Shown here in pieces: positions 1 through 64,000 of a DNA stretch of 64,000 bases. The stretch spans positions 1,054,001 to 1,118,000 of the forward strand of contig NZ_JAROCG010000001.1 in assembly GCF_030433645.1 (NCBI RefSeq), written 5' to 3'. The notes below the pieces were generated by a model. The model saw only the letters and a program-made list of their open reading frames with translations, had not been told where the DNA came from and ran no database searches. The translations under genes were made by a program, and so were the position numbers. This stretch comes from Arthrobacter burdickii (GTDB lineage: Bacteria > Actinomycetota > Actinomycetes > Actinomycetales > Micrococcaceae). Within the stretch, counting starts at the first letter, position 1, and every line of letters starts with the position of its first letter.

Positions 1-225
1 GCTGGAGAAGCGGTGCGCCGCGCCCATCACGGTGATCGTCCCGCTGTCGATCGGGTAGACGCCGGTCAGCGCCTTGATGAGCGTCGATTTCCCGGCGCCG
101 TTCTCTCCCATCAGGGCATGGACTTCACCCTGGAACAGGCGCAGATCCACGGCGTCCAGCGCTTTCACGCCCGGGAACTCGATGGAGATGCCGCTCATGT
201 CCACCACGGGGACGATCTCGTTCAT
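1..225 (-). CDS. ytfR: Sugar ABC transporter ATP-binding protein, N-terminal part (YtfR-like), cut by the window edge
   Basis: This is the first 75 codons of an ABC ATPase that energises sugar import; the rest lies left of position 1. The Walker A motif GENGAGKST is visible about 40 residues from the start, preceded by the usual strand/aromatic region ([17 protein letters not shown]). In this family one polypeptide normally carries two ATPase domains (about 500 residues). It lies 100 bp downstream of the sugar-binding lipoprotein gene on the same strand, as in ytfQ-ytfR operons. The ATG at 225 has a weak GAGA ribosome site about 10 nt upstream. The family is clear from the motif; the exact sugar is inferred from the neighbouring binding protein. 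Confidence 0.85.
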
Positions 226-243
226 GTGCTGTCATTTCTCTCG

Positions 244-275
244 CGGGATGCGGTGGGCGTGCCCACCGCATCCCG
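244..275. terminator. Hairpin between binding-protein and ATPase genes
   Basis: A 15-base inverted repeat (244-258 pairs with 261-275) lies between the binding-protein gene and the ATPase gene. The two arms are almost contiguous, so the real loop must include some arm bases. There is no T-run. Such intercistronic stem-loops often stabilise the upstream binding-protein mRNA or partly attenuate the downstream genes. That role is inferred here. Confidence 0.6.
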
Positions 276-326
276 GGGATGGCGCCCGGCCGACCTGCCC
301 GCAGGCCGGCCGATGCCGTTGCCGGC

Positions 327-1307
327 CTAGTATTCGCGGCTGGCGAGGACTTCCTTGGCCTGCTCGGGGGTGAAGGCCGACTCCTCGGTGACGACGCGGG
401 CCGGAACTTCCTCACCGGCGACGACCTTCTCCGCCAGGTCCATGAGCTGATCGCCGAGGAGCGGGTTGCACTCCACGATGTAGTTGATCTTGCCCTCGGA
501 GAGCGCCGTCATGCCGTCCTTGACGGCGTCGACGGTGATGATCTTGATGTCCTTGCCGGGTACCTTGCCGGCGGCCTCGATGGCTTCGATGGCGCCGAGG
601 CCCATGTCATCGTTGTGGGCGTAGACGACGTCGATGTCGGGAGTGTTCTTGAGGAACGCCTCCATGACCTGCTTGCCGCCGCTGCGCGTGAAGTCACCGG
701 TCTGGGACTGGACGATCTTCAGGTCCGGATCTGCGGCGATGGCCGCTTCGAAGCCTTCCTTCCGGTCGATCGCCGGAGCGGCCCCCGTGGTTCCCTGCAG
801 TTCCACGATGTTGATCGGCCCGTCGGTCGAGGCGGAGTCCTCCACGAGCCAGTCACCGGCCTTCTTGCCCTCCTCCACGAAGTCCGACCCGAGGAAGGTC
901 TTGTACAGCGAGGTGTCGGACGAGTCGACGGAACGGTCCGTCAGGATGACGGGGATGTCGGCGTCCTTGGCTTCCTTCAGCACGGTGTCCCAGCCCGACT
1001 CGACCACCGGCGAGAAGGCGATGACATCCACCTGCTGCTGGATGTAGGACCGGATGGCCTTGATCTGGTTCTCCTGCTTCTGCTGGGCGTCCGAGAACTT
1101 GAGCTCGACGCCCGCCTCCTTCGCCGAGTCCTGGACGGACTTCGTGTTGGCGGTGCGCCAGCCGCTCTCCGCGCCGACCTGCGCGAAGCCCATGGTGATC
1201 CCGTCATCGGAACCGCCACCGGCACCGCCACCGGCGTCGGACCCTCCGCCGCACGCCGTGAGGGCCAGGGTTGCTGCGACGACCGCCACGAGAGATTTCT
1301 TGAACAC
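327..1307 (-). CDS. ytfQ: Galactofuranose/arabinose-type sugar-binding lipoprotein (YtfQ-like)
   Basis: This encodes the extracytoplasmic solute receptor of a pentose/galactofuranose-class ABC importer (326 aa). The start is a GTG at 1307 with AGGAGG at 1314-1319. It is followed by a lipoprotein signal: positive residues, a hydrophobic stretch and the lipobox LTAC near residue 19. The mature part keeps features I recognise from E. coli YtfQ: GFAQVGAESGWRTA, the QQKQENQIKAIRSY stretch, LTDRSVD, VVELQGTTGAAPAIDRK and VYAHNDDMGLGAI. Ligand specificity for galactofuranose or a related sugar follows from that resemblance and is not shown directly. It is first in its operon and divergent from a LacI repressor, with an operator between them. 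Confidence 0.9.
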   Translation of the reverse strand: MFKKSLVAVVAATLALTACGGGSDAGGGAGGGSDDGITMGFAQVGAESGWRTANTKSVQDSAKEAGVELKFSDAQQKQENQIKAIRSYIQQQVDVIAFSPVVESGWDTVLKEAKDADIPVILTDRSVDSSDTSLYKTFLGSDFVEEGKKAGDWLVEDSASTDGPINIVELQGTTGAAPAIDRKEGFEAAIAADPDLKIVQSQTGDFTRSGGKQVMEAFLKNTPDIDVVYAHNDDMGLGAIEAIEAAGKVPGKDIKIITVDAVKDGMTALSEGKINYIVECNPLLGDQLMDLAEKVVAGEEVPARVVTEESAFTPEQAKEVLASREY

Positions 1308-1386
1308 TGCTGCCTCCTGATTTCGGGACCACAGCAAGGAGCAAGTGCACCGTCGTTGCTGCGCCGGGCCTCGTGCCCTGCGAGCC

Positions 1387-1404
1387 ATTGTGAACGCTAA
1401 CAAT
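1387..1404. promoter_or_regulatory. LacI-type operator before ytfQ
   Basis: An 18-bp dyad (ATTGT-GAACGCTA-ACAAT) reads TTGTKARCGYTMACAA on both strands, with the central CG typical of LacI-family operators. It lies about 80 bp upstream of the ytfQ start and 130 bp upstream of the divergent LacI gene. The likely ligand-controlled repressor is therefore the product of the gene at 1535. Confidence 0.75.
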
Positions 1405-1534
1405 TCGACCGTCAAGTGATCTTGGACACATTTCCGCGGGAGGTCTTGGCGGGTCCCGATCGCATTGACTGAGGCGGGATGAACGGCCCGACGTCGTGCA
1501 TACTGGGACCACGTGGGGAGTAAGGCGATTCCGG

Positions 1535-2554
1535 ATGACCGAAGTAACCACACCGCGGGGCCCGAGCCTCACGGACGTTGCGACCCTGGCAGGCGTCTCC
1601 CATCAGACCGTCTCCCGGGTCGTCAACCGACACCCCAACGTCAGCGAAGCCACGCGGAGGAAAGTCCGTGCGGCCATCTCCGAACTCGACTACCGTCCCA
1701 ACGCCGCCGCGCGCTGGCTCGCTACCGGGCGCACCCATTCCATCGGTATCCTTGCCGGCGAGCTGGCGCAGTACGGACCGTCGAGCGTGCTCATGGGTAT
1801 CCAGGACGCCGCGCGCGGCGCGGGGTACTTCCTGACGGTGGTGACCCTCAAGGACTACTCCGAGAGGGCGGTGAACGAAGCACTCACCGATCTCCTCAAC
1901 CACGGAGTCGAGGGAGTCATCGCGATCACGCCGCACGTCTCGGCCCTCGAGGTACTCGCGGAAGTGCAGGGCAGCACCCCGATGGTGACGGTAGGCGGTG
2001 GCCACGGCCTCGGACGCGACGTCGCACTCGACCAGGAGGGCGGGGCCATCGCTGCTGTCGAGCACCTGATGGAGCTCGGGCACACCAGGATCGCCCACCT
2101 CGCCGGTCCACTGGACTGGGTGGACGCCCAGCGGCGACTGGACGGCTGGCGTTCGGCCCTCGGAAAGCACCACCTGGGTGAAGGGCCGGTGTACCAGGGG
2201 GACTGGAGCGCGCGGTCGGGATACGAGGCCGGCCGTGCCGTCGATCTCGACAACGGACCCACCGCCGTCTTCGCGAGCAATGACCAGATGGCGCTCGGGC
2301 TGGTGAAGGCCCTGCGCGAGCGCGGCTGTCGCATACCCCGGGATATCAGTGTCATCGGCTTCGACGATGTGCCGGAGGCCGAATTCTACGAGCCGTCGCT
2401 GACCACCGTGCGCCAGGAATTCCAGGACCTGGGGCGTTCCTGCATCGAGGCGCTGATCGACCGGTCCGGTGAACTGGCGGTGGAGGGCGATTCCTTCCGC
2501 CCCCGGTTGGTGGTCCGCTCGAGCACGGCTCCCGCCGCCGGCCACCGGCCCTGA
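1535..2554 (+). CDS. LacI-family transcriptional regulator of the YtfQ-type operon
   Basis: A 339-aa repressor. Residues about 11-60 form the LacI helix-turn-helix (SLTDVATLAGVSHQTVSRVVN, then RPNAAARWLA). The rest is a periplasmic-binding-like effector domain, ending with the usual DVPEAEFYEPSLTTVRQ segment. An ATG at 1496 is also in frame, but the added 13 residues are not LacI-like, so I start at 1535. The gene is divergent from the sugar transporter, and an 18-bp LacI-style dyad lies between them. It most likely represses that operon and responds to the sugar or a metabolite of it. The assignment is by position and dyad only. Confidence 0.88.
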   Translation: MTEVTTPRGPSLTDVATLAGVSHQTVSRVVNRHPNVSEATRRKVRAAISELDYRPNAAARWLATGRTHSIGILAGELAQYGPSSVLMGIQDAARGAGYFLTVVTLKDYSERAVNEALTDLLNHGVEGVIAITPHVSALEVLAEVQGSTPMVTVGGGHGLGRDVALDQEGGAIAAVEHLMELGHTRIAHLAGPLDWVDAQRRLDGWRSALGKHHLGEGPVYQGDWSARSGYEAGRAVDLDNGPTAVFASNDQMALGLVKALRERGCRIPRDISVIGFDDVPEAEFYEPSLTTVRQEFQDLGRSCIEALIDRSGELAVEGDSFRPRLVVRSSTAPAAGHRP

Positions 2555-2697
2555 GCCACTGGCCCCGGAACCGCCCCGCCGCAGTACTGCGCGGGGAGCC
2601 CACCGGGATCCGCCCGCGCGGCGCCCATCCACCGAAATTTTTCAACTTTTCCGGCGAATATGCCCCTGCCTGCCTCCGGCCTCTATACGCTTCCTCC

Positions 2698-3171
2698 ATG
2701 GAAGCAGTGAAGGGGCCCGACGGAGGGGCATTCGATCGGGCGATCGAGGTGCTGGAGGAGCAGACGAGTGTGCTGTGGCGCCGCGAACGGACCACCTCCC
2801 ACGCCCTCGCAAAGAACGTGCACCCCGACATGGAGCCGGCTGCCTACGGGATCCTGACGCTCCTTCAGCGGGAAGGATCCCTGCGGGCAACGGACATCGC
2901 CGCGAGCATCGGTGTGGGAAAGCCCTCGGTGAGCAGGCAGCTCGCAGGGCTGGAACGGCTGGGCCTGGTCATCCGACAGCTCGACCCGTACGATGCCCGC
3001 TCCCAGCGGGTCCTGCTCACTGCGCTCGGCGAGCAGCAGCTCTCCGTCGCGCAGAGCGGGCGGCGCATCGCCTTCACCGCGCTGATGCGCACGTGGAAGC
3101 CCGAGGACGTGGAGAACCTCGGTGCGCTGATCGCCCGGCTCAACACGGCCTACACGAAGGACACCTGGTAG
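2698..3171 (+). CDS. MarR-family transcriptional regulator
   Basis: A 157-aa winged-helix protein. The DNA-binding part spans about residues 55-115 (LRATDIAASIGVGKPSVSRQLAGLERLGLVIRQ, then the wing DPYDARSQRVLLTALG). There is no Shine-Dalgarno site; a TATACG hexamer at 2684-2689 ends 8 nt before the ATG, which suggests a leaderless transcript. The gene stands alone: it converges with a small hypothetical gene whose stop is 4 bp away. Its target and ligand cannot be told from the sequence. Confidence 0.85.
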   Translation: MEAVKGPDGGAFDRAIEVLEEQTSVLWRRERTTSHALAKNVHPDMEPAAYGILTLLQREGSLRATDIAASIGVGKPSVSRQLAGLERLGLVIRQLDPYDARSQRVLLTALGEQQLSVAQSGRRIAFTALMRTWKPEDVENLGALIARLNTAYTKDTW

Positions 3172-3175
3172 CCGG

Positions 3176-3490
3176 TCAGTCCTCGCTCCACCCGGAACCC
3201 TCGCGGAACCGCCCCACCCTCCGGCCCGCTCCCGACTCCAGGGAATCCCCGGAGTCCTCGAAGAGCTCGCCGGTGTCGGCCTTGCTGTGCTGGAGGAGTT
3301 GCTCTGCTTCGGTCCGCGCAGCTTCCAGGCTGTCGGCGACGATGCGGCTGCGGGCAGGCAGGGTGTCGACGTGGACCACCCGCTCGGCGGTCTCGCTGAC
3401 GGGGACGGTGAAGCCGTCGTTGGCGTCGTCGACCGGCAATTCCGCCCCGCCGCTTTCCGCAGGGACAAGGTACTCGAGGAAGTAGGCCAT
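3176..3490 (-). CDS. Hypothetical protein, 104 aa
   Basis: A soluble, acidic 104-residue protein beginning MAYFLEYLVPAES. A GGTGGGA ribosome-binding-like stretch lies just before the start. The N-terminal half resembles small proteins with a strand-rich start followed by a helix (ADSLEAARTEAEQLLQHS), and the tail is low complexity. I recognise no family. It converges on the MarR gene with a 4-bp gap, so the two probably share a terminator region. Coding is supported by the third-position GC pattern and the ribosome site. Confidence 0.6.
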   Translation of the reverse strand: MAYFLEYLVPAESGGAELPVDDANDGFTVPVSETAERVVHVDTLPARSRIVADSLEAARTEAEQLLQHSKADTGELFEDSGDSLESGAGRRVGRFREGSGWSED

Positions 3491-3665
3491 GATCCCACCC
3501 TGTCACCGCCGGACGGGCTCCGGCCAGCACGGGGTGTGCTCCGCGGCAGCTTGTCCGTCCGTTCACGGACTGCTACGCCGCCGGGCGGCCGGAGCGTCCC
3601 GTCAAATCGCGGGAGCTCTGCCCGTCCGGATGCGGAGCCTGCTGATCCACCCCTAGATTGGAGGC

Positions 3666-5834
3666 ATGGCCGACACGACACAGCACGCAGAAGCATCCCC
3701 CACCATCACCTCGCCGCTCGAGCAACTCGCCGAGGCGCACCGGGTAGGGACCACCTTCAAGGGGTGGGACGGCAAGCCGGCCCGGGTCGCTCCGGAGACC
3801 CTCGTCACCGTCCTCGCGGCCCTCGGCGTCGACGCCGCATCGGACGCGGCCATCGCCCGGGCCCTGGAGGACGTGGAAGCCGGACCGTGGAGCTCGGTAC
3901 TGCCCGCCGTCGTCGTGGTGCGCCAGCGCGACGTCGACCCGGTGCTGCTCCACGTGCCCGCCGGGGCCGAGGTCGAGTTCTGGGCTGTCGACGAGGACGG
4001 CATCCATTACACCGGGACGGTCGCCGAGGCCACGGAGACGCGGACCGTCGACGGGCAGGACCTCGAGCGGCGGCACGGTACGCTGCCCCACGCCCTGCCC
4101 CTCGGCTGGCACACGCTGCACGCGGTCGTCGACGGGCAGCAGTCGTCGTGCACGTTCGTGGTCACGCCGGACCGGCTGAGCACGACGGCGGCCCTGATGG
4201 ACCACCGCACCTGGGGGCTCATGGCCCAGCTCTACTCGGTCCGGTCGTCGGCGTCCTGGGGCATCGGTGACCTCGCGGACCTGGGCGGGCTGGCGCAGGC
4301 CGCCGCCGCACAGGGAGGCGGGTTCGTGCTGGTGAACCCGCTGCACGCCGCCGAGCCCGTACCACCCGTGGAGCCGTCCCCGTACCTGCCGACCACGCGG
4401 CGCTACTTCCACCCCCTGTACCTGAGGATCGAGGACATCCCGGAGTACGCGCGACTCGATGACGCCGCTCGCGCCAGGATCGGCGACCTCGCCGCCCGGT
4501 TCACCGGAGCCAACACGGCCACGGATCTCCTCGACCGGGACTCGTCCTACGCCGCCAAGCTCGAAGCCCTCGAGCTCGTGTTCGCCGTCGAGCGCCCCGC
4601 ACAGCGCCAGCACGACTTCGACGCCTACCGCGCCCACCAGGGCCAGGGGCTCGCCGACTTCGCGCTGTGGTCCGCGCTCGCCGAGACGCTCGCGCCCGGG
4701 GCACCGGAATGGCACGACGTCGGACGCCCCGGGTCGCCGGGCGCCCGTGAGTTCGCGGAGCGCCACGCCGCGCGGATCGAGTTCCACGAGTGGCTGCAGT
4801 GGCTCGTCGACGAGCAGCTGCAGGAGGCACAGCTCGAAGCCACCGGTGCCGGCATGTCCATCGGCGTGGTGCACGACCTCGCGGTCGGAGTGCATCCCAG
4901 TGGGGCGGATGCGTGGGCGCTGCAGGACGTGCTCGCCGCCGGCATCAGCGTCGGCGCCCCGCCGGACATGTTCAACCAGCACGGCCAGGACTGGAGCCAG
5001 CCGCCGTGGCACCCGGAGCGGCTCGCCGAGTCCGGGTATGCGGCCTTCCGCGACATGCTCCGGAACATCCTCCGCCATGCGGGCGGTATCCGGGTGGACC
5101 ACATCCTCGGCCTGTTCCGGCTGTGGTGGATCCCCCAGGGCGCCCAGCCCGGGGGAGGGGCCTACGTCTACTACGACCACAAGGCGCTGATCGGCATCCT
5201 CGCCCTCGAGGCGGAGCGTGCCGGGGCGATCGTCGTCGGTGAGGACCTCGGCGTGTTCGAACCGGGGGTGCAGGAGTACCTTGCGGAGCGCGGCATCTTC
5301 GGCACCTCGATCCTCTGGTTCGAGCAGGACGAGGACGGGCCCCTGCCTCCCGAGGCCTACCGCAAGGGATGCCTGACCACCGTCACGGTGCACGACCTCC
5401 CGCCGAGTGCGGGCTACCTGGCCGGCGAGCACGTGCTGCTGCGCGAGAAGCTCGGCCTGCTCAGCCGCCCCGTCGAGGAGGAGCAGGCCGAGGACCGCGC
5501 CACCCAAGAGAAGTTCCTCGAGCTCCTGCGGCAGCGCGGCCTGCTCGAGGGCGAGGCTCCGGGCGTCCAGGAGACCGTCGAGGCGCTGCACGCCCTCATC
5601 GCGCAGACCCCGTCGGTGCTGCTGGGCGTCGCGCTCGCCGACGCCGTCGGGGAGCGCCGCACGCAGAACCAGCCGGGCACCAACGACGAGTACCCGAACT
5701 GGCGCATCCCCCTCGCCGACGCCGAGGGGAAGGCCGTCCTCGTCGAGGATCTCGCCGGGAACCAGCGCTTCGCATCGCTCATCGCAGCACTGGGAGTTCC
5801 TGCCACGGAGGGTGCCACCGGGCCCATCGCCTGA
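3666..5834 (+). CDS. malQ: 4-alpha-glucanotransferase (amylomaltase)
   Basis: A 722-aa GH77 enzyme that transfers alpha-1,4-glucan segments between maltodextrins. The first ~140 residues are the extra N-terminal domain common in actinobacterial MalQ; the TIM barrel follows from about residue 180 (WGLMAQLYSVRSSASWGIGD). Family marks include the acceptor-site stretch GVPPDM-like GAPPDMFNQHGQDWSQPPW, the nucleophile region GGIRVDHILGLFRLWWIP, the acid/base region VVGEDLGVFEPGVQE, and HDLPPSAGYLAGEH near the third carboxylate. TTGGAGG at 3656-3662 supports the ATG. It acts in the cytoplasm in maltose/glycogen turnover. A GlgC homologue lies at 60 kb, but no other glycogen gene is next to it. Confidence 0.95.
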   Translation: MADTTQHAEASPTITSPLEQLAEAHRVGTTFKGWDGKPARVAPETLVTVLAALGVDAASDAAIARALEDVEAGPWSSVLPAVVVVRQRDVDPVLLHVPAGAEVEFWAVDEDGIHYTGTVAEATETRTVDGQDLERRHGTLPHALPLGWHTLHAVVDGQQSSCTFVVTPDRLSTTAALMDHRTWGLMAQLYSVRSSASWGIGDLADLGGLAQAAAAQGGGFVLVNPLHAAEPVPPVEPSPYLPTTRRYFHPLYLRIEDIPEYARLDDAARARIGDLAARFTGANTATDLLDRDSSYAAKLEALELVFAVERPAQRQHDFDAYRAHQGQGLADFALWSALAETLAPGAPEWHDVGRPGSPGAREFAERHAARIEFHEWLQWLVDEQLQEAQLEATGAGMSIGVVHDLAVGVHPSGADAWALQDVLAAGISVGAPPDMFNQHGQDWSQPPWHPERLAESGYAAFRDMLRNILRHAGGIRVDHILGLFRLWWIPQGAQPGGGAYVYYDHKALIGILALEAERAGAIVVGEDLGVFEPGVQEYLAERGIFGTSILWFEQDEDGPLPPEAYRKGCLTTVTVHDLPPSAGYLAGEHVLLREKLGLLSRPVEEEQAEDRATQEKFLELLRQRGLLEGEAPGVQETVEALHALIAQTPSVLLGVALADAVGERRTQNQPGTNDEYPNWRIPLADAEGKAVLVEDLAGNQRFASLIAALGVPATEGATGPIA

Positions 5835-5889
5835 CCGCAACAAGAATTTGGGGCCGCACCGGATCGTCCCGCCGTGGTCGGATGGAGGA

Positions 5890-6858
5890 ATGGACAGCCC
5901 GGAAGACCAGACATACGACGTCGTCATCATCGGTGGCGGCCTGTCGGGGCTGAGCGCTGCGCTCGTCCTCGGGCGGGCCCAGCGCCGCGTCGTCGTGATC
6001 GATGCGGGAACGCCCCGGAACGCTCCGGCCGATGCGGCCTACGGGTTCATCACCAGGGACGGGACCCCGCCCGGGGCCCTGGTCTCGCTCGCGCGGCAGG
6101 ACCTGGAGCCGTACGGAGTGCAGTTCCTCGACAGCTCTGCGGAGCACGCCGGACAGACGCCCGGCGGCTGGGCCATCAGCACGGCCGACGGGGCGACCGT
6201 GCGGGGACGCCAGTTGCTGCTGGCGACGGGCCTCCGCGACGTCCTCCCCGACCTTCCGGGTGCCCGGGAGGCATGGGGCCGCGGCCTCCTGCAGTGCCCC
6301 TACTGCCACGGCTGGGAGGTCCGGGACCAGGCTCTCGGCGTCCTGGGCTCGGCCCCGACCTCCATCCATCAGGCGCTGCTCGTCCGCCAGTGGTCCGAGG
6401 ACGTGACCTTCTTCCCCCACCTCCTCGGCGCGCTGTCGGAGGACGACGAGCGACGCCTGCGCAATCGTGGTGTGCGGATCGCGGAGGGGCGGGTCGGGCA
6501 CCTGGCTCTGGGTCCGGATGACGGCGGGCCGCGTCCGCTGCAGGGCGTCTGCCTCGAGGACGGTTCGCTGGTTCCCTGTTCAGCGATCTTCTGCGAGCCC
6601 GGTGCCGACGCGGGCCTGCCGTTGCTGGCCGACCTCGGCTGCGAGATGCGCGACGACGGCTGCGTGTCGACCGACGATATCGGGCGTACCTCCATCGACC
6701 GGGTCTGGGCCGTCGGCAATGCCGCAGATCCTGCCGCCCAGTTGGTGCCGGCCGCGGGGGACGCCTACCGGATGGCGGTCGCCATCAACGCCATGCTGGT
6801 CGAGGAGGACTGCGAGACCTGCAGGGAGGCCGAGGAATCGGTCAGCGAGGGCGCCTGA
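5890..6858 (+). CDS. Thioredoxin-reductase-like FAD/NAD(P)H oxidoreductase
   Basis: A 322-aa flavoprotein of the low-molecular-weight thioredoxin reductase type. It has an N-terminal FAD motif (VVIIGGGLSGLSAALVLG), a redox CPYC pair at residues 136/139 followed by HGWEVRD, an NADPH-domain start at about residue 149, and the C-terminal FAD motif (VWAVGNAADPAAQLVPAAGDAYRMAVAIN). Typical TrxB has CATC, so CPYC is a variant seen in thioredoxin-reductase-like proteins of actinobacteria. No thioredoxin gene is adjacent, so the partner is unknown. The GGAGG is unusually close to the ATG (1 nt). A strong terminator follows at 6915-6941. Confidence 0.88.
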   Translation: MDSPEDQTYDVVIIGGGLSGLSAALVLGRAQRRVVVIDAGTPRNAPADAAYGFITRDGTPPGALVSLARQDLEPYGVQFLDSSAEHAGQTPGGWAISTADGATVRGRQLLLATGLRDVLPDLPGAREAWGRGLLQCPYCHGWEVRDQALGVLGSAPTSIHQALLVRQWSEDVTFFPHLLGALSEDDERRLRNRGVRIAEGRVGHLALGPDDGGPRPLQGVCLEDGSLVPCSAIFCEPGADAGLPLLADLGCEMRDDGCVSTDDIGRTSIDRVWAVGNAADPAAQLVPAAGDAYRMAVAINAMLVEEDCETCREAEESVSEGA

Positions 6859-6905
6859 AACCTGCCGGTCGGACCGGGGCGCAACCTGCCGTCGGACCGG
6901 GGCGC
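6859..6905. repeat. Imperfect tandem duplication downstream of the flavoprotein gene
   Basis: Two near-identical 23-24-base units (6859-6882 and 6883-6905, differing by one inserted G) lie immediately after the flavoprotein stop codon. They look like a slippage or recombination duplication in non-coding DNA. Confidence 0.75.
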
Positions 6906-6914
6906 GGACACGAC

Positions 6915-6941
6915 GGAGGCCCCGGCTGGACCGGGGCCTCC
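6915..6941. terminator. Bidirectional terminator hairpin
   Basis: A perfect 11-bp GC-rich stem (GGAGGCCCCGG with CCGGGGCCTCC) and a 5-base loop sit between the convergent flavoprotein and YtxH-like genes. No clear U-run follows, which is common for terminators in high-GC actinobacteria. Confidence 0.8.
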
Positions 6942-6987
6942 GCTCGCCTGCGACTACCGTGCGCCTGCGACTACCTGTCGGGGTCGA

Positions 6988-7413
6988 CTACCGGTCGAGA
7001 TCGGGGCGCGTCTGCCCGTCCTGTCCTTGGAAGGGGGCGTCCTCGGTGACGAGGGGATCCCCGCCGCTCGGGCCGAGGCCGGCACTTCCCGTGTCCATGG
7101 CGGTGACGACCGGCGGAACGTCCAGGGGGAGGTCACCGCTCGCGCCCACGTCCTTGCCCGGGTTCTGGGGTGCCTTTGCGCCGTCGTCCGACGACGAGCC
7201 GCCCTTCTTCAGCTTGCCCTTCAGGGAGTCCTGCAACGCCGGGGCCTTGCTCTTGAGCGTGTCGGTGGTGGAGCTGACCCTGTCCTGCACGGTGGGGCTG
7301 TTCCACACCTTCTGGGCCCTCGTCCGCAGCTGCTCGTAGGCGCCCCGGCCTGCCCGTGTGCCGAGGACGTAGCCAACACCCATGCCCGCCCCGAAAACCA
7401 GTCTGTTCTTCAT
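6988..7413 (-). CDS. YtxH-like small membrane-associated protein
   Basis: A 141-aa protein that starts MKNRLVFGAGMGVGYVLGTRAGRGAYEQ: a short glycine-rich hydrophobic helix ending in RAGR, typical of YtxH/YtfJ-like small stress proteins. An amphipathic helical region follows (LRTRAQKVWNSPTVQDRVSSTTDTLKSK), then a low-complexity Gly/Ser/Pro tail. A longer reading frame extends to 7467, but the ATG at 7413 has a GGGAGAA ribosome site and begins the conserved part. Probably envelope-associated; role unknown. Confidence 0.7.
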   Translation of the reverse strand: MKNRLVFGAGMGVGYVLGTRAGRGAYEQLRTRAQKVWNSPTVQDRVSSTTDTLKSKAPALQDSLKGKLKKGGSSSDDGAKAPQNPGKDVGASGDLPLDVPPVVTAMDTGSAGLGPSGGDPLVTEDAPFQGQDGQTRPDLDR

Positions 7414-7566
7414 GCTGTTCTCCCTTCGGTGGATTGCCGTGCTTCCGAATCTAGACCACTGCACCAAGGGGGGGCGAGGGGCATTTTCGGTGCGCGGCGC
7501 CCAGGCTGTCCGAAAGAGAGCCGACCGGGCTGCTCGAAGCGCAGGGCACCGGGGAGAGCAGCGCGT

Positions 7567-7818
7567 TCAGGAGGAGCGGCGCGCCGCTTCCGTGACCTCG
7601 GGCCGGACCGGCGCCGATTCGGGCTGCTGGTCGCGGCGATCGAGTTCCTCGGTCAGTTCCTCGTGCCGGACCTCCGTCTCCATGGACAGCTCGCCGTCGT
7701 GCGTGTACTCGTAATCCAGTTCACGATGGATCTTGCTGTTGAGGACCTCGACCTCGGACAAGCCGAGCGTGGTGAGGTCCTGCGGGAAGTCTTCGGACGG
7801 CGTCAGTCTGGTGCTCAT
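7567..7818 (-). CDS. Hypothetical protein, 83 aa
   Basis: A small, very acidic and basic-mixed protein (MSTRLTPSEDFPQDL...), rich in Glu and Arg, without Cys or membrane segments. The middle (LSEVEVLNSKIHRELDYEYTHDG) is predicted helical. The gene is flanked by other small stress-type genes on the same strand. I recognise no family. The ATG at 7818 is chosen because upstream codons do not look coding; an in-frame ATG at 7896 exists. Confidence 0.5.
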   Translation of the reverse strand: MSTRLTPSEDFPQDLTTLGLSEVEVLNSKIHRELDYEYTHDGELSMETEVRHEELTEELDRRDQQPESAPVRPEVTEAARRSS

Positions 7819-7916
7819 GGGGGCCTGTTCGGAGGTGCGACGGGACACGTGAATCGGGCCCGCTTCTAGACCCCCTTGCCGGGCGGGGCCCGGCAAAGGG
7901 AAATATTATCGGTCGC

Positions 7917-8306
7917 CTAGCGAAAACGGAAGCGGCCGCCGCTCTTCTTCGAGGTGTTGCTCGCCTGCCAGTCCGTGAGGTTGTACACCGCCACCAGGAC
8001 GCCGCCCATGAGCAGCCAGAAGGCACGTGCCTTGCCCTCGCGAGCCACGCCGGTGAGCAGCGGAGCCAGGGCGTAGAGGGGCGTGCTGCCCAGGTCCACC
8101 GTGCGGTGGGTACGGAAACTGATCAGCGGCGCGATGGCGAAGGGCTGGTCGGTGACCGCGTTGACGGCACCCTGGGTGGCACCGAACATCGCGAAGAAGA
8201 GCCGTGCCTTACGGCTCATGCCGAAGAGGGACGGAAGGGTGAGCATCGACGCGGAGAAGCCGTAGTCGATGAGTCCGTGCTGCCGGGGAGTGATGGGCTT
8301 TGTCAT
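7917..8306 (-). CDS. Small integral membrane protein, 129 aa
   Basis: This starts MTKPITPRQHGLIDYGFSASMLTLPSLFG, a pattern seen in short actinobacterial membrane proteins whose first segment contains HGLxDY. Three or four hydrophobic segments follow (about residues 14-30, 35-52, 58-75 and 96-115), ending in a basic tail GGRFRFR. No catalytic motif is visible. It is transcribed towards the 83-aa gene and away from the DNA glycosylase gene. Function unknown. Confidence 0.65.
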   Translation of the reverse strand: MTKPITPRQHGLIDYGFSASMLTLPSLFGMSRKARLFFAMFGATQGAVNAVTDQPFAIAPLISFRTHRTVDLGSTPLYALAPLLTGVAREGKARAFWLLMGGVLVAVYNLTDWQASNTSKKSGGRFRFR

Positions 8307-8464
8307 GCCGCCAACGCTAGGAACACCGGAACCCTGCCACAACGGGCAACCGGTCCTCCGCAGCGGTTGACAAGCCCGGTGACAGCTCGCGCGGTGTCGG
8401 CGGCCCGTGTCGGCGGCGGAGGCTACCCTTTCCCCGGGATCACGGACGGAGCAGGGGAGGGATC

Positions 8465-9271
8465 ATGCCCGAGGGGGACAGCGTCTTCCGGCTCGCGGCG
8501 AGGCTGAGGAAGTCCCTCGACGGTCGCACCCTGAAGCGCGGGGATCTCCGCGTTCCCGCGCATGCCACCACCACGCTAGACGGTATGCGCGTGACGGAGC
8601 ATGTGACGCATGGGAAGCACCTGCTGACGCGGTTCGACGGCGGCCTCACCCTCCACACGCACCTGTTGATGCAGGGGTCGTGGACGGTGACGGCCGCAGG
8701 CAGGGCGCTGCCCCGCAGGCTCCTGCCCGATGCACGCGTGATCCTCGAGGTGGCGGACGGGCCGACGGCGTACGGCCTGGACCTGCCCGTCGTCGACCTG
8801 CTGCCCACCGCCGCGGAGGGGGACGTCGTGGGGTACCTCGGGCCGGACCCGCTGCGCCATGACTGGTCCGCGGACGACGCGGTCCGCAGGCTCGGCCGCG
8901 ATCCCGCCGCGCGCGTCGCCGCTGCCCTCCTCGACCAGCGCAACGTCGCCGGGTTCGGCAACCTCTGGGCCAACGAGCTCTGCTTCCTCAGGGGCCTCCA
9001 CCCGGACACGGTCATGGCCGACGTCGATGTTCCCGCCCTGGTGGCACTCGGGGCGCGGTGCCTGCGCTTCTCCGCCACCCGGCCCGGAGCGCACCAGGTC
9101 ACCACGGGCACCCTCCGCAGGGGCGAACAGCACTGGGTCGTGGGCAGGGCCGGCAGGCCGTGCCTGCGCTGCGGGACGGCGGTGCGCGTTCGGGCCGAGG
9201 TGCCCGGCGACCCGGGCCGCCGTCGTACCTGGTGGTGTCCGCGCTGCCAGCCCTCGCGCTCCTCCGACTGA
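8465..9271 (+). CDS. nei: Fpg/Nei-family DNA glycosylase (endonuclease VIII-like)
   Basis: A 268-aa base-excision repair enzyme. After Met removal it starts with the catalytic Pro-Glu (MPEGDSVFRLAARL). The conserved lysine in the beta-turn (HGKHLLTRF, about residue 51) is present. The helix-two-turn-helix VAAALLDQRNVAGFGNLWANELCFLRG and the C-terminal zinc finger (CLRCG then CPRC) follow. These identify a bifunctional glycosylase/AP lyase; the MPEGD start and actinobacterial context favour Nei over Fpg (MPELPE). GGGGAGGG precedes the ATG. It acts on oxidised pyrimidines in related enzymes; exact specificity is inferred. Single gene, convergent with the GH26 gene. Confidence 0.92.
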   Translation: MPEGDSVFRLAARLRKSLDGRTLKRGDLRVPAHATTTLDGMRVTEHVTHGKHLLTRFDGGLTLHTHLLMQGSWTVTAAGRALPRRLLPDARVILEVADGPTAYGLDLPVVDLLPTAAEGDVVGYLGPDPLRHDWSADDAVRRLGRDPAARVAAALLDQRNVAGFGNLWANELCFLRGLHPDTVMADVDVPALVALGARCLRFSATRPGAHQVTTGTLRRGEQHWVVGRAGRPCLRCGTAVRVRAEVPGDPGRRRTWWCPRCQPSRSSD

Positions 9272-9287
9272 CGCCGCGCTCCATCCG

Positions 9288-10526
9288 TCAGCGGCGTGCT
9301 GCGAGGCCCGCCCTGAACGCGTCGGCCGAGGCGGAGGTGCTGTTGATCCGCCAGTCCGCTTCCTTGTTGATGTGGAACCAGACGAGGGCGACGACGTCCT
9401 GCTGCGCGGACACATAGCGGAACAGGCTGGTGATCCACTGGGGCTTCGATCCGCCGACCTCGGAGGAAGCCGTCTCCGCGATCATGATCGGTCTGCCGGG
9501 GGCGAGCTGCCGAAGCTGCGTGATGCCCTCCCCGAACAGCACCTCGGGTTCCTGCCACGCGCTCCACGACTGGGACGTGCCCCAGTTGTAGCCGTCCAGC
9601 GCCACGACGTCGACATAGTCGCCGCCCGGGTAGAGCTGATCCAGGGGCGTCGAGCCCCAGTAGGGCACGTTCGGGTTCCAGACCCAGCTGATGTTGGTCG
9701 CGCCCGTCGATGCGACAACGTCGTGCACGTGCCGGTAGGCGGCGATATAGTCGCCCGCGCCATTGCCGTTGACACCCTCGGCCCACGGATACCAGTTCCC
9801 GTTCATCTCGTGCGCGAACCGGAGGTAGACGGGTTGGCCCCACTGGCCGAGCGCCGTGCCCCACTCACGGAGGTAGGCGTCGAAGTCTCCCGCCGCGATG
9901 CGGTCAAGGGAGTAGGCGGGCTGCTCCGTGCCGCCGCCCCACGTCCAGGGTTCCCAGGTCAGGAGCGTCTCGGCGCCCCGGGCCCGCACGGCGTCGAGCT
10001 CGGCGAGTGGTGCCGCCTGGTTGAAGTCCTTGTAGGACAGCACGATCGAGGGAGCCTCCCCGGCGAGGGCAGCGACCTCGTCCAGCTCACCGCCGGCGGC
10101 AGCTCCGCCGTTCGTGCCCACACCGAACCGGATGCTCCGGGTGCCGGAGGGCACGGGAACAGGGTCGACGACGGTGAACGGGGCACTCGCGACGGCGCTG
10201 CCGGCCGTGGCCGTGACGGTCACGGTACCCGGCGCGGTGGGCATTCCGATCGACACCTGGAACGTGCCCGTGGACGTCGTCGTCACGGCCACCTTCGCGG
10301 TGCCCGCGACGACGGTGCCCTTGGTGCGCTTCGGGAACCCGGCGCCCGTGACGGTGACAGGGGAACCGGCTTCCCCGGACGTGCTGCTCAGGGTGATCGT
10401 CGCTGCGGCCTGCGCGGGTGGGGGCGTCAGTCCGAACGTGAGGACCGCCATCGCTGCGACGAGGAGAAGGAGGCGGTAGGCGGTTCCACGGGCGGAGCCG
10501 GCGGATACGCAGGAGATTGGAAGCAT
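9288..10526 (-). CDS. Secreted GH26-type beta-glycosidase (mannanase-like) with IPT/TIG domain
   Basis: A 412-aa secreted protein: a signal peptide (YRLLLLVAAMAVLTFGL, then PPPAQA), an Ig-like IPT/TIG domain (about residues 40-115, TLSSTSGEAGSPVTVTGAGFPK), then a catalytic TIM barrel. The acid/base segment RFAHEMNGNWYPWAEGVNG and the later nucleophile segment IMIAETASSEVGG are what GH26 enzymes show, and LLTWEPWTWGGG also fits. Likely substrates are mannan or another extracellular polysaccharide; this is inferred. The start is the ATG at 10526, with an AGGTG site. A c-di-GMP-I riboswitch lies 17 nt upstream, which ties the enzyme to biofilm/motility signalling. Confidence 0.85.
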   Translation of the reverse strand: MLPISCVSAGSARGTAYRLLLLVAAMAVLTFGLTPPPAQAAATITLSSTSGEAGSPVTVTGAGFPKRTKGTVVAGTAKVAVTTTSTGTFQVSIGMPTAPGTVTVTATAGSAVASAPFTVVDPVPVPSGTRSIRFGVGTNGGAAAGGELDEVAALAGEAPSIVLSYKDFNQAAPLAELDAVRARGAETLLTWEPWTWGGGTEQPAYSLDRIAAGDFDAYLREWGTALGQWGQPVYLRFAHEMNGNWYPWAEGVNGNGAGDYIAAYRHVHDVVASTGATNISWVWNPNVPYWGSTPLDQLYPGGDYVDVVALDGYNWGTSQSWSAWQEPEVLFGEGITQLRQLAPGRPIMIAETASSEVGGSKPQWITSLFRYVSAQQDVVALVWFHINKEADWRINSTSASADAFRAGLAARR

Positions 10527-10542
10527 GATCGGCACCTAGGAG

Positions 10543-10617
10543 TTCGGTAGCCCGGCTGACCGCAGGGGTCCCGTGGCTTTGCGTCTCCGGCTCGCGCCGG
10601 GTTTGCCTTTGTCGCTG
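10543..10617 (-). promoter_or_regulatory. c-di-GMP-I (GEMM) riboswitch aptamer
   Basis: On the minus strand the RNA contains, in order: GGCAAACC, a C/G stem capped by the GNRA tetraloop GCGA, GACGCAAAGCCACGGG, a short variable P2 region and AGCCGGGCTACCGA. These are the conserved blocks of the class I cyclic di-GMP riboswitch. The last block lies 17 nt before the start codon of the GH26 gene, so control of translation or of an attenuator at that site is plausible. There is no obvious U-run between aptamer and gene, which favours translational control. Confidence 0.88.
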
Positions 10618-10900
10618 GGCGGCTGCCCGAGCGGTGCGTCTCCCGCGCCGCGGGAGCCTCCTCCATTGTCCCGGGAAGCCGCCCGGGGAGGGTCTTCCGC
10701 ACCTGAAATATGCCGAAGGATTCGTGCAGGTCTTCCGCAGGCCGTCCCGGCACTGCGCCGACGGCACGCAGGACCCCTCGAATCCGTGCCGGGCGGCAGG
10801 ACAGGAAGGGGCGCCTTGCTGGGATTTTCGTGTGTCCTGCACCACAATGGGTCCTGCCGCGGTTTCGAGACTGCCGGGGCGAATCTGGTGAGGGGAACAG

Positions 10901-11572
10901 ATGAATCAGGGACCGGCATTCACGAACACCATTGCCTTGCAGGTGGACGAGTTCACCCCGTCCTTCGAGGCGCAGATCGGCCCTGTGCTCGCCGAGGTCT
11001 TCGCCCGCGAACAGCAGGACCTCCGCCGCGCAGGCCTCCCGCAGGGGATCGCGCGAGTGGGTGACACGCTTCCCGACTCCTTCCTGTATGACGCGGGAGG
11101 ACAGCGGCTGCGGCTGAGCGAGGTGCTCGGCGCAGCGTCCGCCATCATCGTGTTCTACCGCGGTTCCTGGTGTCCCTACTGCAGCATCGCGCTGAAGACG
11201 TACCAGCGCGAGCTCCGTCCCGTCGTCGAGGGTTTCGGGACGCGGCTCATCGCGATCAGCCCGCAGGAGCCGGATTCCGCGGTCCAGGCAGCCCGGGACG
11301 ATGGGCTTCATTTCGCTCTCTATGCGGACAGGGGCAATGCCCTGGCCGCGCGCCTCGGGATCGTGACGGTGCCGAGTCCCGATGTGGTGCGGGCGCAGGC
11401 AGCCCTGGGCATCGACGTGGCAGGCCTCAACATGGACGGGACCGGCGCCATCCCGTTCCCCACGGTGGTCGTGGCGGACGCCACGGGCACCATCCGCCTC
11501 ATCGACCCACGGGTGGACTACACGACGCGCACGGAGACCTGCGACATCATCGACGCCCTCGTGGCCCTGTAG
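10901..11572 (+). CDS. Peroxiredoxin-like (AhpC/TSA) protein
   Basis: A 223-aa thioredoxin-fold protein. A helical leader (residues 1-50) precedes a redoxin domain: SAIIVFYRGSWCPYCSIALKTYQREL carries the active-site pair Cys91/Cys94, and FPTVVVADATGTIRLID is the later strand and cis-Pro region. Proteins of this peroxiredoxin-like class are thought to reduce peroxides at a WCPYC site rather than the PxxxTxxC of classical peroxiredoxins. It is divergent from the GH26 gene across 374 bases that hold the riboswitch. The ATG at 10901 follows GAGGGG. Confidence 0.85.
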   Translation: MNQGPAFTNTIALQVDEFTPSFEAQIGPVLAEVFAREQQDLRRAGLPQGIARVGDTLPDSFLYDAGGQRLRLSEVLGAASAIIVFYRGSWCPYCSIALKTYQRELRPVVEGFGTRLIAISPQEPDSAVQAARDDGLHFALYADRGNALAARLGIVTVPSPDVVRAQAALGIDVAGLNMDGTGAIPFPTVVVADATGTIRLIDPRVDYTTRTETCDIIDALVAL

Positions 11573-11606
11573 CCGCCCCCTGAGGGCCGGATGCCGCCGG
11601 AGCGGG

Positions 11607-12095
11607 TTACTCCTCGGGGAGCTCCGACGTGATGTCACCGACGGTCGCACCGAGCGACGCCAGCAGCGGATCCGCATCCGTGAACAGCAGATAGTCCCTG
11701 GAGCCCGAGCCCATGCCGATGCGGCGTCCAGGAATCCGCTCGTCGGCGTAGACCGGAAGGACGCTGCTGCTGCCCAGTGGCGTGATGGTCCCGGACTCGT
11801 ATCCCGTGATGTCGAGTGCCGCCTCCGGTTTCACGAGGGACGCCTTGTTCACGGCCAGCAGCGACCTCAGCTTCGCCCAGTCCAGTCGCCGCGTCCCAGG
11901 AATGAGCACGAAGACCGTGGTCCCGCCGCTGACCTTGGCCACCATCGTCTTGACGCCGTCGTCACCGGAGAGGCCCTGGGCGGCCGCAACGTCGTCGAAC
12001 GTGCCGTCGTCCTTCCTGGGTACCAGGACGACGTCGAGCCCGCGGGCCGAGGCATCGCGTTCTGCGGGCAGGGGGCGGGGGTCGGGAGAGTCCAT
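11607..12095 (-). CDS. YbaK/EbsC-family aminoacyl-tRNA deacylase
   Basis: A 162-aa protein of the YbaK/ProX editing fold, which hydrolyses mischarged Cys- or Ala-tRNA(Pro). The family marks are the VNKASLVKPEAALDITGYESGTITPLG segment with its conserved lysine and GxxxGxxxP loop, and a VLPVYADE strand. It follows the LacI gene by 6 bp on the same strand. A TACCAT hexamer (positions 12104-12109, minus strand) ends 8 nt before the ATG and there is no ribosome site, so the gene may also be read from its own leaderless transcript. Confidence 0.85.
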   Translation of the reverse strand: MDSPDPRPLPAERDASARGLDVVLVPRKDDGTFDDVAAAQGLSGDDGVKTMVAKVSGGTTVFVLIPGTRRLDWAKLRSLLAVNKASLVKPEAALDITGYESGTITPLGSSSVLPVYADERIPGRRIGMGSGSRDYLLFTDADPLLASLGATVGDITSELPEE

Positions 12096-12101
12096 GGTGC
12101 C

Positions 12102-13121
12102 CTATGGTAGGGCGCCGGTGCTCGATCGGGCGATCAGGTCACCGGCAGGCATGCGGGCCGTCTGGACAGCGCCCGTGTCCAGCAGCCTCAGGAGCAGTTC
12201 CGCGGCCACCCGCCCCTGCAGGCCCGGATTGCGGGCCAGTGCCGTGACGGAGGGTGAGGCCAGCTCGCAGTGCAGGGAGTCGTCCCAACTCACCAGGGCG
12301 ACGTCGTCCGGGCAGCGCAGGCCGATAGCGCGCATCGCCAGCAGGCCACCCATCGACATCAGGTCGTTCCCGAAGACGAGTGCGGTGATCCCCTCCCCGG
12401 CGCGGAGGAGTGCCAGGGCTGCATCGCGGCCGGAATCGAGCGAATAGTCCGCCTCGTACCGCGTCACCGACATGCCGTGCCGGCCGGCGCGGTCCTGCAC
12501 GCCCTCGATCCGCGCTTCCTCGTGCAGGAAGCTGCGGGGGCCGGAGATGTGGGCGATCCGCCGATGACCGGCCCGGTGGAGATGGTCGACGATGGTGGCG
12601 GCGTCCAGCGCGTGGTCGGTCGTGGTTCCCGACCGGGGAGCGGCACCTTCCGTGGCCGGCGCTCCATGCAGCACGAAGGGAAGCCTCAGGCGCTCGAGCA
12701 GCGCCGGTCGCGGGTCGTCGTGGCGATGGTCGAACAGGATGACGCCGTCCACCTTCCGCTCTCCGGCCCACCGCTCGTAGGTGGCCCGCTCCTGTTCCGG
12801 ATCCTTGCCCACCATCCGCAGCATCAGGGCCGTGTCGCCCTCGGCGAGCGCAGTCTCGATGCCGGTGAGAAGGCCCATGTAGTACGGTTCCGTGCCGATC
12901 AGGAGGGGGTCCGCGGACAGCACCATCCCCACGGCGCCTGCCCGGGACCGGGAGAGGGCGCGGGCTGAGGAGCTGGGATACCACCCGAGTTCGTCGGCGA
13001 GGTCCAGGACACGACGCCGGGTCAGCTCGCTCACTCCCGGCTGGCCGTTGAGCGCATAGGAGACGGAGGCCTTCGAGATGCCCAGGCGCTGCGCGAGACC
13101 GGCGATGGTTTCCTTGGCCAT
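12102..13121 (-). CDS. LacI-family transcriptional regulator (isomerase/dehydrogenase operon)
   Basis: A 339-aa repressor with an N-terminal helix-turn-helix at residues 4-30 (TIAGLAQRLGISKASVSYALNG) and hinge region WYPSSSARALS, followed by an effector domain with GNDLMSMGGLLAMRAIG and a C-terminal VALVSWDDSLHCELASPSVTALAR. It is divergent from the isomerase/Gfo-Idh operon. A perfect 14-bp palindrome with the central CCGG of LacI operators lies 34 bp before that operon's first codon. Control of the operon is therefore likely. The effector is probably a sugar or cyclitol and cannot be named. Confidence 0.88.
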   Translation of the reverse strand: MAKETIAGLAQRLGISKASVSYALNGQPGVSELTRRRVLDLADELGWYPSSSARALSRSRAGAVGMVLSADPLLIGTEPYYMGLLTGIETALAEGDTALMLRMVGKDPEQERATYERWAGERKVDGVILFDHRHDDPRPALLERLRLPFVLHGAPATEGAAPRSGTTTDHALDAATIVDHLHRAGHRRIAHISGPRSFLHEEARIEGVQDRAGRHGMSVTRYEADYSLDSGRDAALALLRAGEGITALVFGNDLMSMGGLLAMRAIGLRCPDDVALVSWDDSLHCELASPSVTALARNPGLQGRVAAELLLRLLDTGAVQTARMPAGDLIARSSTGALP

Positions 13122-13187
13122 GGATTACACAATAGCCCCGCGTTTCCTTGACCGGCCCGGGACTATCGCCTAGGTTCGACCCATTAC

Positions 13188-13201
13188 CTGAACCGGTTCA
13201 G
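13188..13201. promoter_or_regulatory. LacI-type operator CTGAACCGGTTCAG
   Basis: A perfect 14-bp palindrome in the 112-bp gap between the divergent LacI gene and the isomerase gene. A LacI protein with matching genetic position is encoded next to it. The site lies just upstream of the isomerase start, where bound repressor would block the promoter or clearance. Confidence 0.8.
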
Positions 13202-13233
13202 TAACCCCGATTTCTCAGCGAGGAGAATAATCC

Positions 13234-13968
13234 GTGACGTACTCACTGCAGCTCTACACCCTGCGGACAGCGATAGGCGAGGATCTTCCCGGCACCATCA
13301 AGCGCGTCGCCGAACTGGGTTACACCGCTGTCGAGCCCTACAACTTCGTCGCCACCGCGGATGAACTGGCCGAAGCGCTGTCGGCCAACGGACTGACCGC
13401 GCCGTCCGGCCACGCGCCGCTCCTCCGTGCCGACCAGGACGAGATCTTCGCGGCAGCACGCACGCTGGGCATCGGCACCGTGATCGACCCCCACGTGGAG
13501 CGGTCCCACTGGACGTCGGAGGCCGATATCAAGGCCACGGCCGAGGCGCTCAACGCGGCGGCGAAGAAGGGTGCCGGGTACGGCATCACCGTCGGTTACC
13601 ACAACCACGAGTTCGAACTGGAAGAGCGCATCGACGGGGTCTCCGGACTCGAGGTCCTCGCCGGCCACCTCGACCCGGAGGTGGTCCTCGAGGTGGACAC
13701 CTACTGGGCGGCCGTGGGCGGCGAGGACCCCGTGGAACTGCTCCGCCGCCTCGGTGACCGCGTGCGCTTCGTCCACATCAAGGACGGTCCGCTCACGAAG
13801 AACGACAAGGAGCAGGTGGCCGTCGGTTCCGGACGGATGCGCGTGTGGGACGTGCTGGGCGCCGCTCCTGGGCTCGAGGCCGCCGTCGTGGAACTCGACG
13901 ACTTCGACGGCGACATCTTCACCGCCGTCGCGGACAGCCTGGCGTACCTGAACGAGGGAAAGAAGTGA
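13234..13968 (+). CDS. Sugar phosphate isomerase/epimerase (xylose-isomerase-like TIM barrel)
   Basis: A 244-aa TIM-barrel protein of the AP-endonuclease-2/IolE superfamily. It has an N-terminal TYSLQLYTLR, a central GYHNHEFELEE (metal-binding His and Glu), then VLEVDTYWAAVGGEDPVELL and RVRFVHIKDGPL, which supply the remaining metal ligands (Glu, Asp, His). It starts at GTG 13234 with GAGGAG at 13220-13226. The stop overlaps the GTG of the next gene (GTGA), so the two are translationally coupled. Together with the dehydrogenase it probably isomerises or epimerises a sugar or inositol derivative; the substrate is unknown. Confidence 0.85.
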   Translation: MTYSLQLYTLRTAIGEDLPGTIKRVAELGYTAVEPYNFVATADELAEALSANGLTAPSGHAPLLRADQDEIFAAARTLGIGTVIDPHVERSHWTSEADIKATAEALNAAAKKGAGYGITVGYHNHEFELEERIDGVSGLEVLAGHLDPEVVLEVDTYWAAVGGEDPVELLRRLGDRVRFVHIKDGPLTKNDKEQVAVGSGRMRVWDVLGAAPGLEAAVVELDDFDGDIFTAVADSLAYLNEGKK

Positions 13969-15095
13969 GCATCCAGAACGCGGGGATCCGCCGCACAGGC
14001 CCGGTCGGCGTCGCCGTCATCGGCGCCGGGGTCATCAGCAAGGAATACCTGACCAACCTCACGAGCTTCCCCGACGTGACGGTGCACATCGTCGCCGACA
14101 TGTTCGAGGAGGTCGCTGCCGCGCGGGCCGCCGAGTTCGGCATCCCGGCATCTGGGGGAGTGCAGGACGCCCTGGACCATCCTGACGTGGAAATCGTGGT
14201 GAACCTGACCATTCCCGCCGCGCACGTGGAGGTCGCGACCGCCGCTGTGGGTGCCGGCAAGCACGTGTGGAGCGAGAAGCCCTTCTCGCTGGACCGGGAG
14301 AGCGGCCTCGGCCTCCTGAAGACCGCCGACGCCGCAGGGGTCCGGCTCGGGTGCGCTCCGGACACCTTCCTCGGTGCGGGCCTGCAGACCGCCCTGCGCC
14401 TGGTGGTGCGGGGAGACATCGGTGTCCCCCTCACCGCGCTGACGCTGATGCAGTCGCCAGGACCGGAGTCCTGGCACCCGAACCCCGCGTTCCTCTTCCA
14501 GGAGGGCGCAGGGCCGCTGTTCGACATGGGTCCCTACTACCTGACGGCCCTCGTCCAGACCTTCGGAGCCATCACGAAGGTAGCCGGCATCGGCTCGAAG
14601 TCCAGGGAGCAGCGCACCATCGGATCGGGTCCGAAGGCCGGCGAGGTCTTCGACGTCACCGTCCCGTCCCATGTCAGCGCGATCGCCCAGTTCGCCGACG
14701 GCGGGTCTTCCCAAAGCATCTTCAGCTTCGATTCGCCGCTCAAGCGTGCAGGTTTCATCGAGGTCACCGGAACCGAGGGGACGCTCGCCTTCCCCGACCC
14801 GAACACCTTCACGGGCGACCTGCTGCTCACCCGCCCCGGAGCGGATGAACCCCAGGTCGTCGCGGCAGTCGGGGCGACGTCGACCCGCGGCAGCGGTGTC
14901 CTCGAGATGGCGCGCGCCCTCCGCGAGGGCCGTCCGCACCGCGCGCAGGGCGAGATGGCGTACCACGTGCTCGATGCCATGGTCTCGATCTCCGAAAGTA
15001 TCGCGACGGGCGAGTTCGTCCCGCTGCTGAGCGCGGCAACCGCGGCCGAGCCGCTGCCCGAGGACTGGGATCCCTATGTGTCGACCCTCGCCTGA
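13965..15095 (+). CDS. Gfo/Idh/MocA-family NAD(P)-dependent oxidoreductase
   Basis: A 376-aa sugar/inositol dehydrogenase-type enzyme. The Rossmann motif is GVAVIGAGVISKEYL near residue 12; the signature EKPFSLD with the catalytic-region lysine is near residue 100; a HPNPAFLFQEGAGPLFDMGPYYLTAL segment gives the conserved Asp and the substrate side. The GTG start overlaps the isomerase stop by the pattern GTGA, which is why I prefer it to upstream in-frame codons. The operon ends with a 10-bp hairpin at 15137-15178. The pair isomerase plus dehydrogenase points to oxidation of a cyclic sugar or inositol followed by rearrangement; inferred only. Confidence 0.9.
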   Translation: MSIQNAGIRRTGPVGVAVIGAGVISKEYLTNLTSFPDVTVHIVADMFEEVAAARAAEFGIPASGGVQDALDHPDVEIVVNLTIPAAHVEVATAAVGAGKHVWSEKPFSLDRESGLGLLKTADAAGVRLGCAPDTFLGAGLQTALRLVVRGDIGVPLTALTLMQSPGPESWHPNPAFLFQEGAGPLFDMGPYYLTALVQTFGAITKVAGIGSKSREQRTIGSGPKAGEVFDVTVPSHVSAIAQFADGGSSQSIFSFDSPLKRAGFIEVTGTEGTLAFPDPNTFTGDLLLTRPGADEPQVVAAVGATSTRGSGVLEMARALREGRPHRAQGEMAYHVLDAMVSISESIATGEFVPLLSAATAAEPLPEDWDPYVSTLA

Positions 15096-15136
15096 CGCCG
15101 GAGGCACGGAGACCGGCAGCCGCTGACGTCCGCACG

Positions 15137-15178
15137 GGCCCTGGACAGAAGTCGGCAGCCGGACTCCCGTCCAGGGCC
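15137..15178 (+). terminator. Terminator hairpin after the isomerase/dehydrogenase operon
   Basis: A perfect 10-bp stem (15137-15146 with 15169-15178) with a 22-base loop, followed by TTGCTCC. It lies 40 bp after the dehydrogenase stop. Confidence 0.55.
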
Positions 15179-15229
15179 TTGCTCCCCTAGGGTGGAGGAG
15201 TCCGGATTCATCGATGAAGGGACCGCGCA

Positions 15230-15670
15230 ATGACCACCGATTACGACGTTTGGGACATGCCGGGAGCAGGGCATTCCCATGAGGCCATCGAGCCGGAGGA
15301 ATGCTGGGCCCTTCTCAGCACCGGCCTCACGGGCCGCATCGGGTTCCTCAGGGATGGGCGCGTCTTCATCTTCCCCGTGAACTACGTGGTCCACGACCGC
15401 GGAGTCTACTTCCGCACCTCATCCACGGGTGACCTGGGCCGCACGTCCCTCGACCGGGTTGCCTTCCAGGTCGATCACGTGGCTGCCGAGCAGATGTCCG
15501 GCTGGTCCGTCCTGGTGCAGGGATCGACCGCCGTCGTGACGGACGAGGCACTTCTGTCGGCGGTATGGGGTCGCATGGTCAGTGAACCATGGGCAGGCGG
15601 GGATCGCCGGCAGCTCGTGCAGGTAGTGCCCACGTCGGTTTCCGGGCGCCGTGTCGGCACGGCCCGGTAA
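15230..15670 (+). CDS. Pyridoxamine 5'-phosphate oxidase-fold flavin-binding protein
   Basis: A 146-aa split-barrel protein. The segment ECWALLSTGLTGRIGFLRDGRVFIFPVNYVVHDRGVYFRTS is typical of the actinobacterial PNPOx-like family that binds FMN or F420, with a second part VAFQVDHVAAEQMSGWSVLVQGSTAVV. Its enzymatic activity is not predictable; many members are nitroreductase- or F420-dependent-reductase-like. AAGGGA precedes the ATG. It stands alone, transcribed in the same direction as the following UDG-like gene. Confidence 0.8.
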   Translation: MTTDYDVWDMPGAGHSHEAIEPEECWALLSTGLTGRIGFLRDGRVFIFPVNYVVHDRGVYFRTSSTGDLGRTSLDRVAFQVDHVAAEQMSGWSVLVQGSTAVVTDEALLSAVWGRMVSEPWAGGDRRQLVQVVPTSVSGRRVGTAR

Positions 15671-15798
15671 CACGGCCTGATACCGCTGCTGATACCAGTG
15701 CTGATGCCGGTGCAGCGGTGCCCACGAAGGACTGGCGTAGGCTGGAAGTCTGCGGACACGTTCGCGCCACCCCAGGCGCCGTCCGCGAGGAGGCGGAA

Positions 15799-16443
15799 TT
15801 GGTACAGCGCATGGCAGACCCCACGTATCGGGCCCAGCAATGGGAACAGCGGTACGATCCACAGATCGAGGACGTGAACCGGCTCTGCGACGCGCTGGCC
15901 GAGTCCAAGCCGGGGTCGGGCGTGCCGTACATCGATCCCATCCATGATGTCGACGGCTGCAAGATCGTCAGCCTCTTCTCGAATCCCGGAGCATCGCTGC
16001 CGTCGGGATTCGTCTCGTTCGAGAACGACGACCCGAGTTCCATCCGCATGGCCGGGATCTACGAAGCGATCGGTCTTCGCCCCGACGCTTTCATGCCGTG
16101 GAACGCCCATCCCTGGTACCTCCCGGAGGGCAAGGAACGCGCGCTGACCATGGAGCAGATCACCGATGGGGTGAAGCCCCTCCTGACATTCCTACAGCAG
16201 GTTCCCCGCGCCTCGGCACTCGTGGCGCACGGCGCCGATGCCCACAAGGCTGCGCGCCGGCTCATGAAGCTCGAGAACCGTGCCATCGCCAAGCGCGGGT
16301 TCAAGATCTACGAGGTCCGTTCCCCGGGGGAGCGCGCCTTCAAGGGCACGCCCGCCAATCAGGAGCTGTGGCTCAAGGAGATCCAGTCGGCATACACCGA
16401 CGCCATGGGCAGGGCCGGGATCCGGGTCCGGCAGTCCATCTAG
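15799..16443 (+). CDS. Uracil-DNA-glycosylase-superfamily-like protein
   Basis: A 214-aa protein that resembles the UDG fold. After a helical N-terminus come KIVSLFSNPG and VSFENDDPSSIRMAGIYEAIGL, then FMPWNAHPWYLP, which matches the motif-A/NPW-type region, and a later ASALVAHGADAHKAARRL in the place of the second motif. I start it at a TTG (15799) with AGGAGG at 15788-15793; an ATG at 15811 and a GTG at 15718 are alternatives. Uracil removal is not certain because the two catalytic loops differ from canonical UDG. An 18-bp terminator hairpin follows at 16493-16530. Confidence 0.65.
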   Translation: MVQRMADPTYRAQQWEQRYDPQIEDVNRLCDALAESKPGSGVPYIDPIHDVDGCKIVSLFSNPGASLPSGFVSFENDDPSSIRMAGIYEAIGLRPDAFMPWNAHPWYLPEGKERALTMEQITDGVKPLLTFLQQVPRASALVAHGADAHKAARRLMKLENRAIAKRGFKIYEVRSPGERAFKGTPANQELWLKEIQSAYTDAMGRAGIRVRQSI

Positions 16444-16492
16444 ATCCGGCAGTCCATTCGGAAGTCACGGAGCCGGAACCGGCCCTGACGGC

Positions 16493-16530
16493 AATGCGCT
16501 GAACTCCGCCCGGGCGGAGTTCAGCGCATT
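16493..16530. terminator. Strong terminator hairpin with T-run
   Basis: An 18-base perfect inverted repeat (16493-16510 with 16513-16530) around a CCCGGG centre is followed by GTTTTGT. It serves the UDG-like gene on the plus strand and the converging hypothetical gene on the minus strand. Confidence 0.9.
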
Positions 16531-16555
16531 GTTTTGTATGAGGCTTGATGGCGCC

Positions 16556-16918
16556 TCAGGCCGAGCCGGTCACCGTGCGCAAGGAGGCCCCGATGGGGGC
16601 GGCATCGTCAGTAGCGCGCCCGAGCGTGAGGCCGCGCAGGGTCGCCGAGATGTCCTCGAGGGACTGCTGTACCCAGGCGAAGGCCTCGTCGTCCATGGCG
16701 CGCTCACAGGGGTCGGGGATGCACGAGCGGTGCGCCAGCGCGAGGCGGGCGACGGTTCCCTCGAGTGAGTCGAGCAACCCCTCCGTCTCGGCAGCCAGGT
16801 GGTCGGCGAGTGCTCCGGCGCCCGGCGCATCGCGCCCGCCGGGCATCATGAGGAGCGTGGTCCTCGGCAGCCGGGAGGCCGCGGAGGGCGTGCTGACGGA
16901 CGGGCGCTGCGTGCTCAT
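16556..16918 (-). CDS. Hypothetical protein, 120 aa
   Basis: A soluble protein of 120 residues. The first 30 are Ser/Pro-rich; the rest is mainly helical and acidic (ADHLAAETEGLLDSLEGTVARLALAHRSCIPD...DEAFAWVQQSLEDISATLRGL), possibly a four-helix bundle. One Cys-Ile-Pro-Asp-Pro-Cys stretch stands out as a possible metal or disulfide site. No family recognised. AAGG lies about 12 nt upstream of the ATG. It converges with the UDG-like gene at a shared terminator. Confidence 0.6.
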   Translation of the reverse strand: MSTQRPSVSTPSAASRLPRTTLLMMPGGRDAPGAGALADHLAAETEGLLDSLEGTVARLALAHRSCIPDPCERAMDDEAFAWVQQSLEDISATLRGLTLGRATDDAAPIGASLRTVTGSA

Positions 16919-17156
16919 ATTGGTGAGACCTTTTCTAAGTCAAGAGGGCGCCCTGAAAGTCCCCACGGGCAGAAAACATTGACTGCAATAGTGTGCCACC
17001 GATTTCGCCCGTTCCTTGCGCTCCAGACGCAAGAATTCCGCAAGTTACCGATCGGTAGACCGATGCGGCCTCCGGGAGGTCCGCCCGCACCCACGCCGGC
17101 TCGTCGCCACGCCCCGGCGCCGGCCCGGGAAGCGCCCGACGGCGCGGTTCCCGCCG
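16919..17156. other. Gene-free stretch with a TACCGATCGGTA palindrome
   Basis: Roughly 240 bases without a supported gene. It holds a 12-bp perfect palindrome at 17046-17057 in a locally AT-richer part, followed by C/G-rich low-complexity DNA. The palindrome could be a TetR-type operator, but no TetR gene lies near. Nothing else recognised. Confidence 0.4.
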
Positions 17157-17366
17157 CTACTCCCCGTTCCGTCTGAGGTAGGTCGACCCGTCGGGGTTGC
17201 GCACCACCGTCCACTGCTGCAGTTCCTCCTGCCGGAGGCGCTGGGCCTCGTCGTCGCGGTAGACGATCGGCCCCGACGTCGTACCCCGCTGGGCGGGGCC
17301 GAAGAACATGCGCAGCTTTCCGGTGGCCGTCATGAAACGCGCGGACAGCGGATCCTTCTTGCTCAT
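17157..17366 (-). CDS. Hypothetical small protein, 69 aa
   Basis: Starts MSKKDPLSARFMTATGKLRMFFGPAQRG and ends YLRRNGE. The protein is basic and has a central acidic helix (YRDDEAQRLRQEELQQWTVVRN). An AGGAGAAGG ribosome site immediately before the ATG at 17366 supports it. Short proteins of this kind are frequent in Micrococcaceae, but I cannot name a family. It lies 47 bp downstream of the OhrR-type regulator on the same strand and may be co-transcribed. Confidence 0.7.
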   Translation of the reverse strand: MSKKDPLSARFMTATGKLRMFFGPAQRGTTSGPIVYRDDEAQRLRQEELQQWTVVRNPDGSTYLRRNGE

Positions 17367-17413
17367 GGGTAATCCTTCTCCTGGTGTCGTTCGTACGGTC
17401 GGGGTCGGGGGAG

Positions 17414-17881
17414 TCACGATGCGCGCCTCGAGGACGGCAACTCGGTTCCCGTCGCCCGGATGATGGCGTGCATGGCGTCGTTGAGGATCTCGACCTGCTC
17501 GCGGGTCAGTCCAAGCCGTTCCATCATGGTCACCGGGACCTGGCGTGCATCGGCGCGGAGCTCCCGGCCCGCTGCGGTGAGTTCGACGGCAAGGGCGCGC
17601 TCGTTGCCGGCAACCCGGGTGCGGGTCACCAGTCCCAGCGTCTCCAGTCGCTTGAGCATCGGGGAGAGGGTCGCGGACTCCATGGCGAGCGCCTGGCTGA
17701 TGTTCCGCACCGTGCGCGGGCTCTCCTCCCACAGGGCGAGCATCACGAGGTACTGCGGATGGGTGAGGTTGAGCTTCTCGAGGACCGGCCGGTAGGCGCC
17801 GACCACGCTGCGGGATGCCACGGACAGTGCGAAGCATAGTTGGCGCTCGAGCAGGAGATCGTCGTCGGTTCTGGTATCCAT
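17414..17881 (-). CDS. ohrR: OhrR-type MarR-family redox regulator
   Basis: A 155-aa winged-helix protein. It carries the OhrR hallmarks: the peroxide-sensing cysteine at residue 16 in ERQLCFALSVASR, the motif LTHPQYLVMLALWEE with the tyrosine that contacts the sensor cysteine, and the helix-turn-helix TVRNISQALAMESATLSPMLKRLETLGLV. OhrR represses organic-hydroperoxide resistance genes until its Cys is oxidised. No ohr gene is adjacent. It is divergent from an MFS exporter at 18035, with an inverted repeat CTAATTGTTAG between them, so that exporter may be the target. Family assignment is firm; target is inferred. Confidence 0.85.
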   Translation of the reverse strand: MDTRTDDDLLLERQLCFALSVASRSVVGAYRPVLEKLNLTHPQYLVMLALWEESPRTVRNISQALAMESATLSPMLKRLETLGLVTRTRVAGNERALAVELTAAGRELRADARQVPVTMMERLGLTREQVEILNDAMHAIIRATGTELPSSRRAS

Positions 17882-17912
17882 GGGACCCCTTCCGTGGACG
17901 AAGGTTTGCGTG

Positions 17913-17923
17913 CTAATTGTTAG
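17913..17923. promoter_or_regulatory. Inverted repeat CTAATTGTTAG between ohrR and MFS gene
   Basis: CTAA-TTG-TTAG, an 11-bp dyad 32 bp upstream of the ohrR start and 110 bp upstream of the MFS gene. Its AT-rich character fits MarR/OhrR operators. Binding by the adjacent OhrR-type protein is inferred. Confidence 0.55.
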
Positions 17924-18034
17924 GGTACTACCTGTTGTTACCGGCCTGCACATCGGCCCCCGTCGGCGGTTCCGGCACGGGTGCTCCCGCGGGCGTTGCT
18001 GCCCGCCGGCCCGGTTCATCTGGCATCCTGAGTC

Positions 18035-19291
18035 ATGCCTTCGCCTGCGCCGCCCCTCGGGGGTCCGTTCTGGACGCTCCTCGGGTCCTCCGCGCTGTCC
18101 AACCTCGCCGATGGCGCCCTCAAGGTGGCTCTTCCCCTCATGGCGGTCGCCCTGACCACCTCGCCTGTCCTCGTCAGTGGATTGGGCGTGGCATTGAGCC
18201 TGCCATGGCTCCTGTTCGCCCTGCCCTCCGGTGCCCTGTCCGACCGGCTGGACCGACGCCGCGCGATGGCCTCGGCCAACGCCGTCCGCGCCTGCGCCCT
18301 CCTGCTGCTGGCCGGAGCAGCGCTGGGCGGGGGCATGTCGATCTGGCTGCTGTATGCGGTCGGGTTCGTCATCGGCACGGCGGAGACGCTGTACGACACG
18401 TCCGCGCAGTCGATCCTTCCGCAGCTCATTCAGCGGGATCAGCTTCCGCGGGCCAACGGCCGCCTGTTCGCGGTCGAACTGACGGCCGGCCAGTTCATCG
18501 GGCCCCCGCTGGGCGGAGCACTCGTCGCCCTGGGAGCGGCGCTGGCCGCAGGGGGTGCGGCGGCACTCTGGCTGTGTGCCGCGGGCGCCCTGCTGCTGCT
18601 GCCGGGGTCCTACCGCACGCCCCGAACAGGCACCACGAGCATGCGGGCAGAGGTCGCCGAGGGGCTGCGGTTCCTCTGGGCCTCCCGGGTGCTCCGGGTA
18701 CTCGCCCTCATGGTCGGTGTGTTCAACTTCGCCTCCAGTGCGGCGTTCGCGGTCTTCGTCCTCCACGCCGTGGGGCCGTCATCGGTCCTGAAGCTGTCGG
18801 AGGTCGGCTACGCCGTCCTGCTCGCCATGCTGGCCGTGGGAAGCGTGGCCGGTGCCCTGGTCGCCGACAGGATCCAGGAGGTCCTCGGCCGGTCGCGATC
18901 CTTCGCCCTGGCCATTCCGGCCTCGGCCCTGATGGTTCTGGTTCCTGTGCTGACGGACAGCCCCGTGCTGATCGGGGCTGCCTATGTGCTCGGCGGCCTC
19001 GCGATCGCGGTGTGGAACGTCATCTCGGTGTCCCTGCGCCAGCGCATCACCCCGGACCGGCTGCTGGGCCGGGTGAACAGTGGCTTCCGGCTGATGGCCT
19101 GGGGCACCATGCCGCTGGGCGCAGGAGCCGGGGGCCTGCTGGCGGATGCTCTGGGCATCGAGGCGGTCTTCGTTCTCATGGGCGTGCTGACGTTGTTCCT
19201 CCTCGTGGGGCTCCTGGTCCTGACGGACACGAACATCGATGCCGCGGAGCGTGGCACGGACGACTCGGCGGGATTTCCCGCGGAGAGCTGA
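18035..19291 (+). CDS. MFS transporter, probable drug/metabolite exporter
   Basis: A 418-aa 12-helix protein of the DHA3/MefA-type class: FWTLLGSSALSNLADGALKVALPLMAV, then motif-A-like GALSDRLDRRRAMASAN, and VLGRSRSFALAIP. It lies divergent from the OhrR-type regulator. A 15-bp tandem duplication (19279-19308) overlaps its last codons and stop, so the C-terminus may be slightly variable. Exported compound unknown. Confidence 0.88.
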   Translation: MPSPAPPLGGPFWTLLGSSALSNLADGALKVALPLMAVALTTSPVLVSGLGVALSLPWLLFALPSGALSDRLDRRRAMASANAVRACALLLLAGAALGGGMSIWLLYAVGFVIGTAETLYDTSAQSILPQLIQRDQLPRANGRLFAVELTAGQFIGPPLGGALVALGAALAAGGAAALWLCAAGALLLLPGSYRTPRTGTTSMRAEVAEGLRFLWASRVLRVLALMVGVFNFASSAAFAVFVLHAVGPSSVLKLSEVGYAVLLAMLAVGSVAGALVADRIQEVLGRSRSFALAIPASALMVLVPVLTDSPVLIGAAYVLGGLAIAVWNVISVSLRQRITPDRLLGRVNSGFRLMAWGTMPLGAGAGGLLADALGIEAVFVLMGVLTLFLLVGLLVLTDTNIDAAERGTDDSAGFPAES

Positions 19292-19314
19292 GCCGCGGAG
19301 AGCTGAGCCGCGGA
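19279..19314. repeat. 15-bp tandem repeat at the end of the MFS gene
   Basis: Two perfect 15-base units (19279-19293, 19294-19308) plus six bases of a third. The first unit contains the MFS stop codon, so the second lies outside the gene. Confidence 0.85.
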
Positions 19315-19387
19315 CGGGTGCTCAGAGGTCCGGAAATGTCGGTGCGGGCCGATATGTTGGGTGCAAAGCCGCCACTCGAAAGGTCGC

Positions 19388-20455
19388 ATGCTCCAGGCCA
19401 GCAAGCTGCTCCAGATCAGCCGTATCTACGTCGAGCCGGCCGCGGCCGAGCTGCCCAGGGGCAAGGAGATCCTCGCGCGCTGGCCGGAGGCCGACGTCGT
19501 GGAGGTCGCGAGCCACTGGCGGATCCCCGAACTCAGCGGCGATGAGGCGAACGTCCGCCGGTGGGCGCGGATCAAGACCGAAGCCCTCGTCGTCGGCGTC
19601 AAGAAGTCCCTGACAGCCAAGCCCAACGGCAGGTCGGCGGACTTCATCGCACCCTCGACGGCGAACGGCTGCGCGATGGCCTGCGCCTACTGCTACGTCC
19701 CGCGCCACAAGGGCTACAGCAACCCGATCACGGTCTTCGCGAACATCGACCAGATCAGCGGCTACCTCGAACGGCACGTCGCCCGGCAGGGCATGAAACT
19801 GGAACCCAATCAGTGCGATGACCATGCGTGGGTCTACGACATCGGGGAGAACAGCGACTGCTCCGTGGACGCGCTCGTCAGCGACAACGTGCGGGACCTC
19901 GTCGACCTCTACCGCGAGCTCCCCACCGCCAAGCTCTCCTTCGCCACCAAGTACGTGAACCGGGAGATGTTGTCGTGGGACCCGCAGGGACGCACGCGCA
20001 TCCGGTTCTCGCTCATGCCCGAGAGGCTCGCCCGCACGGTGGACGTGCGCACCACTCCCGTCGCCGAGCGGATCGCCGCCATCAACGACTTCGTGGACGC
20101 GGGGTACGAGGTGCACGTCAACTTCTCGCCGGTGATCATCACACCCGGCTGGCAGGAGGACTGGCGCGAACTCTTCCGGCAGCTGGATGCCGCGCTCTCG
20201 CCGGCCGCGAAGCAGCAGCTCGCGGCGGAGGTCATCTTCCTGACGCACAACCAGCAGTTGCACGAGATCAACCTGGGCTGGCACCCACAAGCCGAGGAGA
20301 TTCTGTGGCGGCCGGACCTCCAGGAGACCAAACGGTCGCAGAATGGTTTCACCAACGTGCGGTACATCGCCTATGAGAAGCGGGGCTACCTCGATGAGTT
20401 CCTCCGCCTGGCCGGGGCCGAACTGCCCTACTGCCGGATCCGCTATGCGTTCTAG
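19388..20455 (+). CDS. Spore-photoproduct-lyase-family radical SAM protein
   Basis: A 355-aa radical SAM enzyme of the SplB family. The iron-sulfur cluster motif CxxxCxxC is at Cys95, Cys99 and Cys102 (NGCAMACAYCYVPRHKG), and later parts (KLSFATKYVNREML; RIRFSLMPERLARTVDVRTTPVAERIAAI; VHVNFSPVIITPGW) follow the SplB barrel. SplB repairs the spore photoproduct (a thymine dimer) in UV-treated spores. In Bacillus a cysteine (C141) returns the hydrogen atom; here the matching place reads IGENSDC, with Glu154 instead and a Cys four residues later. A different reaction or altered chemistry is possible. The ATG at 19388 follows AAAGG. The next gene starts 12 bp downstream. Confidence 0.85.
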   Translation: MLQASKLLQISRIYVEPAAAELPRGKEILARWPEADVVEVASHWRIPELSGDEANVRRWARIKTEALVVGVKKSLTAKPNGRSADFIAPSTANGCAMACAYCYVPRHKGYSNPITVFANIDQISGYLERHVARQGMKLEPNQCDDHAWVYDIGENSDCSVDALVSDNVRDLVDLYRELPTAKLSFATKYVNREMLSWDPQGRTRIRFSLMPERLARTVDVRTTPVAERIAAINDFVDAGYEVHVNFSPVIITPGWQEDWRELFRQLDAALSPAAKQQLAAEVIFLTHNQQLHEINLGWHPQAEEILWRPDLQETKRSQNGFTNVRYIAYEKRGYLDEFLRLAGAELPYCRIRYAF

Positions 20456-20467
20456 GGCGCAGTCCGC

Positions 20468-21217
20468 GTGACAAGCGGCCACCAGCCGGACCCCGCCCGG
20501 TACCTCGCACCCGCACTGCCGCGTCCCGTGATCATGGACCAGCGCTGGGTGGACGCGGTGTTCCTGCATTGGCGGATCGCCCCCGAGGTGGCAGCACCCT
20601 ACCTGCCCCCGGGAGTGGTGCCCGATGAGGTGGACGGGTCGTCCTGGGTGGGGCTGATCGGCTTCCGCATGGTCGGAGCCGGACTGGGCAGGGGCCTGCC
20701 CGTCCGGTACTTCGGGTCCTTTCCGGAGATCAACGTCCGGCTCTACTCGCGGGGACCCGACGGCACGCGCGGCGTCGTCTTCGTGACCCTCGACGCGTCG
20801 CGCCTCGCCGTCGTGCTCGCCGCGCGCGTGGGCGGGATCCCGTACGTGTGGTCGAGGTGCTCCCCGATCCAGCGCGGGGAAGGCGCGCGGCGCGAGTACG
20901 GGTACGACGTCGTCCGGTACCGCAGGCAAGCCACGTCCCGCTTCGCGGTCCGGCCGGATGCGGACCGGACAGCGGAGGACGCCCTGTCGCTGGAGCTGAC
21001 CGCGCGCTTCGGGCTGCACAGCGCCCTTGCGGGGAGGACCCTCTACATCCCCAACACCCACACGCCCTGGCCCTTGCACCCGGCGACGCTGACGGAGTTC
21101 GACGACGGGCTGCTGGGCGCAGCCGGATTCCGGATCGAAGGCCCACCGGAGTCGGTCCTGTTCTCACCCGGCGTGCAGACGCAGTTCGGGCGGCCGGGCG
21201 TGGTCCACCGGGCGTGA
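20468..21217 (+). CDS. DUF2071 (YqjF-like) family protein
   Basis: A 249-aa protein that reads MTSGHQPDPARYLAPALPRPVIMDQRWVDAVFLHWRIAPEVAAPYLPPG, then GLIGFRMVGAGLGRGLPVRYFGSFPEINVRLYSRGPDGTRGVVFVTLDASRLAVVLAAR. This strand-rich pattern is that of the DUF2071/YqjF family, structurally related to acetoacetate decarboxylase. Biochemical role unknown. GTG start at 20468, only 12 bp after the SplB-like stop and without a good ribosome site, so the two genes are probably co-transcribed. Confidence 0.85.
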   Translation: MTSGHQPDPARYLAPALPRPVIMDQRWVDAVFLHWRIAPEVAAPYLPPGVVPDEVDGSSWVGLIGFRMVGAGLGRGLPVRYFGSFPEINVRLYSRGPDGTRGVVFVTLDASRLAVVLAARVGGIPYVWSRCSPIQRGEGARREYGYDVVRYRRQATSRFAVRPDADRTAEDALSLELTARFGLHSALAGRTLYIPNTHTPWPLHPATLTEFDDGLLGAAGFRIEGPPESVLFSPGVQTQFGRPGVVHRA

Positions 21218-21392
21218 GGGGCGGCGTCGGGGCGCCGTTCAGTCCCGGCGTCGACATCCGGCGTGGAAATCCGGGGTTGAGGGCGGCGTCGAGCGCCGGC
21301 GCCCCGCGCCGTTCGCAGCGCGTGCCGCCTGCGAAGAACCTGTCGCCGAATGCGGACACGGATCGTCCTCGTGCGGGTCTATCGTCGGTTCC

Positions 21393-21749
21393 ATGGCTAT
21401 CGCACGATTCCCCAGCACCGTCCTCGACTGCCCCGATCCGGCCGTCCTCGCAGCGTTCTACGGCGCGCTGCTGGACTGGACCGCCGACGTGTCGGAGGAC
21501 TGGGCCGAGATCCGGGCCGACTACGGCCAGTCGATCTGCTTCCAGAAGGTCGAGCCCTATCCGCCGCCGAAGTGGCCGTCGACGGACAAACCCCAGCAGG
21601 CACACCTCGACGTGGTGGTCGATGACCTCGACGAGGCCGAGGCCGCGGTGATCGCCCTCGGCGCAGTTCGGCACGAGTTCCAGCCCGGGTCGACCTTCCG
21701 CGTGTTCCTCGACCCGGCGGGCCACCCGTTCTGCCTCTGCGCGGACTGA
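21393..21749 (+). CDS. VOC-family (glyoxalase-fold) protein
   Basis: A 118-aa single-domain vicinal-oxygen-chelate protein. The start (MAIARFPSTVLDCPDPAVLAAFYGALLDW) and the end (HLDVVVDDLDEAEAAVIALGAVRH... FRVFLDPAGHPFCLC) are the usual two halves of the fold, with His and Glu-like metal ligands. Roles range from glyoxalase to antibiotic resistance and cannot be fixed. TATCGT at 21380-21385 ends 7 nt before the ATG with no ribosome site, so it is a likely leaderless gene. It converges on an SDR gene. Confidence 0.85.
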   Translation: MAIARFPSTVLDCPDPAVLAAFYGALLDWTADVSEDWAEIRADYGQSICFQKVEPYPPPKWPSTDKPQQAHLDVVVDDLDEAEAAVIALGAVRHEFQPGSTFRVFLDPAGHPFCLCAD

Positions 21750-21771
21750 CGCAGCGAACCTGCACGGGGTA

Positions 21772-22470
21772 TCACCCCAGCGCGATACCCGAGGGCCGGA
21801 TGCTGAGCGACTCGACGGCCGCTTCCCGAGTCGCGTCGACGGCGAGCCGCACGCCCTTCGCCACCTGGTCCGGGCGGATCCAGGCCTCGGGCCGGTAGTC
21901 CCTGCCCTCCCAGGCATGCAGTTCCTCCTGCATGTCCGTGGCCACCCTGCCGGGGTGGATGGAGCTGACCCTCACGCCGTTCGGCCGCTCCTCCTCCCGC
22001 AGCGCGTCGGTGAAGGCCCGCAGTGCGAATTTGGTGCCGCTGTACACCGCCGAGCCTGCCCCGGAGGTGTAGCCCGAGCCGCTGTTGATGGCGATGACCT
22101 GGCCGCCCGCCGCGCGCAGCGCCGGCAGCAGGGCGCGCGTGAGGGACGCGACGGCGAAGACGTTGACCTCGAAGCTCTCGCGCCACGCGTCGTCGGACAG
22201 CTCCGCGATCGCGCCCATCCGCAGGACGCCGGCCGAGTGGATCAGGACGTCCAGGCGGGGGATGCCCGCGACCGCCGCGGCGACCTGTCCGGCGTCGCGC
22301 AGTTCAGCCGCGAACGGCTCCGCGGACGGGAACGACGACGAGAGGTGCGCCAGGGCGGTCAGGTCGCGACCGCCGAGCAGCAGATGGTGTGTCGGGGCCA
22401 GCTCGTCGGCGATGGCGCGGCCGATGCCGCGGGACGCGCCGGTGATGAGGGCGACAGGGTTCGGAGACAT
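21772..22470 (-). CDS. Short-chain dehydrogenase/reductase
   Basis: A 232-aa classical SDR. The N-terminal cofactor motif is ALITGASRGIGRAIADEL; the catalytic pieces are INSGSGYTSGAG (Ser) and YSGTKFALRAFTDALREE (Tyr-x3-Lys), and HSAGVLRMG replaces NNAG. Cofactor specificity and substrate cannot be read. It is a single gene converging on the VOC gene. Confidence 0.88.
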   Translation of the reverse strand: MSPNPVALITGASRGIGRAIADELAPTHHLLLGGRDLTALAHLSSSFPSAEPFAAELRDAGQVAAAVAGIPRLDVLIHSAGVLRMGAIAELSDDAWRESFEVNVFAVASLTRALLPALRAAGGQVIAINSGSGYTSGAGSAVYSGTKFALRAFTDALREEERPNGVRVSSIHPGRVATDMQEELHAWEGRDYRPEAWIRPDQVAKGVRLAVDATREAAVESLSIRPSGIALG

Positions 22471-22622
22471 GGCTTCACCCTAGCAACGCGCCCCCATCAT
22501 CCGGGGGCCGGAAGACCCGGGCCGGGTCGCTGCCGTTGACACCGCGGGAATGCTCACGGACACTTCCAACAACAAAGGTTTACCGAGGGACAACATCTCT
22601 TCCTGGCACGAAAGGCCCGATC

Positions 22623-23033
22623 ATGACTAGTACAGATCTGACCGAGGAGGACGTGATGCGGGCGGCCGCCGTCCTCGTCGATGCTTTCCGGGCCACCGAC
22701 ACCCGCGCGTATTTCGACTGCTTCGCCGAGGATGCGACCTTCGTCTTCCACACCGAGGACAGCAGGCTCGACTCCCGAGGCGCCTACGAGCAGTTGTGGG
22801 CGGAGTGGCTCGCCGGGGGCTGGCGCGTGACCGGCTGCTCGAGCAGCAACCCCAGGGTGCAGCTGCTCGGGGACGTCGCGATCTTCACCCACGACGTCCG
22901 CACGACCACCTCGACCGCGGGCGCGCCGGAGACCACGCACGAGCGCGAGACCATCGTCTTCCACCGCTCCGGCGGTGCCGTCCGGGCGGTCCACGAACAC
23001 CTCAGCCCTGTTCCCGAGGACGGCCGGGAGTAA
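22623..23033 (+). CDS. SnoaL/NTF2-like fold protein
   Basis: A 136-aa protein of the nuclear-transport-factor-2-like class (DUF4440-type): an N-terminal helix VLVDAFRATDTRAYFDCFAEDATFVFHTED followed by RVQLLGDVAIFTHDVRTTT and ERETIVFHRSGGAVRAVHEHLSP. The conserved HEHLSP-type end suggests ligand or metal binding. Function unknown. An AAAGG site lies before the ATG. A strong hairpin at 23122-23157 ends the transcript. Confidence 0.8.
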   Translation: MTSTDLTEEDVMRAAAVLVDAFRATDTRAYFDCFAEDATFVFHTEDSRLDSRGAYEQLWAEWLAGGWRVTGCSSSNPRVQLLGDVAIFTHDVRTTTSTAGAPETTHERETIVFHRSGGAVRAVHEHLSPVPEDGRE

Positions 23034-23121
23034 GCGCGCGGCGCCTGTCGATCCATCCCGGCTCGTGGTTGCCGACGCCTGCAGCTCCCGTGGACCCGCC
23101 CGTATACCGGAGGTTCGAGCA

Positions 23122-23157
23122 CGGACGCCCGCCCTTCCAGGGAAGGGCGGGCGTCCG
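23122..23157. terminator. Bidirectional terminator hairpin
   Basis: A 17-base perfect inverted repeat (23122-23138 with 23141-23157) sits between the convergent NTF2-like and aldo/keto reductase genes. The stem is almost entirely G/C. Confidence 0.88.
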
Positions 23158-23177
23158 GAGTGTCTCGAGTGGGTGGG

Positions 23178-24041
23178 CTAACGGGTGCCGGACAGTGTCG
23201 CGAGCTCGTCGGCCGAGAGTTCGAGCTCCGCAGCCTGGACCGAGTCGCGGATGCTCTCGGGGCGTGAGGCCCCGGGGATGGGGATGACCGTCGGCGCCAG
23301 GGCGAGTTCCCAGGCCAGGCACACCTGCTGGGGGCTGACCCCATGCCGGTCGGCGATCTCCTGGAACGGCGTGAACTGCTCGCCGAGTCCGCCGGCCTTC
23401 TTGATGCCTCCGAGCGGGCTCCACGGCAGGAAAGCGATGCCGTTCTCGCCGCAGTACCTGAGCTCGTCCTCACTGGAGCGGAAGGCGGGCGAAAACTGGT
23501 TCTGCACCGACACGAGCCGTCCGCCGAGGATCTCGTTCGAGAGCTTGATCTGGTCCACGGTGGCGTTCGAGATGCCCGCCATGCGGATCACGCCCTCGTC
23601 GAGCAGGTCCTTCACAGCACCCACGGAGTCCTCGTAGGGGACCTCCGGGTCCGGTCGGTGGAACTGGTACAGGCCGATCGCGTCGACACCGAGCCGCTTG
23701 AGCGAGGCCTTCGCGGCCTCCTTGAGGTAGTCGGGACGGCCGTTCAGCGTCCACGATCCGTCGCCGGGGCGCAGGTGGCCACCCTTGGTCGCGACCAGCA
23801 CGGACGAGCTGTCCGCGCCGTAGGTCGCCAGGGCCTTCGCGATGAGCAACTCGTTGTGGCCCACCTCATTCGCGTCGCGGTGGTACGAGTCCGCGGTGTC
23901 GATCAGGGTGACGCCGGCGTCCAGCGCTGCGTGGATGGTGCGGATGGAGCGGTCCTCATCGGGGCGTCCCTCGATGGACATGGGCATGCCGCCCAGTCCG
24001 AGAGCGCTGACCGGGGTACCGCCGAGCGTGCGTTGCTGCAT
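23178..24041 (-). CDS. Aldo/keto reductase
   Basis: A 287-aa NADPH-dependent TIM-barrel reductase. Catalytic tetrad pieces are visible: DTADSYHRDANEVGHNELLIAKAL (Asp and Tyr), ATKGG (Lys) and IGLYQFHRPDP (His). The cofactor end is PIPGASRPESIRDSVQAAELELSADELATL. An in-frame longer reading from 24245 exists, but the ATG at 24041 begins the conserved sequence after a GAGGAG. Substrate unknown. Confidence 0.92.
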   Translation of the reverse strand: MQQRTLGGTPVSALGLGGMPMSIEGRPDEDRSIRTIHAALDAGVTLIDTADSYHRDANEVGHNELLIAKALATYGADSSSVLVATKGGHLRPGDGSWTLNGRPDYLKEAAKASLKRLGVDAIGLYQFHRPDPEVPYEDSVGAVKDLLDEGVIRMAGISNATVDQIKLSNEILGGRLVSVQNQFSPAFRSSEDELRYCGENGIAFLPWSPLGGIKKAGGLGEQFTPFQEIADRHGVSPQQVCLAWELALAPTVIPIPGASRPESIRDSVQAAELELSADELATLSGTR

Positions 24042-24115
24042 TGTCGTTCTCCTCTGAATAGACGTGCAGTCGCCATGGTAAGCACGAACTCGGATTTGGT
24101 GCCATCGACAACAAA

Positions 24116-25249
24116 TCAGTGGCCAAGCGTGAAGATCCGTCGTACCACCCGTCCCTCGGCGAGTGCGTCGAGGCTCTCGTTGAGGTCTTTGATCGGACGC
24201 GTGTCGGTATGGAGGAGTTCCACGGGGAGGCGGCCCTTCCGCCACAGGTCCAGATAGGCGGGGATGTCCCGCTCGGGGACGGCATCGCCCATGTAGCTAC
24301 CGAGCAGCCGCCGTCCCATGCCCGCGAACTGCAGGGCCTGCGTCGTGATGTCCTGCTCGGGGTGCGGCAGTCCGACGGATACCAGGGCCCCGCCGCGCGC
24401 GAGCAGTTGCAGGCCCGCTTCCATGACGCGGCCACTGCCCACGGCCTCGAGCACGACGTCGGCGCCCCCGTCGGTCACCTCGGCCACCAGGCGGGCGGCG
24501 TCGTCGGGCGCTCCGGCGTGCTGCGCCCCGCAGCGCCGCCCCAGGTCCTGCTTGGCCGGAAGGGGATCGATGGCGATCACCGTGGTCCCCGGCACCTGGG
24601 CCGCCGCCATCACGGCCATCAGTCCCACGGCTCCCAGGCCGAAGACGACGACGGACTGCCCCTCGCGGAGTGCGGCGGTGTTCAGGACGGCGCCGATGCC
24701 GGTCAGCGCCGCGCAGCCGAACATCGCGGCGATGTCGAACGGGACGTCGTCGTCGATCACCACCACGGACTCGCGGGCGACGACGGCGTACTCCGCGAAC
24801 GCGGAGACGCCGAGGTGGTGGTTGATACGGTTCCCGTCGGCGGTGCGCAGCACGGCGGGCCCATGCAGGAGATCGCCGCTTCCGTTCGACTCCGCGCCCC
24901 GGTAGCAGAGCGCCGGGCGCCCTGCGGAGCAGGCCCGGCACGATCCGCACGCCGGGACGAACACCAGGACCACGTGGTCTCCCGTGCGGACGTCGTCGAC
25001 GCCTTCGCCCACGCGCTCGACGACGCCGGTCGCCTCGTGCCCGAGGGCCATCGGCAGCGGCCGGATACGCGAACCGTTGATGACGGAGAGGTCGGAGTGG
25101 CAGAGGCTTGCGCGCGCGATCCGGACCAGCACCTCGCCCGGCCTCGGCTCGGGCACGGGAACCATCTCGAGGGAGAGCGGCTTGCTCCCTGCATAGGGAA
25201 CGGGCAGTTCGGCGGCGCGAAGCACCGCGGCGCGCATCATCGGGCTCAT
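24116..25249 (-). CDS. Zinc-dependent alcohol dehydrogenase (MDR class III-like)
   Basis: A 377-aa medium-chain dehydrogenase. Catalytic zinc ligands lie in SLCHSDLS and GHEATGVVERVG; a structural-zinc cluster of four cysteines is in CGSCRACSAGRPALC; the Rossmann motif is VVVFGLGAVGLMAVMAAA. The long loop in the structural region (ESNGSGDLLHG) is typical of FrmA/class-III-like and mycothiol- or glutathione-related dehydrogenases. Exact substrate unknown. The gene lies 74 bp upstream of the aldo/keto reductase on the same strand, so co-transcription is possible. Confidence 0.9.
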   Translation of the reverse strand: MSPMMRAAVLRAAELPVPYAGSKPLSLEMVPVPEPRPGEVLVRIARASLCHSDLSVINGSRIRPLPMALGHEATGVVERVGEGVDDVRTGDHVVLVFVPACGSCRACSAGRPALCYRGAESNGSGDLLHGPAVLRTADGNRINHHLGVSAFAEYAVVARESVVVIDDDVPFDIAAMFGCAALTGIGAVLNTAALREGQSVVVFGLGAVGLMAVMAAAQVPGTTVIAIDPLPAKQDLGRRCGAQHAGAPDDAARLVAEVTDGGADVVLEAVGSGRVMEAGLQLLARGGALVSVGLPHPEQDITTQALQFAGMGRRLLGSYMGDAVPERDIPAYLDLWRKGRLPVELLHTDTRPIKDLNESLDALAEGRVVRRIFTLGH

Positions 25250-25296
25250 GGCATCCCCTCGGAGAAGTACGGACTGCGCCAGTCTAGGCGGCAGGC

Positions 25297-25809
25297 CTAC
25301 TGGCGTCCGGCGGAGAAGATGCGGCCGATCACGCGGCTGTCGAGGACGTCGCCGAGCAGTTCCGCGGGGGCACCGGGCGGGAGGGGTACGCCGGGCCGGC
25401 CGCGCAATGCGCTCACATTCACTCCTGCCAGGAAGCATGAGCCGAAGGTGTCGATGAAATGGGGCCCGACGAGGTCGTCCACGGGCACCCGCACCGTGCC
25501 GGCGCCGGACCGGTCGCTGTCCGCGCTGTCCTGCCAGGTGTCGGCGAAGCGTTGTTCGCCGGTGGGCGTCCAGGAGTAGGGCGCCCGGCAGATGCCTGCA
25601 TCCTCTGCCGGGCAGGTGTCGTCGATGAGTTCGTTGACGGCCTGCGAGACGAGGTCGGCGTCGTCCGGGTCGAGCTCGTACAGGCCGTGCAGGTAGGCGG
25701 TGAGCTCGAAGTAGTCGGTGGAGCCGCCCATGTTGCAGTAGTGCATCCAGGTTCCGTAGGGGGAGAGTCCTGCGAACTCCATCGCCGTCAGGGTGTCCTC
25801 GTTCTGCAT
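25297..25809 (-). CDS. Hypothetical protein, 170 aa
   Basis: A soluble acidic protein with four Cys and several conserved-looking stretches (LSPYGTWMHYCNMGGSTDYFELTAYLHGLYELDP; QAVNELIDDTCPAEDAGICRAPYSWTP). I do not recognise a family. I prefer the ATG at 25809 (GAGGAG about 12 nt upstream) over the in-frame one at 25959. A 9-bp stem dyad with GGTTCAG arms lies 60 bp upstream and could be its operator or a hairpin of the upstream transcript. Confidence 0.6.
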   Translation of the reverse strand: MQNEDTLTAMEFAGLSPYGTWMHYCNMGGSTDYFELTAYLHGLYELDPDDADLVSQAVNELIDDTCPAEDAGICRAPYSWTPTGEQRFADTWQDSADSDRSGAGTVRVPVDDLVGPHFIDTFGSCFLAGVNVSALRGRPGVPLPPGAPAELLGDVLDSRVIGRIFSAGRQ

Positions 25810-25868
25810 CGCGCTCAACTCCTCGTCGCGGCCCGCTGCTGAGCCTCTCCGATACTCCCGCACGCACT

Positions 25869-25895
25869 TCAACTGAACCGGCCGATCAGGTTCAG
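25869..25895. promoter_or_regulatory. Dyad AACTGAACC...GGTTCAGTT upstream of the 170-aa gene
   Basis: Perfect 9-bp arms (25869-25877 and 25887-25895) around a 9-base spacer. The arms contain the same CTGAACC/GGTTCAG half sites as the LacI operator at 13188, though spaced apart. It could be an operator or a hairpin. Confidence 0.5.
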
Positions 25896-26029
25896 TTTTG
25901 GCGCAAGGGCGGGGTCCCGCCTCAAGGCCTCCGCGGGAAAAGTAGAGGATTGGGCGCACCAGATCGGCCAGCAGGTCCCTGGGGAGCAGCGAGGAAGAGG
26001 TTCAGCGGGAGGCGCGGGTGCAGAGGATG

Positions 26030-26695
26030 TCAGCTGCCGGTGAGGAACTGCGCGGTATCGAGCATGTGCTCTTCGACCGCACGGGTCGCGCCGGCGGAGT
26101 CGCCGGTCTTGATGGCCTCGACGATGCCCGCATGGCGGTGAGGGCTCATGTTGCTGAGCGCCCGTTCCACTCCCGCGTACATGACGCTCATCCGGATGGA
26201 CCCTTCGAGGGACTTCCATGAGTGGAGAAGTGTCGGGTTCCCGGTCAGGAAGCAGAGCGCCTGGTGGAAGTCGAGGTCCGCTTCGATGCGCTCATCGAGG
26301 TCACCGCCGGACGAGTCCTCCATGCGCTGGATCGCGTCCTCGAGCTTCTGCACCACTGCGTCCCGGTTGTCCTGCTCCGACAGCATCCGCGCGGCGAGTC
26401 CTTCCAGTGCGGCACGCACCTGGAAGATGTCCCGCACGTCGCTGGCGCCGAGGTGGCGAACGGCAAGTCGCCCCCGCGCCCCCGCCGAGATCAGTCCCTC
26501 CTGCTGCAGCTGCCGCATGGCTTCCCGCAGTGTCCCTCGACTGATCTGCAGCTTGTCGGACAACTCCGTCTCCACCAGGTGCGTGCCGGGTGCGAGCTCC
26601 CCGGTCGTGATGGCTCGGCGAAGGGCGGTGAGGGCCTGCTCACGGAGATTGCTCCTGGCCAGCCCGCCGAGGAGTGATGCTGGTGGTGCCGTCAT
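26030..26695 (-). CDS. GntR-family regulator (FCD/FadR subfamily) of the transketolase locus
   Basis: A 221-aa regulator. Residues about 15-80 are the GntR winged helix (REQALTALRRAITTGELAPGTHLVETELSDKLQISRGTLREAMRQLQQEGLI), followed by an FCD domain whose metal-ligand pattern is visible as DLDFHQAL, SPHRHAGIVEAI and EEHMLD. FCD regulators usually bind organic acids or sugar acids. A 9-4-9 dyad TGTCGACAT/ATGTCAACA at 26719-26740 precedes its own start, and similar sites lie in front of the MFS and the epimerase/rpiB promoters. Autoregulated control of the whole 26-32 kb locus is likely. Confidence 0.88.
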   Translation of the reverse strand: MTAPPASLLGGLARSNLREQALTALRRAITTGELAPGTHLVETELSDKLQISRGTLREAMRQLQQEGLISAGARGRLAVRHLGASDVRDIFQVRAALEGLAARMLSEQDNRDAVVQKLEDAIQRMEDSSGGDLDERIEADLDFHQALCFLTGNPTLLHSWKSLEGSIRMSVMYAGVERALSNMSPHRHAGIVEAIKTGDSAGATRAVEEHMLDTAQFLTGS

Positions 26696-26718
26696 GGAAA
26701 TCCTCCGCCAGTTGCGAG

Positions 26719-26740
26719 TGTCGACATTTCGATGTCAACA
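26719..26740. promoter_or_regulatory. GntR operator before the regulator gene
   Basis: Two 9-bp arms (TGTCGACAT, ATGTCAACA) separated by 4 bases, 24 bp upstream of the GntR start codon. The half site TGTYGAC is repeated in the other intergenic regions of this locus. Confidence 0.7.
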
Positions 26741-26809
26741 ATGATCCTACAAACCCGATGGGATGCGGGGCCGGTCACCCGCGCCGGGGGTGGCCGGGCG
26801 AGCTGTCCG

Positions 26810-27829
26810 TCATGACAGCTCGCCGAGGACCTTCTGCACGATCCGCTCGCGGGAGAGCCCGTATTTCTCGTGGAGGGTGGGCAGGGCCCCGGCTTCGAGG
26901 AACAGGTCGGGCAGGGCGATCGGCACGATCCTGGCGCCGGCACCATGACGCACCGCCACGCCGGCGACGGTCTCGAACAGGCCGCCCACCTCGGTGTGGT
27001 TCTCGAGGGTGACGACCAGGCGGTCCTTGCCCAGCTCGCGGAGGACGGTCTCGCTGTCGAAGGGCTTGATGGTGGGGGAGTGGATGACGGCGACGTCGAC
27101 GTGATGGCGTGCGAGTTCCTCGGCCGCCTGGAGCGCCCTCATCGTCATCAGGCCGCTGGAGATGAAGACGACGTCGCGGCCCGGGCGCAGTTCCTTGGCC
27201 TTGCCGAGCTCGAACGTGTAGTCGTACTCGTCGAGGACGGTCGGAACGTTGCCCCTGAGCAGGCGGAGGTAGGTCGGTCCCTCCGACGCGGCCAGCTGGG
27301 GCACGGCCTGCTCGATGTCCAGCGAGTCGCAGGGATCCACGATGGTGAGGTTCGGCATGCCGCGGAAGATGGCGATGTCCTCGGTCGCCTGGTGGCTGGG
27401 GCCGTACCCCGTCGTCAGCCCCGGGAGACCGCCGACGATGTTGACGTTGAGGTTCGGTTCGGCGATGTCCAGGCAGAGGAAGTCGTAGGCGCGCCGTGCT
27501 GCGAAGACCGCGTACGTGGAGGCGAAGGGGACAAGACCGGTTTCTGCCATTCCAGCAGCAGCACCGACCAGGAGTTGTTCGGCCATTCCCATCTGGAAGA
27601 ACCGTTCGGGGAACGCCTTGGCGAAGATGTGCATGTCGGTGTACTTGCCGAGATCCGCCGTCAGGCCCACGATGCGCGGGTCCTGTTCCGCTGCTGCGAC
27701 CAATGCATGGCCGAAAGGCGCAGGAGCGGTCTTCTGGCCCGGGTCGGCGAAGGACGCGATCATCGCGGAGGTCTTCAGCTTCGGCTTGACGGCTGTTGTG
27801 GTGTCGGGAGCCTCGGTGGTGGTGCTCAT
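26810..27829 (-). CDS. Transketolase C-terminal subunit
   Basis: A 339-aa protein equal to the pyrimidine-binding plus C-terminal domains of transketolase (SAMIASFADPGQKTAPAPFGHALVAAAEQDPRIVGLTADLGKYTDMHIFAKAFPERFFQMGMAEQLLVGAAAGMAETG... FASTYAVFAARRAYDFLC). The MGMAEQ stretch holds the glutamate that activates thiamine diphosphate. Such split transketolases work as pairs with an N-terminal subunit; the ATG here overlaps the stop of that subunit's gene by 4 bp (ATGA), so they are translated together. It transfers two-carbon ketol units; the substrate pair in this locus is unknown. Confidence 0.92.
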   Translation of the reverse strand: MSTTTEAPDTTTAVKPKLKTSAMIASFADPGQKTAPAPFGHALVAAAEQDPRIVGLTADLGKYTDMHIFAKAFPERFFQMGMAEQLLVGAAAGMAETGLVPFASTYAVFAARRAYDFLCLDIAEPNLNVNIVGGLPGLTTGYGPSHQATEDIAIFRGMPNLTIVDPCDSLDIEQAVPQLAASEGPTYLRLLRGNVPTVLDEYDYTFELGKAKELRPGRDVVFISSGLMTMRALQAAEELARHHVDVAVIHSPTIKPFDSETVLRELGKDRLVVTLENHTEVGGLFETVAGVAVRHGAGARIVPIALPDLFLEAGALPTLHEKYGLSRERIVQKVLGELS

Positions 27830-28734
27830 GCCTGGGACCCTTTCGTGTGTCCTTCGGTGAGTTGATCCCTGCAGATCTGCCATTCGTGTTCTTCGATGCG
27901 CATGAAGTGGGCCTTCTCCCGCTCTTCGAGGAGGGGTACGCCCTTGCCGACCTTCGTGTCGCACAGGATGACGGAGGGTCGTCCTGTAGGACCGGCCTCG
28001 CGGGCGATGGTGTCGAGCGCGGACAGGAGGGCGGCGGCGTCGTTCCCGTTCACGCGCTGGGTGTGCCAGCCGAAGGACGCCCACTTGTCCGCCGCGGGCT
28101 CGATCCCCAGCACCGTCTTCGTCGCTCCGTCGGCCTGGAGGGCGTTCATGTCCACCAGTGCGGTCAGGTTGCCGAGCTGGTGGTGGTGGGCGCCCATGGC
28201 TGCTTCCCACGTCGACCCCTCGTCGAGTTCGCCGTCGGAGAGGAAGTTGAAGACCCGGGACGGGGACTGCTGGAAGCGGAGTCCCAGGGCCATGCCGACC
28301 GCGACTCCCAGCCCGTGGCCCAGCGAGCCTCCGGAGATCTCCATGCCGGGTGTGTAGGACGCCATGCCCGACATGGGCAGCCGGGACTCGTCCGAGCCGT
28401 AGGTGTCCAGCTCGTCGACGGGGATGATGCCGGCTTCCGCGAGGGCGGCGTAGTGGCCGATGGCGTAGTGGCCCGTGGAGAGCAGGAACCGGTCGCGGCC
28501 GTTCCAGTGCGGGTCCTCGGGCCGGTAGCGGAGCTGGTCCGTGTAGACGGCCGCGAACATGTCGGCGGAGCCCAGTGCCTGGCCGACGTAGCCCTGTCCC
28601 TGCACCTCCCCCATGTTCAGCGCATGGTGCCGGGCCCGGTAGGCGGATGCCTCGACCGTGTTGACCCGGTCGCGGAAGTCGGGCTGACCTGCGTCGTGGC
28701 CGCGGGTTGTGGTGGGTGTCGGTGTGAGGGTCAT
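27826..28734 (-). CDS. Transketolase N-terminal subunit
   Basis: A 302-aa protein equal to the diphosphate-binding half of transketolase. The motif SDGELDEGSTWEAAMGAHHHQLGNLTALVDMNALQADG carries the Asp and Asn that hold the metal and thiamine diphosphate, and HYAIGHYAALAEAG and SLGHGLGVAVGMALG are the usual flanking signatures. It overlaps the C-terminal subunit gene by 4 bp. The split, catabolic type of transketolase is common next to sugar-acid or polyol genes. The MFS gene lies 33 bp upstream in the same transcript. Confidence 0.92.
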   Translation of the reverse strand: MTLTPTPTTTRGHDAGQPDFRDRVNTVEASAYRARHHALNMGEVQGQGYVGQALGSADMFAAVYTDQLRYRPEDPHWNGRDRFLLSTGHYAIGHYAALAEAGIIPVDELDTYGSDESRLPMSGMASYTPGMEISGGSLGHGLGVAVGMALGLRFQQSPSRVFNFLSDGELDEGSTWEAAMGAHHHQLGNLTALVDMNALQADGATKTVLGIEPAADKWASFGWHTQRVNGNDAAALLSALDTIAREAGPTGRPSVILCDTKVGKGVPLLEEREKAHFMRIEEHEWQICRDQLTEGHTKGSQA

Positions 28735-28767
28735 GGGGTGCTCTTTCTGGTTCCCGGTGGGTGTCGG

Positions 28768-30105
28768 TCAGACGTGCTGGGCTACGGGAGCGGTCTTCGA
28801 CGCTTCCTCGGCCAGCCGGCGTTCCTTGGGGCCCCAGGTCTCCCGGGTGGCGAGCGCCGCCCACAGTCCGATGAGGGCGTAGGTACCGAACAGCAGGGCC
28901 GGGCCCATCCAGCCGAAGCGGACGAACAGGAGCGTGGTGATGAAGGGGGTGAATCCCGAGACCATCGCGGAGATCTGGTAGGACAGGGACGCTCCCGAGG
29001 CCCGTGTCTTGGCCTGGAACAGCTCAGGGAACCACGAGCCCTGGGCGCCGGCGAGCGAGTTCTGGCAGATGGCGTAGGAGATGACGATGGTGATGATGAC
29101 GCAGATGAACAGGCCCGTGTTCGCGAGCAGGAACATGGGGATGGCGAAGAGGGCGGCGAAGGCGCAGGACCAGATGTAGAGCGGTCGGCGGCCGATGCGG
29201 TCGGTCAGCCGTGCCCAGCCCATGGTGGCGAAGATGCCGATGGCCGAAGCGATGCACAGTGCGGTGAGCGTCTCGGTCGGCGTCGCCAGTTCCGAGCTCT
29301 TGAGATAGGAGATCATGTAGGTGACCGCTACCGCGTAGCCGGCAGTCTCGGCGACGCGGAGACCGATGCCCCGGACGATGCTGCGCCAGTCCTGGCGGAT
29401 TACCTGGACGATCGGATTCCGGACGATGTCGCCGTGGTCCTTCACGTCCTCGAAGACGGGTGATTCCGGGACCTTCGACCGGATGATCAGGCCGACGATG
29501 ACCAGGAGGATGCTGGCGAGGAAGGGGATGCGCCACGCCCAGTCGCCGATGAGTCCTGCGCTGGAGAGGAAGACGAGGTTGGCCAGGAGCAGCCCGACGG
29601 GGAAGCCCGCCTGGACGATGCCGGTGTACTTGCCCTTGGACTTCCAGGGCGCGTGTTCGTAGCTCATGAGGATCGCTCCTCCCCATTCGGCGCCGAACGC
29701 GAGGCCCTGGATGATGCGGACGATGACCAGCAGGATCGGGGCGAGGATGCCCACGGTGGCGTACGTGGGCAGCAGGCCGATGGCGAAGGTCGCCAGGCCC
29801 ATGATGATCAGGGAGGCCACAAGGACGGGCTTGCGTCCGACCTTGTCCCCGAGGTGCCCACCGATGATGCCGCCCAGGGGGCGGGCCGCGAAGCCGACCC
29901 CGAGGGTGGCGAACGAGGCCAGGGTCGCGGTCACGGGATCCGCTCCGGGGAAGAACGCCGGGCCGAAGTAGAGGGCGGCGGCCGTGCCGAAGCCGATGAA
30001 GTCGTACGTTTCGATGACGGCGCCGACGCCGGAGCCGATGGCGACCTTCCGGGCGTCCTTGGTCCCGTTGACCGGGCCTCGCATCTGCAGAGCTTCGTTG
30101 CTCAT
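28768..30105 (-). CDS. MFS transporter, metabolite:H+ symporter (MHS) family
   Basis: A 445-aa 12-helix transporter. GSGVGAVIETYDFIGFGTAAALYFGPAFFPGADP and the R/K-rich loop LGDKVGRKPVLVASLIIMGLATFAIGLLPTYATVG (motif A-like) identify the MHS family, which takes up dicarboxylates, shikimate, proline/betaine and sugar acids in symport with protons. It is first in an operon with the two transketolase subunits and probably imports the substrate. A GntR-type operator pair lies upstream at 30138-30149 and 30182-30193. Confidence 0.88.
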   Translation of the reverse strand: MSNEALQMRGPVNGTKDARKVAIGSGVGAVIETYDFIGFGTAAALYFGPAFFPGADPVTATLASFATLGVGFAARPLGGIIGGHLGDKVGRKPVLVASLIIMGLATFAIGLLPTYATVGILAPILLVIVRIIQGLAFGAEWGGAILMSYEHAPWKSKGKYTGIVQAGFPVGLLLANLVFLSSAGLIGDWAWRIPFLASILLVIVGLIIRSKVPESPVFEDVKDHGDIVRNPIVQVIRQDWRSIVRGIGLRVAETAGYAVAVTYMISYLKSSELATPTETLTALCIASAIGIFATMGWARLTDRIGRRPLYIWSCAFAALFAIPMFLLANTGLFICVIITIVISYAICQNSLAGAQGSWFPELFQAKTRASGASLSYQISAMVSGFTPFITTLLFVRFGWMGPALLFGTYALIGLWAALATRETWGPKERRLAEEASKTAPVAQHV

Positions 30106-30137
30106 AATCGATCCTTTGCTCAGGAGTGGGGATGTCG

Positions 30138-30193
30138 ACTGTTAACAGTGGACTGGTTCAAGTGTGACGTGAAGCACATCCACTGTCAACAGT
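30138..30193. promoter_or_regulatory. Two GntR-type sites before the MFS-transketolase operon
   Basis: ACTGTTAACAGT (30138-30149, perfect palindrome) and ACTGTCAACAGT (30182-30193), each flanked by the same outer bases in opposite orientation and centred 44 bp apart, about four helical turns. They lie just upstream of the MFS start codon (30105). Confidence 0.7.
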
Positions 30194-30274
30194 CGACGGA
30201 GGGGTATCTCGCAGGAGGGAACGGGAGTCGCGTGGCGGGACGCCCGACGGCGGTTGGACGTGGTCCAGCCGCGA

Positions 30275-31048
30275 TCAGTGCAGGTGGCTGCCGCCGTTGA
30301 TGTCGATCGTGGTTCCGGTGAGGTACGAGGAGTCGTCGGAGGACAGGAACGTGATGACGGCCGCGATCTCCTCTGTCGTCGCGGTGCGGCCGAGGGGGAT
30401 GTCCCGTGCCAGCGCGGCTTCCTGCTCCGGCGTACTGCCGACGCGGATGTTCGTGTCAACCGCGCCGGGGGTGACTGCGTTGACGGTGACTCCGCTGTCC
30501 GCCAGTTCGCGGGCGAGAGCCTTGGTGAGTCCCAGGATCGCGGCCTTGGCTGCGGAATAGGGGACCTTCCCGAACACTCCGCCTCCTCGCTGGGCGGACA
30601 CCGAGGACATGTTGACGATCCGCCCCCAGCCGTTCTCGAGCATCGCCGGAAGGAAGGCCTTCGTCACCAGGTAGGTGCCGGTGGCATTGACGGCCATCAC
30701 CTTGTTCCAAAGCTCGAGGGTCGTCTCGAGGAACGGCACGGGGGAGGTGATGCCGGCGATGTTCGCCAGCGCCCCGACAGGAGGCAGGTTGCCGGCCGCG
30801 ACTTCGGCTGCCACGGCATCGCGGGCTGCGGTGACGGAGGCTTCGTCGGTGACGTCGACCTCGTGGCCGAAGCTGGAGACGGCGAATTCATTTCCGATGT
30901 CCGTCGCCACCTTGGCGGACGTCTCCCCGTCGAGGTCGAGGACGACGACGGCCCACCCCTCCCGGGCGTAGCGGCGGGCGGTCGTCACGCCGATTCCGCG
31001 AGGGGAGGTGGCTCCGGTGATGACGGCGGTTCGTTGGATGCTGGGCAT
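30275..31048 (-). CDS. Short-chain dehydrogenase in the transketolase locus
   Basis: A 257-aa SDR. Cofactor motif: AVITGATSPRGIGVTTARRYA; catalytic parts NMSSVSAQRGGG and YSAAKAAILGLTKALARELADSGVTVNAVTPGAVDTN; C-terminal SSYLTGTTIDINGG. Within this locus it would oxidise a hydroxyl of the substrate or reduce a ketose. It follows the TIM-barrel isomerase gene by 7 bp on the same strand, so the two form an operon that reads away from rpiB. Confidence 0.9.
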   Translation of the reverse strand: MPSIQRTAVITGATSPRGIGVTTARRYAREGWAVVVLDLDGETSAKVATDIGNEFAVSSFGHEVDVTDEASVTAARDAVAAEVAAGNLPPVGALANIAGITSPVPFLETTLELWNKVMAVNATGTYLVTKAFLPAMLENGWGRIVNMSSVSAQRGGGVFGKVPYSAAKAAILGLTKALARELADSGVTVNAVTPGAVDTNIRVGSTPEQEAALARDIPLGRTATTEEIAAVITFLSSDDSSYLTGTTIDINGGSHLH

Positions 31049-31055
31049 GATTCTC

Positions 31056-31937
31056 CTAGTTCGGGTGGTGGGCGCTGAGAGCAGGCGACCCATGAGGGGT
31101 GGACGTGCTGTCCGAGAGAAGGCGGGAGATGAAGCGCGCAGCCGCTGCCGTGGCGTCGGGTCGCTGGTCGTCGGTGACATCGCGCGTTTCGAGCTCGAGG
31201 GCGAAGCGCCCCTGGTATCCGGCGTCAGAGAGGGCCCGGAAGCCCGCTGCGAAGTCCACTTGCCCGTTGCCGATACTCAGATTGATGTTGCCGGGCACCG
31301 CGTCCCGAAGGTGGACGTGGCGGATGCGGTCGGAGAAGAGCCGGACGAATTCCACCGGATCCCCTCCGGATGCGACGATGTGGCTGAAATCCATGACGAG
31401 GCCAACGGACTCCTGCGGCACCCTGTCCAGCAAGTGCCGGGCGCGGTCGATGTCCCAGCAGAGGCGGAAGAAGTGCGGCGCTTCGACCCAGATCTCGACG
31501 CCCGCCGCAGCTGCGCGGTCGGCTGCCTCGCCCAGGGCCGCGGCGATCAGATCCAGGTCCTCGTCGAACGACACGAGCGGATCGTGCGACGGGGCGCCGC
31601 AGGGCAGGACCAGTGCTGCCGCCCCGATGGCCGACGCAAGCGCCAGGAGCATGTCGAGGTGCTTGGTCCTGGCGGTCCGCTCGACCGGCGTCAGGCGGGC
31701 GTTCAGGTCCCCGATGTCACCGTTGACCGACCGTACGCGCAGGCCCGAGCGCAGAACCTCGGAAGCGACCTCGTCGACGGCCTGGGTGTCCAGGACGAAC
31801 GGAACGTGGTTGCACACTCCCGGAAGGGCGCCGAGATCCAGCTCCGTGAACCCCAGTCCCTGCACGGTTCTCAGCGCCGTCGGCAGATCCTGGTGCCGGA
31901 AGCTGATGGATGAGCACACCACGCGGGGATGGAACAT
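31056..31937 (-). CDS. TIM-barrel sugar phosphate isomerase/epimerase
   Basis: A 293-aa protein of the AP-endonuclease-2 fold (RVVCSSISFRHQDLPTALRTVQGLGFTELDLGAL...). Metal-ligand positions appear in GVEIWVEAPHF (Glu), VGLVMDFSHIVASGGDPVEFV (Asp, His), IRHVHLRDAVP (His) and FALELETRDV (Glu). Similar proteins act in erythritol/threitol and inositol degradation as tetrulose or ketose isomerases. It is first of two genes with the SDR. A GntR dyad lies 54 bp upstream, between it and the divergent rpiB-like gene. Confidence 0.85.
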   Translation of the reverse strand: MFHPRVVCSSISFRHQDLPTALRTVQGLGFTELDLGALPGVCNHVPFVLDTQAVDEVASEVLRSGLRVRSVNGDIGDLNARLTPVERTARTKHLDMLLALASAIGAAALVLPCGAPSHDPLVSFDEDLDLIAAALGEAADRAAAAGVEIWVEAPHFFRLCWDIDRARHLLDRVPQESVGLVMDFSHIVASGGDPVEFVRLFSDRIRHVHLRDAVPGNINLSIGNGQVDFAAGFRALSDAGYQGRFALELETRDVTDDQRPDATAAAARFISRLLSDSTSTPHGSPALSAHHPN

Positions 31938-31990
31938 CGTCGTTGACCCTCACTCTTGCTGAACGTGACGTCAAGCACACTACGCACTTC

Positions 31991-32009
31991 AGTGTTGACA
32001 GTCAACACT
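31991..32009. promoter_or_regulatory. GntR operator between epimerase and rpiB
   Basis: A 19-base dyad, AGTGTTGAC-A-GTCAACACT, perfect except for the centre base. It lies in the divergent promoter region and could control both directions. It matches the sites before the GntR and MFS genes (core TTGAC/GTCAA). Confidence 0.75.
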
Positions 32010-32133
32010 CGCTAGCTCACGGGCATCACCCGAAGGGATTTCGTCTCGTTGACAGCCGAGGGCCGCAGGGAAACACTGAAGAAAGGGACGTGGCCCACTG
32101 ATCGCGGCAGCGGATGCTGACAGGAGAGAAGCA

Positions 32134-32607
32134 ATGGAACCACTACGACTGGTGATCGGCTGTGACGACGCGGGACTGCGCTACAAGGAGGAGCTGAAAC
32201 GACTCCTCGAGTCGAGCGACCAGGTGGAGACCGTGCTGGACGTCGGGGTCCAGGCGGATGAGGATACCGCCTACCCCAGCGTGGCCTTCGCGGCAGCCGG
32301 CGAGATTGCTGCAGGACACGCCGACAGGGCCCTGCTGATCTGCGGAACGGGCCTCGGAGTCGCCATCAGTGCCAACAAGGTGGCCGGCATCCGTGCCGTG
32401 ACGGCCCATGACTCCTTCTCGGTGGAACGCGCAGTGCTCTCCAACAATGCGCAGGTCCTGTGCCTCGGGGAGCGGGTCATCGGACTCGAACTGGCCAAAC
32501 GGCTGGTTCGGGAGTGGCTCGGCTACCGTTTCGACGAGCAGTCGGCGTCCGCGACCAAGGTCGCGGCGATCACCGAGTACGAGAAGCGGAGCGGCGAGCC
32601 GGATTGA
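32134..32607 (+). CDS. RpiB/LacAB-family sugar-phosphate isomerase
   Basis: A 157-aa protein: [23 protein letters not shown], then [95 protein letters not shown]. The CGTGLG loop with the catalytic cysteine and the NNAQVLCLG segment identify RpiB. Family members act on ribose-5-P, allose-6-P, galactose-6-P or tetrulose-4-P. Its place opposite the isomerase/SDR operon and near the split transketolase suggests a locus-specific sugar phosphate. The ATG at 32134 follows AGGAGAG. Confidence 0.88.
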
Positions 32608-32691
32608 CCGGGACTCGTGATCGTCCGGCTCGAGTGCGTCCTGCAGGCAGCGAAGGCGGCACCGGGCAGGACTGCGCGCAGGGCTGCTAGT

Positions 32692-33760
32692 TGTACTGGG
32701 CCGGGACGTTGGTGACAGGTAGGGCTTGAAAATGAGGAGGACCTCCGGGCTTAGTGGAGCTGTCTAGTTCCCGCACCCTCCCGGAGGTCCTCGTGTCCAA
32801 CGTTATCCCTCGTTTGAGCCCGTTTGGTCGATCAATCATCATTGAACGCGTTTTAGCAGGCCGGCCCGTCGCGCACGTGGCCAAGGAACTCGGCGTGTCC
32901 CGGCAGACCGCCTACCGGTGGGTGCGCCGCTACCGGGCCGAAGGAATCGACGGGCTGCAGGACCGCTCCAGCCGCCCGAGGACCTTCCCGACCAGGACCA
33001 GCCGTGAGACCGAGCACGTGGTTCTTGCCGCCCGCACGCAGTTACGGGCCGGACCGTTACGCATCGCGGCCGCCACCGGGGTACCGGCCCGGACGGTCTC
33101 CCGGATCCTGTCCCGGCACCAGGTTCCCCGGCTTGCCTGGTGCGACCCGGTCACCGGGCAGCTGATCCGCGCCTCGAGGGCGACCAAGGCCCGGTACGAA
33201 CGAGCCCGCCCGGGCGAGCTCGTGCACCTGGATGTGAAGAAACTCGGCCGGATCCCCGACGGCGGCGGCTGGCGTGCCCACGGCCGCTCCGAAGAGGTTC
33301 GGGGTTACGGCATCGGTTACGACTACGTCCACGCGGCTATTGATGACCACTCCCGGCTCGCGTACGCCGAAGTCCATCCCGACGAACGCTCCGACACCGC
33401 CGCAGGGTTCCTGCTGCGCGCCCGGGACTTCTTCGCCACGAACGGGATTCCCGCATCGAACGGATCATCACCGACAACGCCCTGGCCCACCGGCGCGGAC
33501 ACGCGCTCAAAGCAGCCGTAACAGCCATCGGCGCCGAGCAGCGTTTCATCAAACCCCACTGCCCCTGGACCAACGGGAAAGTCGAGCGCTTCAACCGGAC
33601 CCTGCAAACCGAATGAGCCTACCGCCGGCCCTACACCTCGAACACAGCCCGCACCGAAGCCCTTGACCGGTTCCTCACCCACTACAACACTGAACGCATC
33701 CACACAGGCATCGGAACCACACCCATCAACCGACTGTCACCCACCTCATGACCCAGTACA
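32692..33760 (+). mobile_element. IS481-family insertion sequence, 1,069 bp
   Basis: The element starts with TGTACTGGG and ends with the inverted CCCAGTACA; a second conserved stretch (GGTGACAG) lies about 20 bases inside each end. It is bounded by the 6-bp direct duplications GCTAGT at 32686-32691 and 33761-33766, which contain the CTAG target favoured by IS481-type elements. The internal transposase is broken (frameshift and stop), so this copy cannot move on its own. The right duplication overlaps the stop codon of the SMR gene. Confidence 0.92.
32793..33751 (+). pseudogene. IS481-family transposase, inactivated
   Basis: The reading starts at GTG 32793 after CGGAGG (VSNVIPRLSPFGRSIIIERVLAG) with a helix-turn-helix (HVAKELGVSRQTAYRWVRRYRAEGIDGLQDRSSRP), then a DDE domain: HLDVKKLGRIPDGGG (first Asp), and, after a frameshift, RIERIITDNALAHRRGHALKAAV (second Asp) and HCPWTNGKVERFNRTLQ (Glu). 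A 1-base deletion near 33450 shifts the frame; a TGA at 33614 replaces a tryptophan codon (LQTE-stop-AYRRPY). The natural stop is TGA 33749-33751. Two independent lesions make it a pseudogene. Confidence 0.93.
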
Positions 33761-33761
33761 G

Positions 33762-34076
33762 CTAGTGGACCAGCTTCAGCCCGATGACACCGCCCACGAT
33801 CATGAGGAGGAACGCGACCTTCAGCAGTGATGCGGGTTCGCCGCCGGTGGCCATCGCGTAGATGACGGTCAGGGCGGCACCGATGCCTACCCAGACGGCA
33901 TAGGCCGTGCCGATCGGAAGGGTGCGCATGGCATAGGCGAGTCCGGCCATGCTGGCGACGATGGCTACGGCGAACACGAGGGTCGGCGCCGGCTTGCTGA
34001 AGCCCTCGGACCTGCCCAGCGCCGTGGCCCAGACGGCCTCGAGAACTCCGGAGACTACGAGGACGATCCAGGCCAT
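33762..34076 (-). CDS. SMR-family efflux protein (SugE/Gdx-like guanidinium exporter)
   Basis: A 104-aa four-helix small multidrug resistance protein. It starts MAWIVLVVSGVLEAVWATALGRSEGFSKP, with the membrane-embedded glutamate (Glu13) of the family, and continues with YAMRTLPIGTAYAVWVGIGAALTVIYAMATGGEPASLLKVAFLLMIVGGVIGLKLVH. Gdx/SugE proteins export guanidinium with proton exchange. That specificity is supported by the guanidine-III riboswitch 15 nt upstream. The last codon and stop (CAC-TAG) overlap the IS481 target duplication; the protein is intact. Confidence 0.9.
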   Translation of the reverse strand: MAWIVLVVSGVLEAVWATALGRSEGFSKPAPTLVFAVAIVASMAGLAYAMRTLPIGTAYAVWVGIGAALTVIYAMATGGEPASLLKVAFLLMIVGGVIGLKLVH

Positions 34077-34090
34077 GACTCTCTTCCACG

Positions 34091-34129
34091 GGCCGACTTG
34101 CTGGAAACCGGGTACGGCACCTCGTCCGG
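34091..34129 (-). promoter_or_regulatory. Guanidine-III (ykkC-III) riboswitch
   Basis: On the minus strand CCGGACGAGGTGCCGTACC is followed by CGG, a short loop, CAAGTCGGC and then the ribosome site and ATG of the SMR gene. This is the ykkC-III layout (CCGGACGAGG, CCGTACCCGG, CAAGxCGG), a class that senses guanidine. It ends 14 nt before the start codon. Translational control (sequestering the GGAAGAGAG site) is plausible. Confidence 0.85.
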
Positions 34130-34186
34130 GAGACGGCTGATGTCCGCCTCGCCTCCATGGTGCCACGGAACGGCGCGCGCACGGGT

Positions 34187-35824
34187 TCAGCCGACGTTGA
34201 CCCGTCCGTCCTCGACCTGCCAGCGCTCATCGAGCCGGACGTTCTCGAGGAGCCTGCGGTCGTGGGTGACGAGCAGGAGCGCGCCCGTGTAGGCCTCCAG
34301 GGCTTCCTCGAGCTGTTCGATGGCCGGAAGGTCGAGGTGGTTCGTCGGTTCGTCCAGCACCAGGAGGTTGACCCCCCTCGCCTGGAGCAGTGCGAGCCCC
34401 GCCCTCGTCCGCTCACCGGGGGAGAGGGAGCCGACGGCGGCACGCACCTGGTCCGCCTTGAGCCCGAACTTCGCCAGCAGGGTCCGCACCTCGCCCTGTG
34501 CCAGCTCCGGCACGAGGGCTTCGAAGGCCTCACCGAGGGGGAGGTTCTCGTCGAGTTGTCCCCGTGCCTGGTCGATCTCGCCGACCGCCACGTTGGAACC
34601 GAGGGAGGCAGCACCCTCGTCGGGCTCCTGGTGTCCCAGCAGGAGGCGCAGCAGCGTCGACTTCCCGGCGCCATTGGGGCCGGTGATGCCGATGCGCTCG
34701 CCCGCATTGACCTGGAGCGACACCGGACCGAGGGTGAAGCCCCCCTGGGTGGTGGACGCGCTGCTCAGGGTGGCGACGACGGAGCTCGACCGGGGAGCGG
34801 ATCCGATGGTGAACTGCAGCTGCCACTCCTTGCGCGGCTCCTCGACCTCCTCCATGCGCGCGATGCGGGATTCCATCTGGCGCACTTTCTGCGCCTGCTT
34901 CTCGGAGGATTCCATGCTCGCCCTCCGCCGGATCTTGTCGTTGTCCGGGCTCTTCTTCATGGCGTTGCGCACGCCCTGCGAGCTCCATTCACGCTGCGTC
35001 CGGGCACGCCCCACGAGGTCCTGCTTCTTGTCCGCGTACTCCTCGTAGGCCTCGCGGGCGTGGCGCCGTGCCACCGCGCGTTCCTCGAGGAAGGCGTCGT
35101 AGCCGCCGTCGTACACGGCCACCTTGTTCTGCGCGAGGTCCAGTTCGACGACGGTGGTCACGCAGCGCGCGAGGAACTCGCGGTCGTGGGAGACGAGGAC
35201 GACGCCGCCGCGCAGGTTCTGGATGAACCCCTCGAGCCGTTCGAGCCCGGCGAGGTCCAGGTCGTTGGTCGGCTCGTCGAGGAGCACGATGTCGAAGCGG
35301 CTCAGCAGCAGGGCTGCGAGCGCGACCCGCGCGAGCTGTCCTCCCGAGAGTGCCGCGGTCGGAGTGCCGGGATCGATGCCGCCGGCGACGTCGGCCAGCA
35401 CGCCGGGCATGCGGTCCTCGAGGTCGACCGCCCCGGACGCCATCCAGTGGTCGAGTGCCGCCGCGTAGGCGTCGTCGGCACCCTTGTCCCCACTGCCCAG
35501 CGCTGCTGCGGCGTCCTCCATGGCGAGCGTGGCCGACGTCGTCCCGGTGCGGCGGCCGATGTATCCCGCCACCGTCTCTGCCTCCAGGCGTTCGTGCTCC
35601 TGGGGCAGCCAGCCGACGAAGGCGTCGGGCGGGGTGGTCCGGACGGTTCCGCCGAGGGGCGTGTCCGCTCCGGCGAGCAGTCGCAGGAGCGTGGTCTTCC
35701 CGGCGCCGTTGGCGCCCACCACCCCGACGACGTCGCCCGGTGCGACCGTGAGGTCGAGCTTCGAGAAGAGGGTGCGGTGGGCGTGGCCCCCGGTCAGGTC
35801 CTTCGCCACGAGGGTTGCAGTCAT
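34187..35824 (-). CDS. ABC-F family ATPase
   Basis: A 545-aa protein with two ABC ATPase domains and no membrane part. First domain: VVGVVGANGAGKTTLLRLLAG (Walker A), LSGGQ signature, VLLDEPTNDLD (Walker B). Second: [43 protein letters not shown] long charged linker (HAREAYEEYADKKQDLVGRARTQRE...) lies between them. ABC-F proteins act on the ribosome (translation factor or antibiotic resistance). It lies 110 bp upstream of the SMR gene on the same strand. Whether it confers resistance cannot be said. Confidence 0.9.
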   Translation of the reverse strand: MTATLVAKDLTGGHAHRTLFSKLDLTVAPGDVVGVVGANGAGKTTLLRLLAGADTPLGGTVRTTPPDAFVGWLPQEHERLEAETVAGYIGRRTGTTSATLAMEDAAAALGSGDKGADDAYAAALDHWMASGAVDLEDRMPGVLADVAGGIDPGTPTAALSGGQLARVALAALLLSRFDIVLLDEPTNDLDLAGLERLEGFIQNLRGGVVLVSHDREFLARCVTTVVELDLAQNKVAVYDGGYDAFLEERAVARRHAREAYEEYADKKQDLVGRARTQREWSSQGVRNAMKKSPDNDKIRRRASMESSEKQAQKVRQMESRIARMEEVEEPRKEWQLQFTIGSAPRSSSVVATLSSASTTQGGFTLGPVSLQVNAGERIGITGPNGAGKSTLLRLLLGHQEPDEGAASLGSNVAVGEIDQARGQLDENLPLGEAFEALVPELAQGEVRTLLAKFGLKADQVRAAVGSLSPGERTRAGLALLQARGVNLLVLDEPTNHLDLPAIEQLEEALEAYTGALLLVTHDRRLLENVRLDERWQVEDGRVNVG

Positions 35825-35867
35825 TCCTCCAGTCTAGGAGGGGCAGGCCCTCCGCCGGTCGGGCGGC

Positions 35868-36086
35868 TCAGGCGCTGAGCTGCCAGATGCTGTACTCGTC
35901 GAGGTGGAGGATGGCCCGGTGCCCGGCCATGTCGTCGCGGATCCAGACGATGCCGAGACCCGGAGCGGTGTCCTCGACGCACCCGCGGTAGTGCACCTCG
36001 TTCTTGCGGCGTGCCTCGACGACGGTTCCGGCACTGAGCACGCCGAGGTCGAGGATGCGGGCGGTTGGGGTGGCTACGGCGGTCAT
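35868..36086 (-). CDS. Hypothetical protein, 72 aa
   Basis: Starts MTAVATPTARILDLGVLSAGTVVEARRKNEVHYRG and ends HLDEYSIWQLSA. Strand-rich, no Cys pair or membrane part (a single Cys). AAGGAGC precedes the ATG at 36086. It lies 43 bp upstream of the ABC-F gene on the same strand. No family recognised. Confidence 0.65.
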   Translation of the reverse strand: MTAVATPTARILDLGVLSAGTVVEARRKNEVHYRGCVEDTAPGLGIVWIRDDMAGHRAILHLDEYSIWQLSA

Positions 36087-36257
36087 CGGTGCTCCTTGAG
36101 GGTGATGCGGCCCGTCCTGCCGGGCTGATGACTCCATAGTTCGGGAGCGTTGTTGCCGGGACATTTCCGGAAGGTTATCTTTCCGGCGTCCGCGGAAGTG
36201 TTGCCCAGGGTGTACAGAGAGCCCGTCCGCCGGCCGATCGTTGCCTAAGCTGATCCG

Positions 36258-37577
36258 ATGAGCGAACCCACCGAGCCGGACCGGGCCTACCTGCAGTCGA
36301 TCGACGAGCGGACCCTGAGGCTTCGAGCCGGGGCGGCGCCGGATCCCTCGCCGTTCGGCGGAGCGCCGGCCGGCCTGTCCTCGGACGTCGAGCGACACGT
36401 GGACGGGCTGGCCCCGGACCTGCGGCAGGTGGTCCGTGAGCTGCACGACCACCCGGAGACCGCGTTCCGCGAGTACCGCAGTGCGGCGTTCCTGCAGGAG
36501 AGACTCGCTGCTCACGGCGTGGAGGCGGTCCTCGGCGAGTACGGCGTCGAGACGTCGGTGCGCGCGGCGGCGGGCAGCGCGGATCGGGGCCCGACCATCG
36601 CGATCCTGGCCGAGTACGACGCGCTCCCCGGGATCGGCCATGCCTGCGGGCACAATGTCATCTCGGCAGCGGCGCTCGGTGCCTTCCTGGCGCTGTCCTC
36701 GGTGGCGGACCGGTTGCCCGGACGCGTCCTGTTCCTCGGCACGCCGGCGGAGGAGGGCCACTCCGGCAAGGAGGTCCTGGCCCGCAACGGGGCGTTCGAC
36801 GACGTCGACGCCGCCATCATGGTCCACCCCTACGGCTACGACCTCGCGGATCAGGTCTGGCTCGGTAGGCGACTGCTCACCATCGCCTTCACAGGTGTCG
36901 AGGCGCATGCCTCCGCGCAGCCCTTCATGGGCCGGAACGCCCTCGACGCCGCGAATCTCGCCTACCAGGGCATCGGGCTGCTGCGCCAACAACTGCCGCC
37001 GTCCGACCGCGTCCATGCGACCATCACGGAGGGCGGGACGAGCCCCAACATCATCCCGGGCCGCGCCGTCCTGAAGCTCTACGCGCGCTCCCAGCAGCCC
37101 GCCACCCTCAGGGACCTCAGCGCGCGGCTCGAGGACGTGGCGCGGGGTGCTGCCCTGATGACGGGAACGGGGGTGGAACTGCTGTGGGACGAGCACCCCC
37201 CGTCCCTCCCCATCCGCACCAACAAGGCCCTCACCGGCCGGTGGACGGTGGCCCAGCAGCGGCGCGGACGTGCTCCCCTTCCCCTCGGGGTGGTCTCGGA
37301 GACGCTCGCTGCCTCGACGGATTTCGGGAACGTGAGCTACCGCATTCCCGGTATCCACCCGCTGATCCGCATCGCCGAGCCGTCCACGGCCCTGCATACG
37401 CGCGGGTTCGCCGCAGCGGCCAGGAGCGAGGACGCGGAGCGGGGAGCGCTCGACGGCGCCGTGGGCCTCGCCCTCACCGCGCTCGACTATCTCTGCGACG
37501 ATTCCCTGCGCAGGGCGGTGCACGAGGAGTTCCAGCACCAGGGCGGCGCCATCGACGTGCCGTCCTATTTCGCCTGA
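36258..37577 (+). CDS. M20-family metal-dependent amidohydrolase/peptidase
   Basis: A 439-aa zinc hydrolase of the M20D/aminoacylase-1-like class. IAILAEYDALPGIGHACGHNVISAAALGAF supplies Asp and His ligands, LFLGTPAEEGHSGKEVL the catalytic Glu, and FTGVEAHASAQPFMGRNALDAANLAYQGI the dimerisation domain, with EGGTSPNIIPGRA following. The substrate is likely an N-acyl or short peptide conjugate. TAAGCT (36246-36251) ends 6 nt before the ATG with no ribosome site, so the gene is probably leaderless. Confidence 0.9.
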   Translation: MSEPTEPDRAYLQSIDERTLRLRAGAAPDPSPFGGAPAGLSSDVERHVDGLAPDLRQVVRELHDHPETAFREYRSAAFLQERLAAHGVEAVLGEYGVETSVRAAAGSADRGPTIAILAEYDALPGIGHACGHNVISAAALGAFLALSSVADRLPGRVLFLGTPAEEGHSGKEVLARNGAFDDVDAAIMVHPYGYDLADQVWLGRRLLTIAFTGVEAHASAQPFMGRNALDAANLAYQGIGLLRQQLPPSDRVHATITEGGTSPNIIPGRAVLKLYARSQQPATLRDLSARLEDVARGAALMTGTGVELLWDEHPPSLPIRTNKALTGRWTVAQQRRGRAPLPLGVVSETLAASTDFGNVSYRIPGIHPLIRIAEPSTALHTRGFAAAARSEDAERGALDGAVGLALTALDYLCDDSLRRAVHEEFQHQGGAIDVPSYFA

Positions 37578-37768
37578 CGCTCCCGGGGGCAGCGCACCGT
37601 CCTCGAAGCGGCTCCGCGGAGCACTGCCGTTCGGAGAGGGTGGCCAAGGCTCCGTCATCGGGGTCAGGATGGTACAGACTCGATCAGGCCGTTTCCGGTG
37701 CCCTCCGGGCTGACACGTTGGAACGCCGACCGGGCGGCGTGCAGGGGATCTACCAGGGGGAGGACGCA

Positions 37769-38047
37769 GTGGATGACGATTCCGGTGTACCGCGGCAGAC
37801 GCCGGCAGGGGCCGGCGCTCGCAGGTCGGGGGTGAGGATGGCCCTGCTGGTCGCGATCGCGGTCTTCGCCGTGTCCATCGCGTTCGTCCTCGTCTACGCC
37901 ACCAGCCTGTCCTGGCCCATGGCCATCCTCATCACCGTCGTGCTCGCCGGCGGTCAGGCCTACGCCCTGCGGGGCACCCTGTTCGGTGGAGCCGGAACGG
38001 GGGACAAAGGCAGCACCAGAGACGAAGGCGGAGCTGCCGACCGCTAG
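37769..38047 (+). CDS. Small membrane protein, 92 aa
   Basis: Starts at GTG 37769 (VDDDSGVPRQTPAG), with GGGGGAGG before it. Two hydrophobic helices (MALLVAIAVFAVSIAFVLVYATSL and MAILITVVLAGGQAYAL) are followed by a charged Gly-rich tail (GTGDKGSTRDEGGAADR). No catalytic motif. It ends 46 bp upstream of the ATP-grasp gene, on the same strand. Family unknown. Confidence 0.7.
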   Translation: MDDDSGVPRQTPAGAGARRSGVRMALLVAIAVFAVSIAFVLVYATSLSWPMAILITVVLAGGQAYALRGTLFGGAGTGDKGSTRDEGGAADR

Positions 38048-38093
38048 TCTGGCCTTCACCTCTTTATCTCCACTGCCGATCGGAAGGACCTCC

Positions 38094-39041
38094 GTGACAA
38101 CGGTCTATGCCCTGCACGAGAACCCCGAGTGGTTCCCGCCCTTCGCCCGCGCCTTCGAGGCCGAAGGCGTCGAGGTGGTGGAGTGGCTGCTCACGGACGG
38201 CGTGCTGGATCTCGACTCCGTTCCCCCGGAGGGTATCTTCTGGTCCCGGATCAGCGCCTCCGCCCACACCCGGGACCACGGCCTGTCCAAGGACTATGCC
38301 CGCTCGGTCCTGTCCTGGCTCGAGGCGCACGGCCGCCGTACCGTCAACGGACGGCGGGTGCTCGAACTCGAGATGAGCAAGGTGGACCAGCTCACCGCGC
38401 TGAAGGCTGCGGGCATCGACACCCCGCGCACCGTTGCCGCCGTCGGGCGGGACCGCATCCTCGAAGCGGCGGAGGGATTCGACACGCCGTTCATCGTCAA
38501 GCACAACCAGGGTGGCAAGGGCCTCGGCGTGCGCAGGTTCGACTCGCACGGGGAACTCGCCGACTATGTCGCCTCGAGCGCGTTCGAAGAGCCGCAGGAC
38601 GGCATCACCCTGGTCCAGGAATTCATCCAGGCCGCCGAGCCCTTCATCACCCGGGCGGAGATCGTGGGCGGCACATTCGTGTACGCCATCGCGGCGGACA
38701 CGGCGCGCGGCGGCTTCCAGCTGTGCCCCGCGGACGCCTGCGCGATCGACCCGGAGACCGGCAGGCCCATCATGCCGCCCGGCGCCACCATCGCCCCCGA
38801 GCCGGGCCAGCAGCTCTTCAGCCTGCGCGAGGACTTCGACCACCCCGTCATCGCCCGGTTCGAGGAGTTCGCGCGGCGGAACAACCTGGAGGTCTGCGGC
38901 ATCGAGTTCATCGAGACCGCGGACGGCCGCGTGCTGACCTACGACGTCAATACGAACACCAACTACAACGCGGCCGTGGAAGCGGTAGCGCCGAAGTCCG
39001 CACCCCGCGAACTGGTCCGTTACCTCGCGACGCTCGGCTGA
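38094..39041 (+). CDS. RimK-like ATP-grasp ligase
   Basis: A 315-aa ATP-grasp protein. It has a Rossmann-like N-terminus (TTVYALHENPEWFPPFARAFEAEG), then the phosphate-binding region FIVKHNQGGKGLGVRRFDS, EEPQDGITLVQEFIQAAEPFITRAEIVGG, and the metal site CGIEFIETADGRVLTYDVNTNTNYN (Glu, Asp, Asn). Such enzymes ligate an amino acid or carboxylate to an amine or thiol. The substrate is unknown. GTG start at 38094 with GGAAGGA upstream; it also shows a TAGTCT at 38045-38050 that may serve as its own -10. Confidence 0.85.
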   Translation: MTTVYALHENPEWFPPFARAFEAEGVEVVEWLLTDGVLDLDSVPPEGIFWSRISASAHTRDHGLSKDYARSVLSWLEAHGRRTVNGRRVLELEMSKVDQLTALKAAGIDTPRTVAAVGRDRILEAAEGFDTPFIVKHNQGGKGLGVRRFDSHGELADYVASSAFEEPQDGITLVQEFIQAAEPFITRAEIVGGTFVYAIAADTARGGFQLCPADACAIDPETGRPIMPPGATIAPEPGQQLFSLREDFDHPVIARFEEFARRNNLEVCGIEFIETADGRVLTYDVNTNTNYNAAVEAVAPKSAPRELVRYLATLG

Positions 39042-39112
39042 CGGGCGGTAGCGTTCTCGTACCGGCACTGCGGGCCCGCAGGGCCGGGACGACCTCCCGG
39101 AAGGATGCAGCG

Positions 39113-39535
39113 ATGTCCCGTTTCACGAAGGACGGCAAGGTCAGGACGGACACGCTCCCGAGCACGCTGCAGCGATCCGACGAGAAGGCCCAGGACACGT
39201 TCGCGGCGACGCTGGACGCCGCGGAGGAGCAGTACGGCGACGGGGAACGCGCCCGACGGACGGCCTTCGCCTCGCTCAAGCACGGCTTCGAGAAAGTGGG
39301 GGACCACTGGGAGCCGAAGGAGAAGAGGGGTCCCTCCGACGAGCGGGCGGCGGGAGGGGGCGGCCGGACCGGGCCGACGGCGGGCGGTGTCGACGCGAAC
39401 TCCTCGAAGAAGCACCTCTACGACCTCGCCAAGAAGCTCGACGTACCGGGCCGCTCGCGGATGTCGAAGGAAGAGCTCGTCGAGGCACTGCAGAAGGCGA
39501 ACGATCGGGAGACGCGCAGGGCACGCGAACATTAG
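39113..39535 (+). CDS. ChaB-like/Rho-N domain protein, 140 aa
   Basis: Two parts: an N-terminal ChaB-like segment (LPSTLQRSDEKAQDTFAATLDAAEEQYGDGERARRTAFASLKHGFEKVGDHWEPKEK) and, after a Gly-rich linker, a C-terminal Rho-N/SAP-like helix pair (SSKKHLYDLAKKLDVPGRSRMSKEELVEALQKAN). The second module is used for nucleic-acid binding. AAGGA upstream of the ATG. It lies 72 bp after the ATP-grasp gene and 100 bp before the iron lipoprotein, whose promoter has an iron box; so it is probably a separate transcript. Confidence 0.8.
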   Translation: MSRFTKDGKVRTDTLPSTLQRSDEKAQDTFAATLDAAEEQYGDGERARRTAFASLKHGFEKVGDHWEPKEKRGPSDERAAGGGGRTGPTAGGVDANSSKKHLYDLAKKLDVPGRSRMSKEELVEALQKANDRETRRAREH

Positions 39536-39571
39536 CTATTACGCAACGAAAGCATTTCCTAATCGACTCGT

Positions 39572-39590
39572 GCTTAGGCTAGCCTTACTT
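39572..39590. promoter_or_regulatory. IdeR/DtxR-type iron box before the siderophore lipoprotein
   Basis: TTAGGCTAGCCTTA at 39574-39587 matches the central part of the DtxR/IdeR consensus (TTAGGTTAGGCTAACCTAA). A TAGGCTAGCCTTACTTC core is repeated exactly at the siderophore permease operon (52556). Located about 50 bp upstream of the lipoprotein start. Confidence 0.82.
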
Positions 39591-39638
39591 CTACCCCGTC
39601 CCCAGGCCTCCGCGAGGCCGTAGAAGCCAAGGAGCCTC

Positions 39639-40688
39639 ATGGCCCCCTCCCGCCTGCGCAGCCTGATCGCCGCTGCTGCCGTCGCCGTCCTGTCCCTCTC
39701 CGCCTGTTCCACCGGCCCGGCCGACAGCGGAACCGCAGCTACCGGCGGCACCAGCGCCTCCGCCGACGCCTTCCCCGTCACGATCGAGCACGCCTTCGGT
39801 GAGACCACCCTCACCGAGAAGCCCGAGCGCGTGGCGACGGTGTCCTGGGTCAACGCCGACGTCTCCCTCGCCCTCGGCGTCGTTCCTGTCGGCATGCCCG
39901 CCGACTCCTACGGCGGCAACGAGAACCAGTCGACGCCGTGGAAGGACGCCAAGCTCGAGGAGCTGGATGCGGCGATCGGGACCGGGAACGCCCCCGTGCA
40001 GTACTCCGAGACCGACGGCATCGCCTTCGACGACATCGCGGCCACGAACCCCGACGTCATCCTCGCTGCCTACTCCGGGCTGTCACAGGAGGACTACGAC
40101 ACCCTGAGCAAGATCGCACCCGTCGTCGCATACCCGGAGGTGGCCTACGGCACCGCGTGGCAGGACTCCACGCGCATCATCGGGAAGGCGCTCGGCCTGT
40201 CCGGGGACGCCGAGCAGCTGGTGTCGGAGACGGAGCAGGCCATCGCGGACGCTGCTGCCGAGTACCCGCAGCTCGAGGGCAAGACCTTCATCTACGGCAA
40301 CCTCGAACCCGGCAGCGCGGACGGTGTCAGCGTCTACACGGAGAACGACAACCGTCCGAGGTTCCTGACCGAGCTCGGGATGGTGCAGGCGGACGTCGTC
40401 ACCGAGAACACGAAGGGGTCCGAGGAGTTCTTCATCCCGTGGTCCGCGGAGCGCGCCAACGAACTGGACTCGGACATCTTCGTCACCTGGGTCGCGGACG
40501 AGGCCACCAAGGAGGCCATCGCCGGCGATGCCCTCCTCGGCCAGATCCCGGCCGTGGAGAAGGGCGCACTGGTCGCGGACAGCGACAACACCCTGACGCT
40601 CTCCATCTCCGCTGCCAACCCCCTGAGCCTGGTATGGGCGCTGGACCGCTTCCTGCCGATGCTCGGAGAGGCCGCGGACAAGGCCTGA
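39639..40688 (+). CDS. Iron-siderophore-binding lipoprotein (FepB/FhuD-like)
   Basis: A 349-aa solute receptor. A lipoprotein signal (LRSLIAAAAVAVLSLSAC, lipobox LSAC near residue 23) is followed by the two-lobed fold: FPVTIEHAFGETTLTEKPERVATVSWVNADVSLALGVVPVG, then EYPQLEGKTFIYGNLEP, and a helical linker. It lacks adjacent permease genes; the permeases and ATPase are at 52.6 kb and share its iron box. It is thus probably the receptor of that importer. Confidence 0.9.
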   Translation: MAPSRLRSLIAAAAVAVLSLSACSTGPADSGTAATGGTSASADAFPVTIEHAFGETTLTEKPERVATVSWVNADVSLALGVVPVGMPADSYGGNENQSTPWKDAKLEELDAAIGTGNAPVQYSETDGIAFDDIAATNPDVILAAYSGLSQEDYDTLSKIAPVVAYPEVAYGTAWQDSTRIIGKALGLSGDAEQLVSETEQAIADAAAEYPQLEGKTFIYGNLEPGSADGVSVYTENDNRPRFLTELGMVQADVVTENTKGSEEFFIPWSAERANELDSDIFVTWVADEATKEAIAGDALLGQIPAVEKGALVADSDNTLTLSISAANPLSLVWALDRFLPMLGEAADKA

Positions 40689-40765
40689 CGCAAGATTGCC
40701 CTCCGGCTGCATCTGGGCTGGAATGGACGATGAACCGACTCTTGTTCCGATGAAAGGGAATTCCA

Positions 40766-41092
40766 ATGGCTCAGGCGGAAATCAACAAGCTCCAGGCCGC
40801 GACGGCGTGGGACAGCAACGGCAAGAAGCTCGGTGACGTCAACCAGGTGCACCTCGAGAAGGAGTCGGGGATCCCGGCCTGGGTTACGGTGTCCACCGGA
40901 CTGCTGAATTCACGCAAGCACTATGTGCCCCTGGCGAACTCGCACTTCGAGGGCGACGCCCTCCATCTCGCGTGGACGAAGGACCAGATCACCGATGCGC
41001 CGAGCGCCCTCAGCGATATCGAACTCTCGGCGGAGGAGGAGTCGGCGCTGATCGACTACTACCGGCTCCGCGACGGCGCCGAGGCGCCCTAG
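40766..41092 (+). CDS. PRC-barrel domain protein
   Basis: A 108-aa protein with the PRC-barrel strand pattern (LQAATAWDSNGKKLGDVNQVHLEKESGIPAWVTVSTGLLNSRKHYVPLANSHFEGDALHLAWTKDQITDAP), followed by a helix rich in Glu (SAEEESALIDYYRL). PRC-barrels occur in photosynthetic reaction centres and RNA-processing proteins; here the role is unknown. AAAGGGA precedes the ATG. A stem-loop terminator follows. Confidence 0.85.
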   Translation: MAQAEINKLQAATAWDSNGKKLGDVNQVHLEKESGIPAWVTVSTGLLNSRKHYVPLANSHFEGDALHLAWTKDQITDAPSALSDIELSAEEESALIDYYRLRDGAEAP

Positions 41093-41108
41093 ACGCCCGG
41101 GTGGAACA

Positions 41109-41144
41109 CGAAGCCCCCGTCCGCTAGAGCGGGCGGGGGCTTCG
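41109..41144. terminator. Terminator hairpin after the PRC-barrel gene
   Basis: A 17-base stem (41109-41125 with 41128-41144), perfect but for one G-T pair, lies between convergent genes. Confidence 0.88.
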
Positions 41145-41170
41145 TGCAGTGCCGGCTTCGTGCAGTGCCG
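41139..41170. repeat. Perfect 16-bp tandem duplication
   Basis: Two identical units (41139-41154 and 41155-41170) directly after the terminator, copying part of its right arm. Confidence 0.85.
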
Positions 41171-41176
41171 GAAGGC

Positions 41177-41443
41177 CTAGAAAAGGTTGACGATTCCCAC
41201 GATGTAGCCGACGAAGTAGAGCAGTGCCAGCACGACCACTATTCCGATGATGGTGACCCAGAGTGCCTGGCGGCCCTTCGAGGTCTTCTCCTCGTCCGCA
41301 TGTCCCTGCTGCTGCCAGGCCGTGCTGGACTCTGCCGGCGGCGTCTCGCCCGGCGGCACGCCGCCACCGGGCTCGAGGCCGGTGATGTGGTTCTCCAGCG
41401 GGTCGGGATTTCCTGCATTCGACGGGTCCGGGCGTTCACTCAT
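41177..41443 (-). CDS. DUF6480-like small membrane protein
   Basis: An 88-aa protein: NPDPLENHITGLEPGGGVPPGETPPAESS, which is the Pro/Gly-rich signature I associate with DUF6480 in actinobacteria, followed by one transmembrane helix (ALWVTIIGIVVVLALLYFVGYIVGIVNLF). Role unknown. The family name is from memory of the motif; the membrane helix is plain. Confidence 0.7.
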   Translation of the reverse strand: MSERPDPSNAGNPDPLENHITGLEPGGGVPPGETPPAESSTAWQQQGHADEEKTSKGRQALWVTIIGIVVVLALLYFVGYIVGIVNLF

Positions 41444-41544
41444 GCTGTCCTCCGCGTGGTTGGTCGGGCAATTCCCTTCACCCTACCCCGCAGAAAGTAA
41501 GGCTGCTTAGCGATACTGGGGCTGTCCCGCGTGCCGCGTCGGTG

Positions 41545-41913
41545 TTACTGGCCCAGTCCCGCGGTGCTGCCGCCCGTCGGGTCGAACCGCTGGCCGGAGG
41601 CGCTGTGCGGATCGTCGTCGCCCGGGTCGTCACCGTTCGCGCTGTCCCCTGCCGGAAGCGCCGGCGGGGCGGGCGGCACCGTGCCCTGCTCGCGAGGGGT
41701 CCAGGACATCGTGATGTTCACGCCGTCCTCCGTGTCCTCCACGAACAGGTGGAGGTCTTCACCGACCAGCGCTTCGTGGTGCACCGGGTCGCCGGCTTCC
41801 CGCGCCATGTCCGCGAGCCGGCAGATGGCAACCGCCATGGCGCGCCCCCAATCGTGCGGGTGCTTGCTCGTCGACTCCTCGGTGGCGGTGAATTTCCTGT
41901 CGGTCGTCGCCAT
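41545..41913 (-). CDS. Hypothetical protein, 122 aa
   Basis: Starts MATTDRKFTATEESTSKHPHDWGRAMAVAICRLADMAREAGDPVHHEALVGEDLHLFVEDTEDGVNITMSWT and has a Pro/Asp-rich tail. The first half could be a small alpha-beta fold. AGGTAGG precedes the ATG at 41913. Its reading frame continues to 41967, but the upstream part has no ribosome site. Family unknown. Confidence 0.6.
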   Translation of the reverse strand: MATTDRKFTATEESTSKHPHDWGRAMAVAICRLADMAREAGDPVHHEALVGEDLHLFVEDTEDGVNITMSWTPREQGTVPPAPPALPAGDSANGDDPGDDDPHSASGQRFDPTGGSTAGLGQ

Positions 41914-42012
41914 CGTCCTACCTCCCGTTGGGGAACCAAGTACCCTTTCCTTCCGGGTGACAGACACTGTAGCAGTGGGTTCCGTGGGGCAACACGTGGT
42001 ATTCGGTTAACA

Positions 42013-42996
42013 ATGAGCATCGATAAGTCCCAGCCACAGGCCGCAGAAGAACGCAGTGCGAGGATCGCGGTGACACTGTTCCCGCTGCTCATCCTTGCCG
42101 GCGGACTCGTGGCAGTCCTGACGCCCGGCAGCTTCACGGGACTTGCCCCGCTGATCAATCCGCTCCTCGGAGTCATCATGTTCGGCATGGGCCTGACGCT
42201 CACGCCGGTGGACTTCGCGCTGATCGGAAAGCGCCCCATTCCCGTGGCGATCGGCGTCGTGGCCCAGTTCGTCATCATGCCGCTGCTCGGCTGGGGCGTC
42301 GCGATGGCGCTCGGGCTTCCGTCGGCGCTCGCGGCCGGGGTGATCCTCGTCGGGTGCTGCCCCGGCGGGACGGCGTCCAACGTGGTGTCCTACCTCGCCC
42401 GTGGCGATGTGGCCCTGTCCGTCGCCATGACCTCGGTGTCCACGATCCTCGCCCCCGTCCTGACGCCGCTGCTCACGCTCTGGCTGGCCGGCCAGTACAT
42501 GCCGGTGGACGCCGCCGCGATCGGCCTGTCGATCCTGCAGATCGTGCTGCTCCCGGTGGTCGTCGGGCTCGCCGTCCGGTACTTCCTGCCCCGCCTCGTC
42601 GAACGGCTGCTCCCCGCGCTCCCGTGGATCTCGGTGGCGGCGATCACCGTCGTCGTGATCGCCGTGGTGTCCGGCAGCGCGGCGATCATCTTCTCGGCGG
42701 GGTTGCTGGTGTTCGCCGCCGTGATCCTGCACAACGGACTCGGCTACCTGCTGGGGTACGGTGCGGCCCGGCTGTTCGGCCTGCCCACGTCGGCGAAACG
42801 GACGACGGCCATCGAGGTGGGCATGCAGAACTCCGGCCTTGCCGCAGGCCTCGCGCGGACCTACCTGACTCCCGAGGCCGCACTGCCGGGCGCGATCTTC
42901 TCGGTGTGGCACAACGTGTCCGGTGCGGCGATGGCTGCCTACTGGCGTCGCCGCGACGCACGGGTGCGTGGTCCCGAGGTGGCCGACCGGCACTGA
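42013..42996 (+). CDS. Bile acid:sodium symporter-family (BASS) transporter
   Basis: A 327-aa membrane protein with about ten helices: LIILAGGL-like LFPLLILAGGLVAVLT, GVIMFGMGLTLTPVDFALIGKRPIPVAIG, VILVGCCPGGTASNVVSYLARGDVALSVAMTSVSTILAPVLTPL (the crossover/ligand motif), and IEVGMQNSGLAAGLARTYL. Bacterial BASS members take up pantoate, pyruvate or other organic acids. The substrate is not predictable. Single gene, same strand as the next hydroxylated-substrate genes, no clear operon. Confidence 0.9.
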   Translation: MSIDKSQPQAAEERSARIAVTLFPLLILAGGLVAVLTPGSFTGLAPLINPLLGVIMFGMGLTLTPVDFALIGKRPIPVAIGVVAQFVIMPLLGWGVAMALGLPSALAAGVILVGCCPGGTASNVVSYLARGDVALSVAMTSVSTILAPVLTPLLTLWLAGQYMPVDAAAIGLSILQIVLLPVVVGLAVRYFLPRLVERLLPALPWISVAAITVVVIAVVSGSAAIIFSAGLLVFAAVILHNGLGYLLGYGAARLFGLPTSAKRTTAIEVGMQNSGLAAGLARTYLTPEAALPGAIFSVWHNVSGAAMAAYWRRRDARVRGPEVADRH

Positions 42997-43023
42997 ACCC
43001 CTGCCGGCGTCAGGAGGTCGCTG

Positions 43024-43314
43024 TCAGCTGCCACCGACGCTGAGCAGCCGCCACTCGTCGCGCCGGGCGTCGAAGCGGATCCTGAATTCCAGGACGGGGG
43101 AGGCCGGCCCGGTCTGCGCGGTGAACAGCCAGGCCGGCGGCGCAGCGTTCCGGGCCCGCACTGCGGGCTCCGGGACGGGGTCGCCGACGACCTGCCAGAT
43201 GGAGCCGTGCCACCGCAACGCGAGGGGTCTGGCCGCCGGCGTGAAGCGGACCGCCGCCGGCTCGTCGAGTGCCCGCAGTGCATCGTCGCCTGCGCCAACC
43301 GCCTGTGCTGCCAT
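43024..43314 (-). CDS. Hypothetical protein, 96 aa
   Basis: Reads MAAQAVGAGDDALRALDEPAAVRFTPAARPLALRWHGSIWQVVGDPVPEPAVRARNAAPPAWLFTAQTGPASPVLEFRIRFDARRDEWRLLSVGG. The pattern of a strand around RWHGSIWQVVGD and a C-terminal EFRIRFDARRDEWRL is like the DUF6504 proteins found near DNA-repair genes of actinobacteria, but this is weak. It converges on the BASS gene with a 27-bp gap. Confidence 0.55.
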   Translation of the reverse strand: MAAQAVGAGDDALRALDEPAAVRFTPAARPLALRWHGSIWQVVGDPVPEPAVRARNAAPPAWLFTAQTGPASPVLEFRIRFDARRDEWRLLSVGGS

Positions 43315-43505
43315 ACCCGGTGTCCTTCGGTCGTCTCCTGCGTATCGACCAAGAATAGAACATGTATTCGATTTGCGGGTTCCATCGTGTTCTTCCGTGA
43401 CCCCTGCCGTTCCGGGGCGGAATGTCGCGGGGGACTCCGTTGTTGTCCGATACGAGGCTCAACGGTGCGCCGTCGAACACCTACGGATCAAGCACAGGAG
43501 CACGC

Positions 43506-44099
43506 ATGACACTCGGTTCTGCCATCACCACCCGCAGCGCGGATACCCGCGTTCCCATCCTCCCCGAGCTCGCCGAGCGCTGGAGCCCGCGGTCCTTCGA
43601 TCCGCAGGCCACCATTTCGGAGGACCAGTTGGATGCGCTGCTCGAAGCGGCGCGCTGGGCGCCGTCGGCGAGCAACAACCAGCCCCGCCGGTTCATCGTC
43701 GCCCGCCGTGGGACCTCCGCCTTCGACACGATCGTCTCGGCCCTCGTGGGATTCAATGCCGCCTGGGCGCACAACGCCTCGGCCCTGATCGTGGGAATCG
43801 CCGAGACGTCCTCCGTCGAGGGCGATGTGCGCCCCTACGCGGAGTACGACCTCGGGCAGGCCGTGGCGCACCTGAGCGTGCAGGCGGAGGCGGAGGGCCT
43901 CGTGACCCACCAGATGGCGGGGGTCGAGTGGGACAGGATCGTCGCCGCGTTCGACCTGCCCGACAACATGAAGCCCATGACCATCACGGCGGTGGGCACG
44001 GCGGACGAGGCGGACAAGCTCCCCGAAGCCCTGGCCGAGCGCGAGACCGCACCCCGCAGGCGTCTTCCGCTGGAGGAGCTGGTGCTCGTCCGCAGCTAG
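43506..44099 (+). CDS. Nitroreductase-family flavoprotein
   Basis: A 197-aa FMN-dependent reductase: ERWSPRSFDPQATISEDQLDALLEAARWAPSASNNQPRRFIVARRG is the phosphate- and isoalloxazine-binding N-terminal segment; QAVAHLSVQAEAEGLVTHQMAG and ITAVGTADEADKLPEALAERETAPRRRLPLEELV complete the fold. It reduces nitroaromatics or quinones in related enzymes; physiological substrate unknown. ACAGGAG five bases before the ATG. It ends 8 bp short of the convergent flavoprotein disulfide reductase gene. Confidence 0.9.
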   Translation: MTLGSAITTRSADTRVPILPELAERWSPRSFDPQATISEDQLDALLEAARWAPSASNNQPRRFIVARRGTSAFDTIVSALVGFNAAWAHNASALIVGIAETSSVEGDVRPYAEYDLGQAVAHLSVQAEAEGLVTHQMAGVEWDRIVAAFDLPDNMKPMTITAVGTADEADKLPEALAERETAPRRRLPLEELVLVRS

Positions 44100-44107
44100 G
44101 GCGGCAC

Positions 44108-45478
44108 CTAACCGCGCAGGGCCGACCTCGCCGCATGCCCGATGACCGCACTGTACGTGGGGTAGGCGAACTTCACGCGGGCGAGCGTCGCGAGGTCGGT
44201 GCCGGCCGCCATGGCGGAAGCCACGGCGGTGATGACCTCGACGGCGTTCTCGCCGACCGCGTGCGCGCCGAGAATCAGCTCACGGCGCCGGTCGACGACC
44301 AGCTTGAGGAAGCCCTGCTCGCGATCGTCGATGATGGGCCGTTCGACGGCGGCGTACGGGACCGTGACGGCGTGGCACTCCGCGTCCCGCTCCCTCGCCT
44401 TCGCCTCGGTGAGCCCCACGCCCGCGTAGTCCGGGTCGGTGAAGCCACCCTCGGGCAGGAGGTGGTGCGGCGTGGTGCGCGTGGCACCCAGCACGGCGTT
44501 CTCGGCTGCGGTCTCGCCCTCGAAGACCGCCGCCTGGACCAGCATGCTGCTGCCGTTGGCGTCGCCGGCCACGAAGATGTGCGGGATGTTGGAGCGCAGG
44601 TACTCGTCCACCGGGATGAAGGAGCGCGCAGCCTGCACCCCGGCCGCGTCGAGGCCAAGCCCTGCGAGGTTCGCCGGCCACCCGGCCGCCATGAGAACCG
44701 CGTCCACCAGCAGGGACTGCTGCTCACCGTCGCGCGTCCAGGTGAGCGTGAGGCCGTCCGACTCCTTCCGGATGCTGTCGATACCGCCGATCCCGGTCTC
44801 CACCTGGACGCCCTTGCCCCTGAAGCTCGCGGTGACGGTCGCCGCGACGTCCTCATCCTCCGTCATCAGGATCCGGGGTGCGAGGTCGAGCAGGAGGACG
44901 TTCGAGCCCATCGCATCGAAGATGGTGGTCAGCTGCGCGCCGGTATGCCCGCCGCCGATGATGGCCACCGAGCCGGGCAGGCTCTCCAGCCTCAGCACCT
45001 CGTGGGGCAGCACGGCGTGCTCGGCCCCGTCGATCGGCAGGCGCCGGCCGCTGCCGCCGATACAGAGGATGATCGACGCGGCCGTGACCTCCCGTCCGCC
45101 CACGGAGATGGTGTGCGCCCCGGTCAGTTCGGCGTCGCCCTCGATCAGTTCGATGCCCAGGCGCTCCATGGTGGGCCCGTACCCTTTGGCCTCGAGGACC
45201 CGCGCGACGGTGGAGCGCACCCGCTGCACCGTCCTGTCCCAGTCGACGCTGGGCTCGGCCACGACGATCCCGTAGTCGTAGGCCGTGCGGACCTCGCGGA
45301 ACAGGCGGGCGGTCTTGGCGAGCACGCGCGTGGGGACACAGCCCGAGTTCACGCAGGTGCCGCCGAGTGCCGAACGCTCGACGACGGCGGTGCGGGCTCC
45401 GAGTTCCGCCGCACGGGTGGCAGCCGCCATGCCCGCGGGGCCACCACCGATGACGAGGACGTCGAACAGGTAGTCCAT
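44108..45478 (-). CDS. Flavoprotein disulfide reductase (dihydrolipoamide/mercuric reductase-like)
   Basis: A 456-aa class I pyridine nucleotide-disulfide reductase. FAD motif VLVIGGGPAGMAAATRAAE, redox pair Cys42/Cys47 in GGTCVNSGCVPT, NAD(P) motif VAIIGGGHTGAQLTTIF, and FVAGDANGSSMLVQAAVFEGETAAENAV. At the C-terminus the usual HxxPxxxE catalytic pair is missing: the segment reads KFAYPTYSAVIGHAA. Without the His-Glu base it is unlikely to be a normal lipoamide dehydrogenase; it may be a soluble transhydrogenase-like or other NAD(P)H oxidoreductase. GAAGGAGCTT before the ATG. Confidence 0.88.
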   Translation of the reverse strand: MDYLFDVLVIGGGPAGMAAATRAAELGARTAVVERSALGGTCVNSGCVPTRVLAKTARLFREVRTAYDYGIVVAEPSVDWDRTVQRVRSTVARVLEAKGYGPTMERLGIELIEGDAELTGAHTISVGGREVTAASIILCIGGSGRRLPIDGAEHAVLPHEVLRLESLPGSVAIIGGGHTGAQLTTIFDAMGSNVLLLDLAPRILMTEDEDVAATVTASFRGKGVQVETGIGGIDSIRKESDGLTLTWTRDGEQQSLLVDAVLMAAGWPANLAGLGLDAAGVQAARSFIPVDEYLRSNIPHIFVAGDANGSSMLVQAAVFEGETAAENAVLGATRTTPHHLLPEGGFTDPDYAGVGLTEAKARERDAECHAVTVPYAAVERPIIDDREQGFLKLVVDRRRELILGAHAVGENAVEVITAVASAMAAGTDLATLARVKFAYPTYSAVIGHAARSALRG

Positions 45479-45714
45479 GAGAAGCTCCTTCAGTCCGCCC
45501 GGGTGTCTCCTGCCATCCTCCACCGCCTGCGGCAAGGGCCACAACGCCCGGCATCGCAAGTACCCGCGGAACTCCCACTCCCGCCCCTTTTCGTCCTAGG
45601 GTGGTTCGGTCAGCGAATCAGTAGGACGTCCCCGTCCGGCTGGACAGCGGCAACGCGCGGGCACTGGGACCGACAGCGGCCCGCTCGTTGTCACCGATCC
45701 TCCAGGAGGAACCC

Positions 45715-46758
45715 ATGAAGACCGTCAACGCCTATGCCGCCCCGTCCGCCACGGAGCCGCTCGTACCGACGACCATCGAGCGCCGCGACGTCGGACCGAA
45801 GGACGTGCTGATCAGGATCGCGTACGCGGGGATCTGCCACTCCGACATCCACACCGTGCGCGGCGAGTGGGGACCCCAGCAGTATCCGCTCACCGTCGGT
45901 CACGAGATCGTCGGCGTCGTCGAGGAAGCCGGCAGCGAGGTCACCCTGCACAAGGTCGGAGACCGTGTGGGTGTCGGCTGCATGGTGGATTCCTGCCGCA
46001 CCTGCGCGAACTGCCAGCAGGGGGAAGAGCAGTACTGCCTGAACGGCAACACCGGGACCTACGCAGGAGTGGACCGCGACGGCTCGATCACCCAGGGCGG
46101 CTACTCCACCCACATCGTGGTCGTCGAGGACTTCGTGCTGTCGGTCCCCGAGAGCATCCCCTACGAGGCCGCCGCGCCCCTCCTGTGCGCGGGTGTCACG
46201 ACCTACTCGCCGCTCGCGCACTGGAACGCAGGACCGGGGAAGAAGGTCGCCGTCGTGGGACTCGGCGGACTCGGGCACATGGCCGTCAAGATCGCGCACG
46301 CCATGGGTGCCGAGGTCACCGTCCTGTCCCAGACCCTCAGCAAGGAGGACGACGGCAAGCGGTTCGGGGCCGAGTACTACTACGCCACGAGCGATCCCGA
46401 CACCTTCAAGCAGCTCGCGAACACCTTCGACCTCATCATCAACACCGTGAGCGCGAAGATCGACCTCGACGCCTACCTCTCGCTCCTCGGCCTGGACGGG
46501 ACCATGGTCAACGTGGGGGCCCCGGCGGATGCCCTTCCCCTGCATGTGTTCACGCTGTTCAACCAGCGGCGCTCCTTCGCGGGGTCAGGGATCGGCAGCA
46601 TCCGGGAGACCCAGGAGATGCTGGACTTCTGCGCCGAGCACGGCATCGCGCCCGAGATCGAGCTCATCCCGGCCGATGGCATCAACGAGGCGTACGAGCG
46701 CGTGCTCGCCTCCGACGTGCGCTACCGCTTCGTGATCGACGCGGCCACCCTCGCCTGA
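45715..46758 (+). CDS. NAD(P)-dependent alcohol dehydrogenase (cinnamyl-alcohol-dehydrogenase type)
   Basis: A 347-aa zinc enzyme. Catalytic zinc: AGICHSDIH and [12 protein letters not shown]; structural zinc [25 protein letters not shown] and [20 protein letters not shown] for the Rossmann fold. The pattern matches YahK/AdhC-type NADP-dependent aldehyde/alcohol reductases. Such enzymes often detoxify aldehydes. ATG at 45715 after AGGAGGA. A stem-loop at 46759-46785 follows. Confidence 0.92.
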
Positions 46759-46785
46759 GCCGGCACTCACAGGGCGGGTGCCGGC
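46759..46785 (+). terminator. Terminator-like hairpin after the alcohol dehydrogenase
   Basis: An 8-bp stem (GCCGGCAC with GTGCCGGC) and 11-base loop directly after the stop codon, followed by a second G/C-rich inverted stretch. Confidence 0.55.
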
Positions 46786-46806
46786 GGGCGCCCCGCCCAG
46801 CGGGGG

Positions 46807-46838
46807 AGCATACGCAGGGAGGTACCAGCAAGTATGCT
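46807..46838. promoter_or_regulatory. Dyad AGCATAC...GTATGCT upstream of the sensor kinase
   Basis: Perfect 7-bp arms around an 18-base spacer in the promoter region of the kinase. It may be an operator or an RNA stem. Confidence 0.4.
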
Positions 46839-46917
46839 GAGCGACGGTGGCCAATTCCGGCCCCGGGCCGCCGGTTCTGGTCAGACCGCGGCAGGATCCT
46901 TCTGAACGGGTAGTGGC

Positions 46918-49020
46918 ATGGGCGTGGGGCGGATGCAGGCGGTCGCGGGGAGACTGGCAGCGTTGTCTCCGGCGACCCTTCACGTCCTGTTCGCTCTGAT
47001 GCTCGCCATGGCCGCCGTCGTCGGACGCAACAGCACCCTCGAGTCCTCGGGCCTCGCCCTCGTGTGGCCCGCGGCAGGCATCAACTTCCTCTGGGGGTTG
47101 TGGGCGTCCCGGTCCCGGCGCGACCTCACCGTTGCGCTGACCGTCACCGTTCCCGTCCTCGCCGCGGTCAACGTCTTAACCGGCCTCAATGTCGCCCTCG
47201 CCCTGGCGGTAGCACTGGGGAGTGTGGCGCAGACCGCTGTCGCCGCCTACTTCTTCCGGCGGCTGGTCCCTGCCCTGCGCGTGCAGAGTGTGGGGGAGTA
47301 CCTCCGTCTGGGTGTCATCGCCCTCGGCGCCTGTTCGGTCGGCGCGCTGTTCATCGTCGTCGGCGTCGCCATGGAGGGCTCGGCGGAGCCCTTCTCCGCC
47401 TTCATCCCGTGGCTGGTGCGCCACGCGGTGTCCCTGACCGCGATCGGCTCCCTCGGGATCGTGGCGGCTTCGAGCATCAGAAGCCGCGCGACGGGCGGAC
47501 CCCGCCCGCCCCTCACCGTCGCGCGACGTGCCGAGTACGCACTCCTGGTCCTGGCCTCCGTGATCCTCTACGTCGCCACCTTCGGGACGAGCGCAGCCCT
47601 GCCGATCGCCTACACGACCATCCCTGCCCACATGTGGGCGGGTCTCCGGCTCCGGTCCGGATGGGCCATGCTGCACGGCCTCGTGTGCGGCGCGTTCCTG
47701 GTCTTCTTCACCCTCGCGGGTCGCGGGCCCTTCCAGGACCTCGATGCCGATGTCGCCGCCTACGTGGCGCAGTCCTTCATGTTCATCGCGTTCTCGCTGT
47801 CCGCCGTCCTGGCACTGAGCATGGACGAGCGGCGCCGCCTCATCGATCGCCTCTACAGCGCCAACGAGGAGGCGAGGGCCGCGGCGGACCTCCGTGACCT
47901 CGTGATCGGCAGGATGAACGACGGCGTCCTCGTCGCGGGGCCGGACAAGCGGCTGATCTTCCAGAACGCTGCGAGCGAACGCTGGCTGGGACCGGGGACC
48001 GCCCGACCCGGTGAGGTGTGGCGGCGGGACTACGAGGCCACGACCCCCAGCGGAGGGCAGATCGACGAGGCCGACAATCCCCTGACCCTCGCACTGGAGG
48101 GGACGGTGACGGAGCGGATGGACATCGACCTCACGCACTGTTCCGGAGAGGTTCTGCACTTGTCCGTCGACGCGATGCCCCTGCCCGGTGAGCGTGGCGC
48201 GGTCGTGGTGATGCGCAACGTCACCGAAGAGCGCGCATACCAGCGCGACCTCGGGCGCTTCGCGTCCGTCGTCGCGCACGACCTCCTGACGCCGCTCACG
48301 GTCTTCGACGGGTGGCTCGAGATGCTCGAGGATCCGGACCTTCCGCCGGCCGAGCGGCAGGCGAGCATCGAGCGCCTGCAGCAGGCGAGCGTGCGCATGC
48401 GCAACCTCATCCGCAACCTCCTGGCCTACAGCCTCGCCAAGGAGGAGAAGCTCACGGCCTCCCGCGTCGAGGTGGCCGACGTGGTCGAGGGCATCATCGA
48501 CCTGCGGACGGCGCTTCCGGGCACGCAGCTTCCCGCCGTCCGGTTCGACGTGGACGCCACGCGCCCCGTCTACGCCGACGAGCGCCTCTTCCTGCAGCTC
48601 ATGGAGAACCTCGTGGGCAATGCCATGAAGTACGGGCGGACCGACGGCACGGGGCAGGTCAGCGTCACGACGTCGGCCGATGCGGCCACCGGCAGGACCC
48701 TCGTCCGGGTGCGCGACAACGGCATCGGTATCCCCGAGGGAGATCTCGAGCGCGTCTTCGAGGAGTTCCACCGCTCGGAGAACGGGCTCGGCCAGGCCAC
48801 CGGCACGGGCCTCGGCCTTGCCATCTGCCGCCGCATCGCCGAGAGCCACGGCGGCTGGATCCGGGTCCGCAACGTGGAGGAGGGTGGCGCCGAATTCACC
48901 GTCAGCCTGCCGGGGTCGCCGGATCAGCTACCCGAGGGCATCCCACTGGTCGACGCGGACGACGCCCCCGGGTCCCGGCGCCGTAGCCTGCCCGGCGCCG
49001 TAGCCAGCCCATCGCTGTAG
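46918..49020 (+). CDS. MASE1-PAS sensor histidine kinase
   Basis: A 700-aa membrane sensor kinase. Residues about 15-300 form an 8-helix MASE1-like input region (starting LHVLFALMLAMAAVVGRNSTLESSGLALVWPAAGINFLWGLW); a PAS-like domain lies at about 325-440 (GRMNDGVLVAGPDKRLIFQNAA); the HisKA domain has the phosphorylated histidine at residue 454 (VVAHDLLTPLTVFDGWLEML). The ATPase domain holds NLVGNAMKYG, DNGIGIPEGDLERVFEEF and GTGLGLAICRRIAESHGG. No response regulator gene is adjacent. Stimulus unknown. Promoter region has a 7-bp arm dyad at 46807-46838. Confidence 0.9.
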   Translation: MGVGRMQAVAGRLAALSPATLHVLFALMLAMAAVVGRNSTLESSGLALVWPAAGINFLWGLWASRSRRDLTVALTVTVPVLAAVNVLTGLNVALALAVALGSVAQTAVAAYFFRRLVPALRVQSVGEYLRLGVIALGACSVGALFIVVGVAMEGSAEPFSAFIPWLVRHAVSLTAIGSLGIVAASSIRSRATGGPRPPLTVARRAEYALLVLASVILYVATFGTSAALPIAYTTIPAHMWAGLRLRSGWAMLHGLVCGAFLVFFTLAGRGPFQDLDADVAAYVAQSFMFIAFSLSAVLALSMDERRRLIDRLYSANEEARAAADLRDLVIGRMNDGVLVAGPDKRLIFQNAASERWLGPGTARPGEVWRRDYEATTPSGGQIDEADNPLTLALEGTVTERMDIDLTHCSGEVLHLSVDAMPLPGERGAVVVMRNVTEERAYQRDLGRFASVVAHDLLTPLTVFDGWLEMLEDPDLPPAERQASIERLQQASVRMRNLIRNLLAYSLAKEEKLTASRVEVADVVEGIIDLRTALPGTQLPAVRFDVDATRPVYADERLFLQLMENLVGNAMKYGRTDGTGQVSVTTSADAATGRTLVRVRDNGIGIPEGDLERVFEEFHRSENGLGQATGTGLGLAICRRIAESHGGWIRVRNVEEGGAEFTVSLPGSPDQLPEGIPLVDADDAPGSRRRSLPGAVASPSL

Positions 49021-49054
49021 CCTGCCCGCCGCCGGCCTCCCGGCTGCTGCGGCG

Positions 49055-50146
49055 TCAGGCCGCGTCCGGGGCTCGGCGCGGGTACATCTTGGGGGAGCCG
49101 CCATGGCCCGTGCCGCTCCGCATCCCGGTCAGGATCGCGGCCATCGCCTCACGCGAGGAGTGACGCGCCTCCCATCCCAGCTCGTTACGCGCACGGGTCG
49201 TGTCCATGACGGGGCTCTGCGCCGCCAGGTCTATCCAGCCCGGGTCGGTGCGCTGGATGTGGAGCCTCCAACTCACTCCGACGAGCCACCGCAGCAGGCG
49301 TGTCGGGAAGCCGATCACGCGGCGGGCACCGAGCAGGTCGGCGACGCGCCCCGGTGTGAGTTCGGGCTCGGCGGCGATGTTGAATGCCCCGGACGCGCGG
49401 CGCGCGACCACGCGCCAGTACGCCTCGGCGATGTCCTCGGCATGCACCGCCTGGAAGATGAAGGTCGACGGGACCGGCAGGAGCGGCAGCGGCAGGCCGC
49501 CGAGCAGGATCTTCGGGACGAGCGGGCCGAGGAAGTAGCGGCCCACCTCGCTGCCCGCCTGCTCCTGGAAGATCAGCCCCGGGCGCAGCCGTGCCACGGG
49601 GATCTCGGGGCGGTCCCGCTCGAAGGCATCCAGCAGCCGTTCCTGCTCGGCTTTCTGTCGGCTGTACTGCGAGGACCCGACGCCGTCGGTCGGCCAGGAC
49701 TCATCCCTGCGGGTGTCCTTGTCCGAGGGGGAGTAGGCGGCGACGGAAGACGCGCAGACGAAATGGCGCACGCCCGCGGTGCCGGCAGCATGGAGCGCAT
49801 TGGCCGTGCCGGTGACATTGGTGCGGCGCATGGCTGCCTCGTTCCGGTTCGGCTGGATGGCCCATGCGAGGTGCACGACGGCGTCGGCCCCGGCGAGCGC
49901 GAGCGTCAGGGCGTCCCGGCCCTCGTCCGTCCCGACGTCGATGGCGTGCCAGTCCACGCCGGCGTACGGTTCCTGCGAGGTATCCGGGATGGTGCGGGCG
50001 ATCCCGGTGATCGAGATGCCGTCCGCGTCCCCCGCCGTGTCGTAGCCGGATCGCTGGATGGCCTCCCGGTCGCGGGCAGCCCGCTGGAGGCGGGAGAGGA
50101 GCGCCGTGCCCACGTTTCCGGTGGCGCCGATGACTGCGATGCGCAT
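49055..50146 (-). CDS. NAD-dependent epimerase/dehydratase-family protein
   Basis: A 363-aa extended SDR: MRIAVIGATGNVGTALLSRLQRAARDREA is the cofactor motif, AVVHLAWAIQPNR a second, SSVAAYSPSDKD the Ser, and YSRQKAEQERLLDAFERD the Tyr-x3-Lys. The substrate is a nucleotide sugar or another polyol; unknown. The gene is convergent with the sensor kinase (34-bp gap) and divergent from the BrkB gene. Confidence 0.88.
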   Translation of the reverse strand: MRIAVIGATGNVGTALLSRLQRAARDREAIQRSGYDTAGDADGISITGIARTIPDTSQEPYAGVDWHAIDVGTDEGRDALTLALAGADAVVHLAWAIQPNRNEAAMRRTNVTGTANALHAAGTAGVRHFVCASSVAAYSPSDKDTRRDESWPTDGVGSSQYSRQKAEQERLLDAFERDRPEIPVARLRPGLIFQEQAGSEVGRYFLGPLVPKILLGGLPLPLLPVPSTFIFQAVHAEDIAEAYWRVVARRASGAFNIAAEPELTPGRVADLLGARRVIGFPTRLLRWLVGVSWRLHIQRTDPGWIDLAAQSPVMDTTRARNELGWEARHSSREAMAAILTGMRSGTGHGGSPKMYPRRAPDAA

Positions 50147-50292
50147 GCTCTACTCCTGGGCGTGGTGGTTCGGGGACACAAGGGCGGGCCGATCGGAACT
50201 GGACTGCTAAGCAAGCTTATGGTGCAGTGGAAGGAACCGTATAGCCGTAAGGACGCCCGACACCGATTCAAGGGCCCGACTGGGAGGTACCC

Positions 50293-51384
50293 GTGAGCAG
50301 TAACAGCAAGGTGCGCAGCGACCCGCAGAGTGAGGCGGGCAAGAAGGCACAGGCTGCGCCCGACCCCAATGATCCTCGCAAGCCCGACGATCCGGGAGAC
50401 GTCTCGAAGCCGGCCTGGAAATACGTCTTCAAGCGGTCGCTCAACGAGTTCGGCAAGGACCAGTGCACCGATCTGGCCGCCGCGTTGACCTACTACGCGG
50501 TGCTCGCGATCTTCCCGGGCATCCTCGCCCTGCTGTCCCTCCTCGGACTGTTCGGTCAGGCCCAGGCCACCACGAACCAGGTCCTGGAGATCGTCGGCCA
50601 GTTCGCCCCGGCCGACGCCGTGAAGACGATCAAGCCGACGATCGAGGACCTCGCCTCGAACCAGGCGGCCGGGCTGACCTTCGTGATCGGCCTCCTGGGC
50701 GCCATCTGGTCGGCGTCGGGCTATGTCAATGCCTTCTCCCGCGCCATGAACCGGGTGTACGAGGTCGAGGAGGGCCGCGGGTTTTTCAAGCTGCGGCCTC
50801 AGATGCTCCTCATCACCGTCGTCGTGCTCGTGCTGATCGTGATCATGGGCCTCATGCTCGTCCTGTCGGGTCCGGTTGCCGAAGCAGTTGGGAACACCAT
50901 CGGTCTCGGTGGAACTGCGCTCACCATCTGGAACATCGCGAAGTGGCCGGTCGTCGTGTTCTTCGCGGTGCTCATGATCGCGGTGCTCTACTACGGTTCC
51001 CCGAACGTCAAGCAGCCCAAGTTCCGCTGGATGAGCCTGGGCGGCTTCATCGCCCTGCTCGTCCTGGCGATCACCACAGCGGCGTTCTCCCTCTACGTCG
51101 CCAACTTCGGCAACTACGACAAGACCTACGGCGCGATTGCCGGTGTGATCGTCCTGCTCCTCTGGATCTGGCTCGCCAACCTCTCCCTCCTGTTCGGCGT
51201 CGAGTTCGACGCCGAGATGGAGCGTGCCCGCGAACTCCAGGCCGGCATCGAGGCCGAGGACAGCATCCAGCTCCCGCCACGGGACATCAAGGCCGCCGAG
51301 AAGAAGCACGAAAAGCAGCGCAAACTCGTGAACGAGGGACGCGAGCTGCGCGAGAAGTACGGCCGGGAGGCCGCCGGACGGTAG
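50293..51384 (+). CDS. YihY/BrkB-family membrane protein
   Basis: A 363-aa protein. A charged N-terminus (about 45 residues) precedes six transmembrane helices: CTDLAAALTYYAVLAIFPGILALLSLLGLFG is the family's first signature, TFVIGLLGAIWSASGYVNAFSRAMNRVYEVEEGRGFFKLRP the second, then WMSLGGFIALLVLAITTAAFSLYVANFGNYDKTYGAIAGVIVLLLWIWLANLSLLFGVEFDAE. A charged helical tail follows. Function of the family is uncertain (not an RNase, as once thought). GTG start with GGGAGG. Confidence 0.93.
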   Translation: MSSNSKVRSDPQSEAGKKAQAAPDPNDPRKPDDPGDVSKPAWKYVFKRSLNEFGKDQCTDLAAALTYYAVLAIFPGILALLSLLGLFGQAQATTNQVLEIVGQFAPADAVKTIKPTIEDLASNQAAGLTFVIGLLGAIWSASGYVNAFSRAMNRVYEVEEGRGFFKLRPQMLLITVVVLVLIVIMGLMLVLSGPVAEAVGNTIGLGGTALTIWNIAKWPVVVFFAVLMIAVLYYGSPNVKQPKFRWMSLGGFIALLVLAITTAAFSLYVANFGNYDKTYGAIAGVIVLLLWIWLANLSLLFGVEFDAEMERARELQAGIEAEDSIQLPPRDIKAAEKKHEKQRKLVNEGRELREKYGREAAGR

Positions 51385-51403
51385 GCCCCCCTCCCGACGC
51401 ACA

Positions 51404-51435
51404 GGAGGCCCGGACGAGTCAACGGCCGGGCCTCC
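51404..51435. terminator. Terminator hairpin after the BrkB-family gene
   Basis: A perfect 10-bp GC stem (51404-51413 with 51426-51435) and 12-base loop. Confidence 0.75.
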
Positions 51436-51463
51436 CGCATGTCCGCGGTCCTAGACTGGCGGT

Positions 51464-52474
51464 ATGTCCGACACCCAGCAGGCTGACACGTCCGAGCACA
51501 GCACCAAAGGGTCCTACGTGACCTCCGGGGAGGAGTTCACCCGCGACACCCAGTACATCGAGACGAGGATCACGCGCGACGGCGCCGACGGCTACCCGGT
51601 CGAGGCCGGGCGCTACCGCCTCATCGCCGCCCGGGCCTGCCCCTGGGCCAACCGCGCCATCATCGTCCGGCGGCTCCTCGGACTCGAGGACGCCATCTCC
51701 CTCGGCACGCCGGGACCCACGCACGACAGCCGGTCCTGGACCTTCGACCTCGACCCGGGCGGACGTGACCCGGTGCTCGGCATCGAGCGGCTGCAGGAAG
51801 CGTTCTTCAAGCGCGACCCCGGCTACTCACGCGGCATCACGGTGCCGGCCCTCGTGGACATCACCACGGGTGCGGTGGTGACCAACAACTTCCCGCAGAT
51901 CACGCTCGACTTCTCCAGCGAGTGGAAGGACTTCCACCGCGAGGGTGCGCCGGACCTGTACCCGGAGGACCTCCGCGGAGAAATCGACACCGTCAACAAG
52001 CGGGTCTTCACCGAGGTGAACAACGGTGTGTACCGCTGCGGCTTCGCGGGCTCCCAGAAGGCCTACGACGCCGCCTACGACCGGCTGTTCACGGCCCTGG
52101 ACTGGCTCGAGGACCGCCTGTCCACGCAGCGGTTCCTCGTCGGGGACACCATCACGGAGGCCGACGTCCGACTGTTCACGACGCTGGTCCGCTTCGACCC
52201 CGTCTACCACGGCCACTTCAAGTGCAACCGGAACAAGCTCACCGAGATGCCTGCCCTCTGGGGGTACGCCCGGGACCTGTTCCAGACCCCCGGGTTCGGT
52301 GACACGATCGACTTCGAGCAGATCAAGAAGCACTACTACATCGTCCACGAGGACATCAATCCGACCGGGATCGTGCCCAAGGGCCCGGACCTCGCGGGGT
52401 GGACCACCGCGCACGGCCGGGACTCCCTCGGCGGGCGGCCCTTCGGCGACGGGACGCCGCCCGCGGCCGCATAG
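51464..52474 (+). CDS. Glutathionyl/mycothiol-hydroquinone reductase-like (YqjG/ECM4 family)
   Basis: A 336-aa omega-class-like S-transferase. The redox Cys59 lies in RLIAARACPWANRAIIVRRLLGLE; the C-terminal helical domain holds the marks DITTGAVVTNNFPQITLDFSSEW and RLFTTLVRFDPVYHGHFKCNRNKL. Such enzymes reduce thiol-conjugated hydroquinones. In actinobacteria mycothiol replaces glutathione, so the natural thiol is probably mycothiol (inferred). The TAGACT at 51452-51457 ends 6 nt before the ATG without a ribosome site: probably leaderless. Confidence 0.9.
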   Translation: MSDTQQADTSEHSTKGSYVTSGEEFTRDTQYIETRITRDGADGYPVEAGRYRLIAARACPWANRAIIVRRLLGLEDAISLGTPGPTHDSRSWTFDLDPGGRDPVLGIERLQEAFFKRDPGYSRGITVPALVDITTGAVVTNNFPQITLDFSSEWKDFHREGAPDLYPEDLRGEIDTVNKRVFTEVNNGVYRCGFAGSQKAYDAAYDRLFTALDWLEDRLSTQRFLVGDTITEADVRLFTTLVRFDPVYHGHFKCNRNKLTEMPALWGYARDLFQTPGFGDTIDFEQIKKHYYIVHEDINPTGIVPKGPDLAGWTTAHGRDSLGGRPFGDGTPPAAA

Positions 52475-52554
52475 CCGCGCGGGCCGCCACGGCACCCGTG
52501 GCAGCCCGGCCGCGGGACATTAGGGAACAAACTCGTTTCTTAATTGCAAGGAGC

Positions 52555-52569
52555 GTAGGCTAGCCTTAC
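52555..52569. promoter_or_regulatory. IdeR/DtxR-type iron box before the siderophore permease operon
   Basis: GTAGGCTAGCCTTAC at 52555-52569, with the same TAGGCTAGCCTTACTTC core as in front of the siderophore lipoprotein gene at 39.6 kb. About 35 bp upstream of the first permease start. Typical spacing for an iron-dependent repressor site. Confidence 0.82.
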
Positions 52570-52601
52570 TTCAGACCGATCGTCCGTCTGAGGGAGGCTT
52601 C

Positions 52602-53666
52602 ATGGCAGTCCAGGCCTCCTCCCTGCGCCCCGCTCCCGCCGGGGATTCCCGCCCCGCCGTCCGCCGGTCCTCGACGCGGCGGACCCTGGTGAAGCTCCTC
52701 ATCGCAGCGGTGGTCCTCCTCGCATGCTGCCTCGGCTCGCTCACCATCGGGGCCCGTTCCGTGGGCCTTCCGACGATGATCGACGCCATCACGGCCTTCG
52801 ATCCCTCGAACGGCGACCAGGCCGTCGTGCTCTCCCGCGTCCCCCGGACCGTCGTCGGCCTGCTCGTCGGCGCAGCGCTGGCCACCGCCGGTGCCGCCCT
52901 GCAGGGCATCGCCCGGAACCCGCTGGCGGACCCCGGCATCCTCGGCCTCAACGCCGGGGCCTCGCTCGCGGTCGTCGTTGGCATCTACCTCTTCGGGCTC
53001 AGCAGCGCCTCCGGCTACATCTGGTTCGCCTTCGCCGGTGCGGGCGCCGCGGCGCTCGCCGTGTACGCCGTGGCGAGCCTCGGCCGGGAGGGCGCGACGC
53101 CGGTGAAGCTCGCCCTCGCCGGCGCCGCGCTGGCGGCGGGACTCGGGAGCCTCACGAACGCCGTCCTCGTCTCGAGCCAGGAGACCCTCGACGCCTTCCG
53201 TTTCTGGCAGGTCGGCACACTGTCCGGCCGGGGATGGGACGTCATCGCCGCCGTGGCCCCGTTCCTCCTCGGAGGACTCGTACTGACCCTCGGAACAGGC
53301 AGGGTCCTCAACAGCCTGGCACTGGGCGACGACGTCGCGCGCGGCCTCGGCCAGAACGTGAACCTGGCGCGCGGTATCACCGCACTTGGCGTCGTGGTCC
53401 TGTGCGGCGCGGCAACGGCCGCTGCCGGGCCGGTCGCCTTCGTGGGACTCGTGATCCCGCACATGGTGCGGCTCGCCGTCGGGCCGGACTACCGCTGGAT
53501 CCTGCCGTTCTCCGCACTCCTCGGACCCGTGCTGCTGCTCGGGGCCGACATCCTCGGCCGGGTCATCCTGCCGCCGGGCGAGGTGCAGGTGGGCATCATG
53601 ACGGCAGTGGTCGGCGCCCCCTTCTTCATCTGGCTCGTGCGCCGGCGCAGGATGGCGCAGCTGTGA
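52602..53666 (+). CDS. Iron-siderophore ABC transporter permease 1 (FecCD family)
   Basis: A 354-aa permease with about ten helices. Family signs: RVPRTVVGLLVGAALATAGAALQGIARNPLADPGILGLNAGASLAVVVG, and GPVAFVGLVIPHMVRLAVGPDYRWILPFSALLGPVLLLGADILGRVI near the C-terminus. It forms the membrane channel with the next gene. First gene of a four-gene operon under an iron box; its stop overlaps the next start (GTGA). Confidence 0.94.
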   Translation: MAVQASSLRPAPAGDSRPAVRRSSTRRTLVKLLIAAVVLLACCLGSLTIGARSVGLPTMIDAITAFDPSNGDQAVVLSRVPRTVVGLLVGAALATAGAALQGIARNPLADPGILGLNAGASLAVVVGIYLFGLSSASGYIWFAFAGAGAAALAVYAVASLGREGATPVKLALAGAALAAGLGSLTNAVLVSSQETLDAFRFWQVGTLSGRGWDVIAAVAPFLLGGLVLTLGTGRVLNSLALGDDVARGLGQNVNLARGITALGVVVLCGAATAAAGPVAFVGLVIPHMVRLAVGPDYRWILPFSALLGPVLLLGADILGRVILPPGEVQVGIMTAVVGAPFFIWLVRRRRMAQL

Positions 53667-54748
53667 GCACCTCGCTCCACCGCGGTCCCGGCGTCCCCCT
53701 CCCTCCTCCGCAGTCGGTCCCGGCCCCGGCTGCCCGGCTCGCGCTCGTCCGCGCGCGTCGCCGACGCGGCAGGGCTGTCCGGATCGGTGCCGCCGCGGGC
53801 GTCGTCGTCGTGCTGTTCGCCGTCACCGTCCTGCTCGGCTCCTACACCGTGACCATCCCCGACTTCTTCCGGATCCTCGGCGGGGCCGACATCCCCGGGG
53901 CAAGCTTCATCGTCCTCGAGAACAAGCTGCCCCGCGCCGTGATCGGCGTCCTGGTCGGCCTGGCCTTCGGCGTTGCCGGCGCGGTCTTCCAGACGATGCT
54001 GCGGAACCCGCTGGCGAGTCCGGACATCATCGGCATCAGCTACGGGGCGAGCGCCTCCGCCGTCACGGCCATCGTCCTCTTCGGGGCTGCGGGCGCCGCG
54101 GTGTCGCTCTCGGCGCTCGCCGGAGCGATGGTGGTCGCCGCGGCGATCTACCTCATTGCGCGCCGCGGGGGAGTGGCCGGCTACCGGCTCATCCTCGTCG
54201 GCATCGGGTGCGCGGCGCTGATGCATGCGCTGGTGAGCTTCCTCGTCACCCGCACCGATCTCCGCACGGCGACCGAAGCGCTGCTCTGGCTCACCGGCTC
54301 GCTCAATGCGAGCAACTGGGACCGCGCCACCGTGCTGGCTGCCGCCCTCGTGGTCCTCCTGCCCGCCGCGGCCGTCCTCTCGCGCAGCCTGCAGGGCCTG
54401 GAACTGGGCGACGACGCCGCAGCCGGTCTCGGGGTACGCGTCGAGGCGTCGCGGCTGGGACTGATGTCCACCGCCGTCGCCCTCGCCGCGGTCGCCACCG
54501 CCGCCGCCGGGCCGATCGCCTCCATCGCCTTTCTGTCCGGGCCGATCGCGCGCCGGCTGCTCGGCAACCGGCCGTCGCTGACGATGGCGGCCCTCGTGGG
54601 TGCCGTCATCGTCCTCGGGGCGGACTTCGTCGCCGCCAACCTCGTTCCCGGGACGTCGCTGCCCGTCGGCGTCGTCACCGGCGCGCTCGGTGCGCCGTTC
54701 CTGCTGTGGCTGCTCGCCACGGCGAACCGATCAGGCCAGGGAGGCTGA
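53663..54748 (+). CDS. Iron-siderophore ABC transporter permease 2 (FecCD family)
   Basis: A 361-aa permease, partner of the first: KLPRAVIGVLVGLAFGVAGAVFQTMLRNPLASPDIIGISYGASASAVTAI and later GPIASIAFLSGPIARRLLG. It has a 45-residue Pro/Arg-rich N-terminal extension. GTG start at 53663 overlaps the first permease stop by 4 bases, so the subunits are translated in coupled fashion. Confidence 0.93.
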   Translation: MSTSLHRGPGVPLPPPQSVPAPAARLALVRARRRRGRAVRIGAAAGVVVVLFAVTVLLGSYTVTIPDFFRILGGADIPGASFIVLENKLPRAVIGVLVGLAFGVAGAVFQTMLRNPLASPDIIGISYGASASAVTAIVLFGAAGAAVSLSALAGAMVVAAAIYLIARRGGVAGYRLILVGIGCAALMHALVSFLVTRTDLRTATEALLWLTGSLNASNWDRATVLAAALVVLLPAAAVLSRSLQGLELGDDAAAGLGVRVEASRLGLMSTAVALAAVATAAAGPIASIAFLSGPIARRLLGNRPSLTMAALVGAVIVLGADFVAANLVPGTSLPVGVVTGALGAPFLLWLLATANRSGQGG

Positions 54749-54750
54749 GA

Positions 54751-55668
54751 ATGGCTCCGCGCCACGACCCCACAGCGGCGGACACACTGTCCGCCGAGGA
54801 GCTCACGCTCGCGTACGACGAGCGCACCGTCGTCGACGCCCTCTCCGTCGACCTGCCGCCCGGCCGGGTGACGGTGATCGTCGGCGCCAACGCGTGCGGC
54901 AAGTCGACGCTGCTGCGCGGGCTCGCACGGCTGCTCAAGCCGGCCGAGGGCACCGTGGTGCTCAACGGAGCGGACATCCAGGAGCAGTCCACGAAGGCCG
55001 TCGCACGCGTCCTCGGACTTCTCCCGCAGACGCCGGTCGCTCCGGACGGCATCAGCGTCGCCGACCTCGTGGGTCGGGGCCGGTACCCCCACCAGGGCTG
55101 GTTCCGCCAGTGGACGCCCGAGGACGACGACGCCGTGGCGAGCGCCCTCGAGGCCACCGACACGCTCGCCCTCGCCGACCGCACCGTGGACGAGCTGAGC
55201 GGCGGGCAGCGCCAGCGCGTGTGGATCGCCATGGCCCTCGCGCAGCAGACGGGGATCCTGCTGCTCGACGAGCCCACCACCTTCCTCGACGTCACGCACC
55301 AGATCGAGGTCCTCGACCTCATCACCGACCTCAACCGGCGCTCGGGCACCACCGTCGTCATGGTGCTGCACGACCTCAACCTGGCCGCGCGCTACGCCGA
55401 CCACCTGATCGCCATGCGGGACGGCCGGATCGTGGCCGAGGGGCCGCCGGCCGCCGTCGTCACCCAGGAGACGGTGTCAGGCGTGTTCGACCTGGAGTGC
55501 CGGGTCGTCGAGGACCCCGTGTCCGGCACACCCATGGTGGTTCCCATCGGCAGGTACCACGGCCCGTCGCCGGTCCACGCCCGGACGTCCCCCGCCGGCG
55601 AGCAGGGCCGGGGCTACCGACCCAATCCCCAGGACACCGTTCCGGCCCACGTGGAGGCAGCATCATGA
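54751..55668 (+). CDS. Iron-siderophore ABC transporter ATP-binding protein
   Basis: A 305-aa ATPase. Walker A GANACGKSTLLRGLARLL (note Ala-Cys in place of the usual Gly-Ala/Ser-Gly), signature LSGGQRQRVWIAMALAQQ, Walker B ILLLDEPTTFLD, and D-loop, with H-loop VLHDLNLAARYADH. The Q-loop is RVLGLLPQTPVAPDG. A short Pro-rich tail follows. It energises both permeases. ATG at 54751, two bases after the permease stop. Confidence 0.93.
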   Translation: MAPRHDPTAADTLSAEELTLAYDERTVVDALSVDLPPGRVTVIVGANACGKSTLLRGLARLLKPAEGTVVLNGADIQEQSTKAVARVLGLLPQTPVAPDGISVADLVGRGRYPHQGWFRQWTPEDDDAVASALEATDTLALADRTVDELSGGQRQRVWIAMALAQQTGILLLDEPTTFLDVTHQIEVLDLITDLNRRSGTTVVMVLHDLNLAARYADHLIAMRDGRIVAEGPPAAVVTQETVSGVFDLECRVVEDPVSGTPMVVPIGRYHGPSPVHARTSPAGEQGRGYRPNPQDTVPAHVEAAS

Positions 55669-56714
55669 CCGAAATGACCCAGCGCAGCGTGCGGCGGACC
55701 GCCGCCGACACCGAACCGATGGTGCTGGCGTTCGACGTCGTCGTCACGGCCGTGCAGGACCTCGGTGCCACCTTCCGACGCATCACCTTCGGCGGTGCGT
55801 GCCTCGAGGCGTTCGGGGTGGCCGGGGACAGCCTCGACCTCCGGATCAAGATCATCATCCCGCCGGCCGGCCGGGAGTGCCCCGACATAGCAGGCCTGAT
55901 GGAGCGCGGAAACGCAGCGAACTGGTACCAGCTGTGGCTCGGCATGGAGGCGGAGGAGCGCGGGTTCATGCGCACGTACACCGTGCGCACCGCGCGTCGC
56001 CGGGGCCCGCGGACGGAGATCGACGTCGACTTCGTCCTGCACCTCGACGACGACGGCCGCGGCGGCCCGGCGGCGGAGTGGGCCGCGGCTGCCCGGCCCG
56101 GCGACCGGGTCTGCATGATCGGCCCCAACGCGTCGGCGGCGCAATGCAGGACGGCGGGTGCGTACGGAGGCATCGAGTGGAGCCCCGGCCTCGCCCAGCA
56201 CGTCCTCCTCGCCGGAGACGAGACGGCCGTCCCGGCCATCAGCGCCATCCTCGAGGCACTCCCCGAGGACATCAGCGGCTCCGCGTTCCTCGAGGTGCCG
56301 GACGTGCAGGACGTCCAGCCGATCGCGACGCGGTCGGCGGTGACCATTAAGTGGCTGGCCCGGGCAGGGAAGGCGCACGGCGAATTGCTGGAGGCGGCCG
56401 TCCGGGACGCGGTGCGCGTGCCGGGCTGGGTGTCGCTCTCGGGCCCGGACGTCCAGGGGGGCAGGGAGCCCGAGGAGGTCGACGTCGACGGGACCATCCT
56501 CTGGGAGACCCCGCAGCTCCTCGACGCGGCCGTCGTGCAGTCGACTGTCAATCCCGGGCGACCCTCCGGCACCCAGCCCTTCTACGCGTGGATCGCCGGT
56601 GAGGCTGCCGTCGTGCGCGGGCTGCGCCGTTACCTGGTGCGGGACGTGGGTGTGGACCGGAAGCAGGTCGCCTTCATGGGCTACTGGCGCAAGGGGCGCG
56701 CGGAACTGACCTGA
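55665..56714 (+). CDS. Siderophore-interacting FAD-binding reductase (SIP family)
   Basis: A 349-aa flavin reductase. FAD-binding start FDVVVTAVQDLGATFRRITFGGACLEAFGV; RTYTVRTARRRGPRTEIDVDFVLH is the flavin-phosphate loop; GDRVCMIGPNAS and VLLAGDETAVPAISAILEALPED are the NAD(P)H side; the C-terminal AWIAGEAAVVRGLRRYLVRDVGVDRKQVAFMGYWRKG is the family end. It releases iron by reducing the ferric siderophore in the cytoplasm. ATGA overlap with the ATPase gene shows it is the last gene of the uptake operon. Confidence 0.94.
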   Translation: MTEMTQRSVRRTAADTEPMVLAFDVVVTAVQDLGATFRRITFGGACLEAFGVAGDSLDLRIKIIIPPAGRECPDIAGLMERGNAANWYQLWLGMEAEERGFMRTYTVRTARRRGPRTEIDVDFVLHLDDDGRGGPAAEWAAAARPGDRVCMIGPNASAAQCRTAGAYGGIEWSPGLAQHVLLAGDETAVPAISAILEALPEDISGSAFLEVPDVQDVQPIATRSAVTIKWLARAGKAHGELLEAAVRDAVRVPGWVSLSGPDVQGGREPEEVDVDGTILWETPQLLDAAVVQSTVNPGRPSGTQPFYAWIAGEAAVVRGLRRYLVRDVGVDRKQVAFMGYWRKGRAELT

Positions 56715-56862
56715 CGCGGCCGTCGAACCGTTCCGGACCGCTCTCCGCACTATGGCGGGCGACCTTTATCACAGTTATCCCCAAATGCGATAACGAAATT
56801 GTAACTTCGTGCGCTGTGACCTACTGTTTTAAGCAGTCAAAGCTGGATTCCAGATCCAGGTC

Positions 56863-57061
56863 CGTACGCCTAACCCTGTCAGCGGACCGCCTGAACACAC
56901 TGTGACAGGGGTGGAGGACCCACGTTCCGGCGGCCTGAGCCGCCTCGGGGTGAAGCCCTTCCATGCTAGTTCGGCCCCGCCTGCGACATTTCCGCGGTGG
57001 AGGGCCGTGCAGAGGGGCCGAGTCAACTCTTGCTCGAATCCGACAGCTAACTTCGCGGGCG
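56863..57061 (+). promoter_or_regulatory. c-di-AMP (ydaO/yuaA) riboswitch
   Basis: The leader carries, in order, GCCTAACCCTGTCAGCGGA, GGGGTGGAGGACCCACG, CTCGGGGTGAAGCC and, near the end, CGAATCCGACAGCTAACTTC followed by GCGGGCG. These are the conserved blocks of the ydaO-type c-di-AMP riboswitch, which in actinobacteria often precedes cell-wall hydrolase genes. It ends about 20 nt before the M23 peptidase start. The adjacent 56.72-56.86 kb is AT-rich promoter DNA. Confidence 0.9.
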
Positions 57062-57082
57062 TTCCAGAGAGGTAAGCAGTTG

Positions 57083-57841
57083 ATGAATACCGTTCTGCCC
57101 GAGCGCCCTCGCGCCTCCGACGATCGCGCCCTCCAGTGGGTCTCGCAGCCGACGCGCCGCGACCTCCGGCAGGAAAGAGCCGGAGGTACGACGGCGTTCG
57201 CGAGACTGCGCGGAAACGCCGCTACGGCCGGCATCGTCCTCGCCTCGGCGGGACTGCTGCTGGGTGCCGTCGCACCCTCGGCAACGACGGCGGCCACCCC
57301 TGCAGCAGGCATGCAGGCCGTCACGGCTGCTGCGGAGGCGCCGGTGACCTTCACCCTCGAGGGGGCCGGTCGGGCCGTGGAGGGTGTCGCGCCGGGCATC
57401 GCGAGTGCCCGGGCACGCTCCGCGTCACTCACTCCTGCGCTCCAGGACCGCAAGGCCTTCGGGGCTCCGGTGGACCACCCGGTCCTGGCCTCCACCTTCG
57501 GGTATCGCGTCAACCCCGTGAGCGGGGCTGCCGACGAACTCCACGAGGGCCTGGACTACTCCGGTGCCTGCGGGACGCCGGTCAAGGCAGCGGATGCCGG
57601 CACAGTCGTCGACTCCGGCTGGCATGCCTACGGCGGGGGCCAGCGCATCGTGGTCGACCACGGCGACGGGCTGAAGACCACCTACAACCACCTGAGCGCC
57701 CTCGACGTGCAGGCCGGCACCAAGGTGAAGCGCGGGGACGTCCTCGGGGCGGTCGGCAGCACGGGGAACTCCACCGGCTGCCACCTCCACTTCGAGGTGA
57801 TGGTCGACGACAAGAAGGTCGACCCGAAGCCCTGGCTGTAG
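57083..57841 (+). CDS. M23-family cell-wall endopeptidase
   Basis: A 252-aa zinc peptidase. A hydrophobic segment at about residues 46-72 anchors or exports it. The catalytic domain has ASTFGYRVNPVSGAADELHEGLDYSGACGTPVKAADAGTV with His154 and Asp158, and the HxH motif at His234/His236 (TGCHLHFEVMVDD). It cleaves peptidoglycan cross-bridges. ATG at 57083 after AGAGAGG. A c-di-AMP riboswitch upstream links its expression to osmotic or wall stress. Confidence 0.92.
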   Translation: MNTVLPERPRASDDRALQWVSQPTRRDLRQERAGGTTAFARLRGNAATAGIVLASAGLLLGAVAPSATTAATPAAGMQAVTAAAEAPVTFTLEGAGRAVEGVAPGIASARARSASLTPALQDRKAFGAPVDHPVLASTFGYRVNPVSGAADELHEGLDYSGACGTPVKAADAGTVVDSGWHAYGGGQRIVVDHGDGLKTTYNHLSALDVQAGTKVKRGDVLGAVGSTGNSTGCHLHFEVMVDDKKVDPKPWL

Positions 57842-57859
57842 CCGTCCGATCCTCCCCTG

Positions 57860-58864
57860 CTAGGGCAGCGGCTCGCTGACGACGGCCGGGTCCTTGTACC
57901 CCAGCGGCATCCGCAGACGCAGCGAATCCGGCTTCACCTCGAACGCCATATGCGTGGCCTTGCCGAGGGGATCGCCGTCGAGCTGCACCTCCAGCGGTTC
58001 GTGCAGGGTGACCTCCGCGGTGCGGCACTGGAAGTACTCCAGTGACGGGTCCTTGCCCTTGCCGCGCGTGAACAGTTTCCCGGCGACGGCGAGCCACCCG
58101 AGCTTCCCCCGGGGTGCCAGGGTCATGAGGTCCATCAGGCCGTCGTCGATCTTCGCGCCCGGGAAGATCTCGAGGCCACCCATGATCTTGCCGCAGTTGC
58201 CGCCCATCACGCTGCGCAGGCGGCGCTCGAAGGACCTGCCGCCGTCCACCGAGATGGTGGTGCGCGCCGGCCTGCCCGGGAGGTTGCGGATCCCCGCGTC
58301 GACGTAGGCCAGCCAGCCCACCTTGTCCTTCAGGTCGTCGCGCGTGTCCGACATGATGGCCGCGTCGTACCCGATACCGGCCATGACCAGGAACACGTGC
58401 GCGTCCTGCGCGCGGTCCACCGTCACGTGCACGACGTCGATGGTGCGCTCGGTCCCGCGGAAGGCGGCCTCGACGGCGGCATCCGGATCGTCGACGGCGA
58501 TGTCGAGGTTGCGGGCCAGCAGGTTGCCCGTGCCCAGCGGGACGAGTGCCATCATGGTGCCGGTCCCCGCGAGCTCCTCGGCCACGCAGCGCACCGTGCC
58601 GTCCCCGCCTGCCGCGATCACGAGGTCCACTCCGGCGTCGAGGGCCTCCTGCGCCTGGCCGTGCCCGGGGTCGTCCTCGGTGGTCTCGATAACCAGGGGA
58701 TCCTCCCAGCCCTCCTCGGCGGAGATGCGCTGGACAGCGCCCTGCACGTCGACCGTGGTGACCTTGATGGGATTGATGATGAGCGCGGCACGTCGGCTGC
58801 GCGATCCGGTGTCCGGAACCGCCGGAACCGCGTCCGGGGTCGCTTCGGGAGATGCGTCGGGCAT
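57860..58864 (-). CDS. Diacylglycerol kinase-family lipid kinase
   Basis: A 334-aa protein: RRAALIINPIKVTTVDVQGAVQRISAEEGWEDP, then the nucleotide motif VIAAGGDGTVRCVAEEL at residues 82-98 (GGDGT at 86-90) and MALVPLGTGNLLARNLDI. The C-terminal domain carries CGKIMGGLEIFPGAKIDDGLMDLMTLAPRGKLGW. It phosphorylates diacylglycerol or a sphingoid base-like lipid. It converges on the M23 peptidase gene. Confidence 0.92.
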   Translation of the reverse strand: MPDASPEATPDAVPAVPDTGSRSRRAALIINPIKVTTVDVQGAVQRISAEEGWEDPLVIETTEDDPGHGQAQEALDAGVDLVIAAGGDGTVRCVAEELAGTGTMMALVPLGTGNLLARNLDIAVDDPDAAVEAAFRGTERTIDVVHVTVDRAQDAHVFLVMAGIGYDAAIMSDTRDDLKDKVGWLAYVDAGIRNLPGRPARTTISVDGGRSFERRLRSVMGGNCGKIMGGLEIFPGAKIDDGLMDLMTLAPRGKLGWLAVAGKLFTRGKGKDPSLEYFQCRTAEVTLHEPLEVQLDGDPLGKATHMAFEVKPDSLRLRMPLGYKDPAVVSEPLP

Positions 58865-58945
58865 GATGTCCTTCGGGCGGGTGTCAACGGATGGCTCCGT
58901 CGAGCTTATCCCGGTGGCCGTCGGTGCCGAGGGTAATCTTTGACG

Positions 58946-59728
58946 GTGACCTTTCCCCAGCGTTATGTGGCCCTTGGCGATTCCTTCACCGAAGGGGTGG
59001 GTGACTGGGACCCGGGGTCCCCCAACGGCGTCCGCGGCTGGGCCGACCGTGTGGCCGAGCAGCTCATCCTGGCCGACGCGTCCTGGGGCTACGCGAACCT
59101 CGCCATCCGCGGCAAGAAGATGCGCCAGATCCTCGACGAGCAGGTCGACGCAGCCCTGGCGCTCGAACCGACGCTCGTCACCCTCTACGCCGGCGCCAAC
59201 GACATCCTGCGCCCCCGGATCGACATCGACCGGCTGATGTTCCACTACGACGACGGCATCGGCAGGCTCCGCGACGCGGGAGCCGACGTCGTGCTCTTCA
59301 CCGGCTTCGACACTGCGGGGTCCGCCGTCTTCGGCAAGACCCGCGGGCGCACCGCCGTGTACAACGAGTGGGTGCGTGAGATCGCGGACCGGCGCGAGGC
59401 CACGATCGTCGACTACTGGCGCCTGCGCGAGTTCCAGGACTGGAGGTACTGGGACGTCGACCGGATGCACATGTCCACGGCGGGCCACACGCTCATGGCC
59501 GCCCGGGTCCTGGAGGCCATGAAGGCCTCGCATGCCATCGACCTGCCGGAGCTCGATGCGCGCCCGGCCCTTCGGCGGATGGAGCAGCTGCGGGCGGATG
59601 CGCAGTGGGCGCGCGAGTACGTCACACCGTGGGTCGGCAGGCGCCTGCGCGGAGTCTCCTCCGGAGATGCCCTGACAGCGAAGTACCCGGCCCCGGTCCA
59701 CCCGCACCGGGCATCCGCTCGCGCCTGA
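58946..59728 (+). CDS. SGNH/GDSL hydrolase
   Basis: A 260-aa esterase-like enzyme. Block I GDSFTEGVGDW (catalytic Ser), block III AGANDILRPRIDID, block V MHMSTAGHTLMAARVLEA with the Asp-His pair (DRMHMS). It hydrolyses an acyl ester or acts in carbohydrate-esterase chemistry; substrate unknown. I start at GTG 58946: TAATCT at 58934-58939 ends 6 nt upstream and there is no ribosome site, consistent with a leaderless gene. A TTG two codons earlier is in frame. Confidence 0.9.
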   Translation: MTFPQRYVALGDSFTEGVGDWDPGSPNGVRGWADRVAEQLILADASWGYANLAIRGKKMRQILDEQVDAALALEPTLVTLYAGANDILRPRIDIDRLMFHYDDGIGRLRDAGADVVLFTGFDTAGSAVFGKTRGRTAVYNEWVREIADRREATIVDYWRLREFQDWRYWDVDRMHMSTAGHTLMAARVLEAMKASHAIDLPELDARPALRRMEQLRADAQWAREYVTPWVGRRLRGVSSGDALTAKYPAPVHPHRASARA

Positions 59729-59824
59729 GGGCACGGGCGAGTACGGTTCCCGCTCCATCTGCAACCCGTCGAAGTGCCGGAGGCGCCCTACGGGGCAGGG
59801 GAGGGCGTGTGCCAGAATGAGCGG

Positions 59825-60391
59825 ATGGCGGCGCAATGGCTCACACCGGACGAGCGGCGGGCATGGCTGGCTCTCTACGCGCTGACGTCCCTGCTCCCGG
59901 CATCCCTCGACGCCCAGCTCTTTCGTGAGGCCCGGATCACCCTGTTCGACTACCACGTGCTGGCGATGCTCTCCGAGTCGGAAGGGACGCGCCTGCCCAT
60001 GAGCGAACTCGCTGCCCGCTCGGCGGCGTCGCTCTCGCGCCTGAGCCACGTGGTGAAGAAGCTGGAGGCCCGGGGCTGGGTCACCAGGCTGCCCTCCGAC
60101 TCCGATGGACGCGTGACCACGGCCTCGCTCACCCCTGCAGGGCTCGACACGCTGACCGAACTCGCGGTGTCCCACGTCTCGCAGGTCCGCTCCACGGTGT
60201 TCGACGCCCTGGACGGACAGGACGTTGCGGACCTGGAGAGGGTGGGCCGCAAGATCCTCCGGGGCATGGACGGCGCCCACTGGATCCTGTCCGACGGCGA
60301 AGCGGCGGCCGAGGCCGCCGTTCTGGGCCCCGCGTCCGGTTCTCTCCGCAGGGGACCGGCCCCCGACCAGGCACTCATCACCGGGCAGTGA
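59825..60391 (+). CDS. MarR-family regulator next to glgC
   Basis: A 188-aa winged-helix protein: DYHVLAMLSESEGTRLPMSELAARSAASLSRLSHVVKKLEARGWVTRLPSDSDGRVTTASLTPAGLDTLTELAV. A long C-terminal tail is extra. It overlaps or nearly overlaps the glgC-like gene, so it may control it, or be in one operon. The ATG at 59825 is the second possible start; a GTG just upstream is in frame. Confidence 0.85.
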   Translation: MAAQWLTPDERRAWLALYALTSLLPASLDAQLFREARITLFDYHVLAMLSESEGTRLPMSELAARSAASLSRLSHVVKKLEARGWVTRLPSDSDGRVTTASLTPAGLDTLTELAVSHVSQVRSTVFDALDGQDVADLERVGRKILRGMDGAHWILSDGEAAAEAAVLGPASGSLRRGPAPDQALITGQ

Positions 60392-60414
60392 TCCGGCAGG
60401 ACAAGGACGGCACG

Positions 60415-61557
60415 ATGGACCAGCGCGCACAGTTCGGGCACCAGCCCCGCATCCTCGCGATCGTGCTGGCGGGTGGAGCAGGAGGGCGCCTCGGCGCCCT
60501 GACCCACCATCGGGCGAAACCGGCCATGCCGCTGGCCGGCAGCTTCCGGCTGATCGACGTCTCCCTGTCCAACCTGCACCACAGCGGGATCTCCGATGTC
60601 TGGATCATGGAGCAGTACCAGCCCAAGACCATCAACGACCACCTCCGCAACGGCCGGCCCTGGGACCTCGACCGCACGCGCGGCGGGCTGCTGGTGCTGC
60701 CTCCGTTCAGCGGCCACGAGGGGGAGGGATTCGCCGAGGGGAACGCCGACGGCCTGCTCCGCCAGGCCGCCTTCATCCGCGACTTCGCGCCGGACCTGGT
60801 CCTGGTGCTGAGTTCCGACCACCTGTACCGCCTGGACTACCGCGACGTCGTCGACACCCACCTCCGCGCGGGAGCAGAGCTGACGATGGTCACGGTCGAC
60901 TTCGACGGCGACGCCTCCAACCACGGCGTCGTCGCGGTGGACGACGACGGCAGGGTGACAGCCTTCGCCTACAAGCCCGAGGAGCCGCAGACGAGGATCG
61001 TCGCGGCGGAGGTCTTCCTCTACACGGCAGCGACGCTCCTCGATGCGCTCGGGCACCTGCAGGACGACCGGGACGGGCTCGGGGACTACGGTCACCACCT
61101 CGTGCCGCACCTCGTCGAGCGGGGATCGGTCGTCGAGCACAGGCTCGAGGGGTACTGGCGGGACCTCGGCACGCCGGCCAACTACCTCCGCGCCCACCTC
61201 GACCTGGTGGACGGCAAGGGCCTGGACCTCGCCGACCCGGACTGGCCGATCCTCACGGAGCCCCCGCAGGTGGTTCCGGCCTTCCTCCGGGAGGGCGCCG
61301 TCGTGGCCGACTCCCTCCTGGCCCCCGGCGCGGTGGTGTACGGGACCGTCCGCAGGAGCGTGATCGGCTCCGGGGCCACGGTCGAGGCCGGCGCCGTCGT
61401 CGAGGACTCCGTCCTGCTGAACCGGGTCCGGGTGAGGGAGGGCGCGCACGTGAAATACGCGATCGTCGACTCGGGCGCCGACGTCTCAGGGCAGCGGGTG
61501 GGCGCCGGACCGGACGCGCCCGCCGTCGTCGACCGGGACGGGCGGCGCACCGACTGA
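60415..61557 (+). CDS. glgC: Glucose-1-phosphate adenylyltransferase-like nucleotidyltransferase
   Basis: A 380-aa ADP-glucose pyrophosphorylase-type enzyme for glycogen synthesis. It has the activation loop IVLAGGAGGRLGALTHHRAKPAMPLAGSFRLIDVSLSN, SSDHLYRLDYRDVVDTHLRAGAELTMVTV, and a C-terminal left-handed beta-helix start (GAVVADSLLAPGAVVYGTVRRSVIGSGATVEAGAVVEDSVLLNRVRVREGAHVKYAIVD). The GG-x-x-x-RL-x-x-L-T-x-x-RAKPA pattern is complete. I start at ATG 60415 with AAGGA ahead; a GTG at 60388 overlaps the MarR stop. The two genes are tightly linked. Confidence 0.85.
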   Translation: MDQRAQFGHQPRILAIVLAGGAGGRLGALTHHRAKPAMPLAGSFRLIDVSLSNLHHSGISDVWIMEQYQPKTINDHLRNGRPWDLDRTRGGLLVLPPFSGHEGEGFAEGNADGLLRQAAFIRDFAPDLVLVLSSDHLYRLDYRDVVDTHLRAGAELTMVTVDFDGDASNHGVVAVDDDGRVTAFAYKPEEPQTRIVAAEVFLYTAATLLDALGHLQDDRDGLGDYGHHLVPHLVERGSVVEHRLEGYWRDLGTPANYLRAHLDLVDGKGLDLADPDWPILTEPPQVVPAFLREGAVVADSLLAPGAVVYGTVRRSVIGSGATVEAGAVVEDSVLLNRVRVREGAHVKYAIVDSGADVSGQRVGAGPDAPAVVDRDGRRTD

Positions 61558-61590
61558 CCCGGTTTGGTCGAGCCGGATCCTGTCGGTAGT

Positions 61591-61671
61591 ATGGTAGGGC
61601 GTTTGGCTGTGGACGATGCCGACCCGTTCCAGGACGGGCCGGGATTTGCCCAGCTACCCGTGACTACCTAG
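61591..61671 (+). CDS. Possible short leader peptide (26 aa)
   Basis: An ATG-TAG reading frame (MVGRLAVDDADPFQDGPGFAQLPVTT) in the leader of the ribosomal operon. No ribosome site is visible in front; the ATG overlaps a -10-like TAGTAT. It may be chance. Listed because it lies in the leader of a regulated operon. Confidence 0.25.
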   Translation: MVGRLAVDDADPFQDGPGFAQLPVTT

Positions 61672-61784
61672 AATTTAAGGCTGTGCCGGCCGCAAGGCCG
61701 CGCCCGCCTAATCTTCACCGTCTTCCCCGCGGCGAGGCGCTTCGGCAGGTTCTCACCCTGCCAGGTCAACCTCCGGAAAGCTGC

Positions 61785-61805
61785 AGTAATAACGGTGTCA
61801 TTACT
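61785..61805. promoter_or_regulatory. Candidate repressor dyad (Zur-like position) before rpmB
   Basis: A 21-base dyad: AGTAAT-rAC-NNN-GTy-ATTACT, arms 9 bp with one mismatch pair. It lies about 58 bp upstream of the ATG. The genes behind it are the zinc-free ribosomal paralogues that Zur represses in many actinobacteria, so Zur is the natural candidate; the sequence itself differs from the Zur boxes I remember. Confidence 0.5.
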
Positions 61806-61862
61806 GGTGGCGGGACGCTCAACAAGTGATTCCGTCACGTTCATCTAATCTGGAGGAGAGTT

Positions 61863-62099
61863 ATGGCAGCCCACTGCCAAGTGACCGGAGCCGAGCCCGG
61901 CTTTGGACACAGCATTTCGCACTCGCACCGCCGCAACAAGCGTCGGTTCGACCCCAACATTCAGAAGAAGCGCTACTACGTGCCTTCCCTGCGCCGCAAC
62001 GTGACGCTGCAGGTCTCCGCCCGCGGCATCAAGACGATTGACGTCCGCGGCATCGACGCTGTCGTGGCGTCCATCCTCGCGAGGGGAGTGAAGCTCTAA
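61863..62099 (+). CDS. rpmB: Ribosomal protein bL28, zinc-free paralogue
   Basis: A 78-aa large-subunit protein ([34 protein letters not shown]). It has a single Cys and lacks the CxxC pairs of zinc-binding L28, so it is the C-minus type. TGGAGGAG lies close before the ATG. First gene of a three-gene operon; the stop overlaps the rpmG start (TAATG). Confidence 0.95.
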
Positions 62100-62266
62100 T
62101 GGCAAAGGACAAGGACGTACGTCCGATCATCAAGCTGAAGTCCACCGCTGGTACGGGCTACACCTACGTGACGCGCAAGAACCGTCGTAACGATCCGGAC
62201 CGCATGGTCCTGATGAAGTACGACCCGAAGATCCGCAAGCACGTCGAATTCCGAGAGGAGCGCTAA
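62099..62266 (+). CDS. rpmG: Ribosomal protein bL33, zinc-free paralogue
   Basis: A 55-aa protein ([51 protein letters not shown]). No Cys at all, i.e. the zinc-independent form. ATG shares one base with the rpmB stop, so translation is coupled. Confidence 0.96.
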
Positions 62267-62268
62267 AC

Positions 62269-62574
62269 ATGGCCAAGAAGTCAAAGATTGCTCGTAACGA
62301 GCAGCGCAAGGTCATCGTCGAGCGCTACGCGGCCAAGCGCCTCGAGCTCAAGAAGACCCTCGTCGACGAGAACGCCACCGACGAAGCACGCGAAGCAGCA
62401 CGCCTCGGCCTGCAGAAGCTTCCCCGCAACGCCTCGCCGGTACGCCTGCGCAACCGCGACCAGATCGATGGCCGCCCCCGTGGCACCATCCAGAAGTTCG
62501 GTATCTCGCGTATCCGCTTCCGCGACATGGCTCACAAGGGCGAACTGCCCGGCGTGACCAAGTCGAGCTGGTAG
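62269..62574 (+). CDS. rpsN: Ribosomal protein uS14, zinc-free long form
   Basis: A 101-aa S14 ([35 protein letters not shown] ... [54 protein letters not shown]). It is the long form without the four zinc cysteines of the short S14 type. GAGAGGAG lies 8 bp before the ATG. A terminator follows at 62632-62663. Confidence 0.96.
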
Positions 62575-62631
62575 CAGACCCCGGGACACTCCAGTCCCAC
62601 AGCACCACCCACCGCCCCGCGCGGTGAGCAG

Positions 62632-62663
62632 AGAAGCCGGCAACCCTCGGGTTGCCGGCTTCT
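62632..62663 (+). terminator. Terminator of the rpmB-rpmG-rpsN operon
   Basis: A 15-base stem (62632-62646 with 62649-62663) with GGGTTG/CAACCC at the tip, followed by TCGTTT. It lies 58 bp after the rpsN stop. Confidence 0.88.
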
Positions 62664-62872
62664 TCGTTTCCATGCCACCACGTGCCCTGCAATCCGTCGG
62701 ACGCAGCCTGAGGAGCTCCATGGGCGACGGGGGAACCGGACCCGCAGGCCGTGGGCATGAAACATCCGGCTTCCCGGCGTCACGAGATTGTCCTTCGGCG
62801 GCACACCACGTGAGAGGGTGTCTGGAAGGGACCTGTCGAACGGGTCACGGGTGACAACGCAAGGATCGCATC

Positions 62873-63169
62873 ATGGGGCACGACCCGAACGACCCGGCCG
62901 ACGGCGTGACGGGTCGGGACCGGCTCGCGGCGCTCGAGCAGGTATCGGAGCGGCTGCGGGAAGTAACGGAGAAAGTCGAACACCTGACCATCGCGTTGCA
63001 GAGCCGGGACGTGATCGGACAGGCAAAGGGAATCCTGATGGAACGCTACGGGCTCACCGGTGAGCAGGCTTTCGAACTTCTGACCGTGACGAGCTCGAAC
63101 ACCAACACGAAGCTCCTGCAGGTGGCTGTGGAACTCGTCACCACGGGGCGGCTGAGCGAGACCCCGTAG
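62873..63169 (+). CDS. Stand-alone ANTAR-domain protein
   Basis: A 98-aa protein. An N-terminal helix likely to be a coiled coil (RDRLAALEQVSERLREVTEKVEHLTIALQSRD) leads into the ANTAR domain (VIGQAKGILMERYGLTGEQAFELLTVTSSNTNTKLLQVAVELV). ANTAR proteins bind paired hairpins in mRNA leaders and prevent termination. Here there is no attached GAF, PAS or receiver domain, so the signal must come from a partner. ATG after GGATCGC. Single gene. Confidence 0.88.
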   Translation: MGHDPNDPADGVTGRDRLAALEQVSERLREVTEKVEHLTIALQSRDVIGQAKGILMERYGLTGEQAFELLTVTSSNTNTKLLQVAVELVTTGRLSETP

Positions 63170-63428
63170 CTATCCACGTCGGACGGACTGTAGGACAAAA
63201 CCCCTCGCAGGCGCTGCACGTCAGAACACCCGTGCGGCAGCCGTGAGGTGTGGCGCATGTCGGTATACCCCCGGGGATGCCTGCAGCAGCACGTGGACAC
63301 GTACTGCACACGGCACCCCCAGGAGCACCCAAGGCTGCCCTCTGTTAAACAACCTAACTAAATTCTATGCCTGGTCGCCTCGCCGATGGGCTCCGACCGG
63401 CCGAGCCGGGAAAACAGCATCGCGGGCG
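63170..63428. other. Gene-free stretch with a lower-GC patch
   Basis: About 260 bases with no supported gene. The part 63340-63370 is notably AT-rich (TCTGTTAAACAACCTAACTAA). It may be a promoter region or the remnant of an insertion. Nothing recognised. Confidence 0.4.
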
Positions 63429-63812
63429 CTAGTTGAGGGTTGCTGTCGCGGCACTGGTCTTGATGTCGCGGGCGGTGGCCAGCATCTCACTGGTGGTGAT
63501 GCCGTGATCCGGGCCCCAGTATGCCCGGAGGCCCTTGTCGAGTTCCACCGCTATGGCCTTGGCATCCAACCTGCCGGCGGCGGGTAGGACGTCCCGGACC
63601 GCGAAGACCAGGGCGCCGGCCATGGTCTGTGGATTGCCGGCATTTCCGCGTCCCCCAGATGCCGTGGCGTGCCTGCCACCGGGGCTGAAAGGCTCAGGCG
63701 GGGACGACGTGTCGGCGGTCCTGGAATGCCCTCCTCGAAGGAGGGTGGTGCCGGGCTGGTCCGATTCGGGGGCACGAGGATTCACAGTGAACTCCACAAA
63801 TGACCGCTTCAT
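63429..63812 (-). CDS. Hypothetical protein, 127 aa
   Basis: Starts MKRSFVEFTVNPRAPESDQPGTTLLRGGH; Pro/Ser/Gly-rich and disordered for about 60 residues, then helical (TMAGALVFAVRDVLPAAGRLDAKAIAVELDKGLRAYWGPDHGITTSEMLATARDIKTSA). AGAAGG five bases before the ATG supports it. Family unknown. Confidence 0.55.
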   Translation of the reverse strand: MKRSFVEFTVNPRAPESDQPGTTLLRGGHSRTADTSSPPEPFSPGGRHATASGGRGNAGNPQTMAGALVFAVRDVLPAAGRLDAKAIAVELDKGLRAYWGPDHGITTSEMLATARDIKTSAATATLN

Positions 63813-64000
63813 GGCCTTCTGCTAGACCGCGGTCCATGGAGCCTAGTGCTAACCACCCCGGAAAAAAACAAGCACGATTAGCATCACCGGTGGACGGCGA
63901 TCCTCGAAGGAGCAGTTACCGGGGAGGAACCCACACGGCCCACCGCGGTCGCCCGCAGGCCCGAAACACCCTCGAAATGATCGTGTTTAAGCCGAAAAGC
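63813..64000. other. Right end of the window, no gene seen
   Basis: Contains GTGCTAA and TTAGCAT half sites separated by about 25 bases with an A-run between, likely a promoter/operator region for the minus-strand gene at 63812 or for a gene to the right. No coding frame is supported. Confidence 0.35.

Follow-up and report, generated by a model that had tools for sequence, protein, structure and literature searches.

Locus organization

In the window, i.e. the whole 64,000-nt stretch of Arthrobacter burdickii DNA analysed here, a gene for a predicted secreted GH26 glycoside hydrolase lies on the minus strand at 9288..10526 and is preceded on the same strand by an RNA element resembling the c-di-GMP-I aptamer (10542..10616, -). 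A Shine-Dalgarno sequence, AGGTG (10533..10537, -), stands 4 nt past the aptamer end and 6 nt ahead of the ATG, and a short hairpin (10617..10628, -), named P0 hereafter, abuts the aptamer on its 5′ side. An Rfam search of the whole window matched this element to c-di-GMP-I-GGC (RF03167) at 10542-10616(-) with 62.5 bits (cut-off 59, E 2.3e-12), and the genome search matched it to c-di-GMP-I (RF01051) at 10543-10617(-) with 61.3 bits (cut-off 35). The preliminary description had placed a GEMM aptamer on the minus strand here from its conserved blocks, and the RF01051 match agrees with its coordinates to the base. The blocks that it named are likewise present, namely GGCAAACC, a GCGA loop of the GNRA type, GACGCAAAGCCACGGG and AGCCGGGCTACCGA. 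Given the score, together with over-cut-off matches in most genomes of the genus (32 of 38), a chance match can be excluded. The sole other Rfam family over its cut-off in the window was the c-di-AMP (ydaO) riboswitch RF00379, at 56878-57076(+) with 54 bits, located 5′ of a frame ending at 57841 that looks by eye like an M23-type peptidase; a ydaO riboswitch before such a peptidase is a common arrangement.

The GH26 frame comprises 415 residues, 412 when counted from the ATG, and begins with a signal peptide recognized by eye. It matches the GH26 family of Pfam (PF02156; 42.7 bits, cut-off 20.2), which bears out the description of the downstream gene as a secreted GH26-type glycosidase. The nearest solved structures are endoglucanase H chains (2bv9, E 1.4e-51), an enzyme that we take to be the lichenase of Clostridium thermocellum, while the next GH26 chain is no closer than E 3.8e-10, and the best match named as a mannanase has an E-value of 7e-10. 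Both glutamate motifs, HE..NG and IAE, align with 2bv9, and these glutamates are presumably catalytic. By similarity, the predicted enzyme is lichenase-like, nearer to the lichenase type than to mannanases.

The aptamer ends at 10542 and the ATG occupies 10526-10524, so that the two are 15 nt apart; the adjacency of aptamer and start codon noted earlier thus holds, but not the spacing of 17 nt given for it. A longer frame, beginning with a GTG at 10535, was rejected because in an alignment, A1, made up of the window and 51 relatives, all 52 sequences share the aligned ATG. A1 omits L180 (34.2 bits), L185, L186 and L187, and relies on the second of the two ATGs of L151. Across A1 the distance from aptamer to ATG is 11-19 nt in all 52 sequences, with AGG or a close variant at the Shine-Dalgarno position.

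Conserved structure of the aptamer and the P0 hairpin

By sequence, the window RNA folds as a three-way junction. A GNRA tetraloop on P2 is a feature of c-di-GMP-I aptamers, and the P2 loop, GCGA in the window, is GNRA in 52/52 sequences of A1. Pairs 1-80 and 16-31 of the RF03167 model are non-standard in the window aptamer. In the P1 helix two pairs are well kept and a third is found in 30/52 sequences, giving a P1 of 2-3 bp, whose probability without ligand is about zero in most of 51 folded sequences. When the whole structure is considered, including P0, 11 pairs are changed on both sides, compared to 4.3 in shuffles.

P0 (GGGC-AGCC-GCCC) lies outside both Rfam models. In fixed columns, 87.5% of its cells are paired, compared to 77.4% in shuffles that keep the relatedness of the sequences, and 18 cells carry double-sided changes, compared to 4.1; none of 500 shuffles reached either the paired fraction or the count of double-changed cells. 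All four pairs show a double-sided change, a result equalled by 48 of the 500 shuffles. Versions of the hairpin slid along the alignment were only 39-53% paired. Furthermore, a test allowing a flexible stem found the hairpin in 45/55 loci, compared to a mean of 12.9 and a maximum of 21 in 200 shuffles, and in 9-13 of the 55 loci at four other offsets; by the same test, ten loci lack P0. Pairing of this upstream block with the 3′ strand of P3, suggested by eye in some sequences, fails in others, and the block forms its own hairpin instead. A second hairpin further upstream, also a candidate by eye, was dropped, the mean z being -0.46 for the glycosidase and other classes (34 loci) and -0.36 for the regulators (22 loci), with z < -2 in three loci of each set.

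Binding pocket and predicted ligand

The three pocket bases, G20, A47 and C92 in what we take to be the numbering of the Vibrio aptamer, are canonical in the window. In A1, G20 and C92 are found in 52/52 sequences and A47 in 51/52, L150 alone having a G. The window RNA scores best with the c-di-GMP-I-GGC model, whose class was reportedly named by Weinberg in 2017, but the RF03167 consensus has a G at the position equated with A47, where the window has an A. With its canonical pocket bases, the window RNA is ill described by the 'GGC' label, and the ligand to be expected is c-di-GMP. Judged by its predicted pocket, it belongs with the ordinary c-di-GMP-I aptamers, although the GGC model happens to give it the highest score.

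The slightly higher score of RF03167 (62.5 bits) over RF01051 (61.3 bits) could be read as a sign that the RNA senses something other than c-di-GMP, either a ligand of the 'GGC' variant or 3′,3′-cGAMP; the term c-di-GMP-I-GGC does occur in the literature, in two papers as an entry among model names. We consider such a change of ligand very improbable. Against a GGC-variant ligand speaks the A at position 47 in the window and in 51/52 sequences, as opposed to the G of the RF03167 consensus. A 3′,3′-cGAMP riboswitch (GEMM-Ib) would have an A at position 20, the change from G20 to A being the mark of cGAMP switches, and is made unlikely by the G retained in 52/52 sequences.

The genome encodes three GGDEF domains, with the motifs GGEEF, GGEEF and GGDEF, one of them joined to an EAL domain; two more EAL matches are partial and below the cut-off. 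A Pfam search of the genome limited to the PilZ family found no PilZ domain. In Actinomycetota, c-di-GMP has mostly been discussed via protein receptors such as BldD.

GH26 genes with and without the aptamer

Of 24 close GH26 homologues in 23 genomes of the genus, 19 are immediately preceded by an RF03167 match, which is over the cut-off in 15 cases and at 58.6, 49.3, 46.7 and 34.2 bits in the other four. The remaining five comprise one degenerate copy found by the local model only (L037/L255, 46.3 bits), one gene split by N in its assembly and three genes with none. Five further, weaker GH26 matches in the genus have no RF03167 match adjoining. Both the degenerate copy and a weak one (L180/L258; 34.2 bits with RF03167, 76.1 bits with the local model) lie upstream of open GH26 frames. 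A set of 80 named GH26 homologues on genome contigs gave 16 strong upstream matches (at least 92 bits) and one degenerate one, leaving 63 with no upstream aptamer match; among these 63, the upstream region falls in an assembly gap at L044 and is only 6 nt long at L106. Absence of the aptamer from the GH26 genes of relatives had been named beforehand as grounds for dropping the proposal. This applies to most genes outside the group, whereas the close homologues within the genus mostly carry it.

In a GH26 tree of 80 rows including the window (L052, with a frame of only 13 codons from the match start, was dropped), the aptamer-bearing genes fall in three separate places. The window group of 14 has 12 with the aptamer, one with the degenerate copy and one with an assembly gap, a second group has it in 4/5, and the third place is a lone row. 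The aptamer-GH26 arrangement would thus be either old, with many losses, or of repeated origin. One record inside the Arthrobacter clade, L042 (WNZI01000001.1), is titled Vibrio cholerae strain 35D and contains an Arthrobacter-type GH26 gene with aptamer; it is probably mislabelled.

The degenerate and weak copies in two members of the genus, and the three genus GH26 genes without aptamer, might raise the question of whether the element in the window is itself a decaying relic. This is hardly credible for the window copy, which retains the pocket bases and exceeds both cut-offs, and the 75 nt of which are identical in the closest relative (G003).

Expression platform and direction of control

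The gap of 15 nt between aptamer and ATG is too small for an intrinsic terminator, and control of the GH26 gene is therefore most likely translational, judging from the layout of the sequence; a Rho-dependent effect downstream of translational control is possible. By comparison, about a dozen aptamers from other taxonomic classes of the phylum show by eye an inverted repeat and a T run 3′ of the aptamer. Altogether, it is quite probable that the window RNA is a class I c-di-GMP riboswitch and that it controls how translation of the secreted lichenase-like GH26 enzyme is initiated. The inference first drawn from the sequence, that c-di-GMP tunes secretion of this enzyme and so links matrix turnover to the second messenger, is supported in part, namely as to the aptamer with its canonical pocket, its place by the ribosome-binding site, the GGDEF and EAL domains of the genome and the matches beside close GH26 homologues. 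Under such a mechanism, c-di-GMP made by the GGDEF proteins would bind at G20, A47 and C92 and close the short P1 helix beside the ribosome-binding site, and the closed P1 would alter access of the 30S subunit and hence initiation.

As to the direction of this control, a comparison of free and aptamer-forced ensembles for 51 of the 52 A1 sequences (L145, which contains N, was excluded) showed no consistent influence of the aptamer fold on Shine-Dalgarno accessibility. Mean accessibility over the 51 sequences was 0.36 in the free and 0.40 in the forced ensemble, and the values for the window were 0.32 and 0.27, respectively. With no consistent direction across these folds, a conserved anti-Shine-Dalgarno or alternative helix was rejected as the expression platform; nor does the consensus fold contain an alternative helix, its last 30 columns being without any pair. 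We lean, weakly and from geometry alone, to a switch that is OFF at high c-di-GMP, since with ligand bound a rigid junction would be held fast beside the ribosome-binding site; production of the enzyme would then follow a drop in c-di-GMP.

The same riboswitch could also act as an ON switch, a reading to which we give appreciable weight without preferring it. In that case, the 5′ half of the ligand-free aptamer would sequester the ribosome-binding site together with the start codon by pairing, and both would be released by c-di-GMP, so that GH26 would be made at high c-di-GMP, in the way that EPS-editing hydrolases are made together with the synthase. The minimum-energy free fold of the window (-53.1 kcal/mol, versus -44.0 kcal/mol with the aptamer forced) does pair the Shine-Dalgarno region and AUG with the 5′ strand of P2 and the GGCA core, and a BcsA-like synthase gene lies beside a GH26-OpgC fusion gene elsewhere in the genome. 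However, the pairing seen in the window is not kept where the same design recurs at other loci, and the folds of the 51 sequences, as above, favour neither direction.

A second copy, leader ORFs and a proposed genus regulon

The genome carries two copies of the aptamer. The second is located 5′ of a 45-codon ORF that overlaps the gene for an OmpR-type response regulator, and the genes within 4 kb include those of a histidine kinase, a phosphodiester glycosidase, and proteins with DUF4956 and VTC domains. In the genus as a whole, the 32 genomes with RF03167 matches contain 49 copies, 42 of them over the cut-off. The genes downstream of the 49 copies encode GH26 enzymes (20), response regulators (22), GH16-like proteins (6) and a GH5 enzyme (1); one of the 20 GH26 copies, L145, was assigned from the start of the gene alone, an assembly gap cutting the rest.

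The GH5 assignment is clear (188 bits). The GH16-like class, whose members were grouped by homologue listing and by eye, is weak by profile: matches to the structure of the 1,3-1,4-beta-glucanase 3i4i have E-values of 0.0011 (L141) and 0.25 (L137), L141 matches an NCBIfam beta-glucanase model at E 0.0027, far under the cut-off of that model, and the N-terminal part of these proteins matches no Pfam family. Among the 120 homologues listed for this class, at least three have a GH16 name in a source record, most of the named ones being 'hypothetical protein'.

Twenty of the 22 regulator loci have a leader ORF, 33-54 codons long, that starts at the aptamer-adjacent ATG, and in 20/20 of these unfused loci its stop overlaps the regulator ATG, by 4 nt in five cases and by 8 nt in 15. 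At the other two loci the leader is fused in frame and runs from the aptamer-adjacent ATG into the regulator. The GH26 copy in the window has no leader ORF. This overlap of leader stop and regulator start points to control at translation initiation, and since the leader sequences vary, it is the relay rather than a leader peptide that seems to be kept. The same relay design is seen outside the genus in L213 and L214 (family f9), where a c-di-GMP-I aptamer precedes a leader ORF of 20-21 codons overlapping a 128-codon frame by 4 nt.

The cassette of P0 hairpin, aptamer and Shine-Dalgarno sequence also precedes the GH16-like and GH5 genes and, with the overlapping leader ORF in between, the response regulator gene. 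We tentatively propose that a translational c-di-GMP-I cassette, in which P0 and aptamer abut the Shine-Dalgarno sequence, defines a small regulon in the Arthrobacter agilis group that would serve to turn over beta-glucan, acting on GH26, GH16-like and GH5 directly and on the response regulator through a relay from leader stop to regulator start.

Whose beta-glucan the window enzyme would cleave bears on this proposal. Another contig of the same genome (G000) has, at C2:332313-336973, equivalent to L264:3314-7974(-), a cellulose-synthase-like GT2 gene followed by an adjacent GH26-OpgC fusion gene; the GT2 matches BcsA chains at E 2.6e-69 and is below the cut-off of the CelA model, and the GH26 part of the fusion is 23% identical to the window enzyme. 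On account of this gene pair, a beta-glucan of the strain's own is possible. It is also conceivable, and a reading that we hold open without favouring it, that the switch works as described but that the enzyme digests external beta-glucan of plants or lichens, c-di-GMP then telling of life on a surface or plant instead of governing the turnover of the bacterium's own matrix. The closeness of the enzyme to endoglucanase H and the presence of GH16-like and GH5 proteins under the same switch in relatives would fit external substrates, against which the GT2 gene beside the GH26-OpgC fusion leaves room for a glucan made by the strain.

Distribution and relation to known systems

The preliminary description had noted that class I c-di-GMP riboswitches are mostly described in Firmicutes and Proteobacteria; the aptamer is, however, not unusual for the phylum: RF01051 is over its cut-off in 152 of 396 sampled genomes of the phylum, and c-di-GMP-I in 34 of 347 sampled genomes of the order. 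In a sample of the family, 25/295 genomes have a match, 19 of them in the same genus; two of the six matches outside the genus (L188 and L189, 27-28 bits) were judged spurious. Of 55 loci from other families, at least seven (L217, L222, L223, L224, L229, L230 and L231), at which the aptamer was misplaced or missed, were left unused. In family f8, which belongs to the same order, c-di-GMP-I aptamers lie 15-20 nt ahead of small genes at L196, L200, L203, L206 and L211; the products at L196 and L206 match the NCBIfam BldC-family model (100.6 and 103.5 bits), those at L200, L203 and L211 look alike by eye, and no paper combining BldC, c-di-GMP and a riboswitch came up in a literature search. At L182 (G113), an aptamer lies 18 nt before a frame that is cut by the end of the stretch and resembles by eye an Flp-type pilin; the 36 residues seen have no NCBIfam match.

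The window RNA resembles other c-di-GMP-I (GEMM-I) RNAs of RF01051 in its score, three-way junction, GNRA loop, pocket bases, location on the coding strand and secreted enzyme downstream. It differs from them in the P1 of 2-3 bp, the position of the aptamer directly against the Shine-Dalgarno sequence and the extra P0, and the gene set is different as well, i.e. GH26, GH16-like and response regulator. Control of polysaccharide degradation by GEMM RNAs is already known, one publication describing a GEMM regulon with 21 polysaccharide-degradation genes (PMC3766115), and c-di-GMP-I aptamers are common in the phylum; what the present locus adds is its putative regulon, together with P0 and the leader relay. 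A search by title and start of abstract among open-licence papers found no literature on a c-di-GMP riboswitch before GH26 or in Arthrobacter.

For the relay, a parallel is offered by the B12 riboswitch of Mycobacterium tuberculosis ppe2, for which a translated uORF whose stop overlaps the next start (AUGA) is reported and termination-reinitiation demonstrated (PMC11260477). Both systems have a riboswitch, here a predicted one, before a leader whose stop overlaps the next start; however, ligand and gene are different, and here the overlap is seen in the sequence, at the response-regulator copies only. A link of c-di-GMP to beta-glucan is described for Rhizobium etli and Sinorhizobium, which make a c-di-GMP-activated, lichenase-sensitive mixed-linkage beta-glucan, and in which c-di-GMP is considered to work by binding the synthase BgsA (PMC9495663). 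The likeness is that c-di-GMP is tied to a lichenase-sensitive beta-glucan; but there the target would be the synthase, whereas here an RNA would act on the hydrolase, and a glucan of this kind is hypothetical in Arthrobacter.

Biological implications

The window thus offers a predicted RNA receptor with a clear downstream gene set, testable in a soil-type bacterium without a PilZ match in Pfam. The regulator loci, with their overlapping leaders and in-frame fused leaders, form a natural series on a riboswitch relay through a leader ORF, and the weak and degenerate copies before GH26 genes provide natural comparisons. If the proposed regulon is real, it would include a relay from a c-di-GMP riboswitch to a uORF, and in Actinomycetota it would connect c-di-GMP with matrix enzymes by way of a riboswitch. 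The occurrence of the same switch before other such enzymes and a regulator in close relatives suggests that c-di-GMP may tune polysaccharide turnover in these bacteria.
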